Positions 1-64,000 of a stretch of 64,000 nt of DNA are shown in pieces. Below the pieces are notes generated by a model. That model was not told the DNA's origin and searched no databases. It worked only from the letters and a program-made list of their open reading frames with translations. The stretch is taken from assembly GCA_018222965.1 (NCBI GenBank), contig JAAEZH010000007.1, positions 1-64,000 on the forward strand. The letters are read 5' to 3'. Made by a program: the position numbers and the translations under genes. Every line of letters begins with the position of its first letter. Positions within the stretch are counted from its first letter, which is position 1. The DNA comes from Bacteroidota bacterium. GTDB lineage: Bacteria > Bacteroidota > Bacteroidia > Chitinophagales > Saprospiraceae.

Positions 1-132
1 TTCAATCGGTTTATATTTTTTGATACTTTGATCATCATTTTTGATTACCTGCAACACTTGTATATCTCCTCATTTTTCCCACAAATCCCACCTGGTTGTA
101 CCTGTAAACACACTGTCCATCCCAAAAACAGG

Positions 133-192
133 GTCAACGGAAAAAACGGCAAAAACGGCAAAAACGGGATCAACGGAAAAAACCATTCCACC
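133..192. repeat. 9-bp tandem repeat, AACGG class, copy 1
   Basis: Six 9-bp units of form NNNAACGGN run in strict phase from 133 to 186 and end in AACCATTCCACC. The same class, including the flank, recurs on the opposite strand at 3052-3137. The remainder of 1-195 shows nothing else that I can identify. The array lies just beyond the 3' end of the Smr-domain gene. Read as codons it would give Asn-Gly-X triplets, but the surrounding frame does not look like a gene. Confidence 0.8.
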
Positions 193-195
193 AAC

Positions 196-1209
196 CTAAA
201 AAACAACCTCCGTCGCTCCCCAGCCATACTTATGATGGTATTCATTTTTAAAGGTTTCTACATCGGGGTTGTTCATCAGTCTGGTAACGATCGCATTGCG
301 CAATTTTCCGGTACCAATACCGTGAATAACAAATACCCGATCTACACCCAGGCGGATAGCTTTTGCCAGAAACGTGTCGAATGAGCTAAGCTGATAGCGC
401 AGAATGTCCCGCGCATCCAGGCTTTTTGGTGATGGGTGGAGGGCCTCTATGTGCAGGTCGATTTCCGGAACGAAATGGGCAAACTCTTCGACGTCGTGAA
501 TGTCGTAACTGGAATAGTAGTTCGTTTCTTTTCGTTTTGCTTTTGGGACCACATTCTTTTTGGTGTAGCTCTTTAAGTCTTCCTTCTTTGCTCCGGGATC
601 TGGCTCCCTAAAGCTTTCAACAACGGGAAAGCAATGCATGATCCGGTTGATGATTGGAGCGGTTCTTCTGTTTTTAAAGAAGCTCTTCGGACGAAGTCTT
701 ACACTTTGGGATCTTTTTTTGCCGCTTCCGGCCTTATTGACAGGCCAACAATCAACTTCGTAATTAATGTGATCGCTCAATTGCGTTTTTAACAGTCTGT
801 CAATTTCTCTTACTTCACCGGGAGTTAGCTTTCCATGGCTGGATTTTACAGTACTCCCTTTTTGTTTTCTGGTGAAGGAATAAAGCACATCGAGTCGGGT
901 GTCATTGAGGAAGTACGCTTTGTAACTCATACCATCCTCCACTTCTTCAAAAGCCATTAGTAATCCTTCCGGTCGCAGGGAAAGAAATTGAGGCTCGGGA
1001 AGTGGAATTCTGTGCTCTTCCTGCTTTTCTGCTTCCTTTTTTTCGGGTTTCCGAACGCCCGGCTTTTCGAGGTCATCGACAGAGACAGGAATGCTCATAT
1101 CGTCCATCGGCAAGTATACCTCAACCATGTCATTGTCGAGGAATGCCTTAACAATGCCATGGTCGCCTGTATGGCTAATCCGAACCGGAGTGCCGATTGC
1201 AATAATCAT
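196..1209 (-). CDS. DUF2027 / Smr-domain protein
   Basis: This 337-residue cytoplasmic protein has a small SH3-like beta segment at the N terminus (residues 1-55), a DUF2027-type middle region, and a C-terminal Smr domain (about 250-337). The Smr hallmarks are visible as DLHIEAL, a variant of the LDLHG motif, and HGIGTGKLR. Smr domains, as in MutS2 and SmrB, bind or nick nucleic acid and in several proteins cleave mRNA at stalled ribosomes. No MutS ATPase part is present, so a role in DNA recombination or ribosome rescue is only an inference. The ATG at 1209 is the only sensible start. It is transcribed away from the methyltransferase gene at 1344. Confidence 0.85.
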   Translation of the reverse strand: MIIAIGTPVRISHTGDHGIVKAFLDNDMVEVYLPMDDMSIPVSVDDLEKPGVRKPEKKEAEKQEEHRIPLPEPQFLSLRPEGLLMAFEEVEDGMSYKAYFLNDTRLDVLYSFTRKQKGSTVKSSHGKLTPGEVREIDRLLKTQLSDHINYEVDCWPVNKAGSGKKRSQSVRLRPKSFFKNRRTAPIINRIMHCFPVVESFREPDPGAKKEDLKSYTKKNVVPKAKRKETNYYSSYDIHDVEEFAHFVPEIDLHIEALHPSPKSLDARDILRYQLSSFDTFLAKAIRLGVDRVFVIHGIGTGKLRNAIVTRLMNNPDVETFKNEYHHKYGWGATEVVF

Positions 1210-1343
1210 AGAATGCGAAGATAGATAATAAACGCTCCTCTGGTCAACTTCAAACAGATGGCTTGAGATAAACTATTTGATCCTCAACATTAACTGCCAA
1301 CTTTGGTTCTCGGTTTTTTGGCAAAAAGCCCGATCTTGGCGGC

Positions 1344-2000
1344 ATGAAATCATGGAGGTGGCGAATGGCTCAGCAAATGGAGCTCAGATGGTGGAAGCAT
1401 TATCTGAAGCAGAAGCCGCCATCTGATTATCTGGTCTGGAAACAAAAGTATTGGCTGGACTTTTTGGATCGCATACATTTTCCAAAACCCAAAGGGAAGA
1501 AAATCCTGGATGCGGGCTGTGGACCGGCAGGAATATTTACGGTCTTGTCGGATAATGAAGTTCGTGCCATTGATCCGCTCTTAAACAGTTATGAATCAGA
1601 TCTGGATCATTTTAATCCCAAGGACTGGCCCTGGGTGCGTTTTGAACAGGGAATGCTGGAGAATGGGAGAGGAGCCGGGTCGTTTGATGTGGTGTTTTGT
1701 CTGAATGCAATCAATCACGTTGCCAGGCTAGATCTGGCAATCGATCAACTGATGAATCATGTAAAACCCGGTGGTAAACTGATCCTTTCCAGTGATTTGC
1801 ACAATTTCTCCTGGCTTAAGAAGTTGTTTCGCCTGATTCCCGGCGATATATTGCATCCACAGCAGGACGGCTTATCCGACTATCTAAAGTTGCTCGATAA
1901 ACCCGGGTGGAAATGGGAAAAGCCCATACTTTTTAAGCGGGAAATGATCTTTTCCTACTATGTTTTTGTTGGGACAAAAGAACCTTCAATACAGCCATAA
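1344..2000 (+). CDS. Class I SAM-dependent methyltransferase
   Basis: The protein has 218 residues. SAM-binding motif I is clear as LDAGCGPAG near residue 55. An acidic motif II equivalent (RAIDPLL), FDVVFCLNAINHV (motif IV region) and KPGGKLILSSD (post-motif region) follow in normal order, so the Rossmann methyltransferase fold is complete. The substrate cannot be told from the sequence. The aromatic, basic N-terminal stretch (residues 8-35) is not typical of a named family that I recognise. An internal ATG at 1365 is a possible alternative start. It ends 10 bp before the ridA start and runs in the same direction, so the three genes to 3038 may be one transcript. Confidence 0.8.
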   Translation: MKSWRWRMAQQMELRWWKHYLKQKPPSDYLVWKQKYWLDFLDRIHFPKPKGKKILDAGCGPAGIFTVLSDNEVRAIDPLLNSYESDLDHFNPKDWPWVRFEQGMLENGRGAGSFDVVFCLNAINHVARLDLAIDQLMNHVKPGGKLILSSDLHNFSWLKKLFRLIPGDILHPQQDGLSDYLKLLDKPGWKWEKPILFKREMIFSYYVFVGTKEPSIQP

Positions 2001-2010
2001 GCAAATATTT

Positions 2011-2406
2011 ATGAGCACAAGAACAAACTACTCTTCCGGAACAAAGTGGGAGGATTTTGCCGGTTATTCCCGACTGGTTCGGATGGGCAATATCATTGAG
2101 GTAGCCGGAACCACCGCCGTGGAAAAAGGCGAAGTTCAGGCTGTCGGAGATGCCGCCGGACAAACCCGTATCATTCTCGAGAAAATCAGTTATTGGCTGG
2201 AAAAGGCCGGAGCTCGCCTGGAAGATGTGGTACGTACCCGCATGTATGTGGCCAATATCGATGATTGGGAAGCGGTGGCCCGCATCCACGGGGAATTTTT
2301 TGGGGATATCCGACCCGCCAGTACCCTGGTTGCAATAAATGGTTTGGTGGATAAAGAATTACTGGTAGAAATTGAAGCGACGGCTGTATTGCCGGAAAGT
2401 ACATGA
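2011..2406 (+). CDS. ridA: RidA family enamine/imine deaminase
   Basis: The 131-residue protein spans the whole YjgF/YER057c/UK114 fold. The conserved Arg (IRPASTLV) and the downstream Glu (LVEIEATAV) that line the RidA active-site cleft are both present. RidA proteins hydrolyse reactive 2-aminoacrylate and related imines formed by PLP enzymes. I place the start at the ATG at 2011; the open frame upstream, within the end of the methyltransferase gene, has no family similarity. The TGA stop overlaps the queE ATG in an ATGA junction, which indicates translational coupling with queE. Confidence 0.88.
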   Translation: MSTRTNYSSGTKWEDFAGYSRLVRMGNIIEVAGTTAVEKGEVQAVGDAAGQTRIILEKISYWLEKAGARLEDVVRTRMYVANIDDWEAVARIHGEFFGDIRPASTLVAINGLVDKELLVEIEATAVLPEST

Positions 2407-3038
2407 AAAAATATAAGGTCAAAGAAATATACTACACCCTGCAGGGCGAGGGAGCACATGCCGGTCGACCGGCCGTGTTTTGTCGGTTTACCGGATGTAA
2501 TTTGTGGAGTGGCAGGGAAGAAGACCGGCACAAAGCCATCTGTCAATTCTGCGATACGGAATTTGTCGGAACAGATGGTGTGGAAGGCGGGAAATATACG
2601 GCCTCCGAATTGGCTCAAAAAGTCATGTCCCTCTGGCCGGATGCAACAAGCGGCACACCCTACGTAGTTTGTACCGGAGGAGAACCCCTCTTGCAAATGG
2701 ACGATGCCCTCATCGATGCCTTTCACAAAGTTAATCTCGAAATCGGCGTTGAAACCAATGGAACCATCCATTCGCCGAAAGGCATAGACTGGGTCTGTGT
2801 AAGTCCCAAAGCGGGTTCCCAATTATTACAGACAAAAGGAAATGAACTAAAATTAGTCTACCCCCAACCAGCAGCGATGCCCGACCAGTTTGAAGATTTG
2901 GATTTCGAGCATTTCTACTTACAACCAATGGATGGTCCGCAAGCTCAAAAGAATACTCAACTGACGATTGACTATTGCCTGAAAAACCCAAAGTGGCGAT
3001 TGAGTTTGCAGACGCATAAGTATATTGGGATTGATTGA
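2403..3038 (+). CDS. queE: 7-carboxy-7-deazaguanine synthase QueE
   Basis: This radical-SAM enzyme converts 6-carboxytetrahydropterin to 7-carboxy-7-deazaguanine in queuosine and preQ1 synthesis. The substrate-side signature YYTLQGEG opens the protein. The cluster-binding cysteines appear as C-X14-C-X2-C (CNLW...CQFCDTEF), the expanded QueE variant, rather than the classical CX3CX2C. GGEPLLQMD is the radical-SAM glycine motif. Length (211 aa) is normal. It overlaps ridA by 4 bp. The queuosine gene queA lies far away at 44915, so the pathway is not clustered here. Confidence 0.93.
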   Translation: MKKYKVKEIYYTLQGEGAHAGRPAVFCRFTGCNLWSGREEDRHKAICQFCDTEFVGTDGVEGGKYTASELAQKVMSLWPDATSGTPYVVCTGGEPLLQMDDALIDAFHKVNLEIGVETNGTIHSPKGIDWVCVSPKAGSQLLQTKGNELKLVYPQPAAMPDQFEDLDFEHFYLQPMDGPQAQKNTQLTIDYCLKNPKWRLSLQTHKYIGID

Positions 3039-3051
3039 GGAGTGGTGGTGT

Positions 3052-3137
3052 AGGGGTGGAATGGTTTGTTCCGTTTGTTCCGTTAATTCCGTTGGTTCCG
3101 TTCTTCCCGTTGGTCCCGTTGGTCCCGTTCTTTCCGT
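3052..3137. repeat. 9-bp tandem repeat, AACGG class, copy 2
   Basis: Eight in-phase 9-bp units, NNNNNCCGT on the plus strand, run from 3066 to 3137 and are preceded by GGTGGAATGGTT. On the minus strand this reads AACGG-type units followed by AACCATTCCACC, the same arrangement as at 133-192. The array occupies the convergent gap between queE and the Dna2-like gene. One minus-strand frame reads collagen-like Gly-Pro-Thr, which I regard as a by-product of the 9-bp period. Confidence 0.82.
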
Positions 3138-3260
3138 TGGTACGTGGTACGAAAAAACCAAGGCGTCTAAGGATAAAGAATATTTGATCCGTATAACGCT
3201 CCTCTCTCTCCCCTTCAGTCTGCAAGCGGCCAGCTACCCTCCAGCGGTGGAGCCAATCAA

Positions 3261-3288
3261 TTAAAAATTAAAAACTAAAAATTATTAA
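3261..3288. repeat. Heptamer repeat (TTAAAAA)n
   Basis: Four degenerate 7-bp units (TTAAAAA, TTAAAAA, CTAAAAA, TTATTAA) abut the stop codon of the Dna2-like gene on the minus strand. It is one of several heptamer arrays in gene gaps of this window. Confidence 0.5.
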
Positions 3289-6200
3289 TTACCCCCCATC
3301 TCCATCAAAGCCCGATACGTTTGATTTTCAGAAAGCACCTCCGGATTGCCGAGGATCACAATTTGCTCGCGGGCACGGGTGAGGGCTACATTTAATTTTC
3401 GGTCGACGCCCTCATCGGAGAGGGAAACCAGCGATTGCAACTGATCTTCGGTATTAGTACAAAGGGAAATTAGAATAATATCCCGTGCACCTCCCTGATA
3501 ACGCTCCACCGTATCAATCGTAAATTGATCGGGATCGATATCTGATTCCCGCAGCAAAGACCGGATTAAAGCAATCTGTGCCCGGTAAGGGGTAATTACA
3601 CCAATCGAATCCGGTTTCAATTCGTAATCGCAGGTCTGAAACAGTTCCAGATATTCATGAATGAGTGTGCAGATGGCTTTTGCTTCTCCGGCATTTGTTT
3701 TTCCACTTTGCGCATTTTCTTCCAGGGCAACCGGAAAAAAGAGCAGCCGGCTTTTACTCAAACGCGATTCTTTTTGATCCACCCACTGCAGCGGAGCGAG
3801 TTGGCGTTTTCTAACCGGAATTTCTTCGGGTAAAATGTCCAGTAGTTTTTGATAGAAATGGACATTGGGAAATTGCATGATATCGGCATGCATACGTCCC
3901 TGATACCGCAATTGATCGTAACACCAGTCCCAGTCGTTCTTTATAGCCTGCAAATAGAGGCGCTCAAAGAGTGAATTGCGCATATTGGCCAGCCCGATTT
4001 CCTGTAGTTCCGCATCAACAACTTCCGATTGCTCCGGATTTTGCGTGACTACCGCCGGCAGTTGCTGGTGATCTCCAATAAGAATAAATCGTTTGAAATC
4101 GGGCAGCAAGCCAGTCAGCATAGGCTCCAGAATCTGCGAGGCTTCGTCGATAACGATGCGGTCGAAAGAAAGCAGCTGATGCAGCTCTCGTTTGCCGTAC
4201 CAGGAAGCGAGGGTACCGACATAGATCCGCTGGGTTTTCAGCTTTTCGATCAGGTCTTTCCGGGTATTGGTTTTACTGATTTTTTCTTCGAGCAATTGCG
4301 GCCGGTAATCCGGTGCACAGGAATATCTCGATCCTACCCGGGTGTACATTTCCCGCATGCCATCCTGAATGGATTCGATGGCAGAACAGATTTCATCGAC
4401 TGCCCGATTGGTGTAAGCCAGCAGGAGAATACGTTCTTCGGTATGCTCAAAAAGATAGCGCACCAACTCCCGGATCATGACAGACGTCTTTCCGGTGCCG
4501 GGCGGACCCCAGAGCAGAAAATAATCGGGGGCTGCAATCATTCTGGAAAGGATGCGCGCCTGATCAGCGGTCATCCCAAGGCTTTGAACCCTTGGCACAG
4601 CAGCCGGCTTGTCGGGGGCTTTTCGGGCCAGCAGCCGGTTGCGTTGGGCTGGTTTTGCTTCCGCGAAAGCAAATAAAGAGCGATACATACCCGTGAAGCT
4701 GCTGTCGATCAGGTCGGGCTCCAACGTCCAGTGTTCAAATTCGTGAAAGATCTTTGGGTTGAAAACCCGGGACCGCAGGCGAACTTCCAGGAAGTCGGAT
4801 TGGATTTCGAGAATGATGCACTTAAATAATTGATTGCGCAGCGGGTGTTTGCCCCCGGGATACAATACACCAATATCGCCCGTTCTGAAATTGGCGAGGG
4901 CGCTTTTTTTATCCGCCTTTCGGCGAAATTTAAGTCGTGGTTCCTCCTGATCTGCATTGTTCTCCAACAGCTCCAGGTGCCTGAGTATGGAAAAGGATTG
5001 TTCTTTTTCCTCAATACCGTTGAGCCATAATCCCGCCTGTCCGTTGACACCTTCTATTTCGTCATTGCCCGTTTTGGCCAGCCGATGTTCGCGGGCAATA
5101 AAGCCGCTGAATGCCAGGAAGTACTTTTTTTCGATGGGAGCAAGGCTGTTGAAGGTGCCTTCAAATCGCAAAAGGTCTCTTTCTGCGAATCCGGAAAAAT
5201 GAGTGAGGTAGCGTTTGCTTAAATGCTTGAAAAGTACGGCAGCCGAGCTTTCCAGCAGCGGTTGTTCCGGATCGTTGGCAAAGGTGTTGGCCAGCCTTCT
5301 TTCCAGGCTGATGAGATTGTTTCGCACCTCCAGAGCTTCGTATTGCTGGGCTACTGCGCGGGGTGCATACCGCAGCGGACTGAGCTGTTGCCCGGAGTAC
5401 AAAATGTATTTTTTCGGATCGGTCTTTTCACCAAAGGCGGAGCGGATCAGCAGGTCGTAGAGCAGGGTTTGAACATAGTGATTATCAGATAAACCGTAGG
5501 TGTTGGCCCGGAAAGGTTTTCCGCTTTTTAGTTCTACGATGACGCTGTTTTCGGCGCTTTTGTAGAATACATCCAACCGTCCCTGCAGGCCGTAATCCAT
5601 GGATAGAAAAGTGGGCTCCAGCGAGCATTCCTCGGGCATGATGCCCTCTGCCTTAAATCCCTTTGCAGCCATTTCCCGCAAGGTTTGATAGTGCCTTACG
5701 GCCCAGTTTCGGATTTCCAGTATTTCCTTGTCCGGGAGTAAGCTGAATCCGATGGGATTGAGCCGAAACACCCGGGGCATGAGTTCATTAAAGGAAGCTT
5801 CCGGACGAGCCATCAATTCATCCAGAAAGAAATTGGCCAGGTGCCCCGTAAGCAGGTATTTATTGGTGCTGATCGGCAGGTATTTGTGCAATAGGTACAG
5901 GGCCGGGTCTGTGCGTTTGTCTTTAAAACATTCGGCGACAGCCGTCACATCCACCAAAAAATCCGGTTCCAGAATGAATGCAGCCGGACGATGGATGCCC
6001 TCCTGATCAATTTCGACATCCAGGAGTTGCAGGGATACCGGGAAGGAAAAGCTGCGTCCGATCTCCCGGATGTTTTTATTGAACAGCTCGTTGCGATCCG
6101 ACAAATTGTAGCGAATCTGTATGCGTTTGTTTTGATCCGTATCCGGGATGCCGATCAACTCGTTTTGAGATTCGTTTTTTTCCAGAATGACCACCCGGAG

Positions 6201-6659
6201 GTGTTTTTGGAAGGAAACGATATTGTCCGGACGGCGGGAAGAGGAGAGGGTTTGCTTCCAGTGATCCGGCGCATCGGCAGGAAAGGGTTGATCGTAAAAC
6301 TTTTGGATGCTTTTCGCGAAAGCGGCAGCAAGCTGTTGCAAAGCTTCCGGCAAACGGGCTTCTTCCCGGTTGGGTTTCTGAATCCAGCGTCGCCAGCGAT
6401 GGAGGTACTGTTGTAAAGGACGTTCAAACTGATAGCGCTGAAAGCCGTATGCCATGCGGGCAAAGAGCGTACTGAAATAGAGCCGGTCGCCCTGGGTGCG
6501 TTCCAGGAGCATTTTCCTAAACAGATTAAACAGGCTTACCGCCTGCTCACCGGATTCCAGGTCTGTAGCTTCAATTTTTTTGAGTTCCCGATAAAACCAG
6601 GCAGCAATCGCTTCTTCCTTCATAATCATTGGCGTTTTGCGGAGCCTACTCGCAAACAT
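3285..6659 (-). CDS. Dna2-like RecB-type nuclease / SF1 helicase
   Basis: This large 1124-residue protein combines two modules. Residues about 340-420 form a PD-(D/E)XK RecB-like nuclease, with GRLDVFY, VIVELKSGKP and the QxxxY motif QTLLY. Residues about 700-1124 form a superfamily 1B helicase: Walker A GPPGTGKT near 719, motif II DEAS near 838, GDHQQLPAV (motif III) and VALTRAREQ (motif VI). The order nuclease then helicase is that of eukaryotic Dna2. I do not see the cysteine cluster that holds the Fe-S centre in Dna2. It probably processes DNA ends or flaps. The first 300 residues are unassigned. ATG codons at 6659, 6629 and 6623 are all possible starts; the one at 6623 gives a cleaner N terminus. 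It stands alone as a transcription unit. Confidence 0.85.
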   Translation of the reverse strand: MFASRLRKTPMIMKEEAIAAWFYRELKKIEATDLESGEQAVSLFNLFRKMLLERTQGDRLYFSTLFARMAYGFQRYQFERPLQQYLHRWRRWIQKPNREEARLPEALQQLAAAFAKSIQKFYDQPFPADAPDHWKQTLSSSRRPDNIVSFQKHLRVVILEKNESQNELIGIPDTDQNKRIQIRYNLSDRNELFNKNIREIGRSFSFPVSLQLLDVEIDQEGIHRPAAFILEPDFLVDVTAVAECFKDKRTDPALYLLHKYLPISTNKYLLTGHLANFFLDELMARPEASFNELMPRVFRLNPIGFSLLPDKEILEIRNWAVRHYQTLREMAAKGFKAEGIMPEECSLEPTFLSMDYGLQGRLDVFYKSAENSVIVELKSGKPFRANTYGLSDNHYVQTLLYDLLIRSAFGEKTDPKKYILYSGQQLSPLRYAPRAVAQQYEALEVRNNLISLERRLANTFANDPEQPLLESSAAVLFKHLSKRYLTHFSGFAERDLLRFEGTFNSLAPIEKKYFLAFSGFIAREHRLAKTGNDEIEGVNGQAGLWLNGIEEKEQSFSILRHLELLENNADQEEPRLKFRRKADKKSALANFRTGDIGVLYPGGKHPLRNQLFKCIILEIQSDFLEVRLRSRVFNPKIFHEFEHWTLEPDLIDSSFTGMYRSLFAFAEAKPAQRNRLLARKAPDKPAAVPRVQSLGMTADQARILSRMIAAPDYFLLWGPPGTGKTSVMIRELVRYLFEHTEERILLLAYTNRAVDEICSAIESIQDGMREMYTRVGSRYSCAPDYRPQLLEEKISKTNTRKDLIEKLKTQRIYVGTLASWYGKRELHQLLSFDRIVIDEASQILEPMLTGLLPDFKRFILIGDHQQLPAVVTQNPEQSEVVDAELQEIGLANMRNSLFERLYLQAIKNDWDWCYDQLRYQGRMHADIMQFPNVHFYQKLLDILPEEIPVRKRQLAPLQWVDQKESRLSKSRLLFFPVALEENAQSGKTNAGEAKAICTLIHEYLELFQTCDYELKPDSIGVITPYRAQIALIRSLLRESDIDPDQFTIDTVERYQGGARDIILISLCTNTEDQLQSLVSLSDEGVDRKLNVALTRAREQIVILGNPEVLSENQTYRALMEMGGN

Positions 6660-6783
6660 AAGGTCTCAAACTCGCATTTGGAGAACCTGTGGGCAGAAAA
6701 GCATGAACCATTTTAGAAAAGTACTGTTTCCCTATTAATAATTGTGTTTCCCAAAAAATGCAAAAGATTTTGGTCTGAATGTT

Positions 6784-6791
6784 TACCTTTG
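6784..6791 (+). promoter_or_regulatory. Probable -7 promoter element TACCTTTG
   Basis: TACCTTTG fits the Bacteroidota -7 consensus TAnnTTTG and lies 23 bp before the ATG at 6815. No good TTG -33 box is seen at the expected distance. Confidence 0.45.
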
Positions 6792-6814
6792 ACCGATATT
6801 ATTAATTGAATGTT

Positions 6815-7243
6815 ATGAGTAAGCCGGAAGCTTCAAATCTGATTATCTACCGCCAACGTGAAAACGGACTGGAGGTGTTTCTGATGAAATCTGACGATTC
6901 TGTTTGGCAATTGCCGAAAGGAACGCTGGAAGCTATTGCCCCTGAAGCACTCGCTGCAGGGGATGGTGTGATTGAGTTGGATCCCGTTGAGCAGGAAGGT
7001 ATTTTTGAGCAGGCCTACGCGGTTGAAGGCGACTGGCATGACATTCCCTCTATGAAATCCATCATCCGTCACGATGTGCGGTACATGAAGGACACGATCA
7101 AGCAGATGGTTCCCGATATGATGGAGAAAGGGGCTTTTGTTGCTGTAAAAGAGGCCTTCAAAAAGGTACTTCCACATCAATACAGCCAGCTGAAGGAACT
7201 CAAAGAAATTCTGATCGACCGGAACTTGACGAAGTATATGTAG
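6815..7243 (+). CDS. Nudix-fold-like protein lacking the Nudix box
   Basis: The 142-residue protein begins like a Nudix hydrolase: LIIYRQRENGLEVFLMKS followed by WQLPKGTLE. The catalytic Nudix box (GX5EX7REUXEEXGU) that should come next is absent; instead there is an Ala/Asp-rich segment and then HDIPSMKSI. The C-terminal half is helical, with basic residues. I infer a Nudix-derived protein without pyrophosphohydrolase activity, perhaps a binding protein, but an unrelated fold with a similar beginning is possible. The ATG at 6815 is preferred over the upstream TTG. It converges with the helical protein at 7244, with no gap between the stop codons. Confidence 0.6.
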   Translation: MSKPEASNLIIYRQRENGLEVFLMKSDDSVWQLPKGTLEAIAPEALAAGDGVIELDPVEQEGIFEQAYAVEGDWHDIPSMKSIIRHDVRYMKDTIKQMVPDMMEKGAFVAVKEAFKKVLPHQYSQLKELKEILIDRNLTKYM

Positions 7244-8650
7244 TCAGAGAATCTGGTCCAGTAACCACTCTTTTTCCGTTAGTATTTCCTCTTTTTTTAT
7301 TTGTGCTGCCAATTGCTCTTTGGCCTCTTTATCGTAGATATTGAGGTAAATCAGCTTTTTGGAGTATTTCAGTATGTTGAGGTAATTGGTGCGGTGGTAC
7401 CCAATCACCTTATTTCTACGTATAAATTTATTCATGGCATTCAGGTGGGCCATCAACAAGTCGGTTTCATCCTGGTGGAAGTAGATCTTCAGACTAATGG
7501 TTTTGGCAGCCAGGTTTAGAAGCAGATCCGAGAAGTTGGCCTGGATCAGGCGTTCCTGAGCCGAGTCATACTGGCTGGTTTCAAATTCCAGGCGAGCCAG
7601 ATTGTATTGATAAGAAGCTTCGCGGTAAGCGGGTTCTACGTATTCTATCCACTTTTCTATAAAATCCTCGACCCATTCAAATTGGCGGGCTTGTAATCCG
7701 GTAGCGACAATATTGTGATAGCTGAAGCGGGACAACTGGCCGTTTTGCAGCAGTATTTTCTGATCCAGTCCGGCCTGGTATAATTCCAGTAATTCAGCGA
7801 AGAATTGCCGGTTGCCGTCGTTTACCTGTCGAACGCAAAAGTTAATGGCGATCAGGAATAACTCCCTGATTTCATTGCGGGCAAAAACCGGTGCCTGAGC
7901 TATAAGCTGGTGTTTAAATAAATCGAAATGTTCCTGGCCCTGCTGGTCTCCGGATAGTTGAAATCCGTGATAGTAAATGCCGATTGCCGGAATATTCAAT
8001 AATCCTTTCGCCTCAATTTTAGATAAGAAGTCTGTTTCCAGCCGGTTTATTTCGGCTTCCTCAACCCGGTATACAGCCCGGTGCGCAGCCAAGAGGCACA
8101 GTTGCCGCAATTTTCGGCTGTAATAAGCCAGGTCGGTCAGCTCCATCAACTCATTCAGGGAAAGTTTGCCGCTGGGGCGTTCGCTAACCTGTAATTGGTA
8201 TTTTTCCCAGAGGAGGTCTCTTTTTTGTTCCAGGTAGTTCGTATCTCTCCGCCGTCTTTTTTCCCTTTCTTTGTCCAGCTTTTTCAGGAGACCGGACTGC
8301 AGATCCAATAAGTTTTTTCGTTGAAACTGATCCAGGAGGTATTGCCCCTGGCTGCCGGGATCCTGTTCCAGTCTTTCAATGATCAGGAATTTCTCCAGGT
8401 GCTTCAGCAAATAGCTTTTTAGCAGATGGAAGTCCCTGTCTTTATAGGCTTTCGCCGAATAAATGTATTTGAAGGCCGCTTTTTTTTGGAGCGCCGGACT
8501 TTGCTTTTTCAGGTGCTTTTGGAGGTAGTCCCATAGCTTCTTTACGTCCTCCCTTTTATTGAAATAAGGCGAATCGAGGTATTTTCGGAAGGCCAATCGC
8601 TCTTTTTTATCAAGAGAGCGGGCGATTTTGAGGATTTTGGAGTTGTTCAA
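7244..8650 (-). CDS. Conserved all-helical protein, unknown function
   Basis: The 468 residues are almost entirely predicted helix, rich in Leu, Lys, Glu, Gln and Tyr, with no signal peptide and no membrane segment. The N terminus (LDKKERLAFRKYLDSPYFNKRE) resembles a family of 450-500-residue hypothetical proteins that I associate with Saprospiria genomes, usually in several copies. Segments such as YQYNLARLEFETSQYDSAQERL suggest TPR-like hairpins. A Lys/Arg-rich coiled-coil stretch lies near residues 120-150. No catalytic motif is visible and I do not assign a function. It is transcribed divergently from the secreted protein at 8846. Confidence 0.7.
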   Translation of the reverse strand: MNNSKILKIARSLDKKERLAFRKYLDSPYFNKREDVKKLWDYLQKHLKKQSPALQKKAAFKYIYSAKAYKDRDFHLLKSYLLKHLEKFLIIERLEQDPGSQGQYLLDQFQRKNLLDLQSGLLKKLDKEREKRRRRDTNYLEQKRDLLWEKYQLQVSERPSGKLSLNELMELTDLAYYSRKLRQLCLLAAHRAVYRVEEAEINRLETDFLSKIEAKGLLNIPAIGIYYHGFQLSGDQQGQEHFDLFKHQLIAQAPVFARNEIRELFLIAINFCVRQVNDGNRQFFAELLELYQAGLDQKILLQNGQLSRFSYHNIVATGLQARQFEWVEDFIEKWIEYVEPAYREASYQYNLARLEFETSQYDSAQERLIQANFSDLLLNLAAKTISLKIYFHQDETDLLMAHLNAMNKFIRRNKVIGYHRTNYLNILKYSKKLIYLNIYDKEAKEQLAAQIKKEEILTEKEWLLDQIL

Positions 8651-8845
8651 TTATCTATAATTTTTGATATTAAATAATTGATTGTCAGTAATAAGTGTAA
8701 TTATTGGAGATAAAAAATATCTATAAATATAAAGATTTGTGCTTGTTTTCAGCATGGGGAGTTGCCACTTTTGTACAGTCGAAAGAAACCATTTACAAAA
8801 GCTGATAATTACGATCCTATGAATAAGCTAAACCTGTGTAATCCC

Positions 8846-11227
8846 ATGAAACGACTTTTTACTTTTTCATTTTTGCTCGGAAGCATTTTTTTACTGTTTC
8901 CCAATGCAGCATTTTCTCAGTGCGATCCGGATGTGACACCGCCCTTTTTGGAGTGCCATTCCGGGCTCCAGGTATCATTGCCGTGGATTACCGGACAGGA
9001 GGACTTATGGGCTGAGGACTTTATCGAAAACGTAGGAGATTTTTGCGACCTCGATAATCTGATTTTAGAAGCCTCCCTGAATGGCGGGCCATTTGCATCC
9101 TCCTTTCCGGTCGATTGCGACGATATCGGATCGAATACCGTAGAGGTCCAGGCTACAGACCAATCCGGAAATACAGCCTCCTGCACACTCAGCCTGGAGG
9201 TTGCAGATCTGATTGCTCCTGTTCTTGCCTGTGATGATAATACCCAAATCACCCTGCCTTCCAATGGAATGCTTTACCTGACTCCCGGAATGATTTTGGA
9301 GGGAGGATTTCCCGTTGATAATTGTGCGGGAGATTTGATCTTTTCGGTTTCTCTGGATGATGATCCTGCTCAGGATTCTATTTTATTGACCTGTGCTCAC
9401 ATTGGTGATTTTATTGTTTCGATATCTGTAGAGGATACTAATGGCAATTTGAATTTGTGTTGGGGGCAGGTGACAATCGATGGCGGATCTGCCTGTGAAG
9501 AAGTCCAACTGACCGGAAATGTGTTTCAGGACATCAACAGCGATTGTATCCTGGATGCCGGAGAAAACGGATTGGATGGCTGGACCGTGCAGGTTCAAAA
9601 TGATCAGGGCGGAACTCCTCAGGATATCCTGGTAGATGCGTCGGGTAATTACAACGCCGCTTCCTCCTTTAATATGTCAGATCCTAACACCTCCTTTACG
9701 GTAAGTATACCCGGGGCCGGATCCAATATTTTGCCATGTGGAACCTCTTATACGGTGCCCGTTAGTGCCGGAGTTGGCAGTGTTAATCAGGATATACCGG
9801 TTTTTCTCCAAATGGCCTGTCCCTTGTTGAATGCCGATATCGCGGTACCCGTATTGCGTGCTTGTATGTCGAGTACCTACAGTCTGAGCTTCTGCAGTTT
9901 CTCCGGATTCCTGATTGAAGATGCCTACATGGAAGTTACGCTGGATCCTAACCTGACTGTCACCTCAAGCAGCATTCCCTGGTCTGCTGTAAACGGAAAT
10001 ACCTACACTTTTGATCTGGGAGATATTGATCCGGCTGAATGCGATCAGTTTAGCCTGGAAGTTGATGTTGCCTGTGATGTGGAACAGGGACAAACCTTAT
10101 GCTCTGAAGTCACGATCTATCCGGCCGAAATTTGTGCGCCGGTAGATCCGGGCTATTCCGGCGCAAGCCTGAAAGTAAGCAGCGAGTGTGTGGGAGACAA
10201 AGTGCGATTTACCCTGCGGAATGATGGCACAGCTCCAATGGCCGAATCGCAGAATTATGTGATTGTCGAAGACGTGATCATGTACATGCAAACGCCTTTT
10301 GAACTCGAACCGGGAGAAGAAGTAGAGATAGAGGTTCCGGCCAATGGTTCTACCTGGCGCTTTGAAGCTCCAAACGAAGTGCTGTACCCCGGCGATTTCC
10401 AGCCGATTGCCTGGTATGAAGGTTGTGGCGGCATCAACAACACCGGATTGGTCAATCAGTTTCCGGTAGATATTAACGAGCCATTTCGCGCTGTTTTCTG
10501 TTTGGAAGTTACCGGCTCCTACGATCCCAATGACAAACGCGGATTTCCGTATGGAGTGGGAGAGGAGCACTTTGTTAAAAAGAATACAGACCTGGATTAT
10601 ATGATCCGTTTCCAGAATACCGGAACAGACACTGCCTTTAATGTATACATCCTGGATACGCTGGATGTGGATTTCCAGCCGGGTTCCGTAAGAGCAGGCG
10701 CATCGAGTCATCCATACCAGTTTGAAGTATTGGACGGCGGCGTACTCAAGTTTAGTTTCCCGGATATCCTGTTGCCTGATTCCACAACCAATGAAGCTGC
10801 TTCACACGGGTTTGTGTCTTTTGAAATCAGTCAAAGAGAAGACCTGCAGCCTGGTACCATGCTAACCAACTCGGCAGCTATCTATTTTGATTTTAATGAG
10901 CCTGTCATTACCAATGAGACCTGGCATCAGGTGGAGGAAATTGTTTTCTCCGATTTAGAATTGATTAGCCTTTCGGCGAAAGCCTTCTCGTTTTCACCGA
11001 ATCCGGTAAGCGATCAATTAAGGCTTAAGCTGGATAATAAATGGCGTGGAACGATGGACCTTTATATCCTTAATTCCCTGGGGCAGAGAATGGATCATTT
11101 AATTTTTGAAAAGTCTTCCGAAAATTGGGAGGCGGTGATCCCTGTACAAAATCTAATTTCCGGGGCATACATCATGGTGCTCTCAAATGGAAAACAAATG
11201 ATTACCGAGACATTTATCCGACAATAG
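8846..11227 (+). CDS. T9SS-exported multidomain surface protein
   Basis: The 793-residue protein has a clear signal peptide (basic start, hydrophobic core, NAAFSQ cleavage region). Two HYR/Ig-like beta domains (about 30-220) with paired cysteines follow, then an SdrD-like region containing NVFQDINSDCILDAGENGLDGW, and a DUF7619-type domain (about 560-700) recognisable by YDPNDKRG and AAIYFDFNEPVITN. The C terminus is a type A T9SS sorting domain starting at FSFSPNPVSD and ending in ETFIRQ. I chose the ATG at 8846 because it starts directly at the signal peptide. Likely cell-surface adhesin or structural protein; its ligand is unknown. A strong terminator follows at once. Confidence 0.85.
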   Translation: MKRLFTFSFLLGSIFLLFPNAAFSQCDPDVTPPFLECHSGLQVSLPWITGQEDLWAEDFIENVGDFCDLDNLILEASLNGGPFASSFPVDCDDIGSNTVEVQATDQSGNTASCTLSLEVADLIAPVLACDDNTQITLPSNGMLYLTPGMILEGGFPVDNCAGDLIFSVSLDDDPAQDSILLTCAHIGDFIVSISVEDTNGNLNLCWGQVTIDGGSACEEVQLTGNVFQDINSDCILDAGENGLDGWTVQVQNDQGGTPQDILVDASGNYNAASSFNMSDPNTSFTVSIPGAGSNILPCGTSYTVPVSAGVGSVNQDIPVFLQMACPLLNADIAVPVLRACMSSTYSLSFCSFSGFLIEDAYMEVTLDPNLTVTSSSIPWSAVNGNTYTFDLGDIDPAECDQFSLEVDVACDVEQGQTLCSEVTIYPAEICAPVDPGYSGASLKVSSECVGDKVRFTLRNDGTAPMAESQNYVIVEDVIMYMQTPFELEPGEEVEIEVPANGSTWRFEAPNEVLYPGDFQPIAWYEGCGGINNTGLVNQFPVDINEPFRAVFCLEVTGSYDPNDKRGFPYGVGEEHFVKKNTDLDYMIRFQNTGTDTAFNVYILDTLDVDFQPGSVRAGASSHPYQFEVLDGGVLKFSFPDILLPDSTTNEAASHGFVSFEISQREDLQPGTMLTNSAAIYFDFNEPVITNETWHQVEEIVFSDLELISLSAKAFSFSPNPVSDQLRLKLDNKWRGTMDLYILNSLGQRMDHLIFEKSSENWEAVIPVQNLISGAYIMVLSNGKQMITETFIRQ

Positions 11228-11247
11228 AACCTAATCCCTGTTTTGTG

Positions 11248-11279
11248 AAGGGCACTTCCTTTTGGGAGTGCCCTTTTGC
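11248..11279 (+). terminator. Intrinsic terminator
   Basis: Arms AAGGGCACTTCC and GGGAGTGCCCTT pair with one mismatch around a T-rich loop and are followed by a short T-run, 20 bp after the stop of the surface protein gene. Confidence 0.88.
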
Positions 11280-11630
11280 ATGTTACAACAAAGTGTTTGC
11301 ATGAAATACCAAGTGGTTTACATAGCAGAATGGTTGTTTCGTAAATGTTTTTTATGGTACTGGATTCGGCATTCTTTAGCGGTCTTTTTAACTGCTAGTA
11401 TTATTTATCTTTGTGTTTCAATTCCTAAAGCAAAAATAAACACCTGCCCTGCTGCTTTGATGCAGTGCTGATTATCAATTGTTTCCGGTTTTCTTTCCGG
11501 TATGTTGTTTCAGTAGATTTTCACCTCCGGACAATCGAGTTAATGATTGGGTTACCCACCATGTTTCTGATTACGTCAGATTTATGTTAGATCGGGATTT
11601 AACAAATTAACACAGAGCATAAATAAATCC
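11280..11630. other. Intergenic region without recognised gene
   Basis: About 350 bp between the terminator and the LytTR gene. A TATCTTTG at 11407-11414 resembles a -7 promoter box without a good -33 partner. I see no other repeat, RNA gene or credible short coding frame. Confidence 0.5.
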
Positions 11631-12362
11631 ATGGAAAGGCTAAAATGGAGGGTGTTAATCTCTTCAAATCAATCCGATACTATAAATTCCATTAATACGC
11701 TTCTTCAATCTCTGGGTGATGTGGAGCTTCTTAGTGTTGGACTGGATGAGGTGTTGAAATACGCCAGCCATACGGATTTGGATTTGATACTCATTGACTT
11801 AAATGACCTGGATCAGGACCGGATCTCAAGAGCCAGCAGCATCCTTGATCGCTTTAAGGTCCAGAGTATTTTTTTTACACTAAATTCAGCATGTAATGCT
11901 TCTGAGGACTCCGGTTTTAATATAGGAAAGGGTTTCTTCTTTCCCTCCTATACCCTGTCTCGTGAAAACCTGTATCTATCCCTTACGAATGCATTAAATA
12001 CTAGATTATCGGAGGATAAACTTGTGGAATCGGATTCGGAGGTTATGCCTTTTCTGTTAAAGCAAAATCGCCACTACATCCCAATTCCTCCGCAGGATCT
12101 GTTATTTATTCAATCAGATGGTAACTACTGTTATCTGATTACCAGGGAAAAAAAATACATCGTAAGAGGATCTTTAAAGCGGATCTTGAAAAAGCTTCCA
12201 TCAGCCCGATTCCTTCAGGTTCATAAGCAATACATCATCCGGGTTGATTTAATCGATCGTCTGGATATGAAGGAATTGAAAGTTTACTATAAATACGGAG
12301 AAAGCTTTCCTATTGGCAGAAGTTATCGGGATCAATTACTATCCGTGTTTACCCTGATCTAG
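11631..12362 (+). CDS. LytTR DNA-binding protein with degenerate receiver
   Basis: The C-terminal 100 residues of this 243-residue protein form a LytTR DNA-binding domain: YIPIPPQDLLFIQSDGNYC, then the RGSLKRILKKLP and FLQVHKQYIIRVDLID segments typical of AlgR/LytR regulators. The first 120 residues look like a CheY receiver fold (VLISSNQSD, LDLILIDLND) but lack the acidic pair after the first strand and the conserved Lys near residue 105, so normal phosphorylation is doubtful. No histidine kinase gene is adjacent. Its place between two surface-protein genes suggests that it regulates them, which is inference. Confidence 0.85.
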   Translation: MERLKWRVLISSNQSDTINSINTLLQSLGDVELLSVGLDEVLKYASHTDLDLILIDLNDLDQDRISRASSILDRFKVQSIFFTLNSACNASEDSGFNIGKGFFFPSYTLSRENLYLSLTNALNTRLSEDKLVESDSEVMPFLLKQNRHYIPIPPQDLLFIQSDGNYCYLITREKKYIVRGSLKRILKKLPSARFLQVHKQYIIRVDLIDRLDMKELKVYYKYGESFPIGRSYRDQLLSVFTLI

Positions 12363-12411
12363 GTATTTTATGGAGAGTTGATTTTGTGGGTAATTGTTGA
12401 GATAATGCATT

Positions 12412-12515
12412 TTCTGCAGTTTGTATACAAAAAAGTACACTTTATCACCAATTAAGGTGCAAATTCTGCAGTTTGTATACAAAAAAGTACACTTTATCAC
12501 CAATTAAGGTGCAAA
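12412..12515. repeat. Perfect 52-bp tandem duplication
   Basis: Two identical 52-bp units, 12412-12463 and 12464-12515, are directly adjacent. Each contains the 12-bp palindrome TTTGTATACAAA and the short inverted repeat CACC-N6-GGTG. They lie 50 bp after the LytTR gene and 350 bp before the next surface-protein gene, so they may be paired operator sites, or simply a slippage duplication. Confidence 0.92.
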
Positions 12516-12861
12516 GTTCATCAAATGATATCATTTCGAATTATATTTGTTTTAATTAAAATCGCTTGATTAGTTGGAAAAAGGTGCTTATATTGAATAT
12601 GAGTTCAGAGAAGTTTAAGCCAATTAATAATTATTGAGTTTAAATCGTATCTAATTTTAGACTATCCCCCCTTGTCTAATTTCCACAAATAAATTGCTGT
12701 TCCAAAGCAAGGCCTTTTCGGCTTTTGTTAACATCTCCAGCTGTGTATACCTGTAAAGATTGACCTTGGTCAAGCAAGGGTTTCTTTGCTTTCTTATTTG
12801 ATTTTGCCATCAAATGAGCAAATATCGGTATGCCCAAACTGAACCCCAATAAGTTGTTAAT
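12516..12861. other. AT-rich leader region of the 12862 gene
   Basis: AT-rich sequence with no gene that I can support. A 44-codon minus-strand frame (MAKSNKKAKKPLL... , ATG near 12811) has a lysine-rich start but no other support. No clear TTG/TAnnTTTG promoter pair is visible for the plus-strand gene. Confidence 0.4.
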
Positions 12862-15800
12862 ATGGAACACATTGTACCCGCTAAAAACAAATTATATTTA
12901 TTTCTAATTGCCATTGCCGTTTTAATTCCGGTGTTGGGAAAAAGCGAAAAAGCATTTTTCTCTTCCATACTGGAAAACGACAGTCTTTGCAACGATGCGA
13001 TTAGTGGTCCGCTGGTAAATACGTACACAGAAACGGATGCATTATGTGTTGGTTGTACGGTAATTGGCGAATCCAATATGGTCAATGGCGACCTAAACGA
13101 TTTTGCGCTGGTTTCCTTGTTGGTCAGTCCGCTTGGGCAGGGCGTCGAACTGGGAGTGATCAGTACAGAAGACTATTATCCGGGAGGAAATGAAACAGGT
13201 TTTGTGTTGAGTTCCTCAACGGGAATCCTCGACCTTACTACACTGGGTGCACTTACCATTAGCACCTATTTGAATGGCGTACCGCAAGAATCGGCAACCA
13301 TCGGCAATGGTTTGCTGGATGTAAGCTTGCTGGCCGGTGACGCTTCCAGGCAAAAAGTTTCCATTGAAACTACCCTTGATTTTGATGAAGTACACTTGTA
13401 TGTTGACGGGGGCCTGGTAGGGGCTACCCTAAATATGTATGTTTATTATGCTTTTGAGCAACCAGCTGGCCTTTGCGATAATAGCTGCATGGAGGCACTT
13501 ACGGCTACTTCCTCCTACGGAGCCTCTATAAATAATGGAAATACAGGCCTGGGCGGGATTTGTGTTCTCTGTTCTGTTTCGGATACACCAAATGTTACCG
13601 ATGGCGACACGACGAATTTCGGTAACATTTCCCTTCCTATCGGAGTCCTGGGCTCCGGATCAATTTCTGTAGAAACCACATCCCCTGTTCCTGCCGGATA
13701 TGAGGCAGGATTTGTCGTTAGAGATGGCGACGGATTGTTGGGATTACTGGATGTGCAGGTTTTGGATCAGATTTATATTAATACCTATTTAGCAGGGGTG
13801 CCACAAGAATCCTATTTGGCATCCAATTTCTTGGTTTCTGCCTTTATCCTGGAAGGCACAACTGATCTTGTCCGCATTGGGTTCAAGACCACAGAAGCAT
13901 TTGATGAAATTCAGTTTACAGCCTATGGCCTGGTAAGCTTGGGGTTGAACATCGATGTTTTTCATGCTTACGTGGTTGCCGACAGCGACAACGATGGCAT
14001 TGCAGATTGCCTGGATCAGTGTGCATTGGGAGATGATTTGGTGGATACCGATCAGGATGGCATTCCCGATGCCTGCGATGATGTAACTACCTGCGAACCA
14101 TCCGGAGAAGAAATCCTGGAAGACAATGGTATTTGCAATGACGCAATTACAGGTGTGGGAACTACCGTAGAATCTCAAATTTCCGGGCTTTGTCTGCTCT
14201 GTTCCGTCTTGGATGAAGACAATGTTGTTGATGGAGACCTGGGAAATTTTGCAGATATCAATATTGGTGTTTCTGCATTGGGAGAAGGAGTTACCATGAC
14301 GGTAACAGATACCGTAAGATATTACCCGGGCGGCTACGAAGCTGGTTTTGTTCTGGGTTCGGGCAGCGGCCTTTTAGATGCTTCCGTGCTAGGCAGTTTT
14401 ACCATTCGTACTTATAAGGATGGCCTGGTTCAGGAGTCGGCAACGACCGGCAACGGTTTGCTCAACTTATCGGCTCTTCAGGCAGGACCTTTGCCACGTT
14501 ATAGGGTTGGTTTTACCACCACGCTGGATTTTGATGCCGTAGAAATATTTGTAAACGGTGGATTATTGAGTGCCCTGCTTAATCTGCGGGTATATTACGC
14601 TTATGAACAACCGACCTCCTGTGGCGATGCTTGTATTCAGGCATTAACCAGCAGTTCAAACGGAGCTGCAATCAATGGATCCAATACAGGGCTCAGTGGA
14701 ATTTGTATTCTCTGTGATGTTTCAGGCACCGCCGATGTAGTAGACACTGACACTACCAACAATGGTCAAATTAGTCTGGCACTTGGAGCGCTGGTAACAG
14801 GTTCCATGTCAGTCGGTGTAACAGATACCTTCCCTGCCGGTACAACGGTGGGTTATGTCGTAGAGGATGATTCCGGATTATTGGGACTTTTGGATGCTCA
14901 AATACTGGGGCAAATTACCCTGACAACCTACCTGGGAGGTTCGCAGCAGGAATCGGTTGCAGCGACCAGCTCACTGGTTGGCGCTACTGTTCTGCCGGGC
15001 ACCAGCGCACTTAACGCCTTAGGATTTACGGTTACTGCTCCTTTTGATGAAGTGCAGATTTCTGTTGCCGGTTTACTAGGACTTGGAATCGATTTGAATA
15101 TCTACTATGCCTGGGTGGTACTGGATGCCGATAGCGATGGTGTAGCTGATTGCAACGACCAATGTCTGGCTGGAAGTGACCTTATTGATTTAGATGGCGA
15201 TGGCATTCCCGATGCCTGTGACCCTTATGTGGGATGTGAATGTGAGGTTGCGGGCAATTGCCTCGATGCTATCGACAATTTTGGTACCGTAAATGAAATG
15301 GATACCACGATTGTGGATGTCCTTCCCAATGATATTATCAATGTACCCATTGATACCTCCAGCCTTGCAGTTGTATCCGGTCCGGATAATGGTACTGCTA
15401 CTGTTTTGGTAGATGGAACGATAGAATATGTACCCGATACTGCTTTTGTAGGAATAGATTCTTTTCAATATGTCATTTGCACAGACGAAATGACACCTAC
15501 TTGTGATTCAGCCTGGGTATTTATGACCGTGGAGGCCATGTTTGTTCGTCTGGATCTCAAAGTCTTATTGCAAGGCGCTCTTTACGGGGTAGTAGATACT
15601 ATTATGTATGACAGCCTGCGGTCGCAGAGTCTTATCCCTACAACAGAACCTTATACATCCCTTACGGGCTTTACACATGTCAACGGTGGGTTTGCAAGAA
15701 TTGATGATCCCGGCAGCATATTAGCCGATTTGGGGGATTCTTCGGTAGTAGATTGGGTCTTTGTAGAATTGCGGGATCCGGCAGACTCCACGCTCATCTT

Positions 15801-16350
15801 GTCTACTCGATCCGCCTTAGTACTTAGAAACGGGGATGTTGTGGATAGCAATGGAGAGCCGTTGATTTGGTTCAATCTGGCCACACCGGCAGAATATCAT
15901 GTATCAGTACGACATCGCAATCACCTTGGAGTAATGACGGCTCAATCTGTTAGTCTTACAACTGCCGGAACTACCGTCGATTTCACCGACACAACAACCG
16001 ACTTCCATAACAATCAAGCCAATTACGATGGCTTTGAACAAGCAACCATAAACGGTAAGTATGCACTATGGGCCGGAAACGCGCTGGTCGATGGCAAGGT
16101 GGTATTTGCCGGCCAGGATAATGACATCGACGACATCTACAACGAGGTGATTTTTGCTCCGGGCAATTTGCTCAATCTGCAGACTTATCAGTTTAACGGA
16201 TACAATCCTGGCGATATCAATACAAATGGCGATTCTGTTTTTGCCGGTCAGGCAAATGATGTGGATCCTGTTTTCAATAATATAGATGGTTTTGGCCCTA
16301 ACCTGCTAAAACTGCAAACATTCATCATGTACGAACAACTGCCTGAATAA
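12862..16350 (+). CDS. Secreted repeat protein with TSP3-like and dockerin-like modules
   Basis: The 1162 residues start with a signal peptide. Four homologous modules of about 165 residues follow in two pairs (about 45-375 and 413-756), each with a Cys-x-x-Cys near its start and a tract ending in YYA or HAY. Each pair ends in a thrombospondin-3-like calcium segment (DSDNDGIADCLDQC; DADSDGVADCNDQC). A cadherin-like domain (about 793-890) follows, then a 270-residue C-terminal module shared with the next gene, containing SVRHRNHLGVM and two dockerin-like repeats of type FAGQDNDIDDIYNE, ending in EQLPE. There is no type A T9SS tail, so the shared module may be the anchor or sorting unit. Ligand unknown. 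Confidence 0.8.
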   Translation: MEHIVPAKNKLYLFLIAIAVLIPVLGKSEKAFFSSILENDSLCNDAISGPLVNTYTETDALCVGCTVIGESNMVNGDLNDFALVSLLVSPLGQGVELGVISTEDYYPGGNETGFVLSSSTGILDLTTLGALTISTYLNGVPQESATIGNGLLDVSLLAGDASRQKVSIETTLDFDEVHLYVDGGLVGATLNMYVYYAFEQPAGLCDNSCMEALTATSSYGASINNGNTGLGGICVLCSVSDTPNVTDGDTTNFGNISLPIGVLGSGSISVETTSPVPAGYEAGFVVRDGDGLLGLLDVQVLDQIYINTYLAGVPQESYLASNFLVSAFILEGTTDLVRIGFKTTEAFDEIQFTAYGLVSLGLNIDVFHAYVVADSDNDGIADCLDQCALGDDLVDTDQDGIPDACDDVTTCEPSGEEILEDNGICNDAITGVGTTVESQISGLCLLCSVLDEDNVVDGDLGNFADINIGVSALGEGVTMTVTDTVRYYPGGYEAGFVLGSGSGLLDASVLGSFTIRTYKDGLVQESATTGNGLLNLSALQAGPLPRYRVGFTTTLDFDAVEIFVNGGLLSALLNLRVYYAYEQPTSCGDACIQALTSSSNGAAINGSNTGLSGICILCDVSGTADVVDTDTTNNGQISLALGALVTGSMSVGVTDTFPAGTTVGYVVEDDSGLLGLLDAQILGQITLTTYLGGSQQESVAATSSLVGATVLPGTSALNALGFTVTAPFDEVQISVAGLLGLGIDLNIYYAWVVLDADSDGVADCNDQCLAGSDLIDLDGDGIPDACDPYVGCECEVAGNCLDAIDNFGTVNEMDTTIVDVLPNDIINVPIDTSSLAVVSGPDNGTATVLVDGTIEYVPDTAFVGIDSFQYVICTDEMTPTCDSAWVFMTVEAMFVRLDLKVLLQGALYGVVDTIMYDSLRSQSLIPTTEPYTSLTGFTHVNGGFARIDDPGSILADLGDSSVVDWVFVELRDPADSTLILSTRSALVLRNGDVVDSNGEPLIWFNLATPAEYHVSVRHRNHLGVMTAQSVSLTTAGTTVDFTDTTTDFHNNQANYDGFEQATINGKYALWAGNALVDGKVVFAGQDNDIDDIYNEVIFAPGNLLNLQTYQFNGYNPGDINTNGDSVFAGQANDVDPVFNNIDGFGPNLLKLQTFIMYEQLPE

Positions 16351-16377
16351 CCATTGGGGAAACACAAAAACTATCCT

Positions 16378-19300
16378 ATGCTTAAATGTTTACAAACGAT
16401 ACTGACCCTGGGGGGAATATTACTGCTTAGTCATACTGCTTTTGCGCAGGATGAAGTAGAGTATGGATTTGTACAGGATCCAAACGACCCCTTATTTATT
16501 ACTGCTGTAGCTTATCCAAACTTTACATCAAATAATGTAACGATTTCCACAGCTGTATTTTCTTTTGTACTTCCGGAGGGAACACTAACAACGCCTTCCA
16601 TACCGGTTGCACCCGGTTCCGGTTCTTTCAACGATAGTACCGGCACCTGGACCGCACAATTAATTACACCTACGCTCTACAGCAACTTCGGTTTTGATCC
16701 CGCAGAACTTCAGGGTAATGATGTTTACCAGGTCGTATTGCAAAACTCCCCTATACTAACCGATGTTCAAAGCGGAGTTTACATTCCCTTATTTGCTTTT
16801 CGTTTACCAAACGATTGTATGAATGGAAACGTCGAAATCCTAACCAATGACGGCGCTATTCAGCAATCTATACTCATGAATCTGGGGGCTAATTTCAACA
16901 ACCAGATGTCTATGAGTATTGATGATGCGCCATCCACAGATATTTATGCGGGAAATGCACCCGGAAATTTCTCATTTCCTTGTCCGCTGAATGATGCTCC
17001 TGCAGCTGTTGATGATGCAATTACTATTCTTGAAGATTCAGGTACCCATAATATTGATGTTCTTAATAATGACTCATTTGGTGATAATGGTCCTGCTACC
17101 GGTGCGATCGTGATTTTGATGAACCCATTGAATGGTACTGCCACCGTTGATACCGGTGTCGACCCCAACGATCCGACCGATGATTCCATTAACTATACCT
17201 CCAACTTGCATTTCAACGGTTTGGATTCACTTACCTATTACATTTGCGATTTTGACGGGGATTGCGACACTGCTACAGTGCTGATTACGGTAGATCCTGT
17301 AAACGATCCTCCGGTAGCTATGGACGATTCTGATACCACTAATGAGGATACGCCTGTCACAACTGAGGTGCTTGCCAATGATGATGACCCAAATGATCCG
17401 GCTGCCAATGTGGATCCCACCTCAGTGGCTATCGTAGATTCTCCAAATAATGGCACGGTAAGTGTAAATCCGGTAACAGGCGAAATCACCTATACGCCGG
17501 ATCCCAACTTCAACGGATCAGATACCTATACCTATGAGGTCTGCGATACGGGTAATCCGTTGCCGCCGCTCTGCGATACAGCTACGGTTACTATTGATGT
17601 GACTCCGGTTAATGACCCACCCGTGATCGACAGCATGGGCGTGGATGTGGAAGTAGTGTATGAAACTACCCCGGAAGACACCCCTGTAACGACCTGCGTG
17701 AGCGTAAGCGATCCGGATATGGATATACTGAGCTGCACGCTGATTGGTCCGTCCAACGGTTCAGCCGTCCTCCAGGATGATACCTGCGTGGTTTATACGC
17801 CAGACCCGAATTACAACGGCCAGGACACCCTCTGGAAAGTAGTATGTGATCCATTCAATGCCTGTGATACGGTAATGATAGTATACACCGTCGATCCGGT
17901 AAATGATGCACCAATAGCCAATGATGATTCGGAAACTACAGATGAAGATACACCGGTGACCACAGTTGTGATTGCCAATGATAATGACGATGCTGATCCG
18001 GCAGGGGGCATAGATCCCACCTCAGTGGCCATTGTAGATTCTCCAAATAATGGTACGGTAAGTGTAAATCCGGTAACGGGCGAAGTCACCTATACGCCAG
18101 ACCCCAACTTTATCGGTACAGATACCTATACCTATGAGGTCTGCGATACGGGCAATCCGTTGCCGCCGCTCTGCGATACAGCTACGGTTACTATTGATGT
18201 GACTCCGGTTAATGACCCACCCGTGATCGACAGCATGGGCGTGGATGTGGAAGTAGTGTATGAAACTACCCCGGAAGACACCCCTGTAACGACCTGCGTG
18301 AGCGTAAGCGATCCGGATATGGATATACTGAGCTGCACGCTGATTGGTCCGTCCAACGGTTCAGCCGTCCTCCAGGATGATACCTGCGTGGTTTATACGC
18401 CAGACCCGAATTACAACGGCCAGGACACCCTCTGGAAAGTAGTATGTGATCCATTCAATGCCTGTGATACGGTTATGATCGTATACACCATTGATGCAGT
18501 AAACGATGCACCGCTTGCCATGGACGATACAGATAGCGTTGATGAAGATGGTATGGTAACAACCGATGTGGTTGCGAATGACAACGACGATGCAGATCCG
18601 GCGGGAGGGGTAGATCCTACCTCGGTGGCGATCGTTGATCCTCCGGATAACGGAACGGTAAGTGTGAATCCGGTTACGGGTGAAATCACCTATACTCCGG
18701 ACCCGGATTTCAATGGCATAGATACTTATTCTTACGAAGTATGCGATACAGGCAATCCATTGCCGCCACTTTGCGATACGGCCACCGTAACAATAACGGT
18801 CAATCCAATCAACGACGGCCCGATTGCCAACGATGATACTGATTCCGTAGATGAGGACGGCATGGTAACAACCAGTGTCCTTGCAAATGATAACGATGAT
18901 GCTGATCCGGCGGGCGGCATAGATCCGACATCGGTAACCATCACGACCTCGCCTGCTAACGGAACGGTCAGTGTGGACCCCGTAACGGGAGACATTACCT
19001 ATACACCTGATCCAAACTTTAACGGGGTAGATACATACTCCTACCAGGTATGTGATACAGGAAATCCACTTCCGGAACTCTGCGATATTGCCACCGTCAC
19101 CATTACGGTAAACCCAATCAACGATGCACCGGTTGCCATGGACGACACAGATTCTGTGGATGAAAATACACCGGTAACGACTGATGTGGTTGCCAATGAT
19201 GATGATCCTAACGATCCATTAGGAAACGTGGATCCGACTTCGGTAACTATTGTCGATCCGCCGGCTAATGGTATGGTCAGTGTGGATCCGGTGACCGGAG

Positions 19301-20241
19301 AAATCACCTATACCCCCGATCCATATTTCTATGGAACGGACACATATACTTATGCTATTTGTGATACAGGAAATCCTGTTCCGGTACTATGTGATACTGC
19401 AGCTGTAGCCATAATGGTTAATCCTGTTTTCATCAGACTACAACCAATTGTCCTGCTTCAGGGACCCCTTATTGATGATGGCGGACCTTTAATGGATGAT
19501 GCCCTTCGCGCCAATGGATACATTCCGTTGTCAGAGCCTTACAGTGCCCTTGGTAGTTACATTCACGAAAGTGGAGGTGGCGGCGAAATGATCACTGATT
19601 CTGCAGGTGTACTGGCAGATTATGGGGCCAACTCTATTGTCGATTGGGTCTTTGTAGAGTTGCGAGACTCCGCAGATTCAACTGATGTAATTGCCACCAG
19701 AGCGGCTTTGGTTCAACGTGATGGAGATGTGGTAGATGTAGACGGAGTTTCACCCGTATTGTTTACCCAAACCATGAATGGTACTTACTTCGTATCCATT
19801 CGCCACCGAAACCACATTGGTGCCATGGTGCGCGCAACCATACCCGTAAGTGCTACCGGTACAATCGTGGACTTTACCGATACGGCTACTGACTATTTCC
19901 AGACAGCAGCTATTTATGACACCTACGAACAGGCAAATGTTGGAGGTAGCTATGCCCTCTGGGCGGGCAATACCAACGCTGATGATAAAGTGGTTTATGC
20001 CGGACAGGACAACGACAAGGATCCGATCTTTAATGAGATCGACCAGGCTCCCGGCAACCCGCTCAAATTCCAGACGTACATCTACAATGGCTACCACCTG
20101 GGAGATGTGAAACTGGATGGAGCAACCATTTTCGCCGGACAGGATAACGACGTCGATGCAATTTTCAACAATATAGATGCTTACCCGGCAAACCTATTGA
20201 AGTTGCAAACATTCGTGATTCCTCAACAACTGCCTCAATAA
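16378..20241 (+). CDS. Giant cadherin-like repeat surface protein
   Basis: The 1287-residue protein starts at ATG 16378 with a signal peptide ending in HTAFAQ; the TTG at 16354 is less likely. The N-terminal domain (about 20-200) is strongly similar to that of the 20332 gene and looks cohesin-like in its beta pattern. Eight tandem cadherin-like domains of about 100 residues follow, with the marks NDD.....DEDTPVTT, VSVNPVTGEITYTPDPNF and CDTATVTI. Two of them (3 and 5) are identical copies. The C terminus is the 270-residue module shared with the 12862 gene (RHRNHIGAM; FAGQDNDVDAIFNN; ends QQLPQ). It probably forms a long calcium-stiffened stalk at the cell surface. It starts 27 bp after the 12862 gene ends, so the two are probably cotranscribed. 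Confidence 0.85.
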   Translation: MLKCLQTILTLGGILLLSHTAFAQDEVEYGFVQDPNDPLFITAVAYPNFTSNNVTISTAVFSFVLPEGTLTTPSIPVAPGSGSFNDSTGTWTAQLITPTLYSNFGFDPAELQGNDVYQVVLQNSPILTDVQSGVYIPLFAFRLPNDCMNGNVEILTNDGAIQQSILMNLGANFNNQMSMSIDDAPSTDIYAGNAPGNFSFPCPLNDAPAAVDDAITILEDSGTHNIDVLNNDSFGDNGPATGAIVILMNPLNGTATVDTGVDPNDPTDDSINYTSNLHFNGLDSLTYYICDFDGDCDTATVLITVDPVNDPPVAMDDSDTTNEDTPVTTEVLANDDDPNDPAANVDPTSVAIVDSPNNGTVSVNPVTGEITYTPDPNFNGSDTYTYEVCDTGNPLPPLCDTATVTIDVTPVNDPPVIDSMGVDVEVVYETTPEDTPVTTCVSVSDPDMDILSCTLIGPSNGSAVLQDDTCVVYTPDPNYNGQDTLWKVVCDPFNACDTVMIVYTVDPVNDAPIANDDSETTDEDTPVTTVVIANDNDDADPAGGIDPTSVAIVDSPNNGTVSVNPVTGEVTYTPDPNFIGTDTYTYEVCDTGNPLPPLCDTATVTIDVTPVNDPPVIDSMGVDVEVVYETTPEDTPVTTCVSVSDPDMDILSCTLIGPSNGSAVLQDDTCVVYTPDPNYNGQDTLWKVVCDPFNACDTVMIVYTIDAVNDAPLAMDDTDSVDEDGMVTTDVVANDNDDADPAGGVDPTSVAIVDPPDNGTVSVNPVTGEITYTPDPDFNGIDTYSYEVCDTGNPLPPLCDTATVTITVNPINDGPIANDDTDSVDEDGMVTTSVLANDNDDADPAGGIDPTSVTITTSPANGTVSVDPVTGDITYTPDPNFNGVDTYSYQVCDTGNPLPELCDIATVTITVNPINDAPVAMDDTDSVDENTPVTTDVVANDDDPNDPLGNVDPTSVTIVDPPANGMVSVDPVTGEITYTPDPYFYGTDTYTYAICDTGNPVPVLCDTAAVAIMVNPVFIRLQPIVLLQGPLIDDGGPLMDDALRANGYIPLSEPYSALGSYIHESGGGGEMITDSAGVLADYGANSIVDWVFVELRDSADSTDVIATRAALVQRDGDVVDVDGVSPVLFTQTMNGTYFVSIRHRNHIGAMVRATIPVSATGTIVDFTDTATDYFQTAAIYDTYEQANVGGSYALWAGNTNADDKVVYAGQDNDKDPIFNEIDQAPGNPLKFQTYIYNGYHLGDVKLDGATIFAGQDNDVDAIFNNIDAYPANLLKLQTFVIPQQLPQ
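17553..17872 (+). repeat. 320-bp exact duplicate, copy 1 (period 600 bp)
   Basis: Identical base for base with 18153-18472 and offset by exactly 600 bp. The pair covers the end of one cadherin-like domain and nearly all of the next. Other domains of the same gene have diverged, so this copy is recent or homogenised by gene conversion. Confidence 0.95.
18153..18472 (+). repeat. 320-bp exact duplicate, copy 2
   Basis: Second copy of the segment at 17553-17872. The match extends leftward with a single t/c difference near 17552/18152 and decays after 18472. Confidence 0.95.
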
Positions 20242-20259
20242 GGAACACTGACACTGCGC

Positions 20260-20309
20260 GGCCGGCTTTCGATGGAGGATATCGGGGGGTATGCATCCAT
20301 CAGCCGGCC
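20260..20309 (+). promoter_or_regulatory. Leader hairpin between two surface-protein genes
   Basis: Arms GGCCGGCT (20260-20267) and AGCCGGCC (20302-20309) enclose a second stem GATGGA/TCCATC. No T-run follows, so it is not a standard terminator. It lies 23 bp before the ATG at 20332 and may control the ratio of upstream to downstream gene expression or mark an RNA processing site. Confidence 0.65.
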
Positions 20310-20331
20310 CCTATTAACAAATTATAGTTTC

Positions 20332-23300
20332 ATGAAACAATTATTTACGATACTAGCTTCGATGATTTTCATCCTGCACCTGCAGGCGCAGGATGAAATT
20401 ACGTATGGATTTTTGCAAACACCGGGCGATCCTCTGGAATTCTCGGCGGTTGCTTATCCAAACTTTACCTCAAATAATGTGACCATATCAACTGCTGTCT
20501 TTTCCTTCCTTTTACCGGAAGGAACCACTACTGACCCTGTCATTCCGGTAGCTCCGGGGACAGGGGCTTTTGTGGATATAACGGGGGTGTGGCAGGCACA
20601 ATTGATAACTCCTACACTTTACAATGACCTGGGCTTCGATCCGGCCGAACTGGAAGGAAATGATGTTTATCAGGTGGTGCTTCAGAATTCTCCGGAATTA
20701 ACCAATGTGGTTTCCGGAGATCCCATCGCTCTTTTTTCTTTTCGACTTCCGTCGGATTGTATGGGCGGTAATGTGGAAGTGCTGACTAATGACAGCAACA
20801 TACAACAGTCTATCCTCAATAACCTGGGAGCGAATTTCAACAACCAAATGTCAGTCAGTATTGATGATGCGGCTTCCGTAGATATCTATGCAGGAAATGA
20901 CCCGTCAACCTTCCAATACGACTGTCCGCTTGATATGGATGATATGCCTAATGCGGTGGATGATTTGGTGACACTGATCGAAGACGGCGGTTTCCAGGAA
21001 ATTGATGTTCTGGTCAATGACGATTTTGGCAATGACGGCCCGGGAAACCAGGATATTGCCATCATTTTAAATCCGGCCAACGGTATGTTGGTGCTGGATG
21101 ATGGTGGAACCCCCAACGACCCAACAGATGATTCCTTCCAGTATGTACCGGATCCAAATTTCAACGGAATTGATCAGTTTACCTACGAAATCTGTGATGC
21201 CAATGGCGATTGCGATCAGGCTACCGTTTTCATTACGGTAGATCCGGTAAATGATCAACCTCTGGCCATAGATGATATGGATAACACCATTGAAGGTACA
21301 CCCATCACCACGGATGTGCTGGCCAATGATTCAGACCCCAATGATCCGCTGGGAGGCATTGATCCGACAAGTGTGGCTGTTGTAACGGGACCATCTAATG
21401 GGGCTGTATCTGTGGACCCGGTGACGGGTGTTATTACCTATACGCCGGATGGCGGATTTATCGGGACCGATAGTTACACCTATTCGGTTTGTGATACCGG
21501 CAACCCTTTACCTCCGCTTTGCGATACAGCGACCGTTACCATATTGGTGGAAGCAGATAATGAGCCACCGGTAATTACTTACAACGGCAATGAGGTAGAT
21601 ACGATTTATGTGGTTGTGGAAGAAAACGCTACAGACACTACCTGTGTAACGATCACCGACCCCGATGAAGATGATATTACTTGCAGCCTTTCCGGATTTC
21701 CGAATGGAAGTGCTACTACACTAAATGACACCTGCGTGGTGTACAGCCCCGACATGGGCTACACCGGTGCCGATTATGTGATCAAAGAAGCATGCGATCC
21801 ATTTGGAGGCTGTGATACAGTCGTGATCGTATATGAGGTCATACCATTACCCGAAATTCAATACCCACAAACGTGTACCTGTTTGGATAATTCTACCAAT
21901 CAGGATAATGGCCAATTCGGCGAAAGCCTGAATGTGGTAGCCGGTGAGGGACAAACCTGGACACTCATCAGTTCCGTCGGTTTTTACCTGACTGCAAGTC
22001 CTCCACCTCCAAACAACCCGATTCCCTATCCGGCTGGTTCGGTATTAGCGGAAGGTCCGGCAGGTGTTTACGCCATCGATGGGATTTTTGTAGAGGGAGA
22101 AACCTACAATCTGGTATTCCAAAACGAGTTTGGACAGCAGATTACAGCGAGCAGTACTTGTTATTATCCAACGCTTTCTTTTGTTGGACTGGATGACGAG
22201 TATTGTATCGGTTCCCCTCCGGTAACACTACAAGGCAATGCTAACGGAGCCTCAGGTGTAGCAAGCTATACCATTGATGGTGCTCCGGCCTCGGTATTTG
22301 ATCCGGGTGCATTAGGCGTTGGCCAATATGTCATTGAGTTTTCTTTCGATGCGGGAACGGCTACTCCCAACGATCCTTCCGATCCGGGCTGTACCGAAAG
22401 CATTAGTCAGATTGTCCATGTGCTGGAAACACCCGATGTAATTGCCTGTAATAATAATATTCAGGCGTCTTACGACGAATTTTGCGAGATTTTCGTGACA
22501 CCGGATATGATACTTGAAGGAGATTTTGTCTGCAACGATGACTTCACCATCAGCATTTCTTACAATAATAATAGCGTGCCCAATCCTTTTGGCATTGAAT
22601 ACGAGGGTCTGACCCTCACCGTGCTGGTTACACATGTACCGTCCGGAAATTCCTGCTGGGGATCTATTGTTGCCGAAGATAAGCTGGACCCGGTTTTTGA
22701 TTGTCCGAGTGCTCCGGTTGAAATCGAGTGTTTTGAAGATCCGTCGAATGTTCCACCACCAATCGCAACCGATAATTGTACGGATGTGGATTATCATCTG
22801 ATCTCTGAAAATTATACAGATCAGGATGTTTGCGACGATGGTTATGCCGAGCTGGTTCAGGTTTGGACGGCTACCGATGCCAATGGCAACGAAAGCGATC
22901 CATGTACCCGTATTATCCATATCGTTCGTCCGGATGATGTAGATTTCCCGGATGATATTGAGTGGGAGTGCTCAGACTACAACCTCTTTAACAATGTAGT
23001 AGAAGCCACACCGCTTACCGGAAACCTGGCAACCACAGGCTCCGGCGTACCGGATGTTCAGGAAGGCACCTATTGTAATTATGGTTACACCTGGTCTGAT
23101 GAGATCATCGAGACTTGTGGCGATAACTTTAAGATCATTCGTACCTGGACGGTACTCGACTGGTGTACCAATGATGTGATCACGGAAAACGAAGCCGGAG
23201 AGGATAACATTCAGATCATCAAAGTGGTGGATACTACACCACCGGTGATTCAAATGGATCCTTTTGATCTGAGTGCCAACATTGTGGGAGCTCATCCGCA

Positions 23301-26277
23301 ACCCTGTAATTCACAGGATTTCATTCCGCCGGCCAATGTAACCGACGCCTGTTCAGACTGGACGCTGCGTATTTTTACGCCTGTCGGCGAAGCCATCTAT
23401 GTCAATGGCGTAAATGGTAATGCCGGGGGATTGGTACCTGCTCCGGGCCTTGAGCTCGGGTTCCACCTGATTACTTACCAGGCGACAGACGCATGTGGGA
23501 ATGTAGCCACATTGGATGTTGCGGCAGAAGTAGTTGACGATATTGCTCCGACAGCGATTTGTGATGAAATTACAACCGTTTCCCTCTCCAGTCAGGGGGA
23601 AGCAGAAGTACTTGCCGATGTATTCGACGACGGTTCTTACGACAATTGTGGGGTGGAAGAATTCCTGGTTCGTCGTATGGATGGAGCATGTGACGGAAGC
23701 TTTGATGACTTTGGACCAACGGTAATCTTCTGTTGTGAGGATGTACCCAATAACCCGATCATGGTAGTGTTCCGGGTTGTAGATTATTATGGCAATGTCA
23801 ATGATTGTATGGTAGAAGTGATTGTGGAAGATAAAATTCCACCAATCACCACTTTCTGCCCGGGACCAGAGACTATTAGCTGTGAAGAGTACGTAGACGA
23901 CCTGGCCGCAGCCTTGGCTAATGAAGAGTACAGCGTACTGGAACCCTTTGGTCTGCCTACATTCTTCGATAATTGTGCCCTGAATGAAGAATACACCGTC
24001 ACGGTAAATATTGATAATTGCCAGGAGGGAACCATCATACGTTCCTGGACAGCGACCGATGACAATCCGAATAATCCGTCTGCAAATTGTACGCAAACGA
24101 TTTTTGTAGAACACGTATCCGACTGGGTCGTGGAATTTCCGGCGGATATTCTGGTAGAATGTACCGATGGTCAGCTTCCCGACTTTGGTGAGCCCGAAAT
24201 ATACTTTGATGAGTGCGAACTAATCGGGGTCAGTTTTGAAGACCAGTATTTCTATGTGGTTCCGGATGCCTGTTACAAAATTGTACGGACCTGGACCGCC
24301 ATCAACTGGTGTATTTACGAAGACTTTGGCTATGATGCCTTCAGCGAGGAGAACCACTATGAAGCAGTGTATTTCGCTGATTGGGATGGTGACGGCGATC
24401 AGGATGATCGCACTTTCCGCGATGGTTGGAATGATTCCGGAGCACCCGGCACCGCAGATGGTTACATCGTATACGAACAGGTCATCAAGGTCAACGATTC
24501 TGAAGCACCCGAATTTGAGATTCCGGAAATTGACGGTTGTATCGTGGAAGTAGATTGTGATAAAGATCTCACGATTCCATACCCGAATATTCTGGATCAG
24601 TGTTCGCCTTCATTTGTTGTGAATATCTCCGGTGATTTTGGTGATTTTGACGACATCCAGGCGGATGTGATTATTGCCGATGTTGTTCCCGGCGATTACA
24701 CCATCTACTATGAAGTGACGGATGATTGCGGCAACACTTCCTATGAGACTTACGAGCTTACCGTTGAAGATTGCAAGCTGCCAACGCCTTACTGCTTAAA
24801 CGGATTGGTGGTGGAGATTATGCAAACGCAGATGATCGAAGTCTGGGCCTCTGATCTCAATCTTGGAAGTTTTGATAATTGTCCAGGAGACCTCATTTAC
24901 AGTTTCTCTCCGGATGTAACCGACCTCGGCGTGGTATACACCTGCGATGATCTCGGCCAACAAGCGGTTGAGATCTGGGTAACAGATGCCGCCGGTAACC
25001 AGGACTTCTGCGAAACCTTCATTGTTGTGCAGGATAACATGGACTTCTGTGGCGGTTCACCTGTTGCAGTAGCCGGACTGATCACTACTGAAATGGACGA
25101 CCCGGTACAGGATGTAATGGTTGATGTAAACAGCGGTTTGGCTGTGGAAATGACCTTATCTGACGGCTTGTTTGATTTTGAGCTTGCCGCGAATAATGAT
25201 TACTCCATCACACCAATGCTCGACGCGGATCATATAAACGGGGTGACCACCTACGATCTGGTTTTGATTCAAAAACACATCCTGGGAGAAATTCCGTTGG
25301 ATAGCCCATACAAGCTCATCGCAGCGGATGCGAATAACTCGGGCACCGTTACCACTATGGATATGCTGGCGATTCGTCAGGTGATTCTGTATGAGGAAGA
25401 AAGCTTCCCCAATAACACCAGCTGGCGTTTTGTGGATGCCGATTATGTATTCCCGGATCCAAGCAATCCCTGGATGGAGACTTTCCCGGAGATCATCAAT
25501 TACAACGACCTGAATACAGACCAACTGGAAACCGACTTCGTGGGCGTGAAAATTGGTGATGTAAACAATAGTGTAGTTGCTAATGATGGCATGGCCGGGT
25601 CTGAAAACCGGAATGCATTGCCAGCGATTCAGTTTAGCACTGCAGATCGCATATTGGAAGCCGGAGAGGAAGCCGTTATTTACTTCAGCCTGGCAAACAC
25701 CAATATCAAAGGCTACCAGTTTACGCTGGATGTTGATTCGGAACTGGCTGAAATTCTGGAGATTATTCCGGTGGTGGCTAAAGCCGAAAACTTTGGCGCG
25801 AGTCATTTAAAATCCGGCCAACTTACTACGAGCTGGCATGCTCAGGCCGGCCAGCAACATCCAACAGGAATTTGGTTTGGTATCCGCCTTTCGGCGAATG
25901 AAAGTCTGCAACTAAGTGATGTGATTCGAATGGGATCAGCACTTACCACTGCAGAGAGTTACGATGAAGCAGGAAACCTGCAAAATGTTGAGTTGGTATT
26001 CACCGATTCAAGTGCAGATTCTGGAATAGTTCTGGAACAAAATACACCAAATCCATTCCGCACAGAAACCAGTATCAGGTTCTATCTACCAGATAACCAG
26101 TGGGCTAAAATCCGGGTTACTGATGTAGAAGGCCGGGAGGTTCTGGTGCAGGAAGGCCGGTTTAATGCTGGTTGGAATACCATCGAACTGGAGGGCGAAC
26201 AATTGCCTAAAGGCGTTTGGTATTACTCCCTGCAAACTGCAAACGAGATCCTAAGCAGAAAGATGATTAGACAATAA
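20332..26277 (+). CDS. Giant T9SS surface protein with HYR-like and dockerin-like domains
   Basis: The 1981-residue protein starts at ATG 20332 with a signal peptide (core ILASMIFILHL, then QAQDE). Residues about 20-205 match the N-terminal domain of the 16378 protein. Three cadherin-like domains follow (to about 510), then a long array of cysteine-containing HYR/Ig-like domains with phrases such as ATDANGNES and VVDTTPPVI. Around 1610-1740 is a dockerin-like unit (DLVLIQKHILG and AADANNSGTVTTMDMLAIRQ), followed by a cohesin-like beta domain. A type A T9SS sorting domain closes the protein (EQNTPNPFRTETSIRFYLPD; end SRKMIRQ). This is probably a cell-surface adhesin exported by T9SS; the ligand is unknown. 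A terminator follows. Confidence 0.87.
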   Translation: MKQLFTILASMIFILHLQAQDEITYGFLQTPGDPLEFSAVAYPNFTSNNVTISTAVFSFLLPEGTTTDPVIPVAPGTGAFVDITGVWQAQLITPTLYNDLGFDPAELEGNDVYQVVLQNSPELTNVVSGDPIALFSFRLPSDCMGGNVEVLTNDSNIQQSILNNLGANFNNQMSVSIDDAASVDIYAGNDPSTFQYDCPLDMDDMPNAVDDLVTLIEDGGFQEIDVLVNDDFGNDGPGNQDIAIILNPANGMLVLDDGGTPNDPTDDSFQYVPDPNFNGIDQFTYEICDANGDCDQATVFITVDPVNDQPLAIDDMDNTIEGTPITTDVLANDSDPNDPLGGIDPTSVAVVTGPSNGAVSVDPVTGVITYTPDGGFIGTDSYTYSVCDTGNPLPPLCDTATVTILVEADNEPPVITYNGNEVDTIYVVVEENATDTTCVTITDPDEDDITCSLSGFPNGSATTLNDTCVVYSPDMGYTGADYVIKEACDPFGGCDTVVIVYEVIPLPEIQYPQTCTCLDNSTNQDNGQFGESLNVVAGEGQTWTLISSVGFYLTASPPPPNNPIPYPAGSVLAEGPAGVYAIDGIFVEGETYNLVFQNEFGQQITASSTCYYPTLSFVGLDDEYCIGSPPVTLQGNANGASGVASYTIDGAPASVFDPGALGVGQYVIEFSFDAGTATPNDPSDPGCTESISQIVHVLETPDVIACNNNIQASYDEFCEIFVTPDMILEGDFVCNDDFTISISYNNNSVPNPFGIEYEGLTLTVLVTHVPSGNSCWGSIVAEDKLDPVFDCPSAPVEIECFEDPSNVPPPIATDNCTDVDYHLISENYTDQDVCDDGYAELVQVWTATDANGNESDPCTRIIHIVRPDDVDFPDDIEWECSDYNLFNNVVEATPLTGNLATTGSGVPDVQEGTYCNYGYTWSDEIIETCGDNFKIIRTWTVLDWCTNDVITENEAGEDNIQIIKVVDTTPPVIQMDPFDLSANIVGAHPQPCNSQDFIPPANVTDACSDWTLRIFTPVGEAIYVNGVNGNAGGLVPAPGLELGFHLITYQATDACGNVATLDVAAEVVDDIAPTAICDEITTVSLSSQGEAEVLADVFDDGSYDNCGVEEFLVRRMDGACDGSFDDFGPTVIFCCEDVPNNPIMVVFRVVDYYGNVNDCMVEVIVEDKIPPITTFCPGPETISCEEYVDDLAAALANEEYSVLEPFGLPTFFDNCALNEEYTVTVNIDNCQEGTIIRSWTATDDNPNNPSANCTQTIFVEHVSDWVVEFPADILVECTDGQLPDFGEPEIYFDECELIGVSFEDQYFYVVPDACYKIVRTWTAINWCIYEDFGYDAFSEENHYEAVYFADWDGDGDQDDRTFRDGWNDSGAPGTADGYIVYEQVIKVNDSEAPEFEIPEIDGCIVEVDCDKDLTIPYPNILDQCSPSFVVNISGDFGDFDDIQADVIIADVVPGDYTIYYEVTDDCGNTSYETYELTVEDCKLPTPYCLNGLVVEIMQTQMIEVWASDLNLGSFDNCPGDLIYSFSPDVTDLGVVYTCDDLGQQAVEIWVTDAAGNQDFCETFIVVQDNMDFCGGSPVAVAGLITTEMDDPVQDVMVDVNSGLAVEMTLSDGLFDFELAANNDYSITPMLDADHINGVTTYDLVLIQKHILGEIPLDSPYKLIAADANNSGTVTTMDMLAIRQVILYEEESFPNNTSWRFVDADYVFPDPSNPWMETFPEIINYNDLNTDQLETDFVGVKIGDVNNSVVANDGMAGSENRNALPAIQFSTADRILEAGEEAVIYFSLANTNIKGYQFTLDVDSELAEILEIIPVVAKAENFGASHLKSGQLTTSWHAQAGQQHPTGIWFGIRLSANESLQLSDVIRMGSALTTAESYDEAGNLQNVELVFTDSSADSGIVLEQNTPNPFRTETSIRFYLPDNQWAKIRVTDVEGREVLVQEGRFNAGWNTIELEGEQLPKGVWYYSLQTANEILSRKMIRQ

Positions 26278-26323
26278 TCATCCGGATAACTTAATAAGAA
26301 TACAGCAATTTTATTTGTGACTT

Positions 26324-26354
26324 GCCTCCTCTTCTTCGGAAGAGGGGGCTTTTT
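26324..26354 (+). terminator. Intrinsic terminator
   Basis: GCCTCCTCTTC and GAAGAGGGGGC pair around a TTCG tetraloop, followed by TTTTT. It ends the surface-protein gene and lies in the convergent gap before the ABC exporter. Confidence 0.9.
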
Positions 26355-26382
26355 GCTGTAAAGAGCAGAATGAAGGTGTCCG

Positions 26383-28182
26383 TTAATGGCCGGCTTCTCC
26401 AATCTGAACACTCCAAAGGTCAGCATATACCCCATCCTTTTCCAGGAGATCTTCATGACTGCCGTGCTCCAGTATTTGCCCGTTTTCCAGCACGATGATC
26501 CGATCTGCGTGCCGGATAGTGGATAAGCGGTGAGCAATGATCAGCGCCGTTCTTCCGGCGGTGAGTCGATCGAGGTTTTCCTGGATAGCGCGTTCGGTTT
26601 CTGTGTCTACCGAGCTGGTGGCCTCATCAAGGATCAATACAGGCGCATCCTTTAGAATAGCTCTGGCAATACTCAATCGCTGCCGCTGTCCGCCAGAAAG
26701 CTTGATGCCTTTTTCTCCGATTAAGGAGTCATATCCATTTGGAAGACTGACAATAAAATCATGCAGTTTGGCTTCTTTGGCAGCCTGAATAATTGCTTCC
26801 TGGCTGGCATCCGGACTACCATAGGCCACATTCTCCCGGATAGTGCCGTGAAACAAATAAACATCCTGACTCACCAACCCGATTTTTTGCCGCAATTCCC
26901 TGCGATCAAGTTCGCGGAGATCAATGTCTTCCAACAATATGGCTCCTTCGTTGACATCATACAATCGGAGGAGTAATTTAATCAATGTCGTTTTTCCGGC
27001 ACCCGTAGCTCCGGCAATGCCGATGCGCTGCCCGGATTCTACGTGCAGGTCGATGCCTCGTAAGATAGGAGAGGAGGGCTCGTATCCAAAATGGACATTT
27101 TCCAGTTTAATCGTACCGACCTTCGACGGAAGTCGCTTCGGATTTTCCGGGTCCTGCATTTTGTTTGGGGTATCAAGGAGGCCGAATACCCGACGGGCAG
27201 AGGCACGGGCACGTTCGTAGGAGTCAAAGATGGTACCAAGCCGGGTCACCGGCCACAATAGTCGTTGGATCATCATGGCAAAAAAGGCCAGACTGCCCAG
27301 GCTGAAAAAAGTGGGATCCTGAATGGCCCAATATGCACCAATCAATAGTGTTCCGGCAAATCCAATGGTAATGAAAATTCGAATAAGCGGAACATAAATA
27401 GCACTCCATCTGATGGCCTTAAAATTGGCATTCTTATAGCCTTCGGAAACTTCGCGTACCCGCCCTTCTTCAAAGCGCTCGGTGGCAAAGCTTTTGATTA
27501 CCAACATGCCGGCAATGTTGTTTTCGAGGCGGTTGTTTAGCTGGCCGACTTCATTGCGCACCTGCTTGTAGTGCGGCGCGATTTTCCGTTGGTAGAATAC
27601 GCTGCCCCAGATGATGAAGGGAATAGGAAGCATGCCGAGCAATCCCAGCGGCAGGGAAACACTGCAAAGTGCCCAACCTGCAAACAGGATCAGCGTGATC
27701 AAATGAATGATCTCACTGAAAGAGGAATTGAGGAATCGCTCCAGCTGATTCACATCATCGTTTAGCACGGAAAGCAAATTTCCCGTGCGCTGATTTTCGA
27801 AGAATCCCATTTCGCGGGACTGCAATTGCCGATATCCGTCCATGCGCAAATCGTGTTGAACGCGCTGAGCCAAATGCATGAATTCTTTTTGGAAAAGCCA
27901 TTCAAAAAAGCTTTCCCCTCCAAAAATGATCACCGTTAAAACAATGAGCAAAATGACACTGGTCCAGGTATCCGTAATACCAGCATAATTTTCGATCCAG
28001 GCCGGCGGGTTTCCAGCTACAACATCGATTAGCCAGGCGGTGAGGAAGGGCGGCATCAGATCAAATATCTTGTTTATCACACTGGTGCTTATGGCAAAGC
28101 GCAGGCTTTTTTTGTAATTGCCCAGATATTTGAATAAGCGCCGCATCGGGCGCAAATCCGAGGGGAGGTTTTCCGTGTTCAT
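26383..28182 (-). CDS. ABC exporter, MsbA-like half transporter
   Basis: The 599-residue protein fuses a six-helix exporter membrane domain (residues about 25-320) to an ATPase domain. The ATPase has Walker A GATGAGKTT, signature LSGGQRQR, Walker B LILDEATSSVD with the catalytic Glu, and H-loop AHRLSTI. The fused, single-gene layout means that it works as a homodimer or pairs with a similar protein. MsbA-type members move lipids, lipid-linked molecules or drugs outward; the cargo cannot be told. The start at 28182 gives the normal cytoplasmic N terminus. A glycerophosphodiesterase gene lies 62 bp upstream on the same strand. Confidence 0.92.
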   Translation of the reverse strand: MNTENLPSDLRPMRRLFKYLGNYKKSLRFAISTSVINKIFDLMPPFLTAWLIDVVAGNPPAWIENYAGITDTWTSVILLIVLTVIIFGGESFFEWLFQKEFMHLAQRVQHDLRMDGYRQLQSREMGFFENQRTGNLLSVLNDDVNQLERFLNSSFSEIIHLITLILFAGWALCSVSLPLGLLGMLPIPFIIWGSVFYQRKIAPHYKQVRNEVGQLNNRLENNIAGMLVIKSFATERFEEGRVREVSEGYKNANFKAIRWSAIYVPLIRIFITIGFAGTLLIGAYWAIQDPTFFSLGSLAFFAMMIQRLLWPVTRLGTIFDSYERARASARRVFGLLDTPNKMQDPENPKRLPSKVGTIKLENVHFGYEPSSPILRGIDLHVESGQRIGIAGATGAGKTTLIKLLLRLYDVNEGAILLEDIDLRELDRRELRQKIGLVSQDVYLFHGTIRENVAYGSPDASQEAIIQAAKEAKLHDFIVSLPNGYDSLIGEKGIKLSGGQRQRLSIARAILKDAPVLILDEATSSVDTETERAIQENLDRLTAGRTALIIAHRLSTIRHADRIIVLENGQILEHGSHEDLLEKDGVYADLWSVQIGEAGH

Positions 28183-28244
28183 GAATGTCGGGATTGGATG
28201 TGTCTTGCCAAAATCGGTCTGATCTTATGACAAGGTAACGCAAA

Positions 28245-29171
28245 TTATCGCTTTGGGTTGATGCGATTGGGATAGTCGGTTATGATGCCGTCTACGCCCA
28301 TGTCGATCAGTTCCTGCATTCTGTTGGGTTCGTTTACAGTCCAGGGAATCACCTGAATATCTTTTTTATGAAGAGCGACTACCAGGTCCTCATTCAGAAT
28401 GATATGATAGGGACTGTAAATGTCAGGCTTTAGCCCGAGTTCTTTGAGCTCTTTCCCGATGTTTGGACTTTCTGTGAGCCAGGCGATGCGTAATTCCGGG
28501 GCTTGTTTTTTTACTTCCCGGAGTATCCTTGGGTCAAAAGATTGAATGATGATTTTATCGGGCCGGCCAAAATTTTGAATCTCCTTCAAAACCAGGGCAA
28601 CGAAAGCTTCCGGTGCCGGAGTGTACACATTATCCCAGGAAGGACGTGATTTGAGCTCGATGTTGAATTGCGGGAGTTCCCTGTTTTTGGTCTGACAATA
28701 CTGTCCGATTTTCAGAAATATATCTGACAGCGTAGGCTTTATAGCCGGGATCTTTTGTTGATTCGGGAAATCCGGATGCGGCCGCCTGCCACAGTCGTAT
28801 TTCCGAATTTCGGAATAATTCATTTTATATAGGTTGTGCTCCTGCTCCGTTTCTTCCGAAACAGGATTTCCTTCCGGATCGGTGCATATCTTCCCTGACA
28901 TCCAGGGTTCGTGGGACACAACAACCTGAGAATCGGCAGAAATTACAACATCCATTTCGAGTGTGGTAACCTCCGGGAAGTCCAGGGCATTGGTAAATGC
29001 TATGAGGGTGTTTTCAGGGATTAGCCCCCGGCAGCCGCGATGTCCCTGCCAGTCAATAATGCGGACTGTTTTCGTTTCGGGTGCTTCCATGATTTGGTCT
29101 TCGGGTTGTTTGTTTTCGACGCAGGAAAAAAGGAAAAGTATACAGAGCAGGAACAGCGCGTTTTTAATCAT
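28245..29171 (-). CDS. Glycerophosphodiester phosphodiesterase lipoprotein
   Basis: The 308 residues begin with a lipoprotein signal (hydrophobic core and FLFSC lipobox), so the enzyme is tethered in the periplasm or outer membrane. The GDPD motifs are complete: GHRGCRGLIPENT, the metal pair in LEMDVV, and SHEP. IQSFDPRIL and GIITDYPNR are the late barrel motifs of the family. It hydrolyses glycerophosphodiesters to glycerol-3-phosphate and an alcohol, scavenging phospholipid breakdown products. A copy of the TTCGGCGAAAGCC motif lies just upstream at 29204. Confidence 0.93.
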   Translation of the reverse strand: MIKNALFLLCILFLFSCVENKQPEDQIMEAPETKTVRIIDWQGHRGCRGLIPENTLIAFTNALDFPEVTTLEMDVVISADSQVVVSHEPWMSGKICTDPEGNPVSEETEQEHNLYKMNYSEIRKYDCGRRPHPDFPNQQKIPAIKPTLSDIFLKIGQYCQTKNRELPQFNIELKSRPSWDNVYTPAPEAFVALVLKEIQNFGRPDKIIIQSFDPRILREVKKQAPELRIAWLTESPNIGKELKELGLKPDIYSPYHIILNEDLVVALHKKDIQVIPWTVNEPNRMQELIDMGVDGIITDYPNRINPKR

Positions 29172-29341
29172 TGTGGTGGTTTAGTCGTGGAACTGTTTGT
29201 ATATTCGGCGAAAGCCCGTAAATAAAGCATTCTAGTCTTAATTATACATTAATTCATGCAGGAAATGCTGTAAGAATTTGTCCGATTTGCTAATTTAACT
29301 CGTCAGACAAATTTTATTGCAAATATTGCAAAATCCATACC

Positions 29342-30868
29342 ATGAACTCCTTCCGACTTTATGTTCTTCTGAGCATGATATGCCTTCCTCTTGGACTTAA
29401 AGCACAGTATCAGGATATTCAACCTTCCAGTGTAGAAAGACTCGGAGGTATTCCTTTCATTGAGGCAAGCATGAAAATTGCCGAGAATGCCTTCGATTCT
29501 CAGGATTATGTCGAAGCGGCGAAACGGGCCCAGGAAGCCGGTGTCATGGCCCGCCAGATCAAACACGATGATTGGCAGGCAAGGGCGCTTCAATTAGAGG
29601 CAAAAGCAGGCCTGGAAAGTGGCGGCAGAAAATTGCAAACAGCCCGGCTGCTACGAAAATCCAATGACCTGACCAATGATCCGGATGTTAAACTCGAAAA
29701 CCTGGAGCTTTTACGATCTATTGCGCTGGACTTGCGTCGAACGGACGAGCTCAAAGAAATTGCCAAAGAGATCTCCGAGATAACCGGAGAGCCGGTCAAT
29801 GAATTCCTGGACAAACGCAAAACGCCGAAAGAAGCCCTTAAAGACATCGCCCAGGAACGCCAGGCCCTTAATGACGAACTGGCAAACCTCGAAAAAGAAC
29901 AGATTGCCCTGCAAGAAGCCATGTTGCGCCAGGAAAAGTCTATTGCCAAAATGAATGAAGAGCAGGCCAAAACAGAACTGCTTATCACGCAGCAGAAAAT
30001 GTTGTTGGATTCTCTCGCTTTCGCGAAAATGGCTGATTCCCTGCAGTTGGAGCAACAGCAAATGCTTTTGAGCCGGCAGGAAATGGAAATACGGGAAAGA
30101 GATGCCCGATTGCGCCTGCAACGGAGCCGGATGTTTTTGTTGATTAGTTTGGTGGTATTATTTATTCTGGGCGTTTTTGCCCTCTACAACAGAAATAAAA
30201 ACATCAAAAAGCACGCCGAAGAAATGGCTGCGGAACAGGCCCGCTCAGAATCCCTTTTGTTAAACATCCTGCCTGCAGCAGTGGCCGATGAATTAAAGAC
30301 CGACGGAAAAGCCAGTGTGCGTACGTACGATACCGCTACCGTCCTTTTTACCGACTTCAAAGACTTTACCCAAATCGCAGAAGGCATGCCTCCCCAGGAT
30401 CTGGTTGCCGATTTGGATTATTGCTTCAGAGCATTTGATGAGATCATTGAGAAATACGGACTGGAAAAGATTAAAACCATTGGAGATTCCTATATGTGTG
30501 CCGGGGGTATCCCGGAGGAAGACAGCGACCATCCGGTGAAAGTCGGAAAAGCAGCGCTGGAAATGCAGGCTTTTTTAAATCAGTGGAAACGGGAGCGGGG
30601 AAGTAAGGGCAAAGGCAGCTTTGAAGCCCGCATTGGTATTCATTCGGGGCCTTTGGTAGCGGGAGTGGTTGGTTCTAAAAAGTTTGCTTACGACATTTGG
30701 GGGAACACGGTAAACCTGGCTTCCAGAATGGAATCAAGCGGAGAAGTTGGAAAGGTAAATATCTCCGAAGAAACCCATCGCCTGATTCAAAATAATTTCA
30801 AATGTAGCTTCAGAGGCAAGATCGCGGCCAAAAATGCCGGCGAGGTAGGTATGTACTTTATTGAGTAG
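29342..30868 (+). CDS. Membrane adenylate cyclase with N-terminal repeats
   Basis: The 508 residues comprise a signal peptide (ends GLKAQ), a periplasmic helical, TPR-like region (about 35-150), a long coiled coil (about 150-255) rich in Glu and Gln, one membrane helix (about 263-283) and a class III cyclase domain (about 325-508). The metal-binding Asp (LFTDFKDFT), the Lys of EKIKTIGDSY and the Asp of YDIWGNTVNLASRM, which together favour ATP, are present, so the product is most likely cAMP. The layout resembles the Bacteroidota family in which a periplasmic sensor controls the cyclase. The signal that it senses is unknown. Confidence 0.9.
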   Translation: MNSFRLYVLLSMICLPLGLKAQYQDIQPSSVERLGGIPFIEASMKIAENAFDSQDYVEAAKRAQEAGVMARQIKHDDWQARALQLEAKAGLESGGRKLQTARLLRKSNDLTNDPDVKLENLELLRSIALDLRRTDELKEIAKEISEITGEPVNEFLDKRKTPKEALKDIAQERQALNDELANLEKEQIALQEAMLRQEKSIAKMNEEQAKTELLITQQKMLLDSLAFAKMADSLQLEQQQMLLSRQEMEIRERDARLRLQRSRMFLLISLVVLFILGVFALYNRNKNIKKHAEEMAAEQARSESLLLNILPAAVADELKTDGKASVRTYDTATVLFTDFKDFTQIAEGMPPQDLVADLDYCFRAFDEIIEKYGLEKIKTIGDSYMCAGGIPEEDSDHPVKVGKAALEMQAFLNQWKRERGSKGKGSFEARIGIHSGPLVAGVVGSKKFAYDIWGNTVNLASRMESSGEVGKVNISEETHRLIQNNFKCSFRGKIAAKNAGEVGMYFIE

Positions 30869-30946
30869 TTTGAGTTTGAGTTTGAGTTTGAGTGTGAGTG
30901 TGTGGGTTTCTCACACTCAAACTCACACCCAAACTCACACTAACTC
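30868..30946. repeat. Hexamer repeat with inverted arms
   Basis: In-phase 6-bp units (GTTTGA x4, then GTGTGA variants) run to about 30909. From 30911 complementary units (TCACAC, TCAAAC, TCACAC, CCAAAC, TCACAC) follow. The two arms can form a long hairpin between convergent genes and may act as a two-way terminator. Confidence 0.85.
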
Positions 30947-32331
30947 TACTTCATCTCCGAATAATTCTGGTAGAAATAAGGGATAGTCTCAATTCCTTTA
31001 AAGAAGTTGAATACGCCATAATGTTCATTAGGAGAGTGGATGCTGTCTGAATCCAGTCCGAAACCCATTAGAACGGTTTTAACGCCAAGTACATCTTCAA
31101 AGAGGGCGACAATCGGAATACTGCCACCACCGCGTTGCGGGATAGGCTCTTTACCGAAAGTCTTCTCCATCGCTTTTGCAGCAGCTTTGTATTCTGGAGT
31201 GTCAGTAGGTGTTACGACCGGCTCACCTCCGTGATGCGGACGCACCTCAACCTTTACAGAATCAGGAGCTACAGATTCAAAGTAGTTTTTGAAAATCTCC
31301 GTGATTTCATCCGAACTTTGATTCGGCACCAGCCGCATACTGATCTTAGCATAAGCTTTAGAAGGTAATACCGTTTTTGCGCCTTCTCCGATATAGCCAC
31401 CCCAGATGCCGTTTACATCCAGCGTCGGACGGATAGACGTACGCTCCAGCGTTGTATATCCTTTCTCACCCTGTACATCATTGATGCTAAGGTCCTCTTT
31501 ATAGGCCTCCAGATCAAAGGGAGCCTCATTCATGGCCTTGCGCTCTTCCTCAGAAAGCGTAGCCACTTTATCATAAAAACCGGGAATGGTAATGTGCTTA
31601 TTCTCGTCCATCATGCCCGAGATCATGTCACACAGTACATTGATCGGGTTGGCAACCCCCCCACCGTAAACACCGGAGTGCAGATCGCGATTCGGGCCCG
31701 TAACTTCTACCTCAACGTAGCTTAGTCCGCGGAGGCCGGTATTGATGGAAGGCGTATCATTGGCAATAATGGCGGTATCAGAGATCAACACCATATCACA
31801 GCTGAGTTTGTCCTGATTTTCCCGGCAGAAAGTTCCCAGGTTATCCGATCCAACTTCTTCCTCACCCTCGATCATGAATTTCACATTACAACGGAGCTCT
31901 CCATTGGCATGCATGGCTTCAAAGGCTTTAACGTGCATAAACATTTGACCCTTATCATCGCAAGAACCTCTGGCGAAAATGGCTCCATCGGGATGCAGTT
32001 TTGTTTTTTTGATTACCGGCTCAAATGGAGGAGAATCCCAGAGATCCATAGGGTCTGGTGGTTGCACATCGTAATGTCCGTAAACCAGCACCGTAGGGTA
32101 GGAGTCGTCGAGGATTTTTTCGCCGTAAACGATGGGGTGCCCTTTGGTTTCGTGAATCTCCACACTGTCGGCACCAGCCTTTTTGAGGCTGTTTGAAACA
32201 AATTCAGCGGTGCGGCGCACATCTTTCGCGTAAGCGGGATCAGCACTTACAGATGGAATCCGCAGGAGGTCGAGCAATTCCTCCAAAAAACGATCCTTAT
32301 GCTCCTTAATATAAGCTTGGGTTTTTTCCAT
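30946..32331 (-). CDS. M20 family dipeptidase
   Basis: The 461-residue cytoplasmic metallopeptidase shows the dinuclear zinc motifs in order: YGHYDVQPP (His-Asp), SCDDKGQ (bridging Asp), EGEEEVGS (catalytic Glu and metal Glu), a metal Asp in LISDTA and the late His in DSIHSPNE. A dimerisation domain of the M20 type interrupts the catalytic domain. It belongs with the DUG1/CNDP-like dipeptidases that cleave Xaa-Gly or Cys-Gly dipeptides; exact specificity is not readable. The start at 32331 fits the family. Confidence 0.93.
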   Translation of the reverse strand: MEKTQAYIKEHKDRFLEELLDLLRIPSVSADPAYAKDVRRTAEFVSNSLKKAGADSVEIHETKGHPIVYGEKILDDSYPTVLVYGHYDVQPPDPMDLWDSPPFEPVIKKTKLHPDGAIFARGSCDDKGQMFMHVKAFEAMHANGELRCNVKFMIEGEEEVGSDNLGTFCRENQDKLSCDMVLISDTAIIANDTPSINTGLRGLSYVEVEVTGPNRDLHSGVYGGGVANPINVLCDMISGMMDENKHITIPGFYDKVATLSEEERKAMNEAPFDLEAYKEDLSINDVQGEKGYTTLERTSIRPTLDVNGIWGGYIGEGAKTVLPSKAYAKISMRLVPNQSSDEITEIFKNYFESVAPDSVKVEVRPHHGGEPVVTPTDTPEYKAAAKAMEKTFGKEPIPQRGGGSIPIVALFEDVLGVKTVLMGFGLDSDSIHSPNEHYGVFNFFKGIETIPYFYQNYSEMK

Positions 32332-32418
32332 ACAAACTTGAGTTTTATCTGGTTTCTAAACCAATTTGCCGCTAAGATAGCAAGCGTGCAGCACTATTCT
32401 GAATGAGAAGGGAAAAGC

Positions 32419-33213
32419 CTATGAAGTGAAAATAGTAGCCAATATCTCATCGAGTTCATCCTCGTTGAGTCTTCTCCGGAGCTTGCCTTCCGAAGCAATG
32501 CTGATGGATCCTGTTTCTTCGGATACGATCAGTGCCTGCACGTTCATGCGCTCGGTGATACCCACTCCGGCTCTATGTCGAAGACCCGCATTTTTTGGCA
32601 GGCCCGGGTTATCAGAAACGGGCAAAATGCAACTGGCTGCATGTATGCGGCGCCCCGAAATGATCATGGCTCCATCGTGCAGGGGAGAGGTTTTTTGGAA
32701 GATACTTTCAATCAATGGCTGACTAATATTTGCATCCAGGCGCACCCCGGTTGACATAATGGAATCCATGTCAAGACCTCCGGAAAAAACAATGAGCGCT
32801 CCAATGCGGAGCCGGCTCATACGCATGGTAGCTGCTTTAATGGCTGTCTGTTGCTCGTCATCGAGTTTCTGCCCATCGAGGTTCCTGTCCAACAGTCGAC
32901 TCAGGAAATTGGACCGCTGTCGGAGAGTGGTATTTCCCAAAAGGAAGAAAAAACGACGCACTTCCGGCTGGAAGATGACGATTAGGATCAGCAAACCCAG
33001 ACTTACAAACTGGTTGAGCAACAGGGATAACATATCCATTTGAAGGATACCCACCAGCCACCAGAGGACATACAAAACAATAACCCCAATGAAGATATTG
33101 AAGGCAATGCTGCCCCGAAGCAGTCTGTAAACCTGGTATATAACAAACCCAACGATCAGGATGTCCAGAATATCCCAGATGCGTACCGGCAGAAAACCGA
33201 TTTCAAAGAGCAT
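32419..33213 (-). CDS. cdaA: Diadenylate cyclase CdaA
   Basis: The protein makes cyclic di-AMP from two ATP. Three N-terminal membrane helices (residues about 8-75) precede a DAC domain with the two catalytic motifs, SPLHDGAMII (DGA) and GLRHRAGVG (RHR), and the late segment SEETGSISIA. The length of 264 residues is typical. I place the start at ATG 33213; a longer reading from a TTG at 33237 is less likely. No CdaR or GlmM gene is adjacent. The gene is 29 bp downstream of the S9 peptidase on the same strand, so the two may be cotranscribed. Confidence 0.94.
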   Translation of the reverse strand: MLFEIGFLPVRIWDILDILIVGFVIYQVYRLLRGSIAFNIFIGVIVLYVLWWLVGILQMDMLSLLLNQFVSLGLLILIVIFQPEVRRFFFLLGNTTLRQRSNFLSRLLDRNLDGQKLDDEQQTAIKAATMRMSRLRIGALIVFSGGLDMDSIMSTGVRLDANISQPLIESIFQKTSPLHDGAMIISGRRIHAASCILPVSDNPGLPKNAGLRHRAGVGITERMNVQALIVSEETGSISIASEGKLRRRLNEDELDEILATIFTS

Positions 33214-33242
33214 TAATATGTCCAGTGTCAGATTCAAATTCT

Positions 33243-35390
33243 TTAATATTCGTAGATCACGGGTTCTTTCATTTGATAAAACATAAAACTCAACATATCG
33301 GCCGCTTGTTGTATCTGTTTTTCGGTCGACATACCGGCTCCATGCCCGGCATTGGTGTCTATTCGGATCATTACAGGTTGATCTCCCTGCTGCATCCGTT
33401 GAAGTTCGGCTGCAAATTTAAACGAATGTGCCGGAAATACCCGATCATCGTGATCAGCAGTCGTAATCATAGTTGCCGGATAGTCGGCCGGGATCACATT
33501 GTGCAGCGGACTGTAAGATACCAGATAATCAAATCCTTTTTCCGTTTCCGGCGATCCGTAGTCACTGGCCCAGGCCGCTCCAATGGTAAATTTGTGGTAG
33601 CGCAGCATATCCAGGACGCCCACCATCGGGAAAGCCACCTGGTAAAGATCCGGACGCTGTGTTATGCAGGCTCCGATGAGCAATCCGCCGTTGGATCGTC
33701 CTTCGATGGCGAGTTTGTCCGGGTTGGTGTAATTCTGCCCGATAAGGTATTCGGCGGCAGCCTGAAAATCATCAAACACATTCTGCTTATTCTCTTTGGT
33801 GCCTCCCTGATGCCAGGTTTTTCCAAATTCTCCGCCTCCCCGGATATTGGCTACGGCATAAATTCCTCCGTTTTCCAGTAAAATACTTCGTTTAACCTGA
33901 AACTGAGGCAAAATGGAAATGTCAAATCCGCCGTAACCATAGAGGAGGGTAGGGCGTTTGCCATCCATTTGCATGTCTTCGCGATAAGTGAGAAACATCG
34001 GAATTTTAGTGCCATCCCGACTCTCAAACCAAACCTGTTTAGTCACATAGGGTTCGGTATTAAAATTGATCCTGGCCGCTCGATACACTTCCGAAATAAG
34101 CAGGTCGAGATCAATTCGGTAGATGCTGGCCGGTTGGGCAAAGGAAGAAAATACAAAAAAGGCTTCCGCCGAATCAAATGCTCCGGTAAATCCGCTTACC
34201 GTACCAATGCCCGGCAGGGGAATCTGAGCCTTTAGCTTTCCTTCGGTATCAAAAACCCGTATCCGGCTACTTGCATTTTTTAAATACTCCGTGACGAATT
34301 CACCATTGTAAAGATGTACGTTCCGTAAAACTTCCCCCTCCATTTCAGGGAGTACATCTTCCCAGTATTCGGGAGCCGGGTTGCCAATGCTTACTTTGAT
34401 GAGTCGCCAGTTGTCTGCGTTGTTATTGGTTCTGAAATACAGATAACCATCCAGATGGCCGACCAGTATATAATCGTCTTTTATTGCTTCAATGATCGGA
34501 ATGAAGGTGCTGCCGGCTGTTGTCAAATCCCGGAAATACAGGGCATTGCCGCTGGTTGATTCCCAAACGCTCAATACCAGATATTGCTCATCCTGGGTCG
34601 TTTCCGCATTAAAGCCTCTTTGGGGATTGGAGCGATCGGCAAATATTATCTGATCCGATTCCTGCAGACTGCCGAGCTTGTGGTAATAAACTTGCTGGAA
34701 TTCGCTGATCGCTGAAAGTTCTTCTCCTTCCTGCGGACTGGGGTATCGGCTGTAGAAAAATCCGTCTGCAGCCCAGGAAATGCCGGAGAACTTAACCCAT
34801 TGGATTACTTCTTCCAGATTTTCCAAAGTCTCCAAATCGAGGATGTGGATGTTGCGCCAGTCGGAACCTCCTTCTGAGGTTTGATAGGCCAAATAGCGAC
34901 CATCCTTTGAAAAGGAATAGGCACCGAGTGCTGTGGTGCCATCTGCTGCCAGCTTATTTGGATCCAGGACCAGTTCGGCTTCGCCTTCCAGGTTTGGCTT
35001 TCGGTACAGGATTGACTGATTTTGGAGGCCGTCATTTTCGAAATAGTAGTAATAGTCGCCCGCTTTTTTTGGGGCAGTGGAACGTTGGTAGTTCCAGATT
35101 TCTTCCAGTCGGTTTCGCACAGCATCCCGAAAAGGTATCTGCTCCAAATAATCAAATGTTGCTCTGTTTTGCGCACCTACCCAGGCGTCGGTAGCATCAG
35201 AACGATCGTCTTCCAGCCATCGGAAGGGATCCTGCACCACCTTTCCGTAAAAGGTATCAGCCACACTGCTGTCGGCAAAAGTGATCGGTGCCTTAAAGGG
35301 AATGGGATCAAAATTTGTCTTATTTGAATTAGAATCCGTTTGGCAGGACCATAGGAAACAAAGAAGGATTAATCCGAACAGGTAGCGCAT
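33243..35390 (-). CDS. Prolyl oligopeptidase family (S9A) lipoprotein
   Basis: The 715-residue protein has a lipoprotein signal with lipobox FLWSC, so it acts outside the cytoplasm. A seven-bladed propeller (about 80-440) gates the C-terminal alpha/beta hydrolase. The catalytic Ser lies in EGRSNGG near residue 565, Asp in ADHDDRVFP and His in TNAGHGAG, a complete triad. It should cleave short peptides after proline. N-terminal lipidation differs from the usual cytosolic or plainly secreted forms. A TTCGSCGAAAGSC motif copy sits in its leader at 35419. Confidence 0.93.
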   Translation of the reverse strand: MRYLFGLILLCFLWSCQTDSNSNKTNFDPIPFKAPITFADSSVADTFYGKVVQDPFRWLEDDRSDATDAWVGAQNRATFDYLEQIPFRDAVRNRLEEIWNYQRSTAPKKAGDYYYYFENDGLQNQSILYRKPNLEGEAELVLDPNKLAADGTTALGAYSFSKDGRYLAYQTSEGGSDWRNIHILDLETLENLEEVIQWVKFSGISWAADGFFYSRYPSPQEGEELSAISEFQQVYYHKLGSLQESDQIIFADRSNPQRGFNAETTQDEQYLVLSVWESTSGNALYFRDLTTAGSTFIPIIEAIKDDYILVGHLDGYLYFRTNNNADNWRLIKVSIGNPAPEYWEDVLPEMEGEVLRNVHLYNGEFVTEYLKNASSRIRVFDTEGKLKAQIPLPGIGTVSGFTGAFDSAEAFFVFSSFAQPASIYRIDLDLLISEVYRAARINFNTEPYVTKQVWFESRDGTKIPMFLTYREDMQMDGKRPTLLYGYGGFDISILPQFQVKRSILLENGGIYAVANIRGGGEFGKTWHQGGTKENKQNVFDDFQAAAEYLIGQNYTNPDKLAIEGRSNGGLLIGACITQRPDLYQVAFPMVGVLDMLRYHKFTIGAAWASDYGSPETEKGFDYLVSYSPLHNVIPADYPATMITTADHDDRVFPAHSFKFAAELQRMQQGDQPVMIRIDTNAGHGAGMSTEKQIQQAADMLSFMFYQMKEPVIYEY

Positions 35391-35458
35391 GGCTTAAAAT
35401 GTGTTTATGTTTATGGCTTTCGCCGAAAATACCAAGGTAGTGGTTTAATGCAAAATGC

Positions 35459-35500
35459 GGAATGAAGAATGAGGAATGCTGAATGTTGAATGCGGAATTG
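35459..35500. repeat. Heptamer repeat (GGAATGA)n
   Basis: Six in-phase 7-bp units (GGAATGA, AGAATGA, GGAATGC, TGAATGT, TGAATGC, GGAATTG) occupy the gap between two divergent genes. Confidence 0.85.
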
Positions 35501-35693
35501 CATGCTAAGGGATTGCCATGGGTTACTTAAAAACACAATTTGCCTGGGAGGGACCATTTTCCCCCATTTTGAGGGAGGGGCAGGGTTTAAGTGCAGAATT
35601 AATCAAAGGGGAGCGTGGTTGACATTAAATAATTATTTTTGCTCGGTATACATCCCTAAGTCGGGTTTATGCGTTGTGAAACAAAGGATATTT

Positions 35694-36878
35694 ATGAATC
35701 GATTATTATTGGCCGTTGGATTCCTGATTTGTCTTCCGTTATTCGGTCAGGCGCAGGAAATACGCACGAATGAAAAAGGAGAGAAGATCATTGTCTATTC
35801 TGATGGGAGCTGGCGGTATTTCAATTCCAACGATAATACCCTTTTTGGCAGTGACGGACAGGTCCATGAACAGGAATTGATTCCCACAGATCCAAAAGAA
35901 AGGGAAGCTTATCTGGAGGAAAAGGAAAGAGAGAAAGCGGTGTTGCTCGCCAACCAGGCTGCTATAGAATTGAGTCGTTTTGAAGATAAATACAATCAAT
36001 TACGAAAAGCCCGTTTGTCGATTGAGGAAGAGCTGGCTGAAATGAAAAAACTGGGCGGGAGCAAACAATCTATAGACGATCTGAAGGGAGATTTAGACCA
36101 GGCAAAAGAGAAAGAAGAAACAGCTCGTGAAGAGATGGAAATTGCTGGTGATCTGGCAGAGCTTGCGGAGGAGATGATAGAGATGAAGCGCAAAAAAAGG
36201 GCTAAAAGCATGGATGACTTTGAGGAGCAATATACGCTGTTGCATGGCGCACCAACGGTAAATGAGCCTGTAGAAACAGAGGTTACAGAAACGACTGGCG
36301 AGCAGGTCTATTCTCTGAATCCAGGGCGATTTGCAAAATACGATCCGGATTTGGATGTAAGTATTAATCCGCCGAAACCCAAATGCCGACTGCAGTTTGA
36401 CGGCGTAGACGAATTTTCCGGAAAACAACGCCGGGATACAGAAATGGAGTTGTTTTTCACGTATACAAGAGATGAGTTGCGCCCCTATCTCAAGGGAAAA
36501 GAATATGTGGTTTGTGAAGGCCAGCTCACCACTTTGTCAGGGGGGCTGCTGTTCTTAAGCCTGGAGTTTACCATAGCTTCAAAAACGGCACAACAGAGCT
36601 TTGGAGGCTTGCAGAAGGGAAGCCTTTTAACCATCAAGTTGATGAGTGGGGAGAGTGTGCGACTGGTAAATTCGAAAACCGACTTCGGCAGTTTTAACGC
36701 GGTCGACGAAACCTTTACCTTCCGCGGACAGTTTATGATTGATCCTTCGCAGGAGAAGATGCTGAATAACGGAGAGGTAGACAAAGTTCGGGTAAATTGG
36801 GGGGCCGGCTACGAAGATTATGAGGTCTTTAGGTTGGACTTTTTTAGAGATCACCTGCGTTGTTTGTATGAAGATTAA
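35694..36878 (+). CDS. Secreted coiled-coil protein, unknown function
   Basis: The 394 residues start at ATG 35694 with a signal peptide (ends FGQAQ); the frame continues far upstream but without protein-like composition. Next is a short beta segment, NEKGEKIIVYSDGSWRYF, often seen at the beginning of Bacteroidota envelope proteins. A long coiled coil (about 60-175) with many Glu and Lys follows, then a beta-rich C-terminal domain (about 205-394) including CRLQFDGVDEFSG. I do not recognise the family. It reads toward miaE with a 16-bp gap, so the two could share a transcript without sharing a function. Confidence 0.75.
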   Translation: MNRLLLAVGFLICLPLFGQAQEIRTNEKGEKIIVYSDGSWRYFNSNDNTLFGSDGQVHEQELIPTDPKEREAYLEEKEREKAVLLANQAAIELSRFEDKYNQLRKARLSIEEELAEMKKLGGSKQSIDDLKGDLDQAKEKEETAREEMEIAGDLAELAEEMIEMKRKKRAKSMDDFEEQYTLLHGAPTVNEPVETEVTETTGEQVYSLNPGRFAKYDPDLDVSINPPKPKCRLQFDGVDEFSGKQRRDTEMELFFTYTRDELRPYLKGKEYVVCEGQLTTLSGGLLFLSLEFTIASKTAQQSFGGLQKGSLLTIKLMSGESVRLVNSKTDFGSFNAVDETFTFRGQFMIDPSQEKMLNNGEVDKVRVNWGAGYEDYEVFRLDFFRDHLRCLYED

Positions 36879-36894
36879 ACGTCCAAAAAGATAC

Positions 36895-37509
36895 ATGGAA
36901 AACACATCAGATACCGGATCAGTTAGAATGTTGGGCCTGGAATTGCCTACAGATCCACGCTGGGTAAACCTGGCAGAAAGAGATTTGGGAGAGATTCTTA
37001 CTGACCATGCTTACTGCGAGCAAAAAGCAGCCACCTTTTGCATTTCTCTAATTCAACGTTATCCGGAGCGGGAAGCCCTCGTTCGCGAATTGGCACCTAT
37101 CGTTACCGAAGAGTGGGGCCATTTTCGGGCCGTTTTGGCTGAAATGGATAAACGCAATCTGGAATTGGGCGTACAACGACGCGATGAATACGTCAGAGCC
37201 CTGAGGGAATTTCAACAAAAAGGAGGAGGAAAGGATGAAAAATTGCTGGAGGAACTTCTGGTGTGTGCCTTGATCGAAGCCCGATCTTGTGAGCGCTTTC
37301 GCCTCCTGAGCCTGCATGTTAATGACGAGGCCCTAAAGAAATTTTACCACAAGTTTATGGTTTCTGAAGCCGGGCATTATCGCTTGTTTATCGATCTGGC
37401 AAACCGCTATTTTCCCGAAGATAAGGTTCGGAATCGCTGGAAAGAATACCTCAACTATGAAGCGGAGATTATGAAAGATCTGGAGCTCCGGGGAGATCGG
37501 ATGCACTAG
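36895..37509 (+). CDS. miaE: tRNA-(ms2io6A)-hydroxylase MiaE-like
   Basis: This di-iron ferritin-like protein hydroxylates the isopentenyl side chain of ms2i6A37 in tRNA. The iron ligands appear in two helical pairs: the Glu of HAYCEQKAA and EEWGHF, and EARSCERF and SEAGHYRLF, the EXXH arrangement of the family. The 204-residue length starting at ATG 36895 is normal. MiaE needs an electron donor; the ferredoxin pair at 57441-58780 is a possible one, purely by inference. With queE and queA it is the third wobble- or anticodon-loop modification gene in the window. Confidence 0.9.
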   Translation: MENTSDTGSVRMLGLELPTDPRWVNLAERDLGEILTDHAYCEQKAATFCISLIQRYPEREALVRELAPIVTEEWGHFRAVLAEMDKRNLELGVQRRDEYVRALREFQQKGGGKDEKLLEELLVCALIEARSCERFRLLSLHVNDEALKKFYHKFMVSEAGHYRLFIDLANRYFPEDKVRNRWKEYLNYEAEIMKDLELRGDRMH

Positions 37510-37515
37510 GTAATT

Positions 37516-37590
37516 AGTTTGAGTTTGAGTGTGAGTGTGAGTGTGAGTGTGAGTGTGAGTGTGTCCCGATAGCTATCGGGATGAGTGTGG
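37516..37590. repeat. Hexamer repeat (GAGTGT)n plus 18-bp palindrome
   Basis: In-phase GAGTTT/GAGTGT units fill 37516-37563. The perfect palindrome TCCCGATAGCTATCGGGA follows at 37564-37581, then a further GAGTGT-like unit. The array fills the convergent gap between miaE and the next gene. Confidence 0.9.
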
Positions 37591-37592
37591 GT

Positions 37593-38531
37593 TTAATTGT
37601 CTCTTTTTCGGCCAAAAATATCTAGTTTTTCGCGGCTTCCTTCACTATCCAGAATGGGTTCTGGTCTGGGGGGTTCGTCAGATACCTGATTGAATATCTT
37701 GGGGATGTGAACCCACATCCCTTCCTCCAGCTTATAGCCTTCATAGCTGCCATCGGGCAGGTATTGTGGTTCTGCGCCCGGTGCGCCGCCACCGAAAAGG
37801 ATAAGGTGGTCAAAAATTATCCCGCCCAATAATTCATCGAAATTGAGTTTTATGGAGGCTTCCGCCGAATATTCCAATACGAGTCGACTGCGGGTTTCTA
37901 TGCTTCCGGATTCGGTGGGCTTTACAAATACCGGTGCTCCGAATTTGGGTTTGCCCTCCTCAAAATAAAGGACATCAACCAGTTTTCTCCTGTCAAAGAA
38001 AGAGTATCCGTCAAATCCAAACAACAGGTATTTTGGACCATCCGGGCTTTCAAACGATTTGATGTTGTAATATAAAGCTCCATACCATTGTTCGTGTGTA
38101 AGGTTCTCCTGTTCTGGAGCGAGCACCTCAAAGGAACGATCAATCAGCGGAAACAACTGTAGCTCTCCTGTATTCATCTGTATTGCTCCGTAATACCGAT
38201 AATCATCCACATCGACATACAATTGCCAGGTGAAGATCCGAAAGGTGCTATCCTGCGGATACTGAATAGAAATAGACTGTACGCGATTGAAAGGATAATT
38301 GAAGGAGTTTGGAACCTTCAGGGCATTCACCAGCGTAGGGATTAATTTCTGCGTGGCTCCAAAACGGTGTTGTGGCATAGAGTCGTTGATCACTGCATAG
38401 GAAAGCAAGGAGATGGTGTCCTCGTACGTATCGAGGATCTCCAGGTTCTCAGAGGTGATTTCTCCGGCTTTCTCCTGAGCCTGAAGCCCATAAGCGCAAA
38501 GGGAAAATAAAAGTAGCAAAGTATATCGCAT
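37593..38531 (-). CDS. Secreted protein, unknown function
   Basis: The 312-residue protein has a signal peptide (core LLLLFSLCAYG, cleavage near LQAQ). The mature part is mostly beta, with many Tyr, Phe and Asp and recurring segments such as WYGALYYNIKSF and LLFGFDGYSFFDRRK. There is no T9SS tail, so it may be periplasmic. The charged C-terminal 40 residues look disordered. I do not recognise a named family; similar proteins seem to be confined to Saprospiria-like genomes. No neighbouring gene explains its role. Confidence 0.75.
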   Translation of the reverse strand: MRYTLLLLFSLCAYGLQAQEKAGEITSENLEILDTYEDTISLLSYAVINDSMPQHRFGATQKLIPTLVNALKVPNSFNYPFNRVQSISIQYPQDSTFRIFTWQLYVDVDDYRYYGAIQMNTGELQLFPLIDRSFEVLAPEQENLTHEQWYGALYYNIKSFESPDGPKYLLFGFDGYSFFDRRKLVDVLYFEEGKPKFGAPVFVKPTESGSIETRSRLVLEYSAEASIKLNFDELLGGIIFDHLILFGGGAPGAEPQYLPDGSYEGYKLEEGMWVHIPKIFNQVSDEPPRPEPILDSEGSREKLDIFGRKRDN

Positions 38532-38637
38532 AGAAATTCTTTCTTTCAGCTAGCAAAACGAAGGTCTTGTTACCTTTAGTTTATTGTACGTCTATAAATT
38601 GTAGATAACTTTATTTTTCAACCACAACACATACATT

Positions 38638-38880
38638 ATGAGTTTCTTGTACTTTATTATTGTTGGAGCAATTGCTGGTTGGCTGGCCGGTGAAATTATG
38701 AAAGGCAGTGGGTATGGATTGCTAATGAATATCCTGCTTGGAATTGTTGGAGGTGTTGTTGGTGGCTGGTTGTTTGGAATCCTGGGCCTATCCTCTTCAG
38801 GTTCATTGATCGGTTCCATTGTCACAGCACTGGTAGGAGCCGTAGTCGTAATTTATATCGCCCGACTGGTGAAGCGTTAA
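38638..38880 (+). CDS. GlsB/YeaQ/YmgE family small membrane protein
   Basis: The 80-residue protein has three hydrophobic, glycine-rich helices, with the family pattern AGWLAGEIMKG and LLGIVGGVVGGWLFG. This is the transglycosylase-associated-protein family; the old name does not reflect a proven enzyme activity. Members are inner-membrane proteins induced by stress. Its stop codon overlaps, tail to tail, the stop codon of the VWA gene on the other strand (TTAA at 38877-38880). Confidence 0.9.
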   Translation: MSFLYFIIVGAIAGWLAGEIMKGSGYGLLMNILLGIVGGVVGGWLFGILGLSSSGSLIGSIVTALVGAVVVIYIARLVKR

Positions 38881-39971
38881 CGCTTTTTCCGCTTGTTGTT
38901 TTTATAATCGAGAAAGATAAATTCCCCTAATCCTTGCAAGCTGGAATAGAAAGCTTTTCCATTATTAGCCTTGGTAAACTGGTCGACAAAACGAACCAGA
39001 TAAGGATCCCGGGCTATCATAAATGTGGTAATGGGAATATCCAGTTTTCGACAACGGGTTGCGAGGTTTAGGGTTCGATTTACAATCTTCCGATCCAGCC
39101 CGAAGCTATTCTTGTAGTATTTCTTTCCCTTTTTGATACAGGTGGGTTTCCCATCTGTAATCATGAAAATCTGTTTATTCGGATTCCTTCTCCGGCGCAG
39201 CAGATCCATAGCCAGTTCCAGTCCGGCAACCGTATTGGTATGATAAGGACCTACTTTGAGGTAGGGGAGGTCTTTTATTTCAATTTGCCAGGCATCATTT
39301 CCGAAAACAATAATATCGAGCGTATCCTTAGGATAGCGGGTGGTTATGAGCTCGGAAAGGGCCATGGCCACTTTTTTGGCGGGGGTGATCCGATCTTCTC
39401 CATATAATATCATGGAGTGACTGATATCAATCATGAGTACGGTACTCATTTGAGATTGATAATAAGTCTCCTGCACTTCCAGATCATCACGGGTTAACTG
39501 AAAGTTGTCGATACCGTGATTAATTTGTGCATTGCGTAAGGATTCGGAAATGGCAATATGCTCCAGGGAATCTCCAAATTCGTAGGGTCGGCGATCGGCT
39601 GTGAATTCATCGCCTTTACCACTGTGTTTGGTATTGTGTTTGCCCCGGGCCGATTTCTTTAACTGCCCAAAGGTGTCTTCGAGCGCTTTTTGCCGCAAGG
39701 CAATCTCCATCTTGGAGGAAGGGGAGAAATTGGGATCCTGGGGACTGTTTTGGCGGATCATTCCTTTATCAATCAGATCCTGGATGAAGTCGGCCATGCT
39801 ATATTCATCATTGGTCAGGCTGTATTGTTTGTCCAGTTCTGTAAGCCAGGACAAAGCCTCTGACACATCACCGGATGTATACAATAAAAGTTCCTGAAAC
39901 AGCTTCAAAAGCTTATCGAAAACAGAGCCTTCCTCTCCCGGAGTATAGGCAGTAAATTGCCAACCAATCAT
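38877..39971 (-). CDS. VWA-domain protein (CoxE/ChlD-like)
   Basis: The 364 residues have no signal peptide. The N-terminal 150 residues are helical and charged, and residues about 175-340 form a von Willebrand A domain. The MIDAS metal site is visible as DISHS, with later T and D positions in HTNTVAG and MITDGKP. Proteins with this layout usually work with a MoxR-type AAA+ ATPase as a chelatase- or chaperone-like pair. No such ATPase gene is next to it here, so its partner must be elsewhere. The substrate is unknown. Confidence 0.82.
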   Translation of the reverse strand: MIGWQFTAYTPGEEGSVFDKLLKLFQELLLYTSGDVSEALSWLTELDKQYSLTNDEYSMADFIQDLIDKGMIRQNSPQDPNFSPSSKMEIALRQKALEDTFGQLKKSARGKHNTKHSGKGDEFTADRRPYEFGDSLEHIAISESLRNAQINHGIDNFQLTRDDLEVQETYYQSQMSTVLMIDISHSMILYGEDRITPAKKVAMALSELITTRYPKDTLDIIVFGNDAWQIEIKDLPYLKVGPYHTNTVAGLELAMDLLRRRRNPNKQIFMITDGKPTCIKKGKKYYKNSFGLDRKIVNRTLNLATRCRKLDIPITTFMIARDPYLVRFVDQFTKANNGKAFYSSLQGLGEFIFLDYKNNKRKKR

Positions 39972-39984
39972 CTCTTAGCTCCTC

Positions 39985-40536
39985 TTAGTAGCCACAGCAT
40001 TGAACCAGCTCTTCGTAATCTGGTCGGTCTGAGGCCAGTTTGTGAATGAATTTTTCCTGGATCTCTCCATCGCGAATAACAAATATCCCGGGCATTTGAA
40101 AGCCGTCTCCCAATTGCCGGTTTCCGATGCCGTGACCGGCCACGACGCCTGCTGAAAATCCTCTGATCCAGGTATTGAGGCCAAAAAGTTGGGTGAAATT
40201 ACCTTTGGTCAGTCCAAAAGCTTTGTAATATTCACATTCCGGATCTCCAATATGCACAGGGTCTTCTATGGAATAACGCTCAAAATACTGCGTGGCCGTC
40301 TCCTTGTCAGACATATGGACATAGATAATATCCAATCCACGATCCTGAAAGCCTTTTTGCTTCTTTGATAGATCTGCCAGTGCTTCCCGGCAAAAGGTAC
40401 ATCCGAATTGTCTAAGGAATACCAACAGAACCGGCTTTTGCCTGGATCGATCCAGCAGGGAATTGCCTTCGTTGGTGATCATTTCATGCATCACTTCAGA
40501 AAGTGGGCGGGTACTATGATTAATTTCTTTTGTCAT
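39985..40536 (-). CDS. Thioredoxin-fold AhpC/TSA-like protein
   Basis: The 183-residue protein carries a thioredoxin-like fold with the redox motif RQFGCTFCRE near residue 45, the pattern of the AhpC-TSA_2 (PRXL2) family. VHIGDPECEYYKAFGL and PGIFVIRDGEI are further family marks. I chose ATG 40536 rather than the longer reading from 40563. There is no export signal, so it should act in the cytoplasm, probably in thiol-dependent peroxide or disulfide chemistry. It is 13 bp upstream of the VWA gene on the same strand and likely cotranscribed with it. Confidence 0.82.
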   Translation of the reverse strand: MTKEINHSTRPLSEVMHEMITNEGNSLLDRSRQKPVLLVFLRQFGCTFCREALADLSKKQKGFQDRGLDIIYVHMSDKETATQYFERYSIEDPVHIGDPECEYYKAFGLTKGNFTQLFGLNTWIRGFSAGVVAGHGIGNRQLGDGFQMPGIFVIRDGEIQEKFIHKLASDRPDYEELVQCCGY

Positions 40537-40623
40537 GACTGCTAAAGACCAACATCTTAACACGGGCTTCTCCGACTTGGTTTAAAAACCTGTTGGTTTT
40601 TTTAAGTGTGAATCCAATGATAC

Positions 40624-40654
40624 AAAAAAGAGCATCTTCTTTAAGAAGACACCC
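40624..40654 (-). terminator. Intrinsic terminator of mdh
   Basis: Read on the minus strand, GGGTGTCTTC pairs with GAAGATGCTC through ten positions including G-U pairs, around TTAAA, and a run of six T follows. It lies 48 bp after the mdh stop. Confidence 0.82.
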
Positions 40655-40701
40655 TTTTCATATCTCAAACACTTGTCGGGATAATTACCCGGGCAAATAT
40701 T

Positions 40702-41634
40702 TTAGAGCTTCATGTCATTGAATACGTCAATCACCTGACGAACGTGCTCGGCAGAAGTATTCAGAAGTTCTTTCTCATCGTCATTCAACTTGAGTTCGAT
40801 CACTTCTTCAATACCATTTTTTCCGAGTTTTACCGGAACACCGAGAAACAGGTCATCCAGACCATACTCCCCTTGTAGTAAAGCACAACAAGGGAAAATA
40901 CGTTGCTCGTCGCGAACGATGGTTTCAACCATTTGTGCGGCTGCAGCACCCGGTGCATACCAGGCAGAAGTACCCATCAATTGTACCAGCTCTCCACCGC
41001 CTTTTTTCGTGCGGTTTACAATAGCATCGAGTTTACCCATGTCGATCATTTCTGTAACCGGAATACCAGAAACAGTGGTGTAACGCGGAAGCGGAACCAT
41101 GGTGTCACCATGTCCACCCATCAAAACAGCCTGAATGTCTTTAGGAGAAACATTCAACTCAGTAGCCAGAAAAGCGCGGTACCGGGCAGTATCCAAAATA
41201 CCAGCCATACCAAATACGCGTGTCTTGTCCAATCCGCTGGCGCGGTAGGCGGCCAGAGTCATTACATCGAGTGGGTTAGAAACGATGATAATAATTGGAT
41301 TCTTGGAGTATTTCATAATACTCTCTGTTACCGAGTTTACGATCTTGGCATTGGTAGAAATCAAATCGTCTCGGCTCATACCTGGTTTACGGGGCACTCC
41401 TGCAGTGATAACAACGATGTCGGAATCGGCTGTTTCTGCATAGTCTTCCGTACCAGTCAGGGCAGTGCTGTAATAATCAACGGGAGCTTGCTGCCAGCTG
41501 TCCAGGGCTTTACCCCGGGCCATATCGCCTTTGATATCCAGAAGGACTACTTCTTTAACAACATCTTTGTGGGCGAGCACATTGGCAACAGTGGCCCCTA
41601 CATTACCTGCACCAACTACGGTTACTTTACTCAT
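40702..41634 (-). CDS. mdh: Malate dehydrogenase
   Basis: The 310-residue protein is of the LDH-like malate dehydrogenase type. It has the NAD-binding glycine motif VVGAGNVGATVA, the substrate loop AGVPRKPGMSRDDL with the Arg that selects oxaloacetate/malate, the catalytic Asp/His pair in DTARYR and GGHGDTMVPLP, and YGLDDLFLGVPV near the end. It interconverts malate and oxaloacetate in the TCA cycle. A TACTTTTG box on the minus strand (41669-41676) and a terminator frame it as a single-gene transcript. Confidence 0.96.
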   Translation of the reverse strand: MSKVTVVGAGNVGATVANVLAHKDVVKEVVLLDIKGDMARGKALDSWQQAPVDYYSTALTGTEDYAETADSDIVVITAGVPRKPGMSRDDLISTNAKIVNSVTESIMKYSKNPIIIIVSNPLDVMTLAAYRASGLDKTRVFGMAGILDTARYRAFLATELNVSPKDIQAVLMGGHGDTMVPLPRYTTVSGIPVTEMIDMGKLDAIVNRTKKGGGELVQLMGTSAWYAPGAAAAQMVETIVRDEQRIFPCCALLQGEYGLDDLFLGVPVKLGKNGIEEVIELKLNDDEKELLNTSAEHVRQVIDVFNDMKL

Positions 41635-41668
41635 GGAGGAAGAATTTTTTAAATCTTTTAAAACGCTG

Positions 41669-41676
41669 CAAAAGTA
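41669..41676 (-). promoter_or_regulatory. Probable -7 promoter element of mdh
   Basis: The minus strand reads TACTTTTG, matching TAnnTTTG, 35 bp before the mdh ATG. The -33 region has no exact TTG. Confidence 0.5.
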
Positions 41677-41790
41677 GGTTTTTTTCAGCAGCCCCGGAAA
41701 AAGAATTGGCGGCCGAAAGACATCCGTGCCCTTGTATTTTTGCTATTTTTACCCCCAGCAAGAATTTAAGACAATAATTAAAGCTTTAAG

Positions 41791-43326
41791 ATGAAACAAA
41801 TTTATATGCTTACCCTGGCACTTCTGTTAATAGGAAGTCACCAGACCTGGGCGCAAGCTAACGGAAAGTGCGGGTTTGTACCTACTCAGGAAATGATTCA
41901 AAGAACGCTCGCGAATAAAGCAGCTGCAGAGAACGGACTGGCTTTGGATTTTCGCGATGGAGAAACATATGTTCCTATCAAATTTCACCTGATCGCCAAA
42001 CTGGACGGTTCCTTCCGCGTGGATGAATCAAACGTTTTTGAAGCGCTTTGTTACCTCAACAACGCTTACATAGATCAAGGTATTCAGTTTTACATCTATC
42101 AGGGTTTCGACTACATTAATAATGATGTAGCCTGGGATTTTCCGGAAGACAACCTCTTCCTGATGAATAGTCGTAAAGAAGCCAGAGCCGTAAATATTTA
42201 CATCGGCAACAAAGCCGAAACACCAGATGACCCGAGCCCGGGTACCACGCTCGCTTATTACAATCCTGGTTATGACTGGATCGTATGTAAGCGTTCGGAA
42301 GTAAACGGAGGAAGCAGTACGTTGGCGCACGAGTTGGGCCACTTCTTCAGCCTCTTACATACTTTCAACGGCTGGGAATGCTCTCCCTGGGATGATGAAA
42401 TCCACGGCAACCCGGTTTCTTCTACTACTGCTCCTTGTCCTTCCCTGGAAGACGGAGATCCTGTAGACGTAGAATTGGCAGACGGTTCAAACTGTGAAAC
42501 AGCAGGTGATTTCCTTTGTGATACTCCGGCTGATTACAACTTTGGCTTGTTTGACAACGGAGACTGTATATACAACTACAATTGTATGGACCCTTCCGGC
42601 AATAGCATGGATCCAATGGAGAATAATTTCATGAGCTATTTTGGCAATTGTGCTTCTTACGTATTTACTGAAGAGCAGGAAGGTTTGGTGGCTGCCGATT
42701 TGGCGAGCCGTTCAATTCTGGATACAGACTTTACGCCAATCGCAACAGAAATTGAAGGAGTTCCTACGCTTAATTATCCGGTAGACGGAGAAAACGTAGC
42801 TTATAATACGGTCGCTTTCAACTGGACTCCGGTGGATGGCGCAGACCGTTATATCCTCGAGTACGACATCGATCAAAACTTCAGCCTTTTGGCACAGGAG
42901 ATCATCGTATGGGGTACATACAAAAGCGTAGAAGGTCCGTTTCTGGAGAATAAAGAGTATTTCTGGAGAGTACGTCCGTTGAATGCATACTACGGTTGTA
43001 CCAGCTACAGTGAGAAAGGAACTTTTATGACAACAGACGCTGTTGCCGTTAAAGAGGTTCAGGAAGTAAATGCCTTTCAGGTAATGCCTAATCCGGTTGC
43101 TGCCGGCAACGATTTGCAGGTGAATCTGGATGTAAACACAGGCTTTGACGGGCAGGTCATCCTGCGCAGCCTTGATGGCCGCACGATCTTTGCCAAAGAA
43201 ATGGCCTTTGCAACGGGTAGCAATGTAGAATTTATCCCGACTCAAAACCTGAGCGCGGGCATCTACATGGTTTCAATCGTTACTCAAACAGGAGTATCAA
43301 CGAAGCGTGTTGTAGTAGGAAATTAA
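41791..43326 (+). CDS. M43-family metalloprotease with T9SS tail
   Basis: The 511-residue protein has a signal peptide (ends QTWAQ) and a pappalysin/cytophagalysin-type zinc protease domain (about 60-310). The zinc motif near residue 179 reads HELGHFFSLLH, where the family usually has Gly rather than the first Ser of SLLH. A methionine of the Met-turn type follows in NNFMSYFGNC. A fibronectin-III-like domain (about 325-415) comes next, and a type A T9SS sorting domain closes the protein (MPNPVAAGNDLQVNL ... KRVVVGN). It should degrade protein at the surface or outside the cell. Confidence 0.9.
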   Translation: MKQIYMLTLALLLIGSHQTWAQANGKCGFVPTQEMIQRTLANKAAAENGLALDFRDGETYVPIKFHLIAKLDGSFRVDESNVFEALCYLNNAYIDQGIQFYIYQGFDYINNDVAWDFPEDNLFLMNSRKEARAVNIYIGNKAETPDDPSPGTTLAYYNPGYDWIVCKRSEVNGGSSTLAHELGHFFSLLHTFNGWECSPWDDEIHGNPVSSTTAPCPSLEDGDPVDVELADGSNCETAGDFLCDTPADYNFGLFDNGDCIYNYNCMDPSGNSMDPMENNFMSYFGNCASYVFTEEQEGLVAADLASRSILDTDFTPIATEIEGVPTLNYPVDGENVAYNTVAFNWTPVDGADRYILEYDIDQNFSLLAQEIIVWGTYKSVEGPFLENKEYFWRVRPLNAYYGCTSYSEKGTFMTTDAVAVKEVQEVNAFQVMPNPVAAGNDLQVNLDVNTGFDGQVILRSLDGRTIFAKEMAFATGSNVEFIPTQNLSAGIYMVSIVTQTGVSTKRVVVGN

Positions 43327-43354
43327 TAAGCTTTGCCTTTCGGCGAATGAATGG

Positions 43355-43395
43355 ATATCCCGAATTCCGGTTTACCGGAGTTCGGGATATTTTTT
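43355..43395. terminator. Bidirectional terminator
   Basis: ATATCCCGAATTCCGG pairs with CCGGAGTTCGGGATAT (one G-T pair) around TTTA, followed by TTTTTT on the plus strand. It serves the protease gene and, in reverse, xseB, whose stop codon at 43394 sits at its edge. Confidence 0.9.
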
Positions 43396-43570
43396 ATCCC
43401 TCGAGTTTTTCTTCCAGGCCGCGAAGCCGGTCTCTGCACCAGGCAATTAATTGTCGGGCACGATCCATTTTTTTCTCCAGCTCATCTACCCCGGTTTCCG
43501 GGTTCTGAACCTGGTTCAGGATTTCCTGCAATTCGGCGAAAGCCGCTTCATATGTTTTAGGTTCTTTCAT
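43394..43570 (-). CDS. xseB: Exodeoxyribonuclease VII small subunit XseB
   Basis: Translation gives 58 residues starting MKEPKTYEAAFAELQEIL and ending RLRGLEEKLEG. The two-helix plan with the phrases YEAAFAELQEI, LEKKMDRARQLI and CRDRL is that of XseB. It combines with XseA to form the single-strand-specific nuclease ExoVII. Its ATG overlaps the xseA stop in an ATGA junction, so the two are translationally coupled. A copy of the TTCGGCGAAAGCC motif lies inside the gene on the other strand, encoding AAFAE here. Confidence 0.92.
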   Translation of the reverse strand: MKEPKTYEAAFAELQEILNQVQNPETGVDELEKKMDRARQLIAWCRDRLRGLEEKLEG

Positions 43571-44820
43571 GCTTTATCTTTTCTGTCTACCCGCAAATGG
43601 AGTGTTCCGTCTTTCAGTTTTCCCAAAACGGATTCTCCGGTTTTTACCTGATCTAATCGGCTAATGGTTTTACCGTTCGCATTTTGCAATCTGACATATC
43701 CTCTTTCCAAATGTGCCTCCGGACCCAGAACCTGAAGCTGATCCCGGATTCGATCTATTTGGAAGTTTTCCATTTTTATCCGGTGAGCAAGGGTGTCAAA
43801 AATGCCCGACTCTGCTTTGTCAAGCATAAATAACTCCTGTTGCATCCGGAGGGAAACCTGGCCTTCCAGCCGTTCCTCCAGGCCATTCAACAAAAGCTGT
43901 TGATGTTGAAGTTTGCGGTTTGCTTCCGTCCCGATTTGATGGTTTAAGTCCTCCAAAACCGCTTCGAAATTGTAGTTGTGCCGGAGGATAAATTCGGCGA
44001 CAGCCGTAGGTGTTTTCAAGGCTTCAAAGGCGACGAGGTCAAGCACAGACTCATCTCTTTCATGTCCTATGCCGGTGAGCAGGGGAATGGGGAGATCTGC
44101 GGCTGCCCGACAAAGTTGCTCATCGTCAAAAGCGATCAGGTCAGTACGCGCTCCGCCTCCTCTCAGGATAGCTGCTACATCAAATTTTTCTGCCTTTCGG
44201 CGAATGTTTTGGAATTGCTGCAAGATTTCTTTTACAGCCATTTGTCCCTGCACGCTGGCCGGAAACAGTTGGATTTCAAATTGATAACCAAATGGATTGG
44301 TCCTGATCTGCTGCATGAAATCTTCCAGCCCGGCCGCATTCGGACTGCTGATTAGCGCGATTCGCTGGATGACAGGACCCGGGTGTAAATTTCCGTTTTT
44401 TTCAAGAAGTCTCTCCTGGCGCAATTTGGCAATGGTCTCGAGTTTCTTTTGTTCCAACAGGCCAATGGTAAATTCGGGATCAATGTCTTCAACGATTAGT
44501 TTGTAGCCAAATTTTTCGTGAAAATCTACCCGTGCCTGCAGCTGTACTTCCATGCCTGCCCGCAGCACTCCGTCGACCTGGCGGCCCCGGTTTCGCTTCA
44601 GGCGGCGGTAGGTGCGTTGCCAAAGAACAGCAGAAGCTTGTGCGCGAACGTCTTCGGCTTCTTTTTCGATCAGATTGAGGTAGATATGGCCTCTGGATTC
44701 CTGTAGGCTCGCGATTTCTGCCCGTACCCAAACGGGGTCCTGAAAGTTTAATGCAATGACCTGCCGCATAAAGGTATGCAGCTGGAACAGCGATTGCACA
44801 TTTTCAGGAGTTGAGTCCAT
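43567..44820 (-). CDS. xseA: Exodeoxyribonuclease VII large subunit XseA
   Basis: The 417-residue protein has an N-terminal OB-fold DNA-binding domain (residues about 10-110; WVRAEIASLQESRGHIYLNL) and the ExoVII catalytic core with ALISSPNAAGLEDF, LRGGGARTDL and PLLTGIGHERDESVLD, then a coiled-coil segment and a C-terminal strand region. ExoVII degrades single-stranded DNA from both ends. It overlaps xseB. The queA terminator lies just upstream, so xse transcription starts in the short gap before 44820. Confidence 0.95.
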   Translation of the reverse strand: MDSTPENVQSLFQLHTFMRQVIALNFQDPVWVRAEIASLQESRGHIYLNLIEKEAEDVRAQASAVLWQRTYRRLKRNRGRQVDGVLRAGMEVQLQARVDFHEKFGYKLIVEDIDPEFTIGLLEQKKLETIAKLRQERLLEKNGNLHPGPVIQRIALISSPNAAGLEDFMQQIRTNPFGYQFEIQLFPASVQGQMAVKEILQQFQNIRRKAEKFDVAAILRGGGARTDLIAFDDEQLCRAAADLPIPLLTGIGHERDESVLDLVAFEALKTPTAVAEFILRHNYNFEAVLEDLNHQIGTEANRKLQHQQLLLNGLEERLEGQVSLRMQQELFMLDKAESGIFDTLAHRIKMENFQIDRIRDQLQVLGPEAHLERGYVRLQNANGKTISRLDQVKTGESVLGKLKDGTLHLRVDRKDKA

Positions 44821-44856
44821 TGGTTTGCTCTGTTTTTTCGCAGGGAAGTAAAAGTA

Positions 44857-44889
44857 AAAAATCCCTGTCGGAGACCGGCAGGGATTTTT
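44857..44889 (-). terminator. Intrinsic terminator of queA
   Basis: AAAAATCCCTGTCGG pairs with CCGGCAGGGATTTTT (one mismatch) around AGA. Symmetric A and T runs would let it act on both strands; here it ends queA. Confidence 0.92.
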
Positions 44890-44914
44890 ATTAGATTCTT
44901 AAACAACTTCAAAA

Positions 44915-45979
44915 TTAAATGATCAACATAGCGTCGCCGTAGCTGAAGAAATTGTACTTCTCTTTTACAGCTACTTCATATGCATTCATCACTTTATCAT
45001 AACCGCCAAAAGCACAGATCATGATCAACAGACTGGATTTTGGTACGTGGAAATTGGTAACCATGCTGTCTGCGATAGTGAAATCAAAAGGCGGATAAAT
45101 AAACAGATTTGTCCAGCCCTGAGCTGCTTTCAGCAATCCTTCGGCAGATACAGCCGATTCGATAGATCGCATGGAGGTTGTTCCTACCGCACAGACGCGA
45201 TGATCAGAGGTTTTGGCTTTATTAACTACCTCAGCGGCTTTCTGCGGAATACGGAAATACTCGGCGTCCATTTTGTGTTTGCTGAGATCTTCTACCTCAA
45301 TATTTCGGAATGTACCCAGGCCAACATGCAGGGTAAGTTCAGCAAAGTCGATGCCTTTGATTTCAAAGCGCTTCATCAGCTCGCGGCTGAAATGGAGCCC
45401 GGCAGTTGGAGCTGCCACAGCACCTACTTCCTTGGCATAAATGGTTTGATAACGCTCCGTATCAAAATCCTCCACATCCCGGTCGATGTATTTTGGAAGG
45501 GGGGTGTTGCCCAGGCGATGCAATTCTTTGGTAAACTCTTCATCCGATCCATCGTAAAGGAAACGGATGGTCCGTCCGCGGCTGGTCGTATTGTCTACCA
45601 CCTCGGCAACCAGAATGTCTGAACCTTCTCCATCGCTGAAGTACAGTTTATTACCTACCCGAATTTTACGGGCCGGATCTACCAGTACATCCCAAAGACG
45701 CTGCTGCGTATTTAATTCACGCAAAAGGAATACTTCGATACGGGCACCTGTTTTTTCCTTTTTGCCGAATAGACGCGCAGGAAATACTTTGGTGTTGTTG
45801 AAGATGAAAGAATCACCTTCACCGAAATAATCAATAATGTCTTTAAATTGTTTGTGCTCGATTTCCCCGGTATCCTTGTGAAGAACCATCAGGCGGCTTT
45901 CATCACGATTTTTAGCGGGGTACTTGGCAATGCGTTCTTCAGGAAGGTCGAAAACGAATTGAGACAGTTTAGTCCTCAT
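44915..45979 (-). CDS. queA: tRNA preQ1(34) S-adenosylmethionine ribosyltransferase-isomerase
   Basis: QueA moves the ribosyl part of SAM to preQ1 in tRNA to give epoxyqueuosine. The 354 residues show the family landmarks: [20 protein letters not shown] at the start, [37 protein letters not shown] and [13 protein letters not shown] near the end. Length is normal. A TATCTTTG -7 box and a small GC hairpin lie in the leader (46052-46077). Confidence 0.96.
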
Positions 45980-46051
45980 GTATATTCTGGTACTTTACGT
46001 TCAGGATCAAAGTGTGTAACAATCAGACCCTGTTGAGAGTTCATTAAAAAT

Positions 46052-46077
46052 GCCGGCTTTACCGGCGAGCAAAGATA
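46052..46077 (-). promoter_or_regulatory. Probable queA promoter box and leader hairpin
   Basis: On the minus strand TATCTTTG (46070-46077) matches TAnnTTTG. Just downstream GCCGG and CCGGC form a small hairpin followed by ATTTTT, so the transcript could begin with a stem-loop or carry a weak attenuator. Confidence 0.4.
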
Positions 46078-46229
46078 AAAATTCAAAAGTTATACAGCAG
46101 GGAATCGGCAGATTAAATAAGAAATGCCCAAGTTGGCAGGTTTATCAGCCCAAAGTTGTTTATCTAATATGCTCATCGACCAAATGGAGCTGTTTATCGA
46201 AAGCATAGTGTAGATGCCCTTGCTAATTC

Positions 46230-46237
46230 TATCTTTG
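46230..46237 (+). promoter_or_regulatory. Probable -7 promoter element TATCTTTG
   Basis: The box lies 14 bp before the ATG at 46252, which would give a very short 5' leader. No TTG at the standard distance. Confidence 0.42.
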
Positions 46238-46251
46238 AGATTGTAAAAAAC

Positions 46252-47511
46252 ATGTCCATGCGGATCTTCCTAAAGATCATATACGAGAGTTTTGCCCAGG
46301 CCTTTCAGCAGTTGCGTGCCAATAAGCTGAGGTCCTTCTTGTCCTTATTGGGTATTACCATTGGTATTTTTTGCATTATCGGCGTACAATCTGCCGTGGA
46401 TTCGCTGGAAAACAACATTCGCGGAAGCATAGAAAAGCTGGGAGACGATGTACTTTATATCCAGAAAATGCCGTGGAATGAAGATCCCGGCCAAAACTTC
46501 TGGAAATATCAACGTCGACCCAATCCCAATTTTGAGGATTACGAAGTTATCCGGGAGAAGGTAGAATCGGCTGGCCTGGCCGATTACCACGTTTTTATTG
46601 GTGAAAAAACCATTAAGTGGAATTCGAGCAGTGTGGAAGGTGCTTTTACCCTGGCTGTTACTTTCGATTGTGCCGACCTTTTCAAGATGGAATTTGAAAA
46701 GGGACGATACCTCACTCCTTCCGAATATCACTATGGAATGAATCGGGTGGTTATTGGGCATACGGTTGCTGAAGAACTATTCGGCCCAATTGACCCGATC
46801 GGTAAGGAGGTAAAATTAATGGGCCATAAGCTCGAGGTGGTTGGTGTCATTAAGAAATCGGGCAGAGACATCATCAATGTGATGGATTTTGACGAGTCCA
46901 TCCTTTTAGGTTATAACACCGCTTCCAAGATTTCCAATATCCAAAATAATCATCCCTTTGGTTCTTCGGTCAATGTAAAAGCCGCTGATGGTGTTTCGCT
47001 GGAACAACTAAAAGACGAGCTGACCGGAGTATTGCGGGCTCACCGGCGCCTAAAGCCCCGGGAAGAAAGCGATTTTGCCTTAAACAATGTTTCCTTGCTG
47101 GCCAATATTCTGGATAACATCTTTGGTGTGATCAATCTGGCAGGCCTGGTGATTGGTATTTTCGCACTCCTTGTGGGCATGTTTTCGGTGGCCAATATTA
47201 TGTTTGTATCTGTAAAAGAACGAACGAGTATCATTGGTGTGAAAAAAGCCCTGGGTGCCAAGCGCTACATCATTCTGCTTGAATTTCTGGTAGAATCTGT
47301 CATCTTGTGTATTCTGGGGGGGATAGTCGGCCTGATCCTGATATTCTTCACGACAAAATTATTGACACAGGTACTTCCATTCGACCTGTATCTGTCTGCT
47401 GGCAATATGCTTTACGGAATAATTTGGTCTGTCGCGATTGGCGTGATCTCCGGTTTCATCCCGGCATATCAAGCGGCTAAGATGGATCCGGTGGATGCTA
47501 TCCGCTCTTAG
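46252..47511 (+). CDS. FtsX/MacB-type ABC transporter permease
   Basis: The 419-residue protein has the MacB/FtsX layout: one helix near residue 35 (LRSFLSLLGITIGIFCII), a large periplasmic domain (about 60-270) and three helices in the C-terminal third (LAGLVIGIFALLVGMFSVAN; the ESVILCILGGIVGL region; a final helix before PAYQAAKMDPVDAIRS). Such permeases pair with a separate ATPase and act in lipoprotein release, toxin export or mechanotransmission. No ATPase gene is adjacent. Its stop codon TAG is completed by the first base of the inserted fold-back element at 47511. Confidence 0.9.
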   Translation: MSMRIFLKIIYESFAQAFQQLRANKLRSFLSLLGITIGIFCIIGVQSAVDSLENNIRGSIEKLGDDVLYIQKMPWNEDPGQNFWKYQRRPNPNFEDYEVIREKVESAGLADYHVFIGEKTIKWNSSSVEGAFTLAVTFDCADLFKMEFEKGRYLTPSEYHYGMNRVVIGHTVAEELFGPIDPIGKEVKLMGHKLEVVGVIKKSGRDIINVMDFDESILLGYNTASKISNIQNNHPFGSSVNVKAADGVSLEQLKDELTGVLRAHRRLKPREESDFALNNVSLLANILDNIFGVINLAGLVIGIFALLVGMFSVANIMFVSVKERTSIIGVKKALGAKRYIILLEFLVESVILCILGGIVGLILIFFTTKLLTQVLPFDLYLSAGNMLYGIIWSVAIGVISGFIPAYQAAKMDPVDAIRS

Positions 47512-47670
47512 AGCCTGTTTAAAATTCCCTCAATGGCATTAAATCGGCTGATTTTGTCTCTTTCGGCGTTAAATTTTTCGCTGAATTGCCCGCATTCAAC
47601 TGCAAAATTTGCCTTGTAAGACTCAAAATTAACTCGATTGCAGCTCATCAGGGAAAATTTAAACAGGCTC
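47511..47670. mobile_element. Fold-back MITE-like element with TTA duplication
   Basis: The ends GAGCCTGTTTAAAATTCCCT (left) and the reverse complement of GAGCCTGTTTAAATTTTCCCT (right) are near-perfect inverted repeats, and the inside also pairs imperfectly over its length. TTA flanks both sides (47508-47510 and 47671-47673), as expected for a 3-bp target duplication. The element has no gene. The ends resemble those of some IS5-family elements, so trans-mobilisation is plausible. Confidence 0.8.
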
Positions 47671-48693
47671 TTAATGTTGCTTTCCGTTCTCTATTACTAC
47701 CGGATTATACCGTTGCACAAATTCACGCATTTCATCGATCATAGCGGGTGAGCCAATGGCAATGGTTACACGTTGGTGCAATTCTGTTGGTTTGATATCC
47801 AGTATACGTTGCAACTGGCAGGTCATGGCTTTTCCTCCCGCTTGTTCTACTACAAAAGCTAAGGGATTGCATTCATACAACAGTCGCAATTTACCATTAG
47901 GGTATTTCCGGGTATTTGGATAGAGGAAGATGCCACCCTGGAAAAGCATACGGTGCACATCAGACACCATGGAGCCAATGTATCGAAGACGCAGGTTCAT
48001 GTCGCTGCAATAATCAATATAGCGGCGCATCTCCACATCAAATTTCAGGTAATAGCCCTGGTTAACGGAATAATAGCGACCACTGTCAGGAATTTTGATA
48101 TCCTTGTGGGAAAGGCAAAATTCTCCGATAGAAGGATCAAGTGTAAATCCGTTAACACCGCGTCCGGTGGTATAGACCAGCAGGGTAGAAGTGCCATAGA
48201 GGACATAACCGGCGGCTACGAGTTCCGTGCCTGCTTGCAGGAAATCCTCCAGTTGACAGGCAACTTTAGAATCGGATACCCGGCGATAAATACCAAAGAT
48301 TGTTCCTACCGAAACATTTACATCAATATTGGAAGAACCGTCGAGCGGATCAAATACCACTACGTATTTGGAGGGCTTTTTGCCAATTCCCTGGAGGGGA
48401 ACAAAAGTTTCGTCTTCTTCCGAAGCGATACCGGCACATTCGCCGCTGTTTTTCAGGCAGGAAATAAGTTTTTCGTTGGCGTAAAGGTCCAGTTTTTGGA
48501 CGGTGTCTCCAGAGCTGTTGGCAGAATCTGCTACGCCAAGGATATTGACCAGTCCGGCTTTGTTTACTTCCCGATTGACAATTTTGGCAGCAACTCCAAT
48601 ATCACGGAGCAGACTTGTAAGCTCACCGGTGGCATAAGGGAAATCCTTCTCCCGTCGAAGGATGAATTCGTCTAGGGTGACTATTCGATTCAT
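47671..48693 (-). CDS. fbp: Class I fructose-1,6-bisphosphatase
   Basis: The 340-residue gluconeogenic enzyme hydrolyses fructose-1,6-bisphosphate. The metal site is seen as EEDETFVP and FDPLDGSSNIDVNVSVGT, and the substrate segment as YIGSMVSDVHRMLFQGG, with KLRLLYECNPLAF late in the protein. Everything needed for activity is present. Its TAA stop is read from the TTA that forms the right target duplication of the fold-back element. A TACTTTTG box on the minus strand at 48873-48880 could be its promoter, with a leader of about 180 bp. Confidence 0.96.
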   Translation of the reverse strand: MNRIVTLDEFILRREKDFPYATGELTSLLRDIGVAAKIVNREVNKAGLVNILGVADSANSSGDTVQKLDLYANEKLISCLKNSGECAGIASEEDETFVPLQGIGKKPSKYVVVFDPLDGSSNIDVNVSVGTIFGIYRRVSDSKVACQLEDFLQAGTELVAAGYVLYGTSTLLVYTTGRGVNGFTLDPSIGEFCLSHKDIKIPDSGRYYSVNQGYYLKFDVEMRRYIDYCSDMNLRLRYIGSMVSDVHRMLFQGGIFLYPNTRKYPNGKLRLLYECNPLAFVVEQAGGKAMTCQLQRILDIKPTELHQRVTIAIGSPAMIDEMREFVQRYNPVVIENGKQH

Positions 48694-48997
48694 GTAGAAA
48701 TAATTGGTCTAAAACGGTTTGCCTAATCCATAGGCCCCGTTTTGTGTTTAAGAGATATTTTGATTAAAATCTCCTATTGGTTTTGGCTTTATAACGCAAA
48801 CGAAGTGCAACATGCAAGAATGCGAATCCTGTGCATTATTACTATATGTTCAACTTCGCCTTTGGTGTATGACAAAAGTAAGAAATCCTCCTTCCCCGAA
48901 AGGGAATTAAAAACTTTAGTTTGATAAATGGTGTTGGGATTGGGAATATTTGTGTTCAAACTGCCAATCTCCCGGCATTGATTACCTTTGCATTTGC
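48694..48997. promoter_or_regulatory. Divergent promoter region fbp / ABC exporter
   Basis: The minus strand carries TACTTTTG at 48873-48880 (toward fbp). The plus strand carries TACCTTTG at 48983-48990, only 7 bp before the ATG of the exporter, which suggests a nearly leaderless message. TTCCCCGAAAGGGAA at 48892 has the same TTC-stem-GAAA-stem shape as the dispersed motif. No gene seen. Confidence 0.45.
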
Positions 48998-50797
48998 ATG
49001 AAAGAACTCGCCGTACTCAATAAATTTTTTGTCAAATACCGCTGGCATTTCCTCTTGGGAATCCTTTTTGTATCTGCGTCCAATTATTTTAGGGTATTAC
49101 AACCTCAGATGATTCGGGAGGCGCTGGATTTGGTATTTGAGAATATTGCCATGTACCGCCAACTCGATGGCTTTGACCTGCAGGCAGAAATGTATGGTCA
49201 AATTGGCCTCATCTTATTTTACTTTGGTTTACTGGTCGTTTTGCTGGCTGTCATGATGGGTATATTTATGTATTTCATGCGGCAGACCATAATCGTTATG
49301 TCCAGGCTTATTGAGTACGATATGCGGAAAGAGATTTTCGCCCATTACGAAAAATTGACTCTCGCTTTTTACAAGCGAAATAATACAGGCGATCTGATGT
49401 CGCGGGTTACCGAAGATGTATCTAAGGTGCGCATGTATCTGGGACCTGCGGTACTTTACGGGATAAACCTGGTATCTCTATTTGTGTTGGTGATTTATTC
49501 CATGCTAAATGTGAGCGTGGAGCTTACGCTATACAGTTTGGCACCATTGCCTTTGCTTTCCTTGTCGATCTATTATGTCTCCAATTTGATCAATAAACGA
49601 TCAACGGTCATCCAGCAACAGCTGGCACATCTCAATTCGATTTCTCAGGAAGTATACAGTGGTATTCGGGTGGTTAAGTCTTATGTGCAGGAGCGCTTTA
49701 TGGGCAAATACTTTTCGGATGAAAGCGAAGCCTATAAAGAAAAGGCAATGGAGTTGGCCAAAGTGAATGCGCTCTTTTTCCCCACCATGCTGTTGCTGAT
49801 TGGGGCCAGTACGGTCATTACTGTATATATCGGTGGCTTGCAGGTGGTATCGGGGAAAATCACGCCGGGTAATATTCTGGAGTTTGTCCTTTATGTAAAT
49901 ATGCTTACCTGGCCGGTGACGGCGATTGGGTGGATTGCTTCTATTATTCAACAGGCCGCTGCTTCCCAAAAGCGAATCAACGAATTCCTGGAAACAGAAC
50001 CGGATCTCTCATCAACTATTGTGGAGGATATTACCTTCAACGGGAAAGTTGCTTTCGAAAATGTACGATTCGTTTATCCGGATACAGGTATTGAGGCTAT
50101 TAAAGATATTAGCTTTACACTGGAGCCCGGGCAGAAAATGGCGGTAATTGGTCGCACTGGTTCCGGAAAAAGTACGCTGGCTGATCTCCTGGTGAGAATG
50201 TATGATCCTACCGAAGGCCAAATTACCATTGATGGCAGAGCCCTGCCGGCACATGATCTGGATAACCTTCGAAGACGAATAGGATACGTTCCTCAGGATA
50301 TCTTTTTGTTTTCCGATACGGTTTATAACAACATCCGCTTTGGAAAGAGGAATGCCACAAATCAGGAAATCGAAGATGTTACCAAAGCAGCAGCCGTTTA
50401 TGAAGATATTGATGCCTTGCCCGAGCGATTTGAAACTATGGTAGGGGAGCGGGGTGTAACTTTATCCGGCGGACAGAAACAAAGGGTTTCTATCGCCAGA
50501 GCACTGATAAAACGACCGGATATTGTCATTTTGGATGATTGCCTGTCAGCTGTGGATACCAATACAGAAAAGCAAATTCTGGGCTTTTTAAATGAGGAAC
50601 TATCCGGTGTTACAGCCATTATTATTACCCACCGAATTTACTCCCTGCTGGAATTTGACAAGATTATCGTCCTCGAGGATGGCCGCATAGCTGAATCCGG
50701 AACCCACCAGGAACTTTTGCAGAATAACGGCTATTATGCAGAGCTCTTCGAAAAACAACAGGCCGAGGATGTTTCCGAATCCGGAACAGCCTCATAA
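48998..50797 (+). CDS. ABC exporter with Asp at the catalytic Glu position
   Basis: The 599-residue fused exporter has six membrane helices (about 15-310) and an ATPase domain with Walker A GRTGSGKST and signature LSGGQKQR. Its Walker B reads VILDDCLSAVD: the residue after the Walker B Asp is Asp, not the usual catalytic Glu. This substitution is typical of the subunit carrying the degenerate ATP site in heterodimeric exporters such as BmrC. A partner subunit is therefore expected, but none is adjacent. I place the start at ATG 48998, since the upstream frame is cysteine-rich and overlaps the promoter box. Cargo unknown. Confidence 0.9.
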   Translation: MKELAVLNKFFVKYRWHFLLGILFVSASNYFRVLQPQMIREALDLVFENIAMYRQLDGFDLQAEMYGQIGLILFYFGLLVVLLAVMMGIFMYFMRQTIIVMSRLIEYDMRKEIFAHYEKLTLAFYKRNNTGDLMSRVTEDVSKVRMYLGPAVLYGINLVSLFVLVIYSMLNVSVELTLYSLAPLPLLSLSIYYVSNLINKRSTVIQQQLAHLNSISQEVYSGIRVVKSYVQERFMGKYFSDESEAYKEKAMELAKVNALFFPTMLLLIGASTVITVYIGGLQVVSGKITPGNILEFVLYVNMLTWPVTAIGWIASIIQQAAASQKRINEFLETEPDLSSTIVEDITFNGKVAFENVRFVYPDTGIEAIKDISFTLEPGQKMAVIGRTGSGKSTLADLLVRMYDPTEGQITIDGRALPAHDLDNLRRRIGYVPQDIFLFSDTVYNNIRFGKRNATNQEIEDVTKAAAVYEDIDALPERFETMVGERGVTLSGGQKQRVSIARALIKRPDIVILDDCLSAVDTNTEKQILGFLNEELSGVTAIIITHRIYSLLEFDKIIVLEDGRIAESGTHQELLQNNGYYAELFEKQQAEDVSESGTAS

Positions 50798-50841
50798 AAC
50801 AACTATCTGGTCCTTTAGTTTGGGGATTCTTCTCGAATTTT

Positions 50842-50870
50842 TTGAATTCTGACTGAATGTTTTACATTTG
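50842..50870 (+). promoter_or_regulatory. Bacteroidota-type promoter of the PUR gene
   Basis: TTG at 50842-50844 and TACATTTG at 50863-50870 are separated by 18 bp, matching the TTG / TAnnTTTG sigma-A promoter of Bacteroidota. The predicted leader is about 70 bp. Confidence 0.68.
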
Positions 50871-50947
50871 TAGGGAGAGCCTGTCCTGGATGAACTGAAA
50901 AACACCGGCAGGATAACACCCTTATTAATAACTAAATCCGGAATAAA

Positions 50948-51373
50948 GTGGATAACGAGAGAAATCAGCGGCGTTTCGAAAGTGTATTTTCGACGAAGGT
51001 ACGGGCAGGCAAACGCCGGACATATTTCTTTGACGTACGTCAAACGAAAGGGGATGATTACTACTTAACACTCACGGAGAGCACCAAGAAGTTTAATTCT
51101 GACGGGTATGACCGTCACAAGATCTTTTTGTACAAAGAAGATTTTAATCGCTTTTTGGATTCTCTGCAGGAGGCAATTAACCATGTAAAAACAGAGTTGC
51201 TCCCTGATTATGACTACGACGAATTTACACGTCGGCAGGAAGAGTGGGAAAAGCGTCAGGCAGAAGAAGATGCAATGGAAGGTGAAAATGATGACGCAGA
51301 TGCAGTAGTGGAGAGCGGATCATCCGGGTCTTCAAAAAAAAGCATCGAGTCTGAAGATGATATCTCCTGGTAA
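50948..51373 (+). CDS. PUR-family DNA/RNA-binding protein (DUF3276)
   Basis: The 141-residue protein begins with the PUR repeat pattern ESVFSTKVRAGKRRTYFFDV, then DYYLTLTESTKKF and KIFLYKEDFNRFLDSL. DUF3276 proteins are widespread in Bacteroidota and fold as single-stranded nucleic acid-binding PUR domains. The last 50 residues are acidic and Ser-rich, probably disordered. Translation appears to start at the GTG at 50948, because no in-frame ATG precedes the domain; this is unusual among its neighbours. It has its own promoter and terminator. Confidence 0.92.
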   Translation: MDNERNQRRFESVFSTKVRAGKRRTYFFDVRQTKGDDYYLTLTESTKKFNSDGYDRHKIFLYKEDFNRFLDSLQEAINHVKTELLPDYDYDEFTRRQEEWEKRQAEEDAMEGENDDADAVVESGSSGSSKKSIESEDDISW

Positions 51374-51401
51374 AACGGGAGTATTACAAAATACCAAAAA
51401 T

Positions 51402-51437
51402 AAAAAGCCGCTGATACAATCGTATTAGCGGCTTTTT
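51402..51437 (+). terminator. Intrinsic terminator
   Basis: AAAAAGCCGCTGATAC pairs with GTATTAGCGGCTTTTT (one G-T pair) around AATC, just after the PUR gene. The symmetric A/T tails would also stop transcripts from the small lipoprotein gene on the minus strand. Confidence 0.93.
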
Positions 51438-51477
51438 CTATTCCTTTAAGTGTTGGTTTTTCTAACGCAATTTGCGG

Positions 51478-51624
51478 CTATTCGCAAATTTCTACAGCGG
51501 CTACCGGAGCCTCCTGATCAACAAAACCGGCATCGGTCATGCCATAACAACCATACTTGGGAGCACAGGAAGCGAAAACAGAAGCGAGAACGGCAACAGC
51601 ACAAAACAAACGAATGAGTTTCAT
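51478..51624 (-). CDS. Small lipoprotein
   Basis: A 48-codon frame starts MKLIRLFCAVAVLAS and continues VFASCAPKYGCYG, giving a clean lipoprotein signal with lipobox FASC and a mature part of only 30 residues holding two further cysteines. It ends in EICE. The signal quality and the terminator just beyond its 3' end (51402-51437) support a real gene. Short lipoproteins of this type are common in Bacteroidota; the function is unknown. Confidence 0.75.
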   Translation of the reverse strand: MKLIRLFCAVAVLASVFASCAPKYGCYGMTDAGFVDQEAPVAAVEICE

Positions 51625-51802
51625 GGGAAATGGATTTTACTGTGATTAAAATGTAGAATCCTCTATATGCTTCTGATTGTTTTGTGAAGAATGATCTAAA
51701 TACGAAATGGGCTGGAGCAATATTGTGTGCGACTGCTAATTTTTTAATAAATATTCCCAATAAGTTTTAGTTCCATTTGCTCCAGGGGGGTATTCAACCG
51801 GC

Positions 51803-53908
51803 TTAGTAGCTTCCAAAATACCTTCTCAAAAACCATTCGCCTCCCAAAAGCAGGATAAGAATCAAAAAGATCCATTTGAGATCAATGAGCGGTCTGGTTC
51901 GGGTCGATTCGTAAATAACCGGTTTAACGGTGTCTCTGTTTCGAATTGATTCTTCAATGCTCGCCAACTGGTCCGGATACACCGTTTGACCGCCCAATTC
52001 CTGGCTCAACAAACGAAGCAAGCCGTGGTCAGCAGTAGTTTGAAACAACTCCAACTGAATGGGTTGTACACTAAACTGACCGGCGGCAGTAAGATTTTGG
52101 CCGTCCAATAGGGCGCGACCATTAAAGGAATAATTGCCCACCGCCAGGTTGCCTGCGTCAAGCGTGTAAGCTTCTGCCGTTTTATCAAAGGTGAAGTTGA
52201 ATTGACGACCAGCTTCATCTGTAATGGTCAGACTTACGTCCGGATCATTGATGCGCTGGAAGGATTCATTGTATAATTCGGCATCCAATTGCACTGTCTC
52301 ATTCTCATCAAAGATGTTCTTTGCCGGACGAATCCGAAAACGCCGTTTGTCTTCTTTTACACTTAGGTATTGAACCGACTTTTGCACGAGTTCATTAAAA
52401 GCTTCGTGGTTTTTGTTTTGCAGAAAATCAAAGAGCCTCCATTTCCAAATACCTTCGGCACTTAGTACACCGGTTTTGATTCCGTCTGCTTCGCCAAAAG
52501 TCAGCAGGGGATAGGCCGTGCTAACCTTGCCAATGCGTTGATTCAGAAATGCTTGTCCGGCACTGCCAGCCTGAAATTCCCCGAAAGGGGCAATGAGTGG
52601 CGGAAAAACAGGAAGCTGGTTCCGGAGATTTTCACTGATGGTAAAAAGCGAAAAACCCGGATCGATGGCGGCTTGTACATCATTGGTATTTTGCCCGTCT
52701 GCATTGATCTGCAGGATCGACTGGCTGCTATTCAGAATATTGGTGTTGGTTTGACTACCGACCACAAACAGACGAGCCGTTTTATTCTCATTCAATTGGC
52801 GGATAATCTCATTTCCCTGTCCGCCCGAAGCCGGTATTTGGTGCAGAATGACAAAGTCATAGGCAGCGAGGTTTAGCCCGCCGGTTTTTCCCAGGTAAGC
52901 GGTTTCTACCTCGTAGTTTCGGTTGGCAGTGATCGCTGATCGAAATGCCGCCAAATCCGGATGCGGTGCTTTTGCCAGGATCAGGATTTGCTGGCGGGCG
53001 TCCAATACATCCAGGAATATATCGCGGCTGTTATTGGCCGTACTCGCTTCCCCGGCGATGGTATTTAAACTCACGCGATAGCGTTGTACACCAGCCTGAT
53101 CGGCATCCAGGATAATTTCCCGGGTATCAAAATAGTCGGCCTGATTGATATTAACCGGCTGGCGTTGTAAAATTTTCGCCTGTCCGTTTTCAATTTTTGA
53201 GATTACCAATTGGCTGGAAGAGCCGGCAGCATTAATCGCCGAAATATCTATTTGTACACTGAAACGATCTCCCAGATAGGCAATCTGATTGTTGAATACC
53301 CGCTTCAGGATAAGGTCTTTTTTGGGGATGGTATCTCCCAGTGGAACCGTGTAAACCGGGGCACCTAATCGAGTTGCCTGGTATAAAGGATTGCTCCCCT
53401 GGTTGTAAATCCCGTCGGTCGTCATTATGACAGCTCCCAGGTTTTGAGTCGAATAAGTATCGTAGATATATTGGAGCGCTTCAGAAAGGTTACTGGATTT
53501 ATCCGGAAACGTAAAGTCTGTACCACTGCGCACCTCGCTTCCAAAAGCCAGATTTACAATTTCATATTCGTCGCCCAGTCGTTCACTCAGGCCGGCCCAG
53601 CTTTGCTGCAACTCATTTCTTGATAAGGAATCCGTAACGGCAGCAACAGATTCTGAGGCATCTTGTGCAAAAACCAAAATGGGCTTACGGATTTCCTGAT
53701 CACTGGATTTCAATAGAGGAGACAATAGCAGTATGGCCAGCAAACTCACGGTTAGAAACCGCAGTATAGCCATTAGCGGATTTACCCAGCGAGGCGCATC
53801 CTTAAACTTATCGCTTCGGTAGTATAGGAATGCGGCATATAGCAATCCCGCTAAAATGCATCCCAGTAAATACCAGGTTGGATATTGAAAACTGATACTC
53901 TCCATCAA
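51803..53908 (-). CDS. Membrane protein with VWA-like periplasmic region
   Basis: The 701-residue protein has two N-terminal membrane helices (about 12-30 and 45-65) and one near the C terminus (LKWIFLILILLLGGEWFL), leaving about 600 residues in the periplasm. Residues about 75-200 resemble a VWA fold (PILVFAQDASESV, AVIMTTDGIYNQGS). Further Ig-like beta domains follow (about 205-300 and 520-620). This layout matches the BatA/BatB-related membrane proteins of Bacteroidota, but the MIDAS DxSxS reads DASES and no bat genes are adjacent. Role unknown, possibly envelope stress or complex assembly. Confidence 0.8.
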   Translation of the reverse strand: MMESISFQYPTWYLLGCILAGLLYAAFLYYRSDKFKDAPRWVNPLMAILRFLTVSLLAILLLSPLLKSSDQEIRKPILVFAQDASESVAAVTDSLSRNELQQSWAGLSERLGDEYEIVNLAFGSEVRSGTDFTFPDKSSNLSEALQYIYDTYSTQNLGAVIMTTDGIYNQGSNPLYQATRLGAPVYTVPLGDTIPKKDLILKRVFNNQIAYLGDRFSVQIDISAINAAGSSSQLVISKIENGQAKILQRQPVNINQADYFDTREIILDADQAGVQRYRVSLNTIAGEASTANNSRDIFLDVLDARQQILILAKAPHPDLAAFRSAITANRNYEVETAYLGKTGGLNLAAYDFVILHQIPASGGQGNEIIRQLNENKTARLFVVGSQTNTNILNSSQSILQINADGQNTNDVQAAIDPGFSLFTISENLRNQLPVFPPLIAPFGEFQAGSAGQAFLNQRIGKVSTAYPLLTFGEADGIKTGVLSAEGIWKWRLFDFLQNKNHEAFNELVQKSVQYLSVKEDKRRFRIRPAKNIFDENETVQLDAELYNESFQRINDPDVSLTITDEAGRQFNFTFDKTAEAYTLDAGNLAVGNYSFNGRALLDGQNLTAAGQFSVQPIQLELFQTTADHGLLRLLSQELGGQTVYPDQLASIEESIRNRDTVKPVIYESTRTRPLIDLKWIFLILILLLGGEWFLRRYFGSY

Positions 53909-54209
53909 GACCTCTTAACTGCTTTTAATAATTAAGAATTAAGAATTAAGAATTTTGAATTCTACATTCCTCATTCCTCATTCCTCTCAACACAAGCGCC
54001 GCAAAATAAGAATTGTTATGCAAACGGGCATTTTTAAATGTCAAAGTCCGCATGCGGTGGCGGCTTTCGCCGAATGCATGTATATATATGGTGTATACTG
54101 TGACAAAGGATTTGAATCTGTCGCCTTGCTGCAAAACTAAATTCCTCTATTTTTCGTTCTTTTGGGGATGATATGTGGAGATGCCCTTTGGCAGGAAAAA
54201 AATTGAATT
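53909..54209. repeat. Divergent gap with an 8-unit heptamer array
   Basis: From 53931 to 53986 eight 7-bp units run without a phase break: ATTAAGA three times, ATTTTGA, ATTCTAC, then ATTCCTC three times. All begin with ATT. A TTCGSCGAAAGSC motif copy is at 54066 (minus orientation). The rest of the gap shows no gene. Confidence 0.85.
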
Positions 54210-55493
54210 ATGACCCGTTTTTTCATAGTAGCTTTTTTTGCACTTTTCTTTAAGGTAGCGGATGCGAATGCCGCCTATATTCTGATTCCGATGGATGAAG
54301 AAAGTCAGTTAAACCACCTGAAAGCTTACGGCATTACGTATTGGGTGCTGGAAAATGGGGTGGAAGCCTGGTGGTTGCTAAATTACCGTGGCGGAAGTTT
54401 TGCTTTCAGACACAATGTAGTCTTCGAAAAAGAGTGTAAAACGAGAGGTGTTAGTTATGAGGTGATTCCGGATGCCGGACTCAACCAGATTCTCAACCAG
54501 ATAGCCGATCCGGAAGTCAACCAGGAAGCAGTTAAGCTGGAGGTTCCTCCCAAGATAGCGGTCTATACTCCCGATTTCAATGCACGGGGAGAAAAAATTC
54601 AACCCTGGGATGATGCCGTAACTCTGGTGCTGACTTATGCCGAAATTCCTTACGAGACAATTTACGATGACGACGTATTATCGGATCGGTTGATAGAATT
54701 TGACTGGCTTCACCTGCACCATGAAGACTTTACCGGGCAATATGGCCGTTTCTATCGCAGTTTCCACAATTTTGCCTGGTATAAAGAAAATCAGGAACGG
54801 ATGGAAGGCCTGGCCGAAAAGCATGGGTTTGCCAAAGTATCCCAGTTGAAACTGGCTGTGGTCAAAAAGATTCAGGAATATGTGGTTGGCGGCGGATTTA
54901 TGTTTGCCATGTGTTCGGCAACCGATACTTATGATATTGCGCTGGCAGCCGAAGGCTTGGATATTTGCGCCCATTATTACGATGGCGACGGACCGGATCC
55001 TACCGCTCAGGAAAAACTGGACTTTTCGAAAACTTTTGCCTTTAAAAACTTTGAATTGACCCGCAATCCGCTGGAATACGAATTCTCTTCCATCGATCAT
55101 CAAAGAGGCCGAAATGTACCCGCTGACCAGGATTATTTTACCCTCTTCGATTTCTCAGCTAAATGGGATCCGGTGCCTACTATGCTAACCCAAAACCATA
55201 CCCGCACGGTCAAAGGTTTTATGGGGCAAACAACCGCATTCCGGAAACAACATATCAAATCGAATGTGCTGATTTTGGGAGAAAACAAACCAGCCGATGA
55301 GGCACGGTACATTCACGGTACTTTTGGGGAAGGAACCTGGACATTCTACGGCGGCCACGATCCGGAAGATTACAGACACTTTGTAAACGATCCCGAAACA
55401 GACCTCAACCTGCATCCTAACTCTCCAGGTTATCGGTTGATTCTGAATAATGTACTTTTCCCGGCAGCCAAAAAGAAAAAGCGTAAAACCTAA
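54210..55493 (+). CDS. Conserved exported protein (often labelled asparagine synthetase B)
   Basis: The 427-residue protein has a signal peptide and a well-conserved body: ILIPMDEESQLNHLKAYG, WWLLNYRGGSF, IAVYTPD, PWDDAVTLVLTYAEIPY, WLHLHHEDFTGQYG and GGGFMFAMCSATDTYDIAL. I recognise this family from many Bacteroidota genomes, where it is often named asparagine synthetase B. I see neither the Ntn glutaminase domain nor the PP-loop ATP motif of AsnB, so the name is not justified. The order of segments is compatible with a class I glutamine-amidotransferase-like (ThuA-like) fold, which is inference. The basic tail KKKKRK ends the protein. Confidence 0.75.
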   Translation: MTRFFIVAFFALFFKVADANAAYILIPMDEESQLNHLKAYGITYWVLENGVEAWWLLNYRGGSFAFRHNVVFEKECKTRGVSYEVIPDAGLNQILNQIADPEVNQEAVKLEVPPKIAVYTPDFNARGEKIQPWDDAVTLVLTYAEIPYETIYDDDVLSDRLIEFDWLHLHHEDFTGQYGRFYRSFHNFAWYKENQERMEGLAEKHGFAKVSQLKLAVVKKIQEYVVGGGFMFAMCSATDTYDIALAAEGLDICAHYYDGDGPDPTAQEKLDFSKTFAFKNFELTRNPLEYEFSSIDHQRGRNVPADQDYFTLFDFSAKWDPVPTMLTQNHTRTVKGFMGQTTAFRKQHIKSNVLILGENKPADEARYIHGTFGEGTWTFYGGHDPEDYRHFVNDPETDLNLHPNSPGYRLILNNVLFPAAKKKKRKT

Positions 55494-55809
55494 TGGCTAA
55501 ACGCTAACTGTACTGGCACCCAATCTTAGGGTCAAAACAGGAACTACGAATTGGTGCCGCTCCGCTGGAGCTTACCAGCAAAATCGCAAAAAATGCTACA
55601 AAGGTTTGGCTCCACTGGAGCCTCCAGAGGAGGCACACCTGTGTAACAAAAAAATTCGGATTTACTTTAAGCGCCGTAGGTGCGGCACCTGATTATGTCC
55701 CTAAGTTTATGTGTCACTACATGTCAAACGCAAAACGCTAAACGCTCTCAACTCTAAACTCTAATCTCTCAACTTCTTCCACTCTCCCGGAAGTTGTTAT
55801 TTTTGCGCC
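55494..55809. repeat. Intergenic region with hairpin-rich dispersed repeat and heptamers
   Basis: Three compact hairpins (GCTCC-GCT-GGAGC, GGCTCC-ACT-GGAGCC, GCCTCC-AGA-GGAGGC) and the segment GCGCCGTAGGTGCGGCACCT lie between 55555 and 55690; they look like a degenerate dispersed intergenic element. Eight in-phase heptamers (CAAACGC, AAAACGC, TAAACGC, TCTCAAC and variants) fill 55725-55780. TATTTTTG at 55798-55805 is a likely -7 box for the next gene, 5 bp before its ATG. Confidence 0.7.
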
Positions 55810-56493
55810 ATGCCAAGTATTACAGCCATAGTACCTATGCGTCACAGCAGTGAGCGCGTACCTGGAAAAAATTACCGCGACTTTGCGGGTAAACCGCTTT
55901 ACCACCGGGTCATCAACAGCCTGCTGGCGTGTAAAGCAATTACCAAAGTTGTCATTGATACCGATTCTCCAACCATTATGGAGGACGCAGCCAAACACTT
56001 TCCGACTGTGCTCGTTTTGGAGCGACCGGAAAACCTGCGTGCCGGAGAAATCCCCATGAATGATGTTCTATTGAATACCATTGGTCAGGTAGAGTCTGAC
56101 TTTTACCTGCAAACCCATAGTACCAATCCGCTATTATCTGCAGATACAGTCAATACCGCAGTTAATACCTTTCTGGATCAGTACCCGATCTACGACAGCT
56201 TGTTTACCGTTACCCGTCTGCAAACCCGTTTGTGGGATCAACTTGGCCGGGCCGTAAACCACAACCCGAATATATTGTTGCGAACACAGGATCTTCCGCC
56301 GATTTACGAAGAAAACTCCTGCTTGTATCTGTTTACCCGGGAAATCCTGGAGCGAAAACACAACCGCATCGGAGATCGTCCGTATTTGCAGGAAATGCCG
56401 GCAGAAGAAGCACAGGATATTGATGTGGAACTCGATTTTCGCATCGCAGAATTTCTCTTTATCGAGCGGCAAAAAGCAGCCGAAAAAGAGTAG
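55810..56493 (+). CDS. Acylneuraminate cytidylyltransferase family protein
   Basis: The 227 residues show the CMP-sialic acid synthetase pattern: IVPMRHSSERVPGKNYRDFAG at the nucleotide-binding start, YHRVINSL, VVIDTDSP, LQTHSTNPLL and DIDVELDFRIAE with the metal-binding acids. It should activate a 2-keto-3-deoxy sugar acid with CTP; the exact sugar is unknown. No sialic or other keto-sugar synthesis gene is beside it, which leaves its pathway open. The message may be nearly leaderless. Confidence 0.87.
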   Translation: MPSITAIVPMRHSSERVPGKNYRDFAGKPLYHRVINSLLACKAITKVVIDTDSPTIMEDAAKHFPTVLVLERPENLRAGEIPMNDVLLNTIGQVESDFYLQTHSTNPLLSADTVNTAVNTFLDQYPIYDSLFTVTRLQTRLWDQLGRAVNHNPNILLRTQDLPPIYEENSCLYLFTREILERKHNRIGDRPYLQEMPAEEAQDIDVELDFRIAEFLFIERQKAAEKE

Positions 56494-56510
56494 CGGTTTA
56501 GACCTAATAC

Positions 56511-56538
56511 ACGCAACGCTCATCGCTCAACAATTAAC
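56511..56538. repeat. Four-unit heptamer array
   Basis: ACGCAAC, GCTCATC, GCTCAAC and AATTAAC run in phase between two co-directional genes, ending 8 bp before the enoyl-CoA hydratase ATG. Confidence 0.55.
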
Positions 56539-56546
56539 TAAAACAA

Positions 56547-57329
56547 ATGGAATACCAAAATCTTAAAATAGATGATCAGGATGGTTTCGTTACCATTACC
56601 CTGAATCGCGAAAAAGCCCTAAACGCACTCAATACCCAGACCATGCTGGAACTCCGCCATTTCTTTGGTACCGACGGACCGGCTCATGAGGGCCTGAAAG
56701 GCGTTATCCTGACCGGAGCTGGTGAAAAGGCTTTTGTTGCCGGTGCAGACATTAAAGAGTTTATGGCTCTTGGGGATAATGGTGGAGCGGAAATGGCCCA
56801 ACGCGGCCAGGATGTTTTCTTTTTGATTGAGCGATTCCACGTACCGGTGATTGCCGCTGTAAACGGATTTGCCCTTGGAGGCGGTTGCGAACTGGCGATG
56901 GCCTGTCATTTGCGTATTGCCGGACCAAACGCGCGCTTCGGTCAGCCGGAGGTGAATCTCGGCATTATTCCGGGGTATGGGGGTACCCAGCGCCTCATTC
57001 AGTACATCGGCAAAGGCAAAGCCATGGAGCTGTTGCTTACAGCCGATATGATTGGTGCAGATGAAGCGCACAAACTGGGACTGGTCAATAAAGTGGTTGA
57101 AGCCGGGCAGGAAGTGGCTGAAAGCCGCAAAATGCTGGAAAAGATCGCTTCAAAAGGGCCTGTGGCCATTAGTAAGGTCATTGAATCTGTCAACGCCTAT
57201 TTTGAAACCGAACGCAACGGCTTTAACTTTGAAGTACATGCATTTGGGGAAACCACCCGAACAGAAGATTTCAAAGAAGGAGCATCTGCCTTCGTCGAAA
57301 AACGCAAAGCAAATTTCAGTGGTAAGTGA
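56547..57329 (+). CDS. Enoyl-CoA hydratase/isomerase (crotonase)
   Basis: The 260-residue crotonase has the oxyanion-hole segments AFVAGADIKEF and NGFALGGGCELA, and both catalytic acids, Glu of GGCELA and Glu of FGQPEVNLGIIPG, so true hydratase activity is likely. It hydrates trans-2-enoyl-CoA in fatty acid or butyrate-type metabolism. No other beta-oxidation gene is adjacent. The downstream ferredoxin reductase starts 111 bp later on the same strand. Confidence 0.92.
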   Translation: MEYQNLKIDDQDGFVTITLNREKALNALNTQTMLELRHFFGTDGPAHEGLKGVILTGAGEKAFVAGADIKEFMALGDNGGAEMAQRGQDVFFLIERFHVPVIAAVNGFALGGGCELAMACHLRIAGPNARFGQPEVNLGIIPGYGGTQRLIQYIGKGKAMELLLTADMIGADEAHKLGLVNKVVEAGQEVAESRKMLEKIASKGPVAISKVIESVNAYFETERNGFNFEVHAFGETTRTEDFKEGASAFVEKRKANFSGK

Positions 57330-57440
57330 TAAAAGTCTCCCCGCGGCAGTGCGGAAAGTACCCTTACCTCGCTTACAAAAGATATATTTTGGCGCCCAAT
57401 TGGCGTCGATTGCCATCCTAAAAAAGCTTTTTTCTCAGGC

Positions 57441-58451
57441 ATGATACAAACTGATATTCTTATAATAGGTGCAGGCCCTGTAGGGCTTTTTACCGTTTTT
57501 GAAGCCGGATTGCTGAAACTGCGTTGCCATCTTATTGATGCTTTGCCACAGCCCGGCGGACAGCTCTCTGAAATTTATCCCAAGAAGCCCATTTATGATA
57601 TTCCGGGTTACCCTTCCGTTTTGGCGGGAGAACTGGTAGATAATCTGATGGAGCAAATCAAGACTTTTGAACCAGGCTTTACGCTGGGAGAAAGAGCGGA
57701 GACCATTGAAAAGCAGGAAGACGGCACCTTTAAAGTGACCACCAACCGCGGTACCGAGCACCAGGCTCCGGTCGTTGCCATCGCCGGCGGACTGGGGTCT
57801 TTCGAACCGCGTAAACCACCTATTTCAAATCTCGCTGATTTTGAAGATAATGGCGTGGAGTACATCATTCGCGATCCCGAGTTTTACCGAAACAAGCGGG
57901 TGGTCGTAGCCGGTGGCGGAGACTCTGCTCTGGATTGGACCATCTTTTTGGCAGATGTTGCTTCCGAGGTAACGCTCGTTCACCGTCGCAGTGGTTTCAG
58001 AGGGGCACTCGACTCTGTTGAAAAGGTGGAAAACCTGGCAGAACAAAACAAGATCCAACTCATAAAAGAAGCACAGGTAACCGGCCTGCAGGGGAATGGC
58101 AAACTTGAAGGAGTGACCATTTCGCATAAAAAAGAAGGCGAAATCATTAAAGAGACCGATCATTTTGTTCCCTTGTTTGGGCTTTCGCCGAAATTGGGGC
58201 CAATTGGAGACTGGGGCCTGGAGATCGAAAAGAATGCCATTATTGTAGATACCTTCGATTATAGCACGAATATTCCGGGCATCTTTGCCATCGGTGATGT
58301 GAATACTTATCCCGGTAAACTTAAGCTCATTCTCTGTGGTTTCCATGAGGCAACCCTGATGTGCCAGTCTGCTTATAAGATCGTGCATCCGGACAAGAAA
58401 CTTTCTTTTAAATACACAACAGTAACCGGCGTGCCCGGATTCGACAGCTAA
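57441..58451 (+). CDS. Ferredoxin--NADP reductase (thioredoxin reductase-like type)
   Basis: The 336-residue flavoprotein has the FAD-binding motif IIGAGPVGLFTVFEAG, the NADPH-binding motif VVVAGGGDSALDW with VHRRSGFR, and the late FAD motif IPGIFAIGDVNTYP. The redox CxxC of true thioredoxin reductases is missing, which places it in the ferredoxin/flavodoxin reductase group. It passes electrons between NADPH and ferredoxin. Its TAA stop shares one base with the ATG of the ferredoxin gene, so the two are coupled and surely partners. Confidence 0.92.
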   Translation: MIQTDILIIGAGPVGLFTVFEAGLLKLRCHLIDALPQPGGQLSEIYPKKPIYDIPGYPSVLAGELVDNLMEQIKTFEPGFTLGERAETIEKQEDGTFKVTTNRGTEHQAPVVAIAGGLGSFEPRKPPISNLADFEDNGVEYIIRDPEFYRNKRVVVAGGGDSALDWTIFLADVASEVTLVHRRSGFRGALDSVEKVENLAEQNKIQLIKEAQVTGLQGNGKLEGVTISHKKEGEIIKETDHFVPLFGLSPKLGPIGDWGLEIEKNAIIVDTFDYSTNIPGIFAIGDVNTYPGKLKLILCGFHEATLMCQSAYKIVHPDKKLSFKYTTVTGVPGFDS

Positions 58452-58780
58452 TGGAAGACGGAATGATAAAGGTTACAGTCATCGACCGCGAGGATGAGCG
58501 GCATGAACTGGTAGCCCCCACTGATATGAATTTTAATATGATGGAAGTTTGTAAATCCTACGAACTTCCGGTCGAAGGTACCTGTGGCGGAATGGCTCTT
58601 TGTGCCTCTTGCCACATGTACGTACTTACCGATCACGAATTGCCCGAACCCTCCGATGATGAAGAGGATATGCTCGACCAGGCTTTCTTCGTGGAAGATA
58701 ATTCCCGACTGGGATGCCAGATCAAAATCCACGAAGGACTGGATGGACTGGAAGTGAAGTTGGCTCCGGTGGGAGAATGA
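58451..58780 (+). CDS. [2Fe-2S] ferredoxin, adrenodoxin type
   Basis: The 109-residue protein has the plant/adrenodoxin cluster pattern CGGMALCASCH with a fourth Cys in LGCQIKIH, giving C-X5-C-X2-C-Xn-C. An acidic segment (EPSDDEEDMLDQAF) matches the partner-binding face of adrenodoxins. An internal Met (residue 5, MIKVTVID) is an equally good start. It should carry electrons from the preceding reductase to a monooxygenase or other oxidase that is not encoded nearby. Confidence 0.92.
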   Translation: MEDGMIKVTVIDREDERHELVAPTDMNFNMMEVCKSYELPVEGTCGGMALCASCHMYVLTDHELPEPSDDEEDMLDQAFFVEDNSRLGCQIKIHEGLDGLEVKLAPVGE

Positions 58781-58790
58781 GAAATAATGC

Positions 58791-58830
58791 TTAATTTTTA
58801 GGGGTTAATTTTTAGGGGTTAATTTTTAAG
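58791..58830. repeat. 14-bp (2 x 7) tandem repeat TTAATTTTTAGGGG
   Basis: Two exact copies and a third partial copy of TTAATTTTTAGGGG lie in the convergent gap after the ferredoxin gene. A second heptamer series (GCTAAAC, GATACAC, GCTCACC, GATCCAC) follows at 58853-58880, up to the AddB-like gene's stop. Confidence 0.85.
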
Positions 58831-58882
58831 TTACCAACGGAAAAATTATCCCGCTAAACGATACACGCTCACCGATCCACGT

Positions 58883-61585
58883 TTATCGGAATTCAATCAG
58901 CGTTTTGTAATCATCATACCAGGAATCTTCGGTGCGCATCTCCAGCATGTTTTCCCATTGTACTCCTTCATCGGCATAATGATCTTCCAGCTCGATCTGG
59001 GTATCGGAAGTTCTAATCTCAATTTTTCCGGCATTCAATTGTTTCATACGCCATTCGAAGGTGTGGAGCATGCGATTGAGGATGTCGCGATTTACCGATT
59101 GGCGGTCAGCATCTTCCTGAATAGCCTGTACTTCGGCGAAAGCCGCATTATCGCGGGCAATCAATTGGCCGTCGCGAATGATGAAATAGGCCGTATGTGC
59201 CTTTGCCGGATCTTTGGTAAGCAGTAAGCTGTAGAGAATTAATTGTAGGTCCTCTTCATTGCGGATCATATTGGTGCGCCGGCTCAATCCGCGCCACTTT
59301 AGGTCAATGATGGCTTCTTCTTCCCCTCTTTTCAGAACGAGATCTGCAAACCCACGCATTTGAACTTCGCCGAAAGGCCCTTCTAGCTCCAGTTCAGATT
59401 TTACGATCTGCCAGTTGTTGCTTTGCAGGCTGGACACCAGACTCCAGGCGGCAAACTTCAATTTATTGAGGAAACTGATGCGTTGCGGTTCGCGGCCATA
59501 CAGTAGCAATACACTGCCTTCGCTGGCAAGCAGAGACTCAAAACGATCCTCAATCCAGCGATGCAGGTTTTCTTTGTTCCATATATCCAGCGGTTCCTGA
59601 AACAGGAATTCAAACATGCGGTGTGCCAGGTTTCCCATCAGGGTTTCTTCGGCAACCACACTTAAAATGGAAGATTTTCTCAACTTCAGCTGGTAGCGGA
59701 AAACCCATTGGTACGGATAATAAAACAGCGATTCGAGGCTGGTGAAGGATTCTCGCTTCCGTTGGTTGATCCAGGCATCCCGTTCAATCGTAATAAAGGC
59801 TTCAGCTTGCCCCAACGGCTTTGAGTCTTGTTCAATAAAACCTGGCAGTTTCCAGTCGAGTCCTTTAAATGGAAGTTTTTCCTGCATATCCCAACAAAGC
59901 ACATTCAGGTCTCCAAAGGCTGCTTCGAGATCTCCCATCATTGGATGCGGAATGGTGTTTTCGCCATTGACGGATTCCGGAGCGACCAGAATGAGTTGTT
60001 CTTTGCAAAGCCTTACCGGGCGTTTCCTAAACCACAATCTTCGTTGGTTTTCCGTTTCCGGGCTTTCCGGGTGGATGTCCAGGGATTCCAGGTATTTTCT
60101 TTCGCTGTGATACCATTTAGAGAAGAAGTGGACCGGATCGGATTGGATGAAATTCCACCAAAGCAGCTGGTCGACTTCACTGGTAATGGCGCCGGGTTTG
60201 TATACGTGTCGGAGTCGTCCTTGTTGTTCTTCTTCAAAAACAATGGGAGCGGGTTCGTAGATGGTGCGCACAATTTGCTCGACTTCCAGTTGGCTGAGCT
60301 GTTGTTCGGGCAGTGCTTCCAGTATTTCCCGGATGCGTTTTGCCTGTTCACCCAGCACGAGCAGGGAGCGGTTTCGTCCGCTCTCCGGATCGAAGAGGTC
60401 AGAGGCCCAGTTCTGAATAAAGCCAAAAAGCTCAATCACCTCCTTTTTGGGGAGTTTGCCTTCCGGCGAATAGCGTTTTCTGCGGAACCAAAACTGATAC
60501 TGATCCCGGGCATTTGCCAGTCTTTTTTTATCATCGGGATAACGGGCTTCGATCTGTTCGAAGGCACGCGCTACGGTTCTTTTCCAGTCATCGCTGTCGA
60601 TGCCCGGTCGTTGGGCCAGTTGGCCGGCAATGGCATTCGCCAGGTCGTCGTCGAGTGGTTTGAGGGCCAGGTTTACAAACTCCAGCATCTTAAAAGGATC
60701 GACCGGGTCCCACAAAAAGGCAGGTGCCAGCTTTAGGATTTGAAGTACGGGCCGCGCCAGAGAGGCAGATTCCAGTCCCATGGCCGGTTGGCCTTCCTGA
60801 ATCAATGCGTTGTCCAGGTTCCTGTTTTTTTCCGGTATCAGGCAGAAAGGATCGAAGTCGGGGTTTTCCCGACAGAGCTGGGCCAGGAAGGTGGCGAGTT
60901 CGGTAGCTCGTTTTCCTTTCAGAATGACCAGGCTTCCATCACCTTCCAATTCCTTTTCGGCTTTGCGGCCGTAGAGAATTCGCCGAAAGGCATCCAAATC
61001 TCTTGTTCCTTCCAAATCTTGTTCCGCTTCCGCGAATGGGCGTATGATACAACCGGATACTTCAAGTGCCTGAAGTAATCGTTGGAAAGGGTAGGGCAGG
61101 AGCTCGAAGGGGGCCGTAAGCTGTATTTCGGAGATCGGATGTTTACGGCTTTTTAATTTTTCCAGGACTTCATCAAAGCGATCGGCATAACCCGGGCAGC
61201 TCCTGAAGAAATGACCTTCCAAAGCGGATAATGTTTGTAGTCGGTCGGGGCAGTTGCCTTTCGGCGAAAAGTCCCAGCCATTCATGAGGAGTTCATCGCG
61301 ACGGGAAAGTAATTCCTGTGCGGTGCCAAACTGATCGGCCTGAAAGGAACGGGCATAAAAAACACCTGGCTGCTCTTTCAGCAAACCGGAAAGAGCCTGG
61401 CGGTAATTTTCAATGCGCAAATATTCCTGATCGGAAGGATGGCCGCTAAGGCCGAGATAGGTTTCGAGGATATGCAGGAGCCCGCGTGGCCCCTGGTAAT
61501 AATGCCCGCCAATCAATGGAGATGATTGCGGTATTTTGGCGTTATCGAGTTGTAATCCAAACGTAATCTTTATGGGTATGGACAT
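58883..61585 (-). CDS. AddB-like PD-(D/E)XK nuclease protein
   Basis: The 900-residue protein lacks Walker motifs but has a RecB-type nuclease at the C terminus (about 720-840): GFADLVLKRG, AIIDLKWRG and QLILYSLLL, which fit the metal-binding and QxxxY motifs. The long N-terminal part resembles the inactivated helicase half of AddB/RexB or RecC-like proteins (GPRGLLHILETYLG, SLARPVLQILKLAP). It likely works with a UvrD-like AddA helicase in double-strand-break resection; no such gene is adjacent. The upstream START-like gene ends 3 bp before its ATG, so they share a transcript. Four TTCGSCGAAAGSC copies and one variant lie within it. Confidence 0.82.
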   Translation of the reverse strand: MSIPIKITFGLQLDNAKIPQSSPLIGGHYYQGPRGLLHILETYLGLSGHPSDQEYLRIENYRQALSGLLKEQPGVFYARSFQADQFGTAQELLSRRDELLMNGWDFSPKGNCPDRLQTLSALEGHFFRSCPGYADRFDEVLEKLKSRKHPISEIQLTAPFELLPYPFQRLLQALEVSGCIIRPFAEAEQDLEGTRDLDAFRRILYGRKAEKELEGDGSLVILKGKRATELATFLAQLCRENPDFDPFCLIPEKNRNLDNALIQEGQPAMGLESASLARPVLQILKLAPAFLWDPVDPFKMLEFVNLALKPLDDDLANAIAGQLAQRPGIDSDDWKRTVARAFEQIEARYPDDKKRLANARDQYQFWFRRKRYSPEGKLPKKEVIELFGFIQNWASDLFDPESGRNRSLLVLGEQAKRIREILEALPEQQLSQLEVEQIVRTIYEPAPIVFEEEQQGRLRHVYKPGAITSEVDQLLWWNFIQSDPVHFFSKWYHSERKYLESLDIHPESPETENQRRLWFRKRPVRLCKEQLILVAPESVNGENTIPHPMMGDLEAAFGDLNVLCWDMQEKLPFKGLDWKLPGFIEQDSKPLGQAEAFITIERDAWINQRKRESFTSLESLFYYPYQWVFRYQLKLRKSSILSVVAEETLMGNLAHRMFEFLFQEPLDIWNKENLHRWIEDRFESLLASEGSVLLLYGREPQRISFLNKLKFAAWSLVSSLQSNNWQIVKSELELEGPFGEVQMRGFADLVLKRGEEEAIIDLKWRGLSRRTNMIRNEEDLQLILYSLLLTKDPAKAHTAYFIIRDGQLIARDNAAFAEVQAIQEDADRQSVNRDILNRMLHTFEWRMKQLNAGKIEIRTSDTQIELEDHYADEGVQWENMLEMRTEDSWYDDYKTLIEFR

Positions 61586-61588
61586 GCG

Positions 61589-61972
61589 CTAAATCCCTTC
61601 TCCGGTTTCTCTTTTTAGTTGGCTTATCTGGCTGTGCCAAAGCGCTTTTTGGTCGTCGACTTCATCTTTATCACAAAAGTCCCGAATCAAAAGAATGGTA
61701 TCTCCGGTTACCGGGGACTTAGAGATGTCGAATTCAAAATATTCTTTTTCATCTTCGTCGACCCAGGAGAATCGCAAAAGCTCATTTTCTACATCTTCGA
61801 TGAGTTTTGCATCCTCAAAGTAGCCTTCCCAACCAAAGGAATAGATACCATCATTGATGTCGACATCATCACAAAACCAGCGAATAATCCGGTCGGGATT
61901 AGTAAAAAATTTGTAGAGCACTTGTGGAGAAGCCCTGAATACGTACTCAAGTTCAATTTTTACCCTTTCCAT
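61589..61972 (-). CDS. START-like (SRPBCC) domain protein
   Basis: The 127-residue protein has the helix-grip pattern of the START/Bet v1 superfamily: VKIELEYVFRASPQVLYKFF, then IIRWFCDDVDIN and YSFGWEGYFEDAKLIE. It belongs with the START-like family of Bacteroidota whose ligand is unknown. It is strongly acidic. It is tightly linked to the AddB-like nuclease gene (3-bp gap), which hints at a joint function but proves none. Confidence 0.87.
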   Translation of the reverse strand: MERVKIELEYVFRASPQVLYKFFTNPDRIIRWFCDDVDINDGIYSFGWEGYFEDAKLIEDVENELLRFSWVDEDEKEYFEFDISKSPVTGDTILLIRDFCDKDEVDDQKALWHSQISQLKRETGEGI

Positions 61973-62648
61973 CCTGATAACTTAATAGGAAACATAAACC
62001 AGAGGGATGATTCCAAACCTCCGGGCAGATAAGACGATACCGACCACTGTGGGGAGATTCCCACTTTCTATGGTGCTGTGCATTACTCACCTGACTCAGA
62101 TTTCACTCGTAATAAAGGAGAAAAAAATGAGTTTTCCAAATGCCTGCAATAAAGTTCTTTGCCGATAGTACCATACTATACCCAAAGCCAAGTAGTTTGG
62201 GATATTATAATTGCTCAAACTCTTTGGTTTGGAGGAATGCCGTACACGAAGTGGCCCAAACAACTTCGATGTAGGTATATTCTGCGGAAATAGTAGATTC
62301 AGGAAACTATTTTTACTTTAGATGCATTATAATTGTGGAAATATCCAAAAGGGGCTTTTTTGATGATTGTTGAGTTTGTAGCCATTTTTAATAGAGATGG
62401 AGACGTACTTGAGGTCTTTTTTAACTCTTTGCGGAATAATTGTTGGTTTTTACAAACAGAATTGCTTGACTACAAACAAAAATTCCGGTACTTTTGCACT
62501 TTGTAAGACCACTTGCAAATGCGACAAAACCAGAGCCCTGATTTCCACTCTAACACGTACACCCCTTTATTACGGAAGCGATAATAACTTTCGGGCCTCT
62601 CTGGCCTGAGCATCATACTATTGTATACTTTAAAATACGGTTGCCTAA
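61973..62648. other. Long leader region of rpoD with possible structured RNA
   Basis: This 676-bp region has no credible gene. Three neighbouring hairpins occur: CCCAAA/TTTGGG (62181-62201), CTCAAAC/GTTTGGAG (62215-62233) and a longer one built on CGAAGT/ACTTCG with outer pairs from 62234 to 62281. A small A/T-tailed hairpin (AAAAG-GGG-CTTTT) near 62346 could end a short transcript. A non-coding RNA here is possible but unproven. The rpoD promoter lies at 62466-62496. Confidence 0.35.
62466..62496 (+). promoter_or_regulatory. Bacteroidota-type promoter of rpoD
   Basis: TTG at 62466-62468 and TACTTTTG at 62489-62496 are separated by 20 bp, an excellent match to TTG / TAnnTTTG. The predicted leader is about 145 bp. 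Confidence 0.75.
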
Positions 62649-63518
62649 ATGAGACAGCTTAAGATCACAAAGTCGATTACGAATCGCGAGAGTCAGTCAC
62701 TTGAAAAGTACTTGCAGGAAATTGGTAAAGTTGACCTGCTTACTCCGGAAGAGGAGGTTGATCTTGCGAAACGGATCAAACAAGGCGACCAGACAGCACT
62801 GGAAAAGCTTACCAAAGCCAACTTACGCTTCGTAGTGTCAGTGGCCAAACAATATCAAAATCAGGGTTTATCACTGAGTGACCTGATCAACGAGGGCAAC
62901 CTGGGTTTGATCAAAGCCGCACAGCGATTTGATGAAACCCGTGGTTTTAAGTTTATTTCCTATGCCGTTTGGTGGATTCGACAATCGATCCTGCAGGCTC
63001 TTGCTGAGCAGTCACGGATTGTGCGTCTGCCACTGAATAAGGTAGGTTCACTAAATAAAATCAACAAAGCTTTTTCCGAGCTTGAGCAGGAATTTGAGCG
63101 CGAGCCCTCTCCGGAAGAGTTGGCAGAGCAACTCGAAATTCCTACAGAAGAAGTAGAAACTACGCTGGGCGTAGCTGCCCGTCACGTATCCATGGATGCT
63201 CCATTTGTGGAAGGGGAAGATAACTCTTTGTTGGATGTGCTTGAAAACAGTGCCACACCTGGTACTGATCAGGCATTGGAGTATCAGGAGTCTCTCCGTC
63301 GGGAAATCGAACGTTCACTAAGCACGCTAACAGAGCGTCAGTGTGATGTCATCAAATTGTACTTCGGCATTGGTGTCGAACACCCGATGTCGCTGGAAGA
63401 TATAGGTGAAAAATTTGGCCTCACCCGGGAGCGGGTAAGGCAGATCAAGGATAAAGCAATCAACAAACTGCGCTCCGCCAACCGGAGTAAATTGTTGAAA
63501 CACTATCTCGGCTCCTAA
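62649..63518 (+). CDS. rpoD: RNA polymerase primary sigma factor
   Basis: The 289-residue protein is the short Bacteroidota housekeeping sigma. Region 1.2 ([20 protein letters not shown]), region 2 ([44 protein letters not shown]), region 3 ([13 protein letters not shown]) and region 4 ([27 protein letters not shown]) are all present; region 1.1 is absent, as in its relatives. It directs transcription from the TAnnTTTG promoters noted throughout the window. It has its own promoter and a strong terminator. Confidence 0.96.
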
Positions 63519-63539
63519 GCAGGACTTGCCGAGCCCGGG

Positions 63540-63577
63540 CGCCCGGCTGGAGATTTCACTCCGGCCGGGCGTTTTTT
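63540..63577 (+). terminator. Intrinsic terminator of rpoD
   Basis: CGCCCGGCTGGAG pairs with CTCCGGCCGGGCG (one T-G pair) around ATTTCA, followed by six T. Confidence 0.95.
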
Positions 63578-63625
63578 AATATTGCTTAACTGAATAGCTC
63601 AACCATAACCATATAAAACCTACAC

Positions 63626-64000
63626 ATGAACGAAAAGGAAATGCTTATCCGCAGTCAGTCGGATCAGTCATTGCAGAACTGGCGCGAACAGGAAAAACGC
63701 GCTTTGGAGTTGCTTCGGATCGTTGGAGAATTGCGCTTCGACCGCTCTGTAGAGTTGATCCTCTTCCGCCGGGACATTTACGATGCCCGTCCCAGTAAGG
63801 TGCTTAACGATCACCTCTTTGCCAAAAATTATGTGCAGAAGCCGATTTCCATTGAAACAACGCTGGCAGTAGCCCGTGAGATCGAAAAAATGCCCGAACT
63901 CGGCCCGGCCCGTATCGATATCGGAATGATCGGTGCCGAATGGCTGATCGAACACGAGATTGAAAACCTCAGCGACTTTGTACGAAACCGCCTGCGCCAT
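63626..64000 (+). CDS. Glyceraldehyde-3-phosphate dehydrogenase, long form (5' part)
   Basis: The frame opens at ATG 63626 and runs off the window end after 125 codons. The visible part (WREQEKRALELLRIVGEL, RSVELILFRRDIYDARPSK, PISIETTLAVAREI, ARIDIGMIGAEWL) matches the N-terminal extension, of about 150 residues, found on the long GAPDH of Bacteroidota and some other bacteria. The NAD-binding domain would begin beyond the window, so identity rests on the extension alone. The gene follows the rpoD terminator and has its own leader. Confidence 0.65.
   Translation, partial: MNEKEMLIRSQSDQSLQNWREQEKRALELLRIVGELRFDRSVELILFRRDIYDARPSKVLNDHLFAKNYVQKPISIETTLAVAREIEKMPELGPARIDIGMIGAEWLIEHEIENLSDFVRNRLRH

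Follow-up and report, generated by a model that had tools for sequence, protein, structure and literature searches.

Three consecutive genes of a Saprospiraceae bacterium (Bacteroidota) probably encode a short anchored protein chain built on a cohesin/X-dockerin-like coupling, with P0001 docking on P0002, which in turn docks on P0003. Cohesin-dockerin docking is best known in enzyme complexes of anaerobic clostridia, and non-cellulosomal cohesins and dockerins exist in other bacteria and archaea; what sets the present case apart from the latter is a pair of families, found in two phyla, whose genes keep their order and come with anchors. The genes lie in the window, i.e. the whole 64,000-nucleotide stretch of DNA that was analysed, where three co-directional ORFs fill positions 12862 to 26277 (Table 1). 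The three products would form a short anchored chain working like a cellulosome scaffoldin chain: P0001, bearing only a C-terminal plug (hereafter the C-module), would dock on the N-terminal socket (the N-domain) of P0002, P0002, consisting of socket, cadherin-like rod and plug, would dock on the socket of P0003, and P0003, having a socket and a T9SS tail, would be fixed at the cell surface by T9SS. Gene order would then be assembly order, from tip to base, and the chain may serve as an adhesive or extension fibre. The plug is predicted to bind the socket, presumably in a calcium-dependent manner. A T9SS-anchored multi-protein complex had been suggested in the initial annotation, and computed support for it comes from the shared modules, their predicted folds, the nested occurrence of the two modules in genomes, the usual order of genes in islands of this kind and the sorting signals on proteins that carry the N-domain without the C-module (N-only proteins), the docking itself being predicted.

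Table 1. Features of the three-gene island (coordinates in the window)
Feature	Coordinates	Strand	Description
P0001	12862..16350	+	1162 aa; C-module, N-domain not found; proposed chain 'tip'
C-module of P0001	15526..16347	+	X-module-like Ig part and two dockerin-like repeats (predicted), up to the stop
P0002	16354..20241	+	1295 aa; N-domain, cadherin-like repeats and C-module; proposed 'link'
N-domain of P0002	16447..16998	+	predicted cohesin-like fold, model pLDDT 95.6, pTM 0.91
Repeats of P0002	17002..19428 (approximate limits)	+	about eight Big_9/Cadherin/tandem-95 repeats (Pfam and NCBIfam)
C-module of P0002	19414..20238	+	predicted X-dockerin-like; model pLDDT 96.8, pTM 0.93
P0003	20272..26277	+	2001 aa; N-domain and T9SS tail, C-module not found; proposed 'anchor'
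N-domain of P0003	20389..20940	+	sequence match to the P0002 N-domain
Dockerin_1-like unit of P0003 (residues 1658-1705)	25243..25386	+	Pfam, 21.4 bits versus cut-off 22.9
T9SS type A sorting domain of P0003	26044..26274	+	TIGR04183, 28.5 bits, cut-off 23

The likely ATG of P0002 (16378) and the likely start of P0003 (20332) both lie inside their ORFs, leaving 27 bases between the P0001 stop and the P0002 ATG and 90 bases between the P0002 stop and the P0003 ATG; these starts, like the signal peptides of P0002 and P0003 ahead of the N-domain, were assigned by eye only. The sharing of modules that the initial annotation had noticed was borne out. The C-termini of P0001 and P0002 are 53% identical over 271 aa (E 2.0e-88) and contain four FAGQ-like units, read from the sequence as VFAGQDND and VFAGQAND in P0001 and as VYAGQDND and IFAGQDND in P0002, and P0002 and P0003 have N-domains with 76% identity over 181 aa (E 8.7e-87), a similarity that extends into the cadherin-like repeats after the N-domain (64% over 513 aa in all). 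Such repeats are present in all three proteins according to Pfam, while neither Pfam nor NCBIfam had a model covering the C-modules or N-domains of these proteins. The host genome yielded two copies each of C-module and N-domain, all within this island, P0001 and P0002 being the sole C-module matches at E<=1e-3. No enzyme or cellulose-binding family was matched in the three proteins (Pfam, E<=1), and their identification as a cellulosome was therefore rejected. The dockerin-like unit that had also been ascribed to P0003 could be located (Table 1) and falls outside the C-module family, but it is weak, since its Dockerin_1 score lies under the cut-off.

The best reading of the C-module, judged by its predicted structure, is an X-dockerin-like plug. 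In the AlphaFold2 model of the P0002 copy (70 sequences), on which the fold assigned to the P0001 copy also rests, residues ~1-185 form an Ig-like sandwich and residues ~186-275 two loop-helix repeats, which is the architecture of a type II X-dockerin (an Ig-like X-module followed by a two loop-helix dockerin). Foldseek placed type II X-dockerins at ranks 1 and 2 (E 1.3e-3 and 3.6e-3; no match had E <1e-3), and in a second structure comparison the top eight rows were all X-dockerins (Z 9.2-8.0; next row 5.9), aligning over 146-151 residues from model residue 4-6 to 270-275, with 13-16% identity in the top rows. A search of PDB sequences with profile A1, the wider C-module profile, returned 27 matches at E<=10, the best being 2b59_B (6.1e-4); 23 of them were dockerin or X-dockerin chains, as judged by molecule name or PDB entry, two were named serine protease and two were ribosomal L14. 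Neither the narrower profile A2 nor profile A4 found a cohesin or dockerin among PDB sequences, and Pfam Dockerin_1 matched 0 of 70 C-module sequences at E<=0.1; Dockerin_1 did match the C-terminal ends of two relatives with canonical loops, with scores equal to the cut-off in one and below it in the other. Carboxypeptidase D (1qmu) also appeared among the structure matches of the C-module (Z 5.1), and the X-module of Clostridium thermocellum is likened to this same structure in an excerpt of PMC5141474. Among 234 distinct closed ORFs with the module, 231 have it within 60 aa of the protein end (185/188 in the Bacteroidota set and 46/46 in the Thiotrichales set), and it lies near the protein end in 247 of 252 ORFs of a larger locus set with profile A2; in both counts a 'Nitrosomonas' record, L085, and a locus of the viral collection, L116, were retained in the Bacteroidota set.

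For the N-domain, the designation 'cohesin-like' given in the initial annotation stands as regards the predicted fold and fails as regards sequence models. Foldseek matches of the model were weak, rank 1 going to an integrin and ranks 2, 4, 7 and 8 to cohesins (lowest cohesin E 0.027), with CBM3 domains also present. In the second structure comparison, the list of which includes 2xdh of Archaeoglobus, ranks 1-28 were all cohesins (Z 9.4-8.1) and the first non-cohesin row had Z 8.0, so that the model has a cohesin fold by this comparison, though with a small Z lead over other sandwiches. Of 31 N-domains, none was matched by the Pfam cohesin model PF00963 at E<=0.1. Given this result and the small Z lead, we consider the likeness to the cohesin fold, and thereby a predicted cohesin-like socket, to be supported, less clearly than the plug, and do not claim family membership. 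The structure-prediction check proposed in the initial annotation thus yielded a C-module model resembling type II X-dockerins and an N-domain model that resembles cohesins less clearly. When one N-domain sequence served as the query, just 3/100 relatives were matched.

The T9SS tail that had been claimed for P0003 was confirmed by TIGR04183, a C-terminal TIGR04183 or PF18962 domain being the mark of a T9SS type A substrate; PF18962 itself gave 25.0 bits on this tail, below its cut-off of 27. SprA is encoded in the host genome. No T9SS type A, B or C tail was found on P0001 or P0002 at E<=1 (NCBIfam; type C = NF033708). Across islands, a known sorting signal was present in 51 of 57 N-only tails (last 150 residues, E<=0.01; no tails double-counted, as judged by inspection), namely 21 T9SS type A, 18 IPTL-CTERM, 11 CVP-CTERM and 1 T9SS type C, and five of the six tails without a signal seem, on inspection, to belong to genes with both N-domain and C-module (N+C genes) split by a frameshift. 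These 57 were drawn from 64 N-only ORFs with >45 aa after the N-domain, seven having been left out, four as not beside a C-module (L171, L172, L173, L175) and three for their masked tails (L047, L086, L050). On C-module proteins no sorting signal was found in 58 tails (last 150 residues), a random draw (38 + 20) from 200 of the 252 C-module ORFs. XrtH, which we take from NCBIfam naming to be the exosortase linked to IPTL-CTERM, was present in 25/25 Thiotrichales genomes with the N-domain versus 11 of the other 38. The best reading is that N-only proteins are the anchored members of the islands.

The usual island order in Bacteroidota runs from one or more genes with the C-module only (C-only), through N+C genes, to one or more N-only genes, and P0001-P0003 follow this plan exactly, as C, N+C and N with a T9SS tail. 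Among the 68 loci having two or more module ORFs, the first module gene, if complete, was C-only in 17/23 loci compared with 7.3 expected from shuffled order, and the last, if complete, was N-only in 41/47 loci compared with 20.4 expected. Exceptions were an N-domain in 6/23 complete first genes and a C-module in 6/47 complete last genes; C-only/N-only pairs were reversed in 14/135 cases, many of them in apparently frameshifted genes. Proteins carry one N-terminal N-domain, sometimes two to four. Thiotrichales islands have, between the C-only and N+C genes, a stand-alone N-domain protein of ~200 aa, which a simple chain does not explain. Of 79 loci retrieved with the C-module as sole query, 38 also had an N-domain ORF, the other 41 being without one within the fetched stretch. 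Islands are also present in the cultured relatives Flavilitoribacter nigricans (L039) and Runella limosa (L056). Since the C-module was the query that retrieved the majority of loci, adjacency of the N-domain was measured mainly in such loci, and whole-genome searches provided the independent check on the association. In the long-contig Thiotrichales genomes G489, G491, G492, G496, G497 and G498, 39 of 45 N-domain matches lay inside a C-module gene or island (hand count).

Of 296 Bacteroidota genomes sampled, 42 have the C-module; in Thiotrichales, the order of the gammaproteobacterium Thiofilum flexile, 27 of 63 do. In Thiotrichales the N-domain was present in 25/27 genomes with the C-module versus 0/36 without it. 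In Bacteroidota, where at most 12 candidates per genome were scored, it was present in at least 3/296 genomes, 3/3 of them with the C-module, and not found in 39 of the 42 genomes with the C-module. The N-domains of the sampled genomes thus occur only together with C-modules (25/25 in Thiotrichales, 3/3 in Bacteroidota). One of these three Bacteroidota matches, in G344, was not recovered by a separate profile run over the fetched stretch. The C-module being far wider in distribution than the N-domain, many C-modules must have other partners or jobs. When C-module ORFs were sorted by loop pattern with overlapping loci kept (47 further ORFs fit both types or neither), those with the long loop of P0001 and P0002 numbered 140 in loci with and 66 in loci without the N-domain, and those with the canonical loop 1 and 30, respectively. 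All 25 scored of 175 first-look C-module candidates in genome G006 matched, and its C-module proteins include an amidase and a CEMIP-like protein; neither a Pfam cohesin nor the N-domain (single-sequence search; fetched loci) was found there, so that another receptor must exist in G006 or the module acts otherwise. Pfam cohesins occurred in 12 of 20 genomes searched, including the host genome, with 11 matches on contigs other than that of P0001-P0003. They were dismissed as general partners of the C-module, as none was found at E<=1e-3 in the other eight genomes (G006, G071, G087, G099, G184, G228, G432 and G422), several of which have many C-modules. A wider reading, which we hold tentatively and at slightly less than even chance, is that of a new class of calcium-dependent, self-assembling surface fibres in Bacteroidota and Thiotrichales, in which cadherin-like rods are linked head to tail through a cohesin-like/X-dockerin-like coupling missed by the sequence models for known cohesins and dockerins, with local anchors swapped by group (T9SS tail, CVP-CTERM or IPTL-CTERM); elsewhere, on many diverse secreted proteins of other Bacteroidota, the plug might act as a C-terminal display tag docking on another receptor.

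Anchored cohesin-dockerin chains as such are known from cellulosomes. For islands of this kind, with their particular families, hosts and anchors and their rods free of enzymes, we found no description among the open-licence PubMed Central papers searched. According to excerpts of PMC4217186, a type II X-dockerin protein of Acetivibrio cellulolyticus docks on the adaptor ScaB, which carries cohesins and a dockerin, and ScaB docks on the cell-anchored ScaC. P0001-P0003 follow the same tip, link and anchor logic with predicted docking, and it is from this logic that the docking of P0001 on P0002 and of P0002 on P0003 is proposed. Unlike ScaA-ScaB-ScaC, they have no matched enzyme or cellulose-binding family and an N-domain unseen by the Pfam cohesin model, proteins of these islands usually have one N-terminal cohesin-like domain each, and the anchors are T9SS, CVP-CTERM or IPTL-CTERM tails instead of the S-layer homology domains of the scaffoldin chain. 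The C-module model shares with the type II X-dockerins of C. thermocellum (2b59, 5g5d, 3kcp, 4fl4) an Ig-like X-module and a two-loop dockerin, yet structural alignment gives the low identity noted above, and the loops of P0001 and P0002 are longer and of ND.D type. If the binding is true, it would account for the large C-terminal module that is present without annotation in those 42 of 296 Bacteroidota genomes, offer a rule for reading such islands (C-terminal plug, N-terminal socket, anchor last) and supply new docking pairs for protein engineering. In Gram-negatives of two phyla, the mechanical idea of the cellulosome seems to be used for making anchored chains at the surface.

An alternative that seems improbable to us is that the C-module serves on its own for export or sorting, as one more type of T9SS C-terminal signal in the case of Bacteroidota, while the N-domain does something unrelated. 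The C-module is nearly always C-terminal and frequently has a QLP-like end (loose pattern; 120/189 ORFs of the Bacteroidota set, 21/63 of Thiotrichales), and its position on large secreted Bacteroidota proteins is like that of the T9SS type A, B and C signals treated in excerpts of PMC10202324, from which it differs by its length of ~275 aa, its lack of an NCBIfam match and its presence in Thiofilum. P0001 and P0002, on which none of the three T9SS tail types was found, need an export route, and genomes like G006 have many C-module proteins where the N-domain was not found. SprA, moreover, was present in 42/42 Bacteroidota genomes with the C-module and in 45/47 further C-module genomes (47 of 78 loci checked), and the module in 0/68 SprA-negative Bacteroidota, although 16 of the 20 listed among these 68 belong to one family, so that the last count is not independent evidence. 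Against such a signal speaks Thiofilum, with at least 25 C-module matches and SprA not found, which led us to reject the C-module as an exclusively T9SS signal. Replacement of T9SS tails by the module was rejected as well, type A tails being abundant in 13/13 genomes tested, whether the module was present or absent. The predicted X-dockerin-like fold and the nesting of N-domains within C-module genomes likewise count against this alternative. The initial annotation had named such a role as the outcome that would count against a docking complex; Thiofilum bars a T9SS signal as the role everywhere, and for Bacteroidota the 42/42 co-occurrence makes T9SS export of P0001 and P0002 via the C-module possible. 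Quite improbable, too, are modular adhesins that have domains in common through duplication only and use the C-module and N-domain to bind sugars, host or matrix proteins; cadherin-like repeats in all three proteins and the CBM3 domains among the weak fold matches of the N-domain would suit them, but the gene order usual in the islands (C, then N+C, then N), the presence of sorting signals in N-only tails versus 0/58 sampled C-module tails, and the nesting of N-domains in C-module genomes of two phyla are all unexpected for such adhesins.

Co-variation of the modules bears on whether docking is mainly self-to-self, with P0002 polymerising, P0001 capping and P0003 anchoring a fibre of variable length, which we regard as unlikely. 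P0002 carries both halves, and its N-domain is 76% identical to that of P0003. In 18 Bacteroidota islands, the C-module of the tip co-varied with the N-domain of the link (r 0.88) and the C-module of the link with the next N-domain (r 0.91), compared with 0.75 for tip C-module and next N-domain and 0.77 for link C-module and its own N-domain; the best partner of the link C-module is thus the N-domain of the next gene, against self-docking. These 18 were hand-picked (a first set of 13 ranked the pairs identically), G055 being assembled from pieces of one contig, G001 from two contigs, and L047, L050 and L062 joined from ORFs split over two frames. Co-variation is not decisive, as bootstrapping over islands kept the favoured sign in ~90% of draws and the next N-domain adjoins each C-module on the DNA, so that linkage could suffice. 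The nine complete of 15 listed Thiotrichales islands gave the opposite result, with 0.96 for the link C-module and its own N-domain versus 0.69 for the next one, and the best value, 0.97, for the stand-alone N-domain, as self-docking would have it; this pattern would fit self-polymerisation or plain phylogeny. In islands with at least two N-domains, the nearest neighbour of 150/162 N-domains lay in another island, mostly at the same position, which argues against self-docking, although close relatives within the set favour that count. For the island in the window the ordered chain stays the preferred reading, with a predicted pairing order of P0001 to P0002 to P0003.

No C-module match was found on plasmids, and viral contigs yielded one C-module locus, L116. 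The protein of the 'Nitrosomonas' record L085, which is without SprA, looks Bacteroidota-like by eye.

In genome G006, a first look returned 175 candidates for proteins with the C-module, the X-dockerin-like proposed plug of the docking chain (e.g. loci L151-L156), and the domains carried by these C-module proteins are diverse (amidase, CEMIP, FG-GAP, lamin tail). Since C-modules are many in G006, while no Pfam cohesin was found in this genome and no N-domain, the cohesin-like proposed socket, in its fetched loci, we read the module here as an orphan putative docking tag. One protein can hold both a cohesin and a C-module, as a 460-aa ORF (L163, G112:C12:257728-258759) has a Pfam cohesin match immediately ahead of its C-module. 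C-modules internal to a protein are rare; one (L090:7842-9785) is followed by 375 aa, RHS-like by eye, and another (L111:3-9641) by 303 aa. A further C-module protein lies on a contig from a viral collection (L116), and one of Bacteroidota-like appearance on a record titled Nitrosomonas (L085), an assignment that is probably a binning error.

Proteins with the N-domain and no C-module take several forms (see table). The stand-alone proteins of Thiotrichales islands (~200 aa; L133 and L134 are examples) stop immediately past the domain and are encoded between the tip and link genes; the single one scanned had no NCBIfam match. For the C-module, such a protein may act as a cap, an adaptor or a chaperone. 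The proteins of 251-269 aa from several Thiotrichales genomes (L171, L172, L173 and L175) have a tail that looks helical by eye. Other N-only proteins end in CVP-CTERM, an NCBIfam family described as a putative sorting signal, and in L051 and L061 they adjoin a second N-only protein, whose tail is of T9SS type A.

N-domain proteins without C-module
Locus	Coordinates	Type	Source
L133	8184-8813	stand-alone N-domain	Thiotrichales island
L134	9170-9817	stand-alone N-domain	Thiotrichales island
L171	6702-7508	no C-module in fetched stretch	Thiotrichales
L172	7128-7934	no C-module in fetched stretch	Thiotrichales
L173	6057-6809	no C-module in fetched stretch	Thiotrichales
L175	6342-7124	no C-module in fetched stretch	Thiotrichales
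L051	12580-13854	N-only, CVP-CTERM end	
L056	8858-10129	N-only, CVP-CTERM end	
L061	8905-10194	N-only, CVP-CTERM end	

In the window itself, the proposed tip protein P0001 appears by eye to be internally duplicated (12862-15400), with two long similar halves ahead of the Big_9 repeat. This stretch, in which Pfam gave no match, is possibly the functional tip. Upstream of the island, a further T9SS-tailed protein with DUF7619 (8762-11227) and a LytTR-type DNA-binding protein (11631-12362) are encoded.
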